Assembly: GCF_010015585.1 (NCBI RefSeq)
Contig: NW_022985109.1
Span: 53,833-85,823 of the forward strand
Direction: 5' to 3'
Length of the DNA stretch: 31,991 nt
DNA from: Eremomyces bilateralis CBS 781.70
Taxonomy: Eukaryota; Ascomycota; Dothideomycetes; Eremomycetales; Eremomycetaceae
This document shows positions 1 through 31,991 of the stretch, one piece after another (positions within the stretch are counted from its first letter, which is position 1; every line of letters starts with the position of its first letter). The translations under genes were made by a program, and so were the position numbers. The notes below the pieces were generated by a model, which saw only the letters and a program-made list of their open reading frames with translations, made no database searches and was not told the DNA's origin.

Positions 1-1241
1 ACAGAGGGGACTTAAGGCCTTCGACTCCCTGGCGAGGGTAACTTCATCGGTATGGGGACCATCCGTCCGGAAATCGAGGCTACTCTACACAGCGGTTGCA
101 CGGCCTATTATGACATACGGCGCCCCTATTTGGGGAGTCTGTCAGCAGGGTGAGCCAATCTCTGAAGGCAAAATGAAAGACCTAGCCAAGGTTCAGAACA
201 AGTGTCTACGAAAGATCCTAGGGGCTTACAAACGGACACCAATCGCCGCGCTTGAGAGAGAGGCGGACGTTCCCCCAATCGAACTCTACGTCCAAGAACG
301 GGCCGCCCAAAGAGCAGCATCGACGAACACCCACAAGATCACTACCCAGATTGAGGGAGCCCTGACGCAAGTCTGGGATGCTGCTTCTGCTCCCCCGAGA
401 CGAACTCGAGGCCGACCCCGCCGTATCCGGTCTAAACCTGAACCCGCGATGAGTACGCTTCGGACCCAGTATGACAGACTTCTGTTCCCCCGGCCCGAAC
501 CAATTAGAGGATATCAGACACAACAGCGAAAAGGCCCGTACCGGATGATCCAGGACGAGTATCGAGCGAAATGGAGGGAGAGATGGCAAGCCGAAGCGGC
601 CAGACCAGGAAGGAGAGCAAGGACATGGAAGGACCCGTGGGAAACCCAGTGCCTTAACCGGTACGACGGCCTTCAGAAACACGAGGCCTCGGCGCTTATG
701 GCACTACGGACTGAGGTAGTTGGAGTTAAAGGATGGCTCGCAAAAATTGGTGTCCCTGGAATCCACCCAGCGTGTGAGTGCGGTGCCCCCCGACAGTCTC
801 TCTACCATCTCCTTGCATTTTGCCCGCAGCGGACCGACCAGAGGATCGAGCTCCTCCAACGAGCTGGAACAACGGACTTTAAGAGGATATTGCATGACAG
901 GGACAAGGTGCGCCACGCAGCAAGGTGGCTGATCGATGCGGGAGGCCTAGAGCAATACCGGGTGGCCAAGGAAGTTGAGGAGGAGGTAATAGAGGACTGG
1001 AAACCGTTCCAGTTCCTCCACGACGTGCCAGAATAAGCTCTCCGCGTAGGCGGAAACACCGACTCTTACGGATAGATGATAAACGTTTAAGATAGTCTAC
1101 TAAAGGGAGGAGGCGGGATTTTATGTACCCGCAGCCTCAGGGCTACGGGGAAACTTTTGCCCGCGGCAGACCAGATAGAATATCGTGCTCATAGACCCGA
1201 AAGGGATCCAGATAGTACGTTAAATTGATTCTTATTATTAT
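1..1241 (+). mobile_element. 3' part of a Tad1/I-like LINE (copy 1, clean)
   Basis: This is the 3' end of a non-LTR retrotransposon that enters the window at its left edge. It aligns base for base, with no indel, to 14,284-15,524 of the second copy (constant offset 14,283), through the 3' UTR to a TTA-type simple tail near 1,230-1,241. Unlike the second copy it keeps an open frame. In the first 120 bases the two differ at eight sites, all CpA/TpG versus TpA; seven are TpA in copy 2 and one (position 82) in copy 1. Copy 1 therefore largely escaped RIP, or arrived later. Its 5' part lies outside the window. Confidence 0.9.
2..1036 (+). CDS. LINE ORF2 C-terminal part (after the reverse transcriptase)
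   Basis: The frame is open from base 2 to a stop at 1,034-1,036, giving 344 codons of the C-terminal part of a LINE polyprotein. The stretch around 80-150 encodes the YGAPIWG block that typically follows the reverse-transcriptase domain in Tad1/I-type elements. Near the C-terminus (about 772-825) is a Cys-x-Cys-x8-His-x4-Cys cluster, the zinc-knuckle-like motif common at the end of LINE ORF2 proteins. The true start is upstream of the window, so the first in-frame ATG at 110 is internal. No RNase H active site was recognised. The open frame means this copy could be young, but its catalytic domains are not visible here. Confidence 0.85.
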   Translation, partial: QRGLKAFDSLARVTSSVWGPSVRKSRLLYTAVARPIMTYGAPIWGVCQQGEPISEGKMKDLAKVQNKCLRKILGAYKRTPIAALEREADVPPIELYVQERAAQRAASTNTHKITTQIEGALTQVWDAASAPPRRTRGRPRRIRSKPEPAMSTLRTQYDRLLFPRPEPIRGYQTQQRKGPYRMIQDEYRAKWRERWQAEAARPGRRARTWKDPWETQCLNRYDGLQKHEASALMALRTEVVGVKGWLAKIGVPGIHPACECGAPRQSLYHLLAFCPQRTDQRIELLQRAGTTDFKRILHDRDKVRHAARWLIDAGGLEQYRVAKEVEEEVIEDWKPFQFLHDVPE

Positions 1242-1294
1242 AAATAACATATATTAAAAATATTGATGGTATTGAGGTCTACGGAACAAGGAGA

Positions 1295-3188
1295 TCATTT
1301 TGGCGTAATTTCGCAGTCCTGTAGGTGTTTGGGGAGGCGTCGAACACGCTGTGGGCGCGCCCGGTGCCCGCCTTCTTCCACCCCCTCCTGTACCGCTTCT
1401 TCACTGATTTGGAGTTCTTGGGGCTGTAGATTTTGGTGTAAAGAGGTCTGTATACGAGGTTTCTTGACGGTCGGACGGGTTTTCGACTCCTTCTGTAATT
1501 GTTGATCCGCTAATCGTGCCTGACGTAATGCCTCTTTCTTCTTCGCTATATGTGCCTTTTCTTGTTCGCGCAAAGTGCGTGCCTCTAGGCGCTGAATCTT
1601 CCTTTCGAGTAGTAATCTTTCTTTCTCCTCTTTTAGCCGCATCCTCTCTAGCTTTTTCTGCTGTTTTTGGACTTGGAGATCGGATTTTTCCTGCTCTTTT
1701 TGTATCTGGAGTTCGCGAGCTCGCTGAATCTTCGAGGGACTAAAGAATTGGGCCTTAATACCATCGTTTTCAGCACGAAGGTCATCAAAAACCGGTTTAG
1801 CCCGCTTACGTTTCATTTTTTCAGTAACGATAGCCTGCCTTAGGCCCTGATTCTCCGCCCGTAAGAGAACCATATCGGTTGAAAGCTGTGCGACCGCGGT
1901 ATACAATTTTCGAGTCTCCGCGGTTACCACATCACCAACTGCCTCACGTACGATCTGCTTCACATGCCTCCAATCTGAAGAGGATAAGTGAGAATACCCC
2001 GATGAAGAATTAGAGCCCGGCCGATGCGGTTCTTCACTCATCCCTAGCGCCCCGAGAACGATGGACTCATCCAGTGGATTCAGTCCGGTCTTCCGCCAAC
2101 TACTCAAGATGTTTTCCTCGGTGAAGGCCTTGCCCCAAGCGATCCAAAATAAGCGGAAAAAGTCTCTTTTCGAGATAGAATAGAGCCCTTGGCTTTCGGA
2201 GATGTGGCGGTTGAGTTCCTGGCCGTAATATACCGCGAGGGGGCTGAAAAGACTGACATCAAGAGGCTGTAGTCGATGGGTGGTGTGAGGTGGATAACAG
2301 CACACTAATATCTTGTTTTTATCGCACCAATCCAGAAATCTCATATTAATGTGGCTTCCATGCCCGTCAATCACCAGGAGCCGATACCGCCGCCGCGCTT
2401 TTGCCTTGGTATACCGATCGAACACGTTCGTCAGCCAGTTATACCCTAATTCGTCGTTCGTCCATCCCGTTAGTGATGATGCAAAAAAGGCGGCATGTTT
2501 CTGTGCGTCGAAGTCCTGTAACCAAGAGTCCTGGAGATTCCCTGAAACGGCCTGGTAAATCAATCCAGGCGGTAGCCACGATCCATCCGCACAAATAGAG
2601 GCAAGTATGGTAATCCACTCGCGATTACCATCGGTCGTAGCTGACAAGCTCTTATTTTGCCTCATAACCTCTTTTGTGACGATGCGTTTCATCTTGGTCA
2701 TCATCCCGATTAGGAAGCCCTTCTTATCCATATTGTACATATTCTCCGGTACGATCTCATATTCCGCGATTTTTAGGCGTAGTAACTCGTAGAAATCACA
2801 ATAGTCCTTCGCCTTATCCGCATGAGTCCTGGAGCTTTCGATAATACCAAGATATTTGGCGTCGAGTAAGGTGGAGTGCCGTTCCACGAATCGGCCCACC
2901 CAATTTTTGCCCACCTCCTGTTTTGCGATATCCGACGCGAAATTCCATACCATCGCAGAGGTAGGGGGAAACCCATGCCTACATATGTCGTTTATATAGG
3001 TAATTAGCCTAGATTCTTGGTGGGCGCTCAGTTTGCCCTGGTGTTGGTAGGCTTCATGCCTGGAGGTAGACTTTCCGATGGCGCCTCGACAAAGTAGAAC
3101 GATCGACTTGGAACTTCTTTGCAATCGCAGTATAATTAGGCTTTTCTTCCAAGGCTAACGCAGCAAGAGCTGCCTCAATTGGATCCAT
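1295..3188 (-). pseudogene. Pogo/Fot1-type DDE transposase with one N-terminal frameshift
   Basis: Cut-and-paste transposase of the Tc1/mariner superfamily, Pogo branch. Reading leftward from an ATG at 3,188, the first 38 codons give a Psq-type helix-turn-helix (KFQVDRSTLSRRH). Within about 3,072-3,080 a one-base loss shifts the frame; the rest continues as GKSTSRHEAYQ and stays open to the stop at 1,295. The remainder shows a CENP-B/Tc5-type DNA-binding part, the three catalytic aspartates in NMDKKGF, VIDGHGSH and LQPLDVSLF, then a long charged coiled coil and a basic C-terminus (about 1,300-1,850). An ATG at 3,124 opens the long frame, but its first 16 codons are out of register with the family, so I place the true start at 3,188. 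The element's terminal inverted repeats could not be fixed; the best hint is a 7-base inverted pair (1,274-1,280 and 3,272-3,278), too short to trust. Confidence 0.85.
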
Positions 3189-3275
3189 TTTGGCAAAGTT
3201 ATTACAATTGTAGTGTTCGAGTGTGCCGATATCAAATCGTGCACGAGGTGGGACCGTGCACGCCGCCGGGAAGAC

Positions 3276-3723
3276 CTCTAGTTATTAATGGTACTGAAAC
3301 CGCCATCTGTATTTGGTTCAACAAAGAGTACTCCACTACCACCAGGGGCGCCGCCACTACCAAGCCATATAGGATTCCTGATCACATCACCTCCATTATC
3401 TTTATCTTTCCGAGCGCCGTCAATAGAGTCTAGTGTATCCGTTTCATGTACTGGAGCCGCGTTCGTTCGTGTCCCGGAGTCCGCCTTAGCAACTGTCGTG
3501 GCGTCGCGTATTGCCGGTAGTTCTTGAGTCTTCTTCTTCCTTTCTTCAAGTGTGGATCAGCCATAGCTTCGACGCGCCAAGGCAGAGCAGTGTAAACCAA
3601 CCGAAATGCATCTCGCGGGTGGGATCGGATCAATGATGTCTTAATGCGCGCTTCGCGAAACAGCACGCGAACGAATCCAATGAGCTACAGTAGAGGTAAG
3701 TTAACTAACTTAACTTATAGTTA
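3276..3723 (-). pseudogene. Unidentified decayed coding remnant
   Basis: The minus strand between about 3,666 and 3,276 reads like protein: a basic segment containing REARIKTSLIRSHPRDAFR and EAMADPHLKKGR, then a Ser/Gly/Asp-rich tail ending in a stop at 3,276. The frame is not continuous and no start is clear. It lies directly upstream of the Pogo transposase on the same strand and is probably debris of another mobile element. I do not recognise the family. Bases 3,667-3,723 hold an AT-rich cluster of TTAACT motifs. Confidence 0.35.
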
Positions 3724-4029
3724 GTTACGGGACGGTCGAAAGAAGAGAAGGCACAAAGCCAACAGTACCTCACCCTATCGGAAGAGAAAGCCCTCGTAAA
3801 GTATCTATTACAAATGTCGAGGAATGGATTTCCTATTCCGGTTAAGTATCTAGGCTCGCTAGCATATATCATTGCGTGTCGGCGCTCCTCTGCCGTTCAA
3901 CCTTCCGGGACGAACGTATCGATCGACGCTCCTGGCAAGAATTGGCCCCAGGCCTTCAAAAGACGCCATCCCACGGTACAAGTAATGCTTAACGGTTTAT
4001 GGTTGCCCTTGATTTTGTCGTTCGAATAA
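3724..4029 (+). pseudogene. Truncated second transposase: HTH DNA-binding region only
   Basis: The plus strand reads about 100 codons typical of the N-terminal DNA-binding half of Pogo-like transposases: an LTLSEEKALVKYLLQMSRNG helix block at about 3,774-3,833, a second helix region, and the landmark PGKNWPQAFKRRHP (about 3,930-3,972) that precedes the catalytic domain in this family. After that, similarity stops and the frame ends at 4,029. No DDE catalytic part follows, so this is a 5' fragment. Its sequence differs from the N-terminus of the neighbouring minus-strand transposase, so it is a different element. The segment 3,814-4,029 is an open frame from an internal ATG. Confidence 0.6.
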
Positions 4030-4333
4030 GCTAGCATGTGGCAGTCTGCGACCAGTTTCTGTCTAGATCACAATTCGGATAAGGTTTGTCCTCTTTCTGG
4101 TAACCGATCAAATAATCTTGAGGACTAAATGGGAGAGCAACAAATAGCTCATCTTACTGGAGCCTTACTCCCCCTTGCTCTTGAAATTCACTGAACCTCA
4201 CGTCCTATTCAGCCTCTTCGAGCCAACCCGGAGAGATCGCATCGAAAACATTGAAAGAATTCAAGTTAAGACCCGAGTCACCAATGATATCGAACCCACC
4301 CGGAAAAGGACCCAGAGAAGGGTCCCACGGAGC

Positions 4334-6496
4334 CTACTCTGCTTGCGGCTCACCCTCGCTATCGTTCCTGCTAGTACCTGTGGCGAGGAGTGTATCTACA
4401 AGCTCCCGAATAAATTTTCCGATGTTGCAAGCAACCGGGCACTCATCCATAACTCCCAGTACTTCGATGGCTTGATTGATATACAGAAGAATTGCCGATT
4501 TCGGGCGAGCTATCGCTGGTTCTCGGGAAAACGTAGCTACGAGGATAGACAGACCGAAAGCAATGTATGTCGTATTATTCCACCTGTTACAAGTCAGTCT
4601 ACTAGTCATACTCAATATGCTAACCCTTTAACGTACCAAGATCGGAAGAAATGATGCGCAGAATACGTCGAATGGATACACTCGATGATCTCGACGGCGG
4701 CGTTCTTGCAATTCGCGGAATATGCGGCTACCTTTTTTGCATCTCTTCCGTTCTTATGGCCTTTTTGCTCATGGAGAAAAAAAACGTAAAAGAGAACAAT
4801 TCTTGTGTGTAAATACCCTGGAGCAACCTGTTAGAAGGTGTATGGGCAAGGAATATTTGGGGGGAGAAGGAGGAAGGTCGTACGCAAATGGAGGACGAGC
4901 CTTTGTAGCTCCGGCCAGTAATGATTTCCGAGCAGTAGGCGCGCTTTTGTCGCCCCAGAGAATGGCTTTGGTCGAATGTTCGGAGGAAGTTCTACTAACC
5001 AACTATTCAAGCGGCGTTCGTACTCACCGGCTCGTTCGAGTTTCTCTGACAGCGCTGTCTCTTCCCAGTAGATCTTCCTTGAGATCTCCTGCAAGATTCT
5101 GGACAGCCCAAGCATTACTGAAATGATTGTATTCTCGGATTCATTGTTTACGCTAACCAGTGGTGGCGGCCTGTTGTGATAAGAATCCAATCCGAGCATG
5201 TTTTCCCTGCCTAGGGTGATGCTTAACTCCGTTTCCATTGAGTAGAGATCCCACCACGTTCGAGAGACAACGACGCTGGGGGAGTCCTGTGGGAAATGGC
5301 GGGTTCGGAATGGTGCGATTCGATTGATACCCATTGAGAATGACGTCCGAAGGGCAGTTCCGAGATAGGTGTATGCAAGATTCGGGTTTAATTGGTGCTG
5401 GCAGACCTGTGCCATAATCATTGCAGCCTGAACCGCTTCTAGGTCGTTTAATGACCCTAGACGACCCATCGCTAATTCGGCTCTTTCGAAAAGCATAAGC
5501 GCCCACGTATTCCGATCCATTCCGTTGATAGAATCCTCTATCCAAGTCCGTGTAAGTGCACCAAGTGACAACACGGCGAAATACAATACCTTGAAGCTCT
5601 GATGGATCGAGATTCCGCGGCCAGTCCAAAGGGAAGAACATCGCTCTAGGAAAACATGTTGGTCAAGAATGGGATGGACGTAATGGAGAGTCTTGAAGTA
5701 GCTATCGATGAAGAGGAAGGCATAGTGTGGATAGTAGTTTTCTTGGACCTTATCGAAGACCCTTAGGGTTTCTCGAAATTTCATAAATGCTTCGTTTTGG
5801 AATTCGATGACGGCTTGTCGGCTGAGAATAGGACATCCAAGAAATCGACTCGCAGAGTTTCTCTCCTTCAGTTTCATGAGGCGGTCTAGGAATGCCAGTG
5901 AAGAGGTTCGACCATGAAACTCGAATCTCCTACTCACACCATTGATGTCCATAACGTCGGTTGAGATGTCGTCCGGCGCTTCTTTGTTCGGTATGTCCAC
6001 AGGTGCGGCACCCTGCCTTGCTGCTCCAGCGATAGAGTCGATCGTACTATCACCACTCTCGCTCGGCCATAGTACGTTCAGTTGCGATTGCTGTACTACC
6101 ACATGTTCTTTCACACTTCCCGTCTGTTTTGGGTCTGTATTGCCTAGCTGTGGGATACCTTGAATATGAAGTGCAGCCTCTGCCCTCTCGAGGGACTTCT
6201 CCAGGTCCTTCACATATCTGTCCAATCATAAGTGTTCTGTCATAAGTACAGAGAGCGACTATCTCTTACCGGATTGAATACGGGGAATGGCTGTTAACCT
6301 CCCCTTGAAAGATGCATTCCCGTCCTAGTCCTTCAGCAGTAGTGATTGCGGTTAGACCAGGGACGAGTCCAACATGAGATTATCACTCACTTTGACAATG
6401 AAAGCATGGAAGGTGGCCATCGCATTTGTACTTTTTGGCTCGACAAGTATTGCAGGCCTGGACTACACGTGGGTATCTCCTTTTGTTGACGGGCAT
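4334..6496 (-). CDS. Zn2Cys6 fungal-specific transcription factor, five exons, intact
   Basis: Nuclear regulator of the Gal4-type class; target genes unknown. Exons: 6496-6391, 6330-6270, 6217-4884, 4817-4637, 4583-4334. The four introns (60, 52, 66 and 53 nt) all have GT-AG ends, and the phases join into 644 codons including the stop (643 aa). The binuclear zinc cluster is complete: Cys15, 18, 25, 31, 34 and 41, spaced C-x2-C-x6-C-x5-C-x2-C-x6-C, with intron 1 falling between Cys34 and Cys41. A linker (RYVKDLEKSLERAEA) gives a short coiled-coil dimerisation helix. The middle region, including FIDSYFKTLHYVHPILDQ, LGTALRTSFSMGI and RTWWDLYSMETELSITLGR, matches the PF04082 'Fungal_trans' domain. 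The C-terminal exons restore FFRSWWNNTTY, a usual end block of this family. The ATG at 6,494-6,496 is the nearest in-frame start before the cluster. Nothing in the sequence links it to the xylanase genes 21 kb away. Confidence 0.9.
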
Positions 6497-8313
6497 CTTT
6501 GGTTGGACGACACTGTGAGGGTCACGATGAATACGGTCGTTGCACCCTCTTCCATAATGAGATTTGGAAGATGTAGCGGAAGAGAGTTAGAGTGTGCGAA
6601 TTTGCACCCAAATTCCATTGGCATTCCATGTACGGGTACGACGACAACCTGGCAGAAACGAATGGTCTGACATTGCGTAGGCGGTGAAGTCCACGACCTG
6701 GCAGGACCGCAGCGGAATCGTGCCCGTCGTGCTTTTGTTACGAATATATCAAGGCAATCAATCTGGATCCTTGAAGTCCCAATTTGCATTAGTCTGAGTT
6801 CTGACACAATAGGCACATCCTAAGCGTATGATCCATAGATTAAAATGCGCTTGGGTGTCTTAGGCCCCGTGTTCATGCTCTAATTAGCGCACTGTCCCAG
6901 CGCAGCAAGGGGGCGGGCATAAACCGCCAAAGTCGGCTTACTTACTTGGAAGAGGAAAATGCCAAAATGGTACCAATGCTGAGCCCAAGGCGAAGCCATC
7001 GTCTTCCACTCGCAGGTTAGAGCGCGAGGTTCGGTCAAACCCTTTAGTTCGCCACCGAGGCAAGAGGCGAAACGGAAGAAGATTTGGCGAATTCCAGGAT
7101 AATGCCCATTTGAAAATTTCATCTTATGAGTTTATTAGAGATGTTGTGGTCTCCAATGTCCATTGGCGCAATCGCTTGTTATATCTATCTCCCATTCGGA
7201 AATTCCGAGTCCATACTACCCGTCCTTGCCACATACACTATCTATCTATGATGGACATGCTATATTCAATGAATGGTATCGCCTAGTAATAAGATGAACG
7301 ACCTACAGATTGTCGTCTTCCTAGACAGCAGGTTTGTTAGTTCTTTTAAGAGCTTCGTGCGCTCTAATACAATTCCAACGCAAGGCGCCAAGCCATCATG
7401 CAGAACATGGCCTAAATTCGGGATCGTGGGCCATCCTGAGCAGAGCATGAGCAATCTGATACCAGTTAGATCAGATGTTAAGCAGGTCTAAGCAAGACGT
7501 GAGCGACCCTCTGGAGCGGACCGGAAGTGTACGACTCATCCCATTTTGTACTAGCTGTTTCAGTTTCCAGCCATTCAACCACTGTAATCTACTCGTCTCC
7601 TCCGTTCTATACTAAGTCTAGACACAGTCTTTACTGCAGATATCACAGAATCAGAGCACTTTCATCATCCTACTCATATAGTACGGAATCACTCGTGTTC
7701 CTCCTCGTCTGCACAGGCGAGTACAGCTTCAGGACTTCTCCGCGTCTGCTTACTAATATCGAGTAGCCACTAGGGCACGCCGTCCTCATAAAGTCTTCAT
7801 GAAATCTAACCCGATTTAGCCCTAGCGCTCATAAATGCCCTCATAAATACTAGCCCAATTGGGTATAGCATTACCCAAATGTAAGTGCCTGAGGCACCCA
7901 CATCGGTATTTGTAGATTCTACCCATTCGTATAGCTCTCTCCAACTGTATATAGTCATGTAACCAACATTTTCATCACTTAAATGACCAAACCATAGCAG
8001 GAATGGACGTGTATATACGTAGCTTCAATCCTGAATTCTTCATAAAGAAGGCAGGTTACATGACTCAGCGTGATGACTCATCATGCTGAATCAGCAACGC
8101 ACGGGCCCATTACTGCCACCTTTTATGAGATCCCTCCGTAATTCATCATTTAATCCAGATGAGCTCATTTGGACTGCCCTAGTAGCCACACGCACCCTGG
8201 AAAGTCCATCAGTAAGTAGTGGCGGTGTCGTAATGAGCCGAGGTTGAGCCGGGCGGGGATTTTGCTGATCCGTCCCCTAAGAGAGTAGATTCGACCCGAT
8301 AATAGCTTCATAT
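6497..8313. other. Gene-free stretch with a near-palindrome
   Basis: This contains the presumed promoter of the transcription factor and then about 1.8 kb with only short, unconvincing ORFs. A 23-bp near-palindrome (7,880-7,902; core TGCCTGAGGCA at 7,886-7,896) shares its core with sites at 13,852 and 25,963. Inverted copies of AGTCATGTAACC lie near 7,952 and 8,052. This could be an old LTR or MITE remnant, but ends were not resolved. Confidence 0.4.
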
Positions 8314-8743
8314 ATAACGTATTCCACAAGCGAGTGGCCCATACAAGCGAGTGGCCCAGCTCATTTTACTAGTAAATTCGACAAAATTCGATATCAATAT
8401 CTCAACAACCACTGGATAATATAGTCTGAAAACTTAGAGTTAGGTTTTCCTAGCCATTTCTAGCTTACTATTGAAATATTAAAGCCCTAGCTTTTACAGG
8501 TATAGAGATACCTACTTCTTGGCAAGATTTAGAGACCAAATCTCTATATCTTTATAACTATAAAAGATAAAGCTCTAAGATTCTAATAATAAGCTAGAAA
8601 TCGATAGGAAAACCTAATTCTAAGTTTTCAGACTATATTACCCAGTGGTTGTTGAGATATTGATATCGAATTTTGTCGAATTTACTAGTAAAATGAGCTG
8701 GGCCACTCGCTTGTATGGGCCACTCGCTTGTGGAATACGTTAT
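8314..8743. mobile_element. 430-bp inverted-repeat element (MITE-like)
   Basis: The two ends are exact inverse copies over 102 nt (8,314-8,415 and 8,642-8,743), and the match continues at lower identity to about 190 nt per arm around a short AT-rich centre. Each arm carries the 15-mer ACAAGCGAGTGGCCC twice, 17 nt apart (8,326-8,340 and 8,343-8,357; inverse copies at 8,700-8,714 and 8,717-8,731). Doubled sites inside terminal repeats resemble the transposase binding sites of Tc1/mariner elements. A TA dinucleotide flanks TTCCACAAGC on each side, as that superfamily requires, but the identity extends a few bases beyond it. No coding capacity, so any mobility would depend on a transposase encoded elsewhere. 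Confidence 0.85.
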
Positions 8744-8802
8744 CAATTTGAGTGGTTATAATGTCATATCTAATCTTGAGATACAACGCGTTGGTGAGGT
8801 GC

Positions 8803-8817
8803 GCCACTCGCTTGTGG
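8803..8817 (-). repeat. Orphan copy of the MITE terminal motif
   Basis: GCCACTCGCTTGTGG repeats the terminal motif of the 430-bp element, 60 bp outside its right end and in the same orientation as that right arm. It may be the end of a related element into which the first one jumped. No matching left end was seen upstream. Confidence 0.55.
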
Positions 8818-8849
8818 TTGACATTACCAATACAATATAATGATCATTT

Positions 8850-9020
8850 TTGCGACAAGGCCGGTCTGCGGCTCATCGACTACAAGCAAGAATAATCCCC
8901 CGAAGGGAAGCGAGGCGACTTGGAGGATTGGCTTTCTCAACTAGACCTCTACTTCGCCTTCAACCCGGTAGAAGAAGTCAAGAAGACCCTCACGCCAAGT
9001 ATAATAAACGTTTCCTTCGA
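8850..9020 (+). mobile_element. Small Ty3/Gypsy gag-like fossil
   Basis: A short stretch reads DLEDWLSQLDLYFAFNP, a pattern typical of the start of the Gag capsid region in fungal Ty3/Gypsy elements. Only this fragment remains; it is broken and no LTRs or pol domains accompany it. It abuts the start of the recognisable DUF3435 homology, so it may mark where the recombinase gene lost its 5' end. Confidence 0.5.
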
Positions 9021-9820
9021 TCAGTGTTGAACTTACGCCCCTTCGCGAGGGAAGCGAAGTTCGCTAGTGAGTTCCATTTTAGGATTTTGGCGGTGTCAAC
9101 ATTTCGACGAGACCATGTTGTGTATTGCAAGCCGAGAGAGAGAATAGTTCACTGGGCGATGTCTACTGCAGACTTTTTTGGTTCTGCTCGAATTGGCGAG
9201 GTTGCACAATCATCAGCACGAGAAGATTCAAAACGGGAAAAGAGAGGCTTATATTTCAAGGTAGCACGATCACCCACTCCGATCGACTTCTTCTAAGATA
9301 AATGTCTAGGATGCACATATGTTTGCGATGTTCAGCAAGGACAGAGGGAAAACGGAGCTTTGTATTCGGTTCACAAAAGACGAGAAGGGAAAGAGTGAGG
9401 TACTACAAGACAGGTAGGCTGGCCAACAGGATTCCTTGCAAGATCATTCGCTTACATCTTAATAGGGGCCAGGTAACATTTTACGAAAATATGGAAGGTT
9501 CTCTTTACGAAAACTGCTTTCTCTTTTGCCTAGTAATACTCTTAGCCCGACCGACTTCAGCTTCTGCGACAGCTTTTAAATATCGAGATCAAAGAGCAAC
9601 AGAGATTCTTTAAAATACACTGGAAGCATGGGTTCCGCAATAAACCCTTCTTTGAATGCCCAACGAATGACCTAGGAGAAGTTGAAAAGGCAGAAGCGGT
9701 CCACCGAAGGCATAAAGACGCATGTTATCGTGCAGGTTTACCCAATGCCCCAAACTTTCACGACTTTAGGCGAACGGGCCTCAATAATGCTGGTATATAT
9801 ATAAGATCTTTGCTACTGTG

Positions 9821-9832
9821 ATTACTACTAAT
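9821..9832 (+). repeat. Target-site duplication, left copy
   Basis: ATTACTACTAAT occurs here and again at 15,529-15,540, flanking the LINE. The 12-bp length fits target-primed reverse transcription. The duplicated sequence contains ACTAAT, a good match to a fungal intron branch point. Confidence 0.85.
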
Positions 9833-9944
9833 GAACATTTTTCTGCAAAACAGCCCACAACTTAGAAATTAGCTGAGATTATGATCGTAATCGATTCTTC
9901 ACACTTCATTCAATTATAATCAACTATTACAGCCCTCCCAAATA

Positions 9945-11520
9945 ATGGTTAGAGGGCGCATGAGGGGGAAAGGCCCGCAGGCCAAAGACGCGTCCCCGAC
10001 GCGTCCCCAGCAGGCGGACCACCCACGACCCAACACCCGCAACGGAGTAGGAGAACAAAATGGACGGATGGATGAGGGGCGGATGCTCCAAATTATGGAA
10101 AACCATATAAAACTCGCGTTAGAGAGCTGCCGTGGATGGGCTAGGGCGGGGTCGCTCCGTGGAGTTCTTAAGGCTTACCTAACGCCCGTTCTCCGGCTTA
10201 TTCCGGAGCTAGTATAGAGAAAGAGTATAGGAAAGGCGCAGGCGGGAATACCCGCCAGGGACCCAGCGATAGGTTAAATATTAGAGCGTCTTAGACGTAT
10301 TGAAGCTGGAATCGCGAAAGACCGCGGTCGCCCAGCCGCGGCCCTAACTACCGAGACACGAACCTAGAGTAAGATCGCCGTAGGGGGAAAGACCAAGGCG
10401 GTCGTTGAAGTACGCCTCTCTAAAATGGCAGGAGCCGTAGAAGAGACGACGGAAGAGAAACTATAGAGAATCAAGAAGGTAATCCTAGACGCGAAAGCGA
10501 TTATCCCCTACTACCGGGCAGCCGGTAAGGTGTCGGTCGTGGTTCCTACTACTACCCGACGGGACTAGATTATCGCTACTGGAATCGCTAGGGATAACGG
10601 CATTAAACTAATCCGTCGCCCGAAGCTACTTATAGTAATGGGTATCCCGATTTACACATAGATTACAACCGGTAAAAGTAAGGGGAACACCGAATAGGCG
10701 AGACAGATGTCGAACTAAAACGCTATCAAAATTAAACGAATCTCCTGGCTCTATAAGAAAGAGAAGCTGGCGGCTATCCGGAATGCTGGGTCACAGACGA
10801 AGGGATCAATTATTATCGAGGTAGCTACCGAAACTGACGTGATACGTCTTATTAAGGACGGCTTCCTATATGGCGCCCTATAGCTCCTAGCCAAACTATA
10901 GGACGTTACTCTCCGGGCGATCTAGTGCTTCCGCTATTAGAAATAGGGCTATACGCAGTCCGTTTATAACGCGGACAGCGACACCTGTGGGCGCTGCGCA
11001 AAACACTACCCTATAAGGGGATATATAATACAAGACCTTTAAGAGGCAAGGTGCGCAGGGTATAAGAAACCTGGGCACTTTGCCTAGATGACCAGAAGCT
11101 ACGCGGTATATAAATCCTTCGTAGCTGGCCAGCGAGCTATAGAAAACCGCCTTAATAAAGCTACCCTCGCCGTCTACCGGGGGCAAAACCAAAACCAAAA
11201 CCAAAACCAAAACCAAAATGTCACAACCCACCAGTTCCGCCACGATAACGATGGATATATCGTTATTAGCAACACCCAGAAGCGGAGGAGGGCGGGACCT
11301 AGGAGGCCCTTAGGAATCACGGTAGTAGCCCGAGCCCTAGGGTAGCAGCGACTCTAGCTCTCGGCTAGTTAACCGGAAGACTTTATATCCGGCATTAGTA
11401 CTTCTACCTTTACGATACCTACCGGAAAGGATATAACCGGAGAGGACACGATATCTACCGAAAAGGACATAACCGGAGAGGATACGACACTTACCGGAAA
11501 GGATAATACCCCTAGTACTT
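9945..11520 (+). pseudogene. LINE ORF1 (gag-like, RIP-broken)
   Basis: From an ATG at 9,945 the frame is open for 90 codons of basic, Gly/Arg/Pro-rich sequence, then is cut by many TAG stops. Near 10,990-11,085 cysteine/histidine clusters remain (CAKHY, then CAGYKKPGHFA), matching nucleic-acid-binding zinc knuckles; the Tyr in the second cluster is what a TGT-to-TAT change would give. Between about 11,184 and 11,218 a CAAAAC hexamer array encodes alternating Gln-Asn. The 3' end of ORF1 was not fixed exactly. In the family, ORF1 coats the RNA for retrotransposition. Confidence 0.75.
11184..11218 (+). repeat. CAAAAC hexamer microsatellite
   Basis: About six tandem copies of CAAAAC lie inside LINE ORF1 and encode a (Gln-Asn)n run. 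Although every unit holds a CpA, none has become TpA, in contrast to its surroundings. Confidence 0.9.
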
Positions 11521-11529
11521 AATAATAGG

Positions 11530-14500
11530 GACCGGCATCCTCTAATATAACTGCGGTAATGCGAACAACGACAAGGCTAGGGCTACCTTCGACTCGATTG
11601 ACCCTACCCGGTTCCCTATACTTGTAATTCAGGAACCGATGGTCGCCGAAACCAAACCAACAGTCACCTATACACCAAAGAATTTTCACCCAAGCCGACC
11701 TATATACTACGGTATACGGGTCGTCTTCTTTATCTACGATAAGATCCTTCTTACAGCTTGGGAATCAAAGCGAGCCTCCGACCACATCGAATGGATCCGC
11801 GTTATAACGCGTGACGGACCCCTCAACCTCGTTAACGTATATAATCCACCAGGGCACGTAGGCTAGCCACAGCTTGAGAAGTGGCCGGAGATCGTAGAAA
11901 TTCTCTGCGAAATTGGCCAAGAGAACGTTATCCTCCTAGGGGACTTTAACTACTATTACCCAGCCTGGGGTAGAACCGGAACCCTAAAGGAGCTAAAGGT
12001 AGACTACCTACTCCTCTAAACCGAGTAAGCTAACCTCTAGCTCCTTAACGAGTAAGGGGTAATAATATAGAAGCGGAACTAAAGCTAGTCGGTTATTAAC
12101 CTAGCCTTTGCCTCGCCGGAGATCGCCTTACGGATCCTCCTCTACTACCTACGGCCGGAGTAGTCTACTATAAAGGACCACTTTCTAATCGAGATCTAAC
12201 TAGATGCTAAGGTTTCCTTATACTAGACGAGCCTAAGGTTCACACTCAAGGATGCCCCGTAGGAAAAAATCCGGGAAGATGTCTCTAGCTCCTAGTAGTA
12301 TGTGCCAGAACCCTATACTACGATTAACAACCTTATTAGACTTCTTTACGGCACCTTAGACAAGCACTATAAACGGGCGCGACCTTGTGACTAGTCTAGA
12401 CCGGAGTAGTCACCATAGGCAGCAGAGTTCCTAGCTGGCGCCCGCTAGGCCCGACGCCGGCTCTAACGGACCTAGGACCCGGACGACGAACGAGACTAGA
12501 AATACTAAAGGAATGCCCTAAGGAGGAAGATGCGTAGTAACGGCCGGACGAGATAGAGAAAACTTATCTAGACACTTACTAAAGACGAGAATTACCCGGA
12601 CTATATATATAACCGAGGGCTCTAGAGACTAAATAAGTAGAGCCAGAAGACCGCTAGGCAACCCGGTAGGCTTACAGCTATCCTACTACTTAGGCGCACG
12701 GAGAACGATCCCCCGACGGGAGATAACTAAGGGAAAGCAGAGATCCTTGCTATAAAGTTCTTCCTACGGAGCGGTGCCGCTGACCTCTAAGATATAACCA
12801 ACGAATAGTTCCCACGATTCGATATCGGGCAAGAGGTTACCCTAGATAAGATCACCCGGATTATCCGCCGGCTACCGAACCAGAAGGCCCCCGGGCCTAA
12901 CATGATCCCGAACGAGGTACTAAAGGCCCTCTCTAATATCCTAGCCGTAGACCTAGCCCGGACGGTCACCGCTCTCTTCCGAAGCGGGGAGCTACTAGCA
13001 GTTCTAAAGGAATCTACTACGGTGGTACTAAGGAAGGACAAGAAAAAGGACTACTCTCTTCTAAGCAGCTACCGCCCTATTACTCTTAAAAACACGGTTA
13101 TAAAGCTAATCGAGAAAATCCTCGCAGATCGACTGATCACTGAAGCGGAAATACGAGATCTGATTCCCTAGAACCAAATGGGAGCTCGAAAGGAGAGATC
13201 TACTCTCTCCGCCCTAGAACTCCTTACCGGGACTATATAGACGGCGTAGCACGTAAAGAAGTCTGTGGTCTCTATACTTGGGCTTGACCTTGCTGGAGCT
13301 TTTGATAACGTCTCTTACCCCCGGCTGCTCTAGGTCCTTCGTCGGATAGGATATCCCGAATAGATTATCTAGATAATCGCATCTTTCTTAACCGGACGGC
13401 GAACAAAGATTCTCTTCTCGGACTTTAAGAGCCGCTAGTTCGACACGGAGACAGGGATCCCGCAAGGCTCTACCCTATCACCCGCGCTGTTTATCCTATT
13501 TATTGAGATTGGAATATCTGTAGAGGCTCAATCTTCCACGATTGGAATATCTACAAAGGCTCAACCTCAGGCACAGTGGGTAAGGAACTCCATATAGTTC
13601 AAAGGAAGAAAGATAAGACGAAGAACGATACCAGCTGTAGCTGTTGTTCTCAGAATGACAGTCTAATATCTGTAGAATAGTTGAGTTGTGATTTACTAAA
13701 TAACAGTACAGGACTGCTCATTATATAGCCTTCCTGCCTATCTGTTTGCAGCAAATTCCCTACCTTTGTCTTTAGAAGAATGTTCGTACAAAGGAAAGGT
13801 TGGTAAAAGAGATTGACCACCTTGAAAGGGGTCATCCAAACATCAAAGGATCTTGATGCCTGAGGCATCAAGTTCCACACAGGTTGGAAACAAAGACAAC
13901 AGCTTGTCGTTGAAGACAGCCATGTCAACACTATTTATATCTAACCTACTATATCAGTTTAAGGATGTTCAGGGTAACGTGCTCGGGTTCGGGTTCGTTA
14001 ATAATACTACACTGGTTACCTAGGGAGATACGGCAGTAGCTAACTGCCAACGACTAACTGCGGCCTACGATACTTGCCTGGAATGGGCGTCACGGTTCGG
14101 GGCTAAATTTGCCCCGGATAAGTACTAGATTATCTACTTTACTAAGAAACGTAATATTTCCGCTAATCTCCGGTCTACGATCTAAATATAGGGATATTAA
14201 GCTAAATTAGTTATATCCCTCCGGGTACTAGGAGTTTGGCTCGACCCTTCCCTCTTATAGAAGGACTATATCCTCCGGGTAATATAGAGGGGACTTAAGG
14301 CCTTCGACTCCCTGGCGAGGGTAACTTTATCGGTATAGGGACTATCCGTCCGGAAATCGAGGCTGCTCTACATAGCGGTTGCACGGCCTATTATAATATA
14401 CGGCGCCCCTATTTGGGGAGTCTGTTAGTAGGGTGAGCTAATCTCTGAAGGCAAAATGAAGGACCTAGCTAAGGTTCAGAACAAGTGTCTACGAAAGATC

Positions 14501-15319
14501 CTAGGGGCTTATAAACGGACACCAATCGCCGCGCTTGAGAGAGAGGCGGACGTTCCCCCAATCGAACTCTACGTCCAAGAACGGGCCGCCCAAAGAGCAG
14601 CATCGACGAATACCCACAAGATCACTACCTAGATTAAGGGAGCCCTAACGCAAGTCTAGGATACTACTTCTGCTCCCCCGAGACGAACTCGAGGCCGACC
14701 CCGCCGTATCCGGTCTAAACCTAAACCCGCGATAAGTACGCTTCGGACCTAGTATAACAGACTTCTATTCCCCCGGCCCGAACTAATTAGAGGATATTAG
14801 ATATAATAGCGAAAAGGCCCGTACCGGATGATCTAGGACGAGTATCGAGCGAAATAGAGGGAGAGATAGTAAGCCGAAGCGGCCAGACTAGGAAGGAGAG
14901 TAAGGACATAGAAGGACCCGTAGGAAACCCAGTACCTTAACCGGTACGACGGCCTTTAGAAATACGAGGCCTCGGCGCTTATAGTACTACGGACTAAGGT
15001 AGTTAGAGTTAAAGGATGGCTCGCAAAAATTAGTATCCCTGGAATCCACCCAGCGTATGAGTACGGTGCCCCCCGACAGTCTCTCTACTATCTCCTTACA
15101 TTTTGCCCGCAGCGGACCGACCAGAGGATCGAGCTCCTCTAACGAGCTGGAACAACGGACTTTAAGAGGATATTGCATAACAGGGACAAGGTGCGCCACG
15201 CAGCAAGGTGGCTGATCAATGCGGGAGGCCTAGAGCAATACCGGGTGGCCAAGGAAGTTAAGGAGGAGGTAATAGAGGACTAGAAACCGTTCCAGCTCCT
15301 CCACGACGTGCCAGAATAA
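11530..15319 (+). pseudogene. LINE ORF2: endonuclease plus reverse transcriptase (RIP-broken)
   Basis: This encoded the nicking and copying enzyme of the element. Recognisable parts in order: APE-type endonuclease with NLVNVYNPPG (about 11,825-11,855) and LGDFN (11,936-11,950); RT fingers with NQKAPGPNMIP (about 12,880-12,912); YRPITLKNTVIKLIEKILADR (13,069-13,131); GIPQGSTLSP (13,454-13,483); and the catalytic YxDD-equivalent site read as FVNNT near 13,995-14,008, where both Asp codons now read Asn, as TpG-to-TpA changes would give. The C-terminal part matches 2-1,036 of copy 1. Many in-frame TAG/TAA codons break it, and a 427-bp insertion splits the RT between GIPQGSTLSP and FVNNT. Confidence 0.88.
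13504..13930 (-). mobile_element. 427-bp LTR-like insertion (probable solo LTR)
   Basis: This block interrupts the LINE reverse-transcriptase region and is bounded by an 8-bp direct repeat, CTATTTAT (13,496-13,503 and 13,931-13,938). Read on the minus strand it begins TGTTGACATGG and ends with CA, as LTRs do, and holds a TATA-like GCTATATAATG. It contains a 21-bp palindrome (13,852-13,872) and two imperfect 33-bp tandem units at 13,507-13,572. A solo Ty1/Copia-type LTR is my best reading; the 8-bp duplication is longer than the usual 5 bp, so a non-autonomous hAT-like element remains possible. It is younger than the LINE insertion. Confidence 0.65.
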
Positions 15320-15528
15320 GCTCTCCGCGTAGGCGGAAACACCGACTCTTACGGATAGATAATAAACGTTTAAGATAGTCTACTAAAGGGAGGAGGCGGG
15401 ATTTTATATACCCGCAGCCTCAGGGCTACGGGGAAACTTTTGCCCGCGGCAGACCAGATAGAATATCGTGCTCATAGACCCGAAAGGGATCCAGATAGTA
15501 CGTTAAATTGATTCTTATTATTATTATT

Positions 15529-15540
15529 ATTACTACTAAT
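15529..15540 (+). repeat. Target-site duplication, right copy
   Basis: Second ATTACTACTAAT, directly after the TTA-repeat tail of the LINE and 11 nt before the 3' splice site (CAG at 15,549-15,551) of the interrupted DUF3435 intron. Confidence 0.85.
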
Positions 15541-17136
15541 TGTTCTCTCAGATGGACAAAACTCGGAACCGTCCCGCATGCGACTTGCAGGTCACGCCAA
15601 AGCAGGCATTTTCCGCGGGCATTACCAACCCAGAGAAACCATCGACGGGGCGGCAAACTTTCTTGACAAAGATAAGAGAACGGACGTCCTTGAAATTAGC
15701 CGACAGCTGAACATTCCCTACATCCCATATCTGCTGCAGTCCCTGCCCGCGGAAGAGCTCCATAACCTTCAGCGTAGCAGAGAATATCAGAAATTGCAAA
15801 GGCAGATAGATGGGGAAACGAAAATATTCGAAGTTACCAAGGATGCTGGAATCGCTAAAACTAGATAGATTAAAACGGTTGCGGGCAAGCCAGGCCTACG
15901 ATAATCCGCCCAGATACGAGCATGAGATATACTCTCGCTTCAGATTTATGCTGTCGCGAGAAAGGCGTCGCCTCGAGGTCAACTTGTTCGAAGAGGTGCC
16001 GTTAAGGAGCCCAATTGGTATGTAAGTTATCGAAGATCTCCTCACTCTCTACCTTCGGGATAAAGAGGTGGAATTTCGACTGGGTTTAGAGCCAGACCGG
16101 TGCTTTTGTTCCCTGCCCAGTCACAAGTACGACTAGAGACATATTCTGGACTGCTACAAGGCCTATTACACTAAGATTCATGGATTCGCCGAGCTCTGCT
16201 TCCTTTACAATGTCTGGATTCATGACCGGGAGGAATGGGAGGGGCACTGCCAAGGCCACATCGACTATATTGCCCAGTTTCCTATTTGGGTTGATCCGCT
16301 CGTATATGACGGAGTTCTTGCGGTTGCGGGATTTTGCGAGTGTTGCTTAATCAATCCGCGATTACCAGCTTCTGCACGAATGCGTCAATTTCCGTGGCGC
16401 CATACCTGGTACCGTCATTATCAATCGCACTACGAGGATTCCAAGTTCGAACCGAAATGCCGCCATGGATCGTTTACTTCCCTCCTTGAGCTACAGCTCC
16501 ACCTCCATGACCGCCACGGTGTGCGTATCCCTGAGATATCAAGGCAGTGTGGGCAAGGTAAGCGGCGCAGACCGGAAATTGCAGAACCTTACTTCCGCAG
16601 AAACTGCAAGCGACGCAAGGCCTGCAGTGACAACGAAGAGGAGCAGGAGACGACATGTGTATTCCTAAATAGCACCGTTGATTCCATTGCCTCGAATCTA
16701 GTTGAACAACGCTCGGCAAAGTTGTCAGTAAGAACTCCTTCACCGCCAGCCGGCTTCGACTGCGCACCGATATTCGACAGCGGTTGCTCTGTCTATCCTG
16801 ATATTGATCTGGTAAACTCGGATGCTGCTTCTGGACCGTACTATACCTTGAGCGACGAGCCAAAACCCGGCCCTACCGACCAGGGTTCTCAGCGTATTCC
16901 TACGCCGGATTTCATTTCGGACGCTGAATTTATAGATATTGACGATTGTTCCGTTGATTTGGGAGATAACCTTGAATCAGCTGCTTTAATAACGGAAATC
17001 GAAAAGATCGACCTTACCGGCAGAGTTAAGATCGGAGAATTGGCGGACATGGTGTCTGAGCTAATCCAGGATAGAAGATGATCGCAAACACGATGGTAAT
17101 CCGGCTGGGATCCTGGCTGAGCCGGATTTCGCTGCC

Positions 17137-17580
17137 ATGTCCGGTCCGGATTCCGAGGATGCTGCTGACCCTGAGAATGACACCTGCCTCTCCATTAAAC
17201 ATTTCGCTGGCCACAGGAGAGCTGATGTCTATGACGGCCACAATCGGACGGTGACGCTGCCGGATTATGCGTTCTCTAGTCTCAAAGGTGCTAGCGAGGT
17301 GCATAAACCTGATTATCTTGTGCTACGTGGAGCTCAGGGTGAGTAGCAAAACTTTTTCCAGAGGAGACAGAGTGGCTTAATTTGTTTTTAATGCAGACCA
17401 TATCGCTACACCCGCACACGATGGGCGACGGGTCAGTGAGCATGACCGCGCCAATTGTGAACAGCATGACAGCCGATCGCCGCACGACCGAGATGTTCCC
17501 ATCGATCCACTGCTAGTATCGAATGGCGTTATCGCTACTTTTAGGAGTAGGTCTTCACCGTCGACTTTAAAGCTATATAC
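17137..17580 (+). pseudogene. Unidentified spliced reading frame after the DUF3435 gene
   Basis: An ATG at 17,137 opens a frame running to 17,340, where CAG|GTGAGT gives a good splice donor; an acceptor ATGCAG at about 17,391-17,396 joins it to a second open segment rich in His, Asp, Arg and Ser up to about 17,570. The family is not recognised. It may be the 5' part of the chromodomain gene that follows, or the tail of the DUF3435 locus. Coding character is plausible but the 3' end is unclear. Confidence 0.35.
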
Positions 17581-17589
17581 AAGTTAATC

Positions 17590-17900
17590 AATTCTAGACA
17601 GCCTTCCAAAGGGTACAGGAGATTCTCCTATCGAGGGCATCGCCAAATACCCATTACTGCGGGTAGAAGATGATGAGGTGGAGTCAGAAGGTGACGAAGA
17701 GGAGTAAGAGGTTGAAGCTATTGTCGGTCATAAACCAACAGACGGGACGTATAGAGTAAAATGGAAAGGATGGCCAAGTTCAGCAAACACGTGAGAGCCC
17801 ATTGAGCACCTTCGAAAATGCCAGAATTTGATAGAAGAGTTTCATCGGCAATACTATCGTTGTCGTCAAAGGCCCAGAAAGAGGAGACGAGCATAGAGAA
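17590..17900 (+). pseudogene. Decayed chromodomain
   Basis: After an acidic stretch the sequence reads VEAIVGHKPTDGTYRVKWKG (17,713-17,772), followed by a WP, an ANT and an EPIEHLRKCQNLIEEFHR block. This is the chromodomain pattern, which binds methylated histone tails and also occurs at the end of some retroelement integrases. A basic Arg-rich tail follows. The frame is broken in about two or three places. Because no integrase remnant was seen next to it, I lean towards a host-type chromodomain protein, but a retroelement origin cannot be excluded. Confidence 0.6.
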
Positions 17901-17979
17901 CAGGAGAGACGTTCCATATTCGTACCTAGCCCCGATCTCTCTCAGATCTGGGTGAAAATGCAAAGCTTGAGGAAGGATT

Positions 17980-18682
17980 CACTTATTAGAGCCTACTAGG
18001 TCGAATTCTCTCAAGGCTCGGAAGAGAATAGGGAGAGGACGTTAGATTAGAGGACAAGACACTTAGGATTGCGGTCTACTCTACGAAAGTACTCTTCATG
18101 ACTTTCAAGAGTTCACAATTTAGACTATTAATAAGGATCGCAGGCTTTAACATTTAGCTTCAAATTCTAGAGCTCAGTGAAATGAGGTGAAGTCGAAGCG
18201 AAAAGCTAGGTTTTCGTTCGAGAAACCATCTCTATATCGCCTCCTTTGTACGATGAACGCTCAATCAGCGTGTACTCCATCAAAGTAGAAGTTATTCCGT
18301 TGAGCCTGACTTCCAGCTTCTCTAGATTGATCCGCCGGTTTTCGAGTCGAGTCCCAGCATGAATCCTTACAGTCTAGGTCAGCTCCTATCCAGGGATCTT
18401 CAAGGGAGCATTACAGATCACTGTATCGGTTGAAGATTGCTGATGGCTTAGTGCTCATCGGGTTAATATAATCCTGTTTTACTGGGTCGCAGGAGTATCT
18501 CGATCATATGAAGGTGCAAACTTTGCAAAACTTGCGAAGAGCATTTCAAAATCCCCGGTAGTCTTATACATGTGAGTAGAGGGTGTTTCCTCTAATTGTT
18601 CCGGCACGCTCATGTGTTCCATCATGCAGGGGGAGATTACCAATGCATGGTCAGACAAATTTTGTATATGCACCTACAAACA
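17980..18682. other. Gene-free stretch
   Basis: About 700 bp with frequent stops in all frames and no repeat or motif that I recognise. Confidence 0.5.
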
Positions 18683-19411
18683 CTAAACAAATAGACACAA
18701 ACTATGGAGGTAGTCCAATAATCGAGGAAAGGGTAACTCTGAATTGTCCTGGACGAAGCGAGCCGCTAAAACTATCTGCAGGCTGTGATTTGGCCGACGT
18801 TTGGTTAATGGTTTTGCCGCCGCTGGCGGTGGCTCAGCCGATTGAGCTGATTTGTTTAAAAGGTCTCCCATGGTCATGATACGTGGACCTGTGTCCCCTC
18901 TGACACATCCAGCTCCAAGGCGTCCGCCGTTCCCTGTTGTTTCCTTGTCGGTCGTCCGTTGCTGTTGCGTAGCACTGTCTATTTCATGGTTCTTGTTTTC
19001 AGTTCCCACATAAGTGTCATTCCGCGAACTACTTCCAAGTCTGCAACCGTGAGCTTTGAAGTGGCTGATTTTAGTACAGATATTAAACCCAATCGAGTTC
19101 AAATATATGTTTCCGTCCCTAAAGACCAGACTCTGAGCGAATTTCCAACTCTGAAGGCGACAGTCTACCTTAGACTGCTCCCTTAATCTCGCTCTTATAA
19201 TAGCATCCATTATACTCAAATCCCCGAGGGCTAGTTTGCAGATGTCGGTACAAATGTCGAAGGCTTGTAACTCGATGCAATCGGATCTTGTGTGCTGCGC
19301 GATTGTTCCTCTGCGGCGGGAGAATTCCGTTTCGAGGCCGGTTAGATCAGCTCGTCGTTGATCTAGATCGTTGCTGATCCTACTTAGAATAGCTTTGAAC
19401 GTTTCTGGCAT
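18683..19411 (-). CDS. Hypothetical protein, 242 aa
   Basis: An open frame of 242 codons from an ATG at 19,411. The N-terminal 90 residues look like a helical domain (FKAILSRISNDLDQRRADL and CIELQAFDICTDICKLALG); the second half is low-complexity, with a Thr/Gln/Gly-rich stretch and an Ala/Pro-rich one (SAEPPPAAAKPLTKRR). No signal peptide or membrane segment is visible. I do not recognise the family. A segment of about 110 nt in the middle starts with GTAGAC and ends with TTGCAG and could be an unspliced intron, in which case the protein is shorter. It stands alone, with no obvious partner. Confidence 0.5.
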   Translation of the reverse strand: MPETFKAILSRISNDLDQRRADLTGLETEFSRRRGTIAQHTRSDCIELQAFDICTDICKLALGDLSIMDAIIRARLREQSKVDCRLQSWKFAQSLVFRDGNIYLNSIGFNICTKISHFKAHGCRLGSSSRNDTYVGTENKNHEIDSATQQQRTTDKETTGNGGRLGAGCVRGDTGPRIMTMGDLLNKSAQSAEPPPAAAKPLTKRRPNHSLQIVLAARFVQDNSELPFPRLLDYLHSLCLFV

Positions 19412-19748
19412 GTTGGGATTCTAGGAGTGATCATTCGCGATATAGTAGTAAGTTAAATTGCTGGTTAGGCGGCCACGGTCCGAGATCCAAACACCGTCAT
19501 TATTACAGCATAGCAAGCAATAGGATGATGACATCACTCGGCGATAACCGTTACCGTCTCTACAACTACAGCTTTCTCTTATCCATAAGTTTCCGATCCG
19601 AACCAGCTTATTATGATAGTAGAATGCAAACGCCAGGTCTTAACGCCAAATATACCAATCTACGTACTTCTAGATGGATATATATCAATCAGATCTAAAT
19701 CAACTTCTTAGGGCGCAGACTCCACTAGCAAAACTTCTTCACAACCTT
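19412..19748. other. Gene-free stretch
   Basis: Presumed 5' flank of the 242-codon ORF; nothing else recognised. Confidence 0.4.
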
Positions 19749-20192
19749 CTATCGGCTTCGAGAACGGGTGCTAGGGGCTAACCATCCGTATTTCATTTCT
19801 TCCTCGAATACGTTAGCGGACTGGGATGCGGAACAACGAGGTGCTCGCACGGTGAAAGAAGTTAGAGCAAGACCCTGACAAAAGCGGCTAGGATTGCTGT
19901 GGCTTGAGGGCACTCTTTTAATAGACCCAGCGGGTCCCAGTAAGTTACTGTACCATCGAAATGTCCGGATTTGTGCCGCCAGCAAAGATCTCATTAGTCG
20001 ATATTTGACGAGAGCCAGACGACTCCGGTGTCCTAGAGGAGGGCGGAGTTCCTCTCTGAGGGCTTTTACTACATCCTCTCTAAGGCCGCAGCGTAGAGCA
20101 TACATGAGGTACGCCCTCAGCTGTCGAATATACTTCAGCGCCTCTTTGAAGCATCTCAAGGACGACCATCTCATTCTTCCATTTGGTAGCAT
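19749..20192 (-). CDS. Doubtful ORF, 147 aa
   Basis: An open frame of 147 codons, very basic (many Arg and Lys) and Leu/Ser-rich, with no recognised domain, signal peptide or membrane segment. A second minus-strand frame across the same bases also reads protein-like in places, which suggests a frameshifted remnant rather than a working gene. Listed because it is the only sizeable ORF between 19.4 and 20.9 kb. Confidence 0.2.
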   Translation of the reverse strand: MLPNGRMRWSSLRCFKEALKYIRQLRAYLMYALRCGLREDVVKALREELRPPLGHRSRLALVKYRLMRSLLAAQIRTFRWYSNLLGPAGSIKRVPSSHSNPSRFCQGLALTSFTVRAPRCSASQSANVFEEEMKYGWLAPSTRSRSR

Positions 20193-20373
20193 ATATATGG
20201 GTGCAAAATGAGCCTTAATAGTGTCACAGAATAGAGGAAATCCCCAAGAATTATCCCCGTATTGGTGATTATGTCACCAATGGGATAAATTCCGGACCAA
20301 GGAGGAAGATAAAACGCACGAACTCATAATGGAATCAGGGCAAGGACTGTAACGCGAAACTCGGTTTATCGAA

Positions 20374-20421
20374 ACAATACTAGGAAAGGGTCACGTGACG
20401 TAGGCACGTGACTTGGAGATG
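20374..20421 (+). repeat. Dispersed 48-bp repeat, copy A
   Basis: This 48-bp segment recurs at 31,456-31,503 with five differences, all transitions. It contains the palindrome GTCACGTGAC and a second CACGTG. It may be the end of a short mobile element or a conserved regulatory block. Confidence 0.75.
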
Positions 20422-20920
20422 TCTCTGTCCTGTGTCCTCACAGATTAACAGCAGAGGGGAATTCGGAGGTGGACCGGTTCACGAAAGAATAACTAGAGGC
20501 GTCTGTTCCCTGAATGGCGTTCCGTCACACATCCTGAGTTCTAATATATAGATGATGGTAGTATAATTGAGGTTTTGGTGTGGGTTGAGCGTTTGGCGTC
20601 GGAGTACCAATAACCGGAGGTTGTAGGGCGGTAATGGGGCACGGATATATAAGTACATGAAATTGTTGGGTGAAGCTTCAAGAGGTTCAGTTCATGTTTA
20701 TGACTATGGTATCATTCTAAATTCTTTAAGTATGAACAAACGGTTACTCAAGTCTATATATGAAGGTAGTGACCATCCGTAGGCGGAGAACCAGGAGATC
20801 ACAATACATATCAGGCTGTTTTTTGACTTGAAAGACAATTCTCATTGGCTTGTGCAGCTTCTGACGTTGGCCGGTCATAATCCAATGTAGGAGCGGTAGT
20901 ATTATGTATAATATGTCCCA
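20422..20920. other. Gene-free stretch
   Basis: AT-rich patches and a TATATAAG near 20,646; no ORF that I can support. Confidence 0.4.
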
Positions 20921-21204
20921 TCATGGGACTCGTTTCGTTACGCTGAATCGAATGCCATACTCCCAGGACCATGAGTTCGGAATGCTTATCATATACAGCA
21001 CTCCACTAATTCCTGACTCCGTATGTAAGGATCCTTGCAGTATATAAGGCCCAATACCCAGGTTCCGCCTGAGCATGGATACTGGTGTCTCTTTTGGCAT
21101 TGTGTCGCAGTTGGTTGGGCCGTTGCGTCTCACACCGTATACTGATAACTCCAGTGTATCCGACTTTTTATACAGAATCTGCCTTGGGGGGAACGGTAGA
21201 CACA
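20921..21204 (-). other. Possible orphan exon downstream of the rhodopsin-domain gene
   Basis: On the minus strand a strong 3' splice-like sequence (CTTTTTCTCCTTTCAG, at about 21,225) precedes an open frame that runs to a stop at 20,921, including GVRRNGPTNCDTMPKETPV and SWSWEYGIRFSVTKRVP. It could be a terminal exon of the membrane-protein gene at 21,269-22,649 in an alternative transcript, or a separate small gene. No family is recognised. Confidence 0.25.
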
Positions 21205-21268
21205 GCGTATCCGCCGTGTAAATCTGAAAGGAGAAAAAGGGTAAGGAAGAACAAAATGTAATAGCAAC

Positions 21269-22649
21269 TCAAGATTTCACGAATTCCGTGCGAATATCTA
21301 AGTCCGTCTGCTTCAGAACAACTCTGTCGGACTCAAGTAATTCGTATTCGCTGTTATCGTAGGTTCCTGGGTAACAATCGCTGGTATGGCCTGGCCAAGC
21401 ACCCCTCGACCTTGGGCTCTCCGATTTTAAGTCATAAGCGCCCCGCCGCATCGTGGTCCATTGACTTGGATGGGCCCCGCTGGTTCTGCTGCTCCCGTTG
21501 ACGGTGATGCCGACACGTCTCAGGGCACGTTCAAAGAATGCCTTGAGACACGGCACGCAAGCGGCAACGATTCCAAGGTAGACCTCAACAAAGCCCCATA
21601 CCAGTAGGTACACGCTATCCCAGGTGGGGTCCATGAGGGACGCGGTTGAACCATTATCGGGGGTTTTGAAGACGGAGACGCCGCTGACCACCCTAACGAT
21701 GCTTGCAACTGATGCGCAGAGACCCATGGCCATGAGAATGGCGAGGACTATCTTTTCGCGGAGGGGTCGATTGATTTTGAAAATGAAGGTGAGCGGGATG
21801 AGAGAGAAAAACACGTCGCTGATGATAATAATGACTAGGTAGGACGCCGTTAGTAGGTGACAATGATGGGAGAGGGCAGCAAGCACAGTACAAGGACCGC
21901 TCCTCGGTTCCACTATTCATTCCTCTTTGAACATGCGGAGTAGGAGCGGACGGTAAGAACCGATTAAAGTGCATATAAAGGTCTGCTTGGATCGATTTCA
22001 GGTAGGACGAAAAATCAGTAACGCACTTGAAGTTGAAATTACGGTATAGAATCCTTTCTTTGGTTTTCTGCAGTGCGCTGCTAACTCAGGTTTCACAGCT
22101 CGGTTCCAAAAGTCGCTGGTCGGTATACATTCCGTTGATATAATGACAGTGTACGCGATGGCCGCTCCCATAAGAATGACGATCGAGCCCCACATGCCCC
22201 ATATCCAGATCTTGCTTCGTCGGATGCGGAGGAGCATGAAGGCTACACTGATCTTCGTGAAGGTCACCGACCACATCAGCGCAAGCTGGGAGATGTAGGT
22301 CAAGAGCATAATCCCAACCATATGGTTGGGAGTGACGGTAATTGCATGGCGGCCAAAGCCGTAGGCCGCGCTCTGGCACGTCACACCAAACAGAATTATA
22401 GCCAATATCTACAGGCTTTAGCGTTGAAGAATTACTAGCACACGCAAAAGGACTTACAACTGATAAGGTGATGCTATAATCATCCCAACTGACCCTCATC
22501 TTCGGCCGGATCCGTGAGTAGAGCCGTAAGCCATAAAACCCCAAGGAAAGGAGCAGTAGTACTGTGAGAGGCCCAAGTAGAACGCCTTGTCGGGACTCAT
22601 TTGGGTCGGGCGGAGGGGCCATCAATTCCGGGTTGACGTTAGCGGCCAT
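21269..22649 (-). CDS. Rhodopsin-domain (PTH11-like) seven-helix membrane protein
   Basis: Integral plasma-membrane protein of the large fungal 'rhodopsin domain' family (PF20684), whose PTH11-related members act as surface-sensing receptors; this one's ligand is unknown. Exons: 22649-22458, 22408-22027, 21834-21269. Introns: 49 nt (GTAAGT...TAG) and 192 nt (GTGCGT...TAG, with a perfect TACTAAC branch point). Phases join into 380 codons including the stop (379 aa). Hydrophobic helices include GPLTVLLLLSLGFYGLRLYS, ILAIILFGV, MVGIMLLTYISQLALMW, IVILMGAAIAYTVI, IIIISDVFFSLIPLTFIF and IVLAILMAMGLCASVASIV. The family landmarks SWDDY (start of the second helix) and YGFGRH are present. The C-terminal tail is cytoplasmic-like and Ser/Arg-rich. 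The only weak point is the length of intron 2. Confidence 0.85.
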
Positions 22650-23906
22650 CAGGAGAGTAAATTACGCTTGACGACGACGAGCGTAAGCAAAGGCGAGGAG
22701 ACGGGTAAGGGTTGAAGTTCCAACAGCACGGTATCCTCCCAGTCATTGAGACGGAGCTGCCCGTTTCTCGTGCAGGGTCGATCATGAAGCTACTGTCGCC
22801 GGAATTTAACAAACGAATAGGATGATCGACAAATATCCCAGGGGACAAACAGGATGTAGACACCGCGTCGTTTTAATGCACATCCTCCAGGTTTCAGAAG
22901 GTCCAATTTTCGCCTTCGGGAGGTAGGGTCGACCGGTCTGATCCCAGCCGAAAGCCTAAATTCCTTAGCGTCTCGTGTGCCAGTAAATGGCAGGGGGGGG
23001 ACGGGGGGTTGAACGGGCGTAGGAACTGAGTCAGAGCAGTAGCTCGAACCGTGGTACAAGTACGGGGTCATACGGTTACGCGACACAGCCATGAATCAAT
23101 GGATCGCAGATTTGGCGGTTTTGTGCGTTGAACGGAGAATTCGAGGGTTACTGAGGCTTCTGAGTGACTCGCAGCAAGACCTAGCCGTGTGCTAGGGGAG
23201 CCGATGGGAACTGGGGAAACCTTGTCCCTGTCCCTGTCCCATGTTTACCTGACAACCTGCCCAGGCTGGAGAATCGTATTTCGCAACATCCTCTTATTTG
23301 TATCAATTTCTAGTGTCTCTGAAAATTCTGTGCCATACCATGCCTGCCATGCCCTCCCAAGGAATTGAATGGCTTATATCTGCATATCTCTACTTTAGAT
23401 CCTGGGTTCGTGCCCGTTAAGATAACGGTGCGACCGACGGCGATCGAAAGTCACGAGTCTAGTCTCAGGCGATCAGGCGATCAGGCACCCAGGTTGCCAT
23501 TGACAGAGTCTAAGTCAGGTACAAATTACTACTCTGGCTGAGCCATCAAAGCCATCCGAGTGCTCATCGTAACATAGTACTGCTTTTGCATTATGCTTAT
23601 ATAAATGCCATCGATTTCCTAACAGAGAACAGACTTTTTCATCCCTCATCCGAAACGGGAGCGGAACGTAGAAAAGCAGTGTTGTATGTGTGGCAATTCT
23701 TACGTCTGCTAGACTGCCAAATGTGCCACCAGCATTCTACCAGCGATCCTGAATATAAACCAGCTGCCTCTTTCGGTTGTTCCACTTGCATGGTGCGTGG
23801 GTAGTCCGGAATGTCGGACCCATCTCCACGGCAATCCTGTATTTTCGGCATGCCCCTTGTCAGCTCATTCTGGCCTCTGCATGACTGGACGCCTCCGCAA
23901 TTCTAT
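22650..23906. other. Gene-free stretch with short simple repeats
   Basis: 5' flank of the membrane-protein gene. It contains a short CCCTGT tandem run (about 23,226-23,243), GCGATCAG repeated at about 23,466-23,483, and a G-run near 22,990. Several short ORFs on both strands have no recognisable content. Confidence 0.45.
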
Positions 23907-24098
23907 TCAGTGTCGAAGTACCACGTCGTTAAGCTTCAGTTTATTGTTTCTATCGGCTGCTGTGACCTCCCATTTCTTGGTGAACAGCATGGCTTTGCAG
24001 GTTCCTGTAACCACAGACACTTTTTTCCGCCCGTGGCTCATCCTCGTGGCTTTTCGCTCCCGCATGAACGCGCTCACAATTGATGTATTACCTGCCAT
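23907..24098 (-). CDS. Doubtful small ORF, 63 aa
   Basis: An ATG at 24,098 opens a 63-codon frame rich in Lys and Arg (FMRERKATRMSHGRKKV, then FTKKWEVTAADRNNKLKL). No signal peptide and no family recognised. A longer plus-strand ORF (23,797-24,435) covers the same bases with less protein-like content. Either may be chance. Confidence 0.2.
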   Translation of the reverse strand: MAGNTSIVSAFMRERKATRMSHGRKKVSVVTGTCKAMLFTKKWEVTAADRNNKLKLNDVVLRH

Positions 24099-24435
24099 CG
24101 AGATCGCTCCAGTTTCAATGGATCATCGTATACTTGCACAAGAAAATAGGCGAGCAAAATGTGGAAAGGCGGTTTGGAAATTAAACATGGCGTTGAGTCG
24201 AAAGAAACTTGTCAAATCGGATTCTATTGGGATTATATGTGAATCCATTGTGGCGCTTGGGCCGTGGCCCGGAATGGGAGGAGTCATGGCGGAAATAACG
24301 GAATGCGATTCATTGGTATTGACGGCGGCGCTGAGCCCCGATCAGACAGCCACTGATAAGGGGCACACACTGATACGGTTCATACCATCCGCCGGGCCAA
24401 GAGACTCTATTATTGGTCCCCGGGTGAGGAAATAA

Positions 24436-25108
24436 TCATGTGACTGCTCAGGACAACGAAATGAGCACGCGGCTCCACTTAAAATGCTCAGTTTAGCTTT
24501 ACGTTGTGAATTGATTTAAGCTTACCAGCTTACTACCAACGCCTGTACTCCGTGATATTTGGTGTACAATATGATCCTTAGTTTTCGATTGATGAACAGC
24601 CTAGAAAGGTGGGAAGTCTGCAGGCTATATAATCCGCACCCAGATGCGGTTGACTAATCACCCCTTCAACACTCCGTATAGATAATGAGTGTAACAGAAT
24701 TACCGTTTGTACTTTAGCGCCATCATATCGGGTTATATCAGCGCCGTTTTCCGTTTCCAATCCTCACGTCACTCACCCACTCGTCGTCCACCCACTGTTC
24801 GGGGCCCCGTTCGGGAGAGTCCGTTCCGTGGCGCACAGCGTTCCTTGGCACGTAGCGTTCTAAACCACACGTTGATGTTGCGATCCGTGGCACGTAGCGC
24901 TCCGAACCCTCACGCCGATAGCTGAGTATCCTCGGGATAGAACAATTTGACCCAAATGTCCCGGGAGGGACCTTCTGTCGCCATCCCAACCCTGATGATG
25001 TCGAATGTAGTTTGCTGGCGACCGTCTTACCGGTAGAGGGCAAGAAATTAAATTGCATACAAAAGTTGTTCAAACTCCTAGTTCTGGACACTGACTCTTC
25101 GCGGTGAC
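24436..25108. other. Gene-free stretch with a short degenerate repeat
   Basis: No supported gene. Between about 24,824 and 24,905 the motif TGGCACGTAGCG, or a close variant, occurs three times (TGGCGCACAGCG, TGGCACGTAGCG, TGGCACGTAGCG), each followed by a TTC or CTCC. Confidence 0.5.
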
Positions 25109-26339
25109 CTAGATACTTTGCAAGTTCTTCACCGCTACGTCCCACCCTTCTTGTTGGGCACCGCCGCCAGTGAGACATCGCGCTGCTCCTTGATCATCCT
25201 TTAGCAACCACATCAACCAATTAGTGCCAGCAACCCCGAATTTGCCACCGTCCTTGTCCGCCCAGGTCGCCATATGGCCAACAGGCAAGTTGCCTTTCCA
25301 TGATGGAATATTGCTGGGTAGGTTTTTAAAATCACGTTCGCCCTGATAATAGATTAGCATCGACTATGAGCTGCGGACATAGTGCCAAAAAACGTACATT
25401 TTCAAAGGCGATATCCGATGAACCACCAAGGAAATAGAAGACAGGCTGGTGCAGTTTAGCGACCGCTTGTTGTGATGCTGAGTCGCTGAATGCTCCGGAG
25501 TTGAAAATCCCAACGGCCGAGACGCGAGGATCGGGTGCGACATCGTATGCCTCGAGACTACCGCAGCTCTGTCCTGCAGCAGCAATTTTGCTCGCATCAA
25601 CATTAGCATATTTTCCTTTACCGGCGTTTTGAGTAATAAACTTAATCGATTAGAGCAACCATTCCGATTTAGTCAGGCTAGAGCCGCCTAGACTACCATT
25701 AGCAATGACCAGGAAGCCGTAGGAAGCCCATTCGGTTAGAGCCCCTTAGAAACCGGTATCGTCGGCAATACAACCTCTATTCCCCAAACGAGTACAGGCA
25801 GCTTCAGATCTGCGGGAATCTCCTTAAGAAGATAGATGGTGTGTTAAGGTAGACCTGGTGTTGTGAAGACGACAAAAGTAGAAGACTGATTATATTGATT
25901 GACTTCTATGGAGCCTAACTAGTTGGGGATGTCTAGATACAGATGGTTGATCACCTGACTAGTGATGCCTGAGGCATCAATCCTTGAGGATAACCGTAAC
26001 ACCTGGGTCAGTTGAGTGTTCCTAAGAAGATCAGTTTATGTTCGTTTTCCGCGGCTTGGCTGGAGGGATACTCACCGCTGTATACGGGCCACTGCCACCA
26101 GTGCTAGGTCCCCCCAAAGCCCCTCCGATTCCGCCGCCTCCACCAAACAAACCCACCAAGAAGTCCTCCGAGGCTTCCGCTTGATCCGCCCAGTCCTCTA
26201 AGGCCTCCGCTAGATCCTCTAAAGGCCCCTCCCCAGAATAGTCCGCCACCAGAGCCGCCCAATCCACCACTACGCCCACCAAGCTGAGGGTAGCCTCACT
26301 TGCGGCGGCCAAAAGACTAAGGAGTGCCACTGACTGCAA
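25109..26339 (-). pseudogene. Secreted alpha/beta hydrolase, RIP-like pseudogene
   Basis: Remains of a secreted hydrolase. From 26,339 leftward: a signal-peptide-like start (MQSVALLSLLAAASEATLS), a Gly-rich linker read in two frames (one frame change inside it), SGPYTA ending at a GTGAGT donor, a 150-200 bp gap, then HTIYLLKEIPADLKLPVLVW, GALTEWASYGFLVIANGS, the nucleophile elbow GQSCG (25,559-25,573), VFYFLGGSSDIAF, a 55-nt intron (25,397-25,343) and LPVGHMATW, which supplies the likely catalytic His. The frame ends at 25,109. At least three in-frame TAA codons lie at 25,844-25,846, 25,746-25,748 and 25,650-25,652; CAA-to-TAA is what RIP gives. The catalytic Ser, Asp and His sites are still legible, so loss is fairly recent. 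The exact substrate class is uncertain. Confidence 0.75.
25963..25979. repeat. 17-bp palindrome shared with the LTR-like insertion
   Basis: TGATGCCTGAGGCATCA occurs here and, identically, at 13,854-13,870 inside the 427-bp insertion. Here it lies in the gap between the N-terminal and catalytic parts of the hydrolase pseudogene, hinting at a small old insertion there. Confidence 0.7.
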
Positions 26340-27371
26340 TTTGACAGGAATAGACCAAGTGAAAAACGGAAGTATAAGCTCTGTAGCCTAAGAGATTTGT
26401 TGAGGAGACTGTGTGACCGGAGGAATAGAGGAAGCGTGATTCTGACTAGGAAGTTCATTTATATCCCATTTGATTCCGGAATGACAATCAGATCGCACGA
26501 GTCCATCTCGACAAGCCTAACGACCTTGATATTCCATGATTTTAGCTAAAGCTCTTGGCAAACGTCGTCGCGTTTTCAGTGAACGATTCGATGTGGAGAT
26601 GAGATGCTGTGTGGAGAAGAGACACCGTGCCTGCTGGTCCTAAAGCAACTTAACGAGATTTTGGTGCGAGCAGAGCTCAGGACCAGAGGTTAGTCCGCGA
26701 GGGAACCGGTTCTTCCGGTCCAGAAGCGAGAATATTACATTTACGGATGATAGGGCATAACTTACCAAGATTTGCTCTAACGTTCCCGAGTATGAAGGTA
26801 TTCCGTAAGGCTTAGTGGATGATCATGTTCGCTGATAGCAGTCATACAAACAGGGCGAAAGAGAAACGGGCATAGGTTTCAATCTTATCGTAGGCCCGAA
26901 CCCTAGGTGCCGAGGTCTCCGCACCTGCGGTCAACTGCCTACGATAATAGATATCCATTTCTTTGCAAATTGAAGGCCGCGTAACAAAGATTATACCATA
27001 TCGTTGTCAAGGGCCCAAACCACGAAGGATTTGGTAAGCTGGTAACGCTGTTGAATTGCTAAAGAGAGAAGGAGAAGATCTCTCTCACTGCGATCTGCTA
27101 TTTACATCTGTGGGCAAACGGTCTACCCATCCCTTCTGCCTTAGGCCGCAAGGCCACAACACACAGACTGGGCAAAGCCCAAGACTGTCACAATCGTATC
27201 AAAATATCATCGTATTCTTGATCGGATTATCCGGAGTCTGCCCGGAGCACCCTCCATATTTCGATTAGCGTGAGAGTATCTCATTGGACCGATGTTGCCC
27301 GAACGCTTTCCAGAGGGGCGGGGCTTCCGGGAATCTAAGCCCCAACCTCTGGCCGCAATCCGTTAGAGTAT
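26340..27371. other. Gene-free stretch with a GC-rich hairpin
   Basis: No supported gene. A perfect-core inverted repeat lies at 27,310-27,352: CCAGAGG and GGGGCTT on the left answer AAGCCCC and CCTCTGG on the right. It includes GCGGGG, a match to the CreA consensus SYGGRG. It is about 540 bp before the xylanase start codon. Confidence 0.5.
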
Positions 27372-27378
27372 TTTAGCC
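27372..27378 (-). promoter_or_regulatory. XlnR/Xyr1-type site (GGCTAAA)
   Basis: GGCTAAA on the minus strand, about 510 bp upstream of the xylanase ATG. The XlnR/Xyr1 activator of xylanolytic genes binds GGCTAR. Function here is inferred from sequence and place only. Confidence 0.45.
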
Positions 27379-27509
27379 CTCTCGCGTAACAGACCGAATA
27401 GCGCCAAACAGATCGTACTCTAACAACCTTGATCGCTGCACCTTGACTAGCAGAAGACCTCAAAATATGAAGAAAAGAGGGAAGCTGGGGGGTAATGAGG
27501 TGGATCGTC

Positions 27510-27516
27510 GGCTAAA
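27510..27516 (+). promoter_or_regulatory. XlnR/Xyr1-type site (GGCTAAA)
   Basis: A second GGCTAAA, on the plus strand, 373 bp upstream of the xylanase ATG. A CreA-like CTGGGG lies about 25 bp further upstream, suggesting inducer activation with glucose repression. Confidence 0.5.
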
Positions 27517-27817
27517 TTGGTAGATCGCCCATTGGGACACCGGATGCGTGAATGCCGTGTCCTTCAAAGCTAAAATACATGAACGCGACCTAGCAACCAA
27601 AGAATCAACCTTCATCAACTTCATACAAGCATGAGAAAACAGCAATGCCCTGTATCCACGCAAAAGCGTGCCTTCGAGTGGTGGCATCGACGTTCAATTT
27701 GTTTTCGACGATGTTACCTCATTCTTAACTGTAATACGATATACGAATTACACTCCATGTTCCACATTAAGTAGCTCAGAGTCGAAGTAAAGCCATCCGA
27801 GCGGAGACGAGAGAATC

Positions 27818-28641
<824 letters not shown>

Positions 28642-29339
28642 TAGTGGTGTTTCCTAGGATCGGTCTGCATACCGGAAAGCAGCGTTGCACCGTGCCTCAA
28701 TTTGACGACGGGATTTACCAAATTCGAGAGACCCTATAGGTATCCGCCTGTTTCCAATGCAACGAGCAAAACCCACCTGATGCCTCCCATGGAGACTCAT
28801 TAAACAGGCTGATTTCTCCTTTGTACTGATACATCGCACAGATGATTGACTCCACCCATTTCACATATAAATTGGCATATTCCTCATGTACATAGACAAC
28901 TTCCTCCTCAGAGGATTCAATACGCCCCCCATCTGAGACGTCTTTGCTCTTCGTAGGCATTTCATATCCCCCGTGTCCGCTGTGTAATCATGGATGAGTC
29001 ATTAGATGACTAATCTCACGTATAGTTATCACTAAGTTAACTTAGGTTAGTTAACTTAGTTTCCGACAGGATTTTTGAATGAATTCGGCTAGGCCAATGA
29101 TAGTCCTGGTAGTCACAGATGTAATCATCTAAGCTAGCGCGAAAAACTGAGCTACGGGTATTCTGTTTCTATATGCTTAAAATACTCAAATACCGAGTAG
29201 AACTTTGCTACATGGGATCAGTCGGCACTTGTGATGTCTGTAGTTTTATCTTTCGTTGGTATCACGAGCGGACTGAATCGCGCGTTCGATTTTGCGGATT
29301 GTGTTGTTTGCCAATTCCAAGACCTCTGGTCTAGAAGTC
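28642..29339. other. Intergenic region between convergent xylanase and esterase genes
   Basis: Shared 3' region. It holds an 81-codon minus-strand ORF (28,960-28,715; acidic start, then HEEYANLYVKWVESIICAMY) that I cannot place and that may be a remnant, and a cluster of TTAACT motifs in inverted order at 29,034-29,062 similar to the one near 3,700. Confidence 0.45.
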
Positions 29340-30127
29340 TCAGCTAAGCAGTATCTTGCTCTTAATGAATTCCATGGCTTGCGTGCCGTATTTTCCAACA
29401 TATCCTTGGTGGGTTTGCTGATCATTTCCCTTGCAACAATACGGGTCAGGAGAATCGCAGTAAGACTGGATCTTGTCACCACCAGGGCAGCTGAAACCCT
29501 TGGGACGAGCGGCAAACTGGTAAAATTTAGCCTGAGATGCGGTGCCTGTAGATATCGGGATAACTTACGCCACCAGTTTTGCAGGTGCCGACATTGTATG
29601 GAAGACCAGAAACATTGTGTGGATCTCCCATCAAGATCGCTGCCTTGACAGCAGCCAAGGCCGGACCGGAGAGCGGCGTTCCAGCACCTCCACACAGAGC
29701 ATTGTCCATGATTTGGCCCCCCTTGAACTAGTAAGTATTCTTTTGAATCTCAAATCCGTCACAATCATGTCCTCACCTGAGAGTATCCAACTAGAATGAT
29801 CTGGGTATTGGGGCACTTCTTGTTGTAATTCGTAATAGCCTTCACCACCTCCGCCGTTCCTTGGGATGCCGAACTGTCATAGCTGATACCGCCGCAGCTT
29901 GCCTGGCCACCGCATGCCGGGTAAACAATGGCTTCTGCACCTGATCCGGGGAAAGCAGACTTGATCTGGTTGACGAGAGCTCCAGCAGATCCATAGCCTT
30001 GAGAGACAGTGGTTTCACGGGCGCCAAAGGTGTAAACTTTTGGGCAGCCTTGTCGTTTACTGAGTTCCGCTCCGTTCGCGAATGTAAGACCTCCGAAGAA
30101 AAACCCAATGGCTGTAAAGGACTTCAT
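29340..30127 (-). CDS. CE5 acetylxylan esterase (cutinase superfamily), secreted
   Basis: Removes O-acetyl groups from xylan, opening it to xylanases. Exons 30127-29777, 29721-29569 and 29516-29340, with introns of 55 and 52 nt, all in phase 0, join into 226 aa. A signal peptide of about 20 residues and a Lys24-Arg25 processing site precede the mature start QGCPKVYTFGARETT, the usual N-terminus of acetylxylan esterases rather than cutinases. Catalytic Ser116 sits in GYSQGG (split by intron 1), with Asp192 in DPYCC and His204 in HQGY, giving the expected Asp-to-His spacing of 12. Cysteines match the family's disulfides. No carbohydrate-binding module follows. For intron 1 I use the acceptor that keeps GYSQGG intact (CAAG at 29,722-29,725) rather than the nearby TAG. 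Convergent with the GH11 gene. Confidence 0.95.
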
Positions 30128-30203
30128 GGCGTGATAGAGGAACCATGCAACACTTCTGCCCTTCTATACAAGCGCCTTTCTAGAGAAGCGAAGGAACTGG
30201 CAC

Positions 30204-30211
30204 TATTTATA
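30204..30211 (-). promoter_or_regulatory. TATA box of the acetylxylan esterase gene
   Basis: TATAAATA on the minus strand, about 77 bp before the start codon at 30,127. Confidence 0.55.
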
Positions 30212-30237
30212 ATGTACGAATAGCAGCTGTTATTTTA

Positions 30238-30260
30238 TCTAGCCCTGTATTAGGGCTAGA
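30238..30260. promoter_or_regulatory. Inverted pair of GGCTAGA sites before the esterase gene
   Basis: TCTAGCCCT, five spacer bases, then AGGGCTAGA: a perfect 9-bp inverted repeat that puts one GGCTAR-type site on each strand, about 111-133 bp upstream of the esterase ATG. XlnR/Xyr1 binds GGCTAR, and inverted pairs are known in xylanase promoters of Trichoderma. It could also be a plain hairpin. Confidence 0.5.
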
Positions 30261-31455
30261 GTCGGCGTAAATTGCGTGTGAGATAGATGATTGTGAAAAG
30301 CAATCCGTGTCTAGGTGAACTACCCTGTTAAGTTTAGCGTGCCTAATCGAGAAGTTTACGCCCCGCGTTTTTAAAGAGGAAATCTGTAGGTACTGTAAGA
30401 GTCTCACTGTCGGGAATCTCCAATCGTGAGGCAAACATTGAATTGTTGCTATGAAGGAGGAATCTATCTAAGGTGTGCGAGGCGTTTATCTGTTCTGGTG
30501 TTTACAGAGCAAACGGGCCACAGGGCCACAAGGCATCCAGGTCTGCGGACCTCTGATCCATCACAGGTACATCGCTTTCCACCCGTTCGCGTCGCCGTGC
30601 GTAGCCAGGGTATGAACCAGTCATTAACACACTTCCACGCAACGTACAAAAGGTGCAGCTTCGTCCTGGCTCTGCGGTCTCCTACTACTACTCATCGCCT
30701 ACTCGTTGGAAGCACTAGGACCAGGAGACGGAGGTGTTTGAAGTGACTTGCGGGACTCGAGCGTTGATGTAGCTTCATTGCCTCATCGAGTAGATTTGCT
30801 GACACAGCAGCCGTCTTTCGTGACATGCTTGCGGTAGAACTTAGAATGTGCTCTCTGTAGCTCTCGGTGAGACTCAGCAATGGCTCAGTTAAGGCTCAGG
30901 CTGCTTTAGACTTTCGCTCACCCTCTAGGATAGGTACCCAGGATATGTCTTGCGACTTTCGGCAACTCGGTTAAGTCTATTAGTCGTGAGTCAAAGACAG
31001 TAAAGACTAGTATGATTTTCCAGGACACTCTTCCATGCAAACCAAGGATCGGACATATGCCAACGCAGCCGAATCTACACTAACGCTAGAAATGGTCCGC
31101 AAGCCGCATTGACGGTTCTGTGGGCCTTCAAGATGAGCAGAGCCCGCATACACCAAAACAATCTCTGCATCGGGAGAAGTAATGCACAGTGTATGGGAAA
31201 TCGTTTTGTCGCTTGTATAGACATCATTATGGTTGCTAAGAAGGCAGCTTACAAGTTACCCTAATTACAGTTATACTCTTCGCCGACATACCTAAATATA
31301 TAATAACTGTCAGAGCACACAGGGGTGGAATCAGGTGAGGAGTCAGCGAGTAGCTTGTGAGTAGCAAATATATAGAAAAGGGTGTGTGCCCCTTATGACT
31401 AGAGACTGATCCTTAAGGAATCAGGAACAAGAGGACGTTGGTATGCGTGCTAAGT
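30261..31455. other. Gene-free stretch
   Basis: Only short ORFs with no recognisable content on either strand. No repeat longer than a few bases was noticed before the 48-bp repeat at 31,456. Confidence 0.45.
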
Positions 31456-31503
31456 ACAATGCTAGGAAGGAGTCACGTGACGTAAGCACATGACTTGGAG
31501 ATG
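31456..31503 (+). repeat. Dispersed 48-bp repeat, copy B
   Basis: Same orientation as the copy at 20,374-20,421; five transitions separate them, one of which turns the second CACGTG into CACATG. Downstream, TCGGCTSACC occurs three times (near 31,519, 31,542 and 31,611) with another CACGTG at about 31,573. Confidence 0.75.
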
Positions 31504-31707
31504 CCTCGTGGTGACAGCTCGGCTGACCCTGAAAAAGGTTCGGCTCACCATCCTAATCGGGTTAGGTTAATCACGTGAGGTCAGTTGACCTATGTCTATG
31601 ATCGACGTTGGTCGGCTCACCTTTCTGGATACACACATCTCAATTCAACCCCACACTCCCTCTAACTATATGGAAAATGCGTAAGATGTTTCAAACATGT
31701 TTGAAAT

Positions 31708-31991
31708 ATGTATATTAATAACCATGCTGTAGCTCAATCTCCAATTCTTCTATCTGAAGAGAATTCTGATGATGAGAGTAATGAAGTCGACCAAGAAGAT
31801 CTCCAGCTTATGTTTGATGATGATTTCTATGAAGAATCACATATTGCAATTGAGGATGGTGAAGTAAGTATCTTCCTGCGTAATATATTTAGAACATGTT
31901 CTGAAGCTAATCAACTATATCGATCGTAGGTATCACTCGATCAGATCACTATTCTATCTAAAGCAGTATATCACCCTCTATCGACGCTCTA
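31708..31991 (+). CDS. Start of an unidentified acidic protein, cut by the window edge
   Basis: From an ATG at 31,708 the frame encodes a very acidic stretch (EENSDDESNEVDQEDLQLMF, then DDDFYEES). At GAA|GTAAGT (about 31,863) a consensus splice donor begins an intron of about 67 nt, with CTAAT and a CGTAG acceptor near 31,929. The frame then continues as VSLDQITILSKAVYHPLSTL to the window end. Ignoring the intron, the frame would stop at 31,929. AT-rich codon use differs from the genes to the left and suggests a mobile-element gene or recent arrival. Family unknown. Confidence 0.45.

Follow-up and report, generated by a model that had tools for sequence, protein, structure and literature searches.

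Boundaries of the insertion and its target-site duplication

Two questions are raised by this locus: how the same branch-point-like motif came to stand at both ends of a retrotransposon in a DUF3435-like gene, and whether the intron ends formed in this way could still splice. The locus lies in a window of 31,991 bases, which is the whole stretch of DNA that was analysed (G000:C43:53833-85823), and the genome searched comprises 26.6 Mb in 62 contigs. Its DUF3435 genes, short introns and RIP (repeat-induced point mutation) would suit a filamentous ascomycete. The features at the ends of the insertion are listed here in window coordinates.

9821..9832, + strand: upstream copy of the target-site duplication (TSD), ATTACTACTAAT, with branch-point-like TACTAAT, branch A at 9831
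9833..15528, + strand: LINE (non-LTR retrotransposon), RIP-mutated, with endonuclease (EN) and reverse transcriptase (RT) domains and ends common to other copies
9833..9853, + strand: LINE 5' terminus, GAACATTTTTCTGCAAAACAG, with the first AG after the upstream branch point, ending at 9853
15515..15528, + strand: (TTA)n tail of the LINE, as read in the sequence
15529..15540, + strand: downstream TSD copy, ATTACTACTAAT, with branch-point-like TACTAAT, branch A at 15539

The exact 12-nt sequence ATTACTACTAAT occurs twice on the + strand of the window, which was the strand searched. The upstream copy abuts the conserved 5' end of the LINE, and the downstream copy abuts the (TTA)n tail. The chance of such a match at 12 given positions is about 6e-8, or about 1.5e-5 if the count is limited to 8 nt, leaving out the possible overlap with the tail. 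Four nucleotides (ATTA) are assignable to the tail or to the TSD; the other eight, CTACTAAT, include the whole TACTAAT motif, which is present in each copy at either TSD length (8 or 12 nt).

Other copies of the element define its ends. In the 5' genome search (first 468 bases after the upstream TSD), 12 of 13 matches start at 9833, and 38 of 41 matches in the 3' search (last 555 bases to the end of the downstream TSD) end at query 538-555; this copy is counted in these numbers, which are lower bounds. The flanks upstream of different LINE copies are unrelated to each other, and the copies read pass through GATTC or a variant, then through (TTA)n or a variant, into unrelated sequence. These common ends and unrelated flanks place the LINE at 9833-15528 and identify the 12-nt repeat as target. 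The position of CTACTAAT directly 3' of the tail could suggest that it belongs to the 3' end of the LINE and not to the target; however, at other loci the (TTA)n of the copies is followed by unrelated sequence, and the identical 12 nt also stand immediately 5' of the LINE. The probability of this assignment is next to nil, and it was ruled out. The sequence-only reading had proposed a TSD with a probable branch point at each end of the LINE, and both the exact ATTACTACTAAT pair and the boundaries of the other copies bear it out.

No empty allele was found in the genome or in two other collections. The downstream exon of the host gene had one match in the genome, itself, and no second copy of the locus was found there; the joined exons matched their own two places only, at E up to 10. 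Relatives of the locus were not confirmed among 7 pattern stretches in viral_contigs or 86 in genome_contigs, two collections from which very near records may be left out.

Domains of the LINE, RIP and the nested element

The body of the insertion contains the following features.

11825..12190, + strand: endonuclease domain PF14529 (G000:C43:65657-66022), with 5 TAG and 4 TAA inside
13040..13507, + strand: reverse transcriptase domain PF00078, positions 2-135 (G000:C43:66872-67339), with 7 TAG inside
13504..13930, no strand assigned: nested 427-bp TG...CA element, with 8-bp duplications CTATTTAT at 13496-13503 and 13931-13938

A genome profile search in which stops were read through gave 40.3 bits for PF14529, the APE-type endonuclease (cut-off 27.4), and 79.3 bits for the PF00078 RT (cut-off 29.6). 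The stops within the EN and RT domains are 12 TAG and 4 TAA, with no TGA. The identification of the element as a LINE, made earlier from the letters of this stretch, is upheld by these domains, the TSD, the tail and the other copies in the genome. The clade that would be expected for LINEs of such fungi is Tad1. The family resembles other non-LTR retrotransposons in its PF14529 and PF00078 domains, its 5'-truncated copies, its variable simple-repeat tail and its TSDs of 11-16 nt. It does not differ from them in kind; in this copy a branch-point motif happens to lie within the TSD.

The LINE copy is RIP-mutated. It was compared with a neighbour copy at 3-1240, and 59 differences were found in 1238 aligned nt, none of them a transversion (30 G>A, 26 C>T, 2 A>G and 1 T>C). 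All but one of the 56 C>T or G>A changes lie at CpA or TpG, which corresponds to 55/59 of all differences. This is the same bias as in RIP of other fungal repeats, and the case is an ordinary one. The TA/AT index agrees with this: it reaches 1.59 and 1.55 in the two parts of the LINE and is lower in the neighbour LINE copy (0.84), the nested element (0.87) and the exons on either side (0.73 and 0.64). The insertion looks young, since four non-RIP changes are left in 1.2 kb.

The RT domain is split by the nested 427-bp element. Four fetched loci that span the nested-insert point (L003, L016, L071 and L077) are continuous there, and the nested sequence has 16 matches in the genome, its own included. 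The nested element is without the RIP signature; it probably arrived after RIP, or it escaped RIP as a short, low-copy sequence.

The host DUF3435 gene and the ancestral intron

Removal of the LINE together with one repeat joins four host features.

9546..9792, + strand: DUF3435-like exon 5' of the insertion, open frame, ending with FHDFRRTGLNNA and the first base of a split codon
9793..9820, + strand: 5' remnant of the ancestral intron, with donor GTATAT
15541..15551, + strand: 3' remnant of the ancestral intron, TGTTCTCTCAG, with acceptor CAG
15552..15868, + strand: DUF3435-like exon 3' of the insertion, open frame, with in-frame TAG at 15866-15868

After this removal the exon frame reads on as GLNNA-D-GQNSEPSRMRLAGH, as had been claimed for the flanking exons, and the claim is strengthened by a Pfam match of the joined exons. 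These (177 aa) scored 26.4 bits against PF11917, which exceeds the cut-off of 25.8 by little; the match covers residues 3-120, across the join, and profile positions 132-259. Neither exon alone gave a DUF3435 match in Pfam. DUF3435 (PF11917) is a tyrosine-recombinase-like family that includes the Starship captains, and the HDFR...GH...Y series in the host exons follows the order of tyrosine-recombinase residues. The host gene thus has the Pfam match, this residue order and the place of a phase-1 intron in common with other DUF3435 genes. It differs from them in being a relic: 128 of the 418 profile positions are recognisable in the joined exons, which is short of a full-length, intact domain. 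The PF11917 search of the genome gave 46 matches, with none on the contig that carries the window, and four upstream and two downstream pieces that were searched contained no DUF3435 match. Frame loss on both sides of the joined exons suggests that the gene was probably dead before the LINE arrived, since such decay is taken to need longer than the age of a young insertion.

The joined sequence is a 51-nt GT-AG intron of phase 1, GTATATATATAAGATCTTTGCTACTGTGATTACTACTAATTGTTCTCTCAG, whose donor GTATAT starts at 9793 and whose acceptor CAG ends at 15551. Two GT dinucleotides only are present in 9761-9832, at 9793 and 9818. The intron is 71% AT, and the A of its branch-point-like CTAAT lies 12 nt from the intron end. 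A branch point close to the acceptor had been anticipated, and this stands, with the claimed distance of about 13 nt corrected to a measured 12 nt. The sequence features of a U2 spliceosomal intron are therefore assembled here (GTATAT, CTAAT, the 12-nt spacing, CAG, and phase 1 as in nine paralogues), and by its motif match the CTAAT is the putative branch point. For comparison, among 2022 core-gene introns of four Fusarium species, 91% have CTRAY as their branch motif, and intron lengths range from 42 to 529 nt (PMC5677156); Aspergillus introns have a median length of 61 nt in A. fumigatus and 63 nt in A. nidulans (PMC2483917).

Comparison with DUF3435 paralogues

The place of the intron was compared with 12 DUF3435 paralogues; ten more PF11917 rows at seven places were left out. 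In ten of the 12, the PF11917 match breaks off at profile position 209-215 and is taken up again at 212-216, with 50-106 bases between. Nine of the 12 have a resolvable phase-1 GT-AG intron, 52-111 nt long, at the same place within one codon, and these nine introns join without a stop around and after the join; the C7 paralogue has a stop shortly 5' of it. The remaining three (C20, C13 and C32) gave no clean GT-AG solution under the rules used and were dropped before alignment. More than one intron solution exists for each of C5p, C3, C17, C12 and C1, where the one keeping the conserved spacing was taken; one alternative in C12 is of phase 0.

In the MAFFT alignment the split codon of the window gene falls in column 67, beside gaps, and that of every one of the nine paralogues in column 70. 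Counted without gaps, the intron of the window gene is one codon upstream of that in four of the five paralogues counted, in equal phase; the fifth (C23) has a longer spacing. A compensating indel or a slid intron has to be assumed for this offset. The distance from branch A to the intron end, 12 nt in the window, is 11-14 nt in six paralogues and 22 nt in two, whereas CTRAY is absent from the intron of one of the nine. The spacing in the window is therefore a usual one. Two other DUF3435 places (C9:803119 and C1:2372925) pass through this point in one frame without a break, which indicates that the intron is common and not universal.

These two uninterrupted places, together with the weak PF11917 match of the joined exons (26.4 vs 25.8 bits), would also fit a locus that never had an intron, in which the LINE struck coding or non-coding sequence and the fit to GT-AG arose by chance. 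This is highly improbable: nine of the 12 paralogues have an intron in this phase and, within one codon, at this place; the donor, branch motif and acceptor are all there, and the DUF3435 match appears only for the joined exons. The joined-exon match and the paralogues make a chance fit of the frame unlikely. They also support the earlier proposal that a DUF3435 gene here once had an intron of about 51 nt.

Other insertions of the LINE family

TSDs of at least 11 nt were looked for in 22 pairs of LINE ends, this one included. Such a TSD was found in nine pairs, again with this one included; a tenth, of 13 nt, appeared when the 5' flank of one of C24a and C24b, the two parts of a composite copy, was set against the 3' flank of the other. 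Thirteen of the 22 pairs, C24a and C24b among them, had no TSD of at least 11 nt on their own; three have N runs before the element, and others have rearranged or diverged ends. The additional copies C2, C21 and C48 yielded no TSD because the fetched stretch did not contain the 3' end. The ten TSDs are 11-16 nt long, bases that possibly belong to the tail being counted. Extra bases lie between the TSD and the LINE start in some copies (21, 11 and 8 nt in three, 1 nt in two).

All ten TSDs have a T/A-rich start (ATTA, TTA, TAT, TAA or ATAT, and TAC in one) that continues from the tail. Apart from that of the window copy, these TSDs are TTAATAAATTAGAGGA, TATAAATAACATAT, TATATCTCGTAGGGA, TATATAAATTACTG, TTATTTGCCTC, ATATCTACGCGCG, TTAATTAGTAACAA, TAATATCATGTAAA and TACATACTGGGCA. 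CTRAY on the LINE strand is present in one TSD of the ten, that of the window copy. By eye, ATTAG (CTAAT on the other strand) was seen in two of the nine others, TTAATAAATTAGAGGA and TTAATTAGTAACAA. These ten sequences give no support to a branch-point preference of the family and are too few to speak against one. Since T/A-rich starts continue the tail in all ten, a natural reading is that the tail would pair with the target during priming. Landing on the branch point would most simply be a by-product of a T/A-rich target within an AT-rich intron.

Splicing potential of the intron ends

The last 24 nt before the acceptor had been suggested as perhaps still resembling a working intron end, now of a 5.8-kb intron. 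This remains compatible with the sequence, and the far intron end still reads TACTAATTGTTCTCTCAG; however, it is unlikely to matter in a relic gene with a RIP-mutated LINE and a nearer AG. It is very unlikely that the whole 5.76-kb intron would still be spliced from the distant GTATAT donor to the downstream branch point and TGTTCTCTCAG. The donor at 9793, the branch motif at 15539 and the acceptor at 15551 are intact, with a branch-acceptor spacing that resembles the paralogues. But the host gene is decayed (no DUF3435 match on the contig or in the upstream pieces, and TAG at 15866), the intron body is RIP-mutated, and a competing 3' site exists at 9831/9853. Moreover, core-gene introns in the four Fusarium species range from 42 to 529 nt (PMC5677156).

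The first AG after the upstream branch A ends at 9853, 22 nt on and within the first 21 nt of the LINE, which would give a 61-nt intron. A splicing machinery accustomed to short introns would probably meet this AG first. If it were used, the host exon would be spliced into the LINE as a terminal exon, an outcome that we consider unlikely. GTATAT...TACTAAT...TTTTTCTGCAAAACAG follow one another in fungal intron order and spacing, and a distance of 22 nt from branch A to the AG is the same in two paralogues; on the other hand, the gene is decayed and the RIP-mutated element is probably silenced.

A bolder possibility is that duplication of the branch point created a pair of complete 3' intron ends at once, one closed by the first AG of the LINE (61-nt intron, LINE as exon) and the other the unchanged far end, so that the LINE could switch between exon and intron. 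As a whole it is a long shot; if it were true that T/A-rich entry favours branch-point regions, LINEs would have a repeatable, low-harm route into genes.

Proposed history and significance

The preferred reading, to which we assign a probability of about 0.92, is that the LINE entered the 51-nt phase-1 intron of an already decaying DUF3435 gene by ordinary target-primed reverse transcription, that the TSD copied the branch motif, and that RIP and the nested insertion came later. A nick at ATTA would have let the LINE RNA pair there through its (TTA)n tail. With the other strand cut 8-12 nt downstream, just beyond the branch-point motif, the target-site duplication would leave the motif at both LINE ends. 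The copy would afterwards have been inactivated by RIP, and the 427-bp element entered the RT region, probably later. That the branch point was duplicated is most simply put down to where the cuts in the two strands happened to fall, and the insertion is ordinary and probably without function.

The structure is confirmed and its cause is ordinary; no long-standing question hangs on this insertion. No published case of a branch point duplicated by a LINE in a fungus was found in a literature search, which is not evidence that none exists. The locus is a clear worked case of a target-site duplication that copies a splicing signal. It also offers a stack of events that can be put in order: the intron, the LINE insertion, RIP and the nested insertion. 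For LINEs with a (TTA)n tail in general, AT-rich intron ends may be a more frequent point of entry than exons.

RIP in the LINE copies and the nested element

Two copies of the same LINE, with matching positions about 14 kb apart in the window, differ sharply in RIP. Compared with the neighbour copy (3-1240), which holds a 344-aa open frame (2-1036), the mutated copy at 14286-15523 carries 55 RIP-type changes. The exons on both sides of the mutated LINE have low RIP indices. The RT region of this LINE also contains an insertion:

13504-13930, TG...CA element of 427 bp

This element is bordered by 8-bp duplications CTATTTAT and has 16 genome matches, its own copy included. It is without RIP signature, whereas the LINE sequence on either side shows RIP.

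LINE copies and the DUF3435 intron

In three copies, the conserved start of the LINE is set off from the target-site duplication by added bases (21, 11 and 8 nt), which may be non-templated or derive from longer transcripts:

L083, 1480-1500
L090, 1490-1500
L009, the copy on contig C11

L083 (also L003; G000:C43:35092-40360) is another full-length copy on the contig of the window, within an open frame that by eye looks putatively hAT-transposase-like.

Across the genome, DUF3435 paralogues (L032-L061) have a phase-1 intron in common, placed between the HxxR-like box and the GH box; it was resolved in nine of the 12 paralogues examined, with lengths of 52-111 nt.

Other features in the window

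8314-8743, inverted repeat, 197-nt arms (92% complementary) spaced by 36 nt
1298-3154, minus strand, long open frame encoding DDE_1 and HTH_Tnp_Tc5 domains

The former has the appearance of a foldback or MITE-like element; the latter corresponds to a pogo/Fot1-like transposase.
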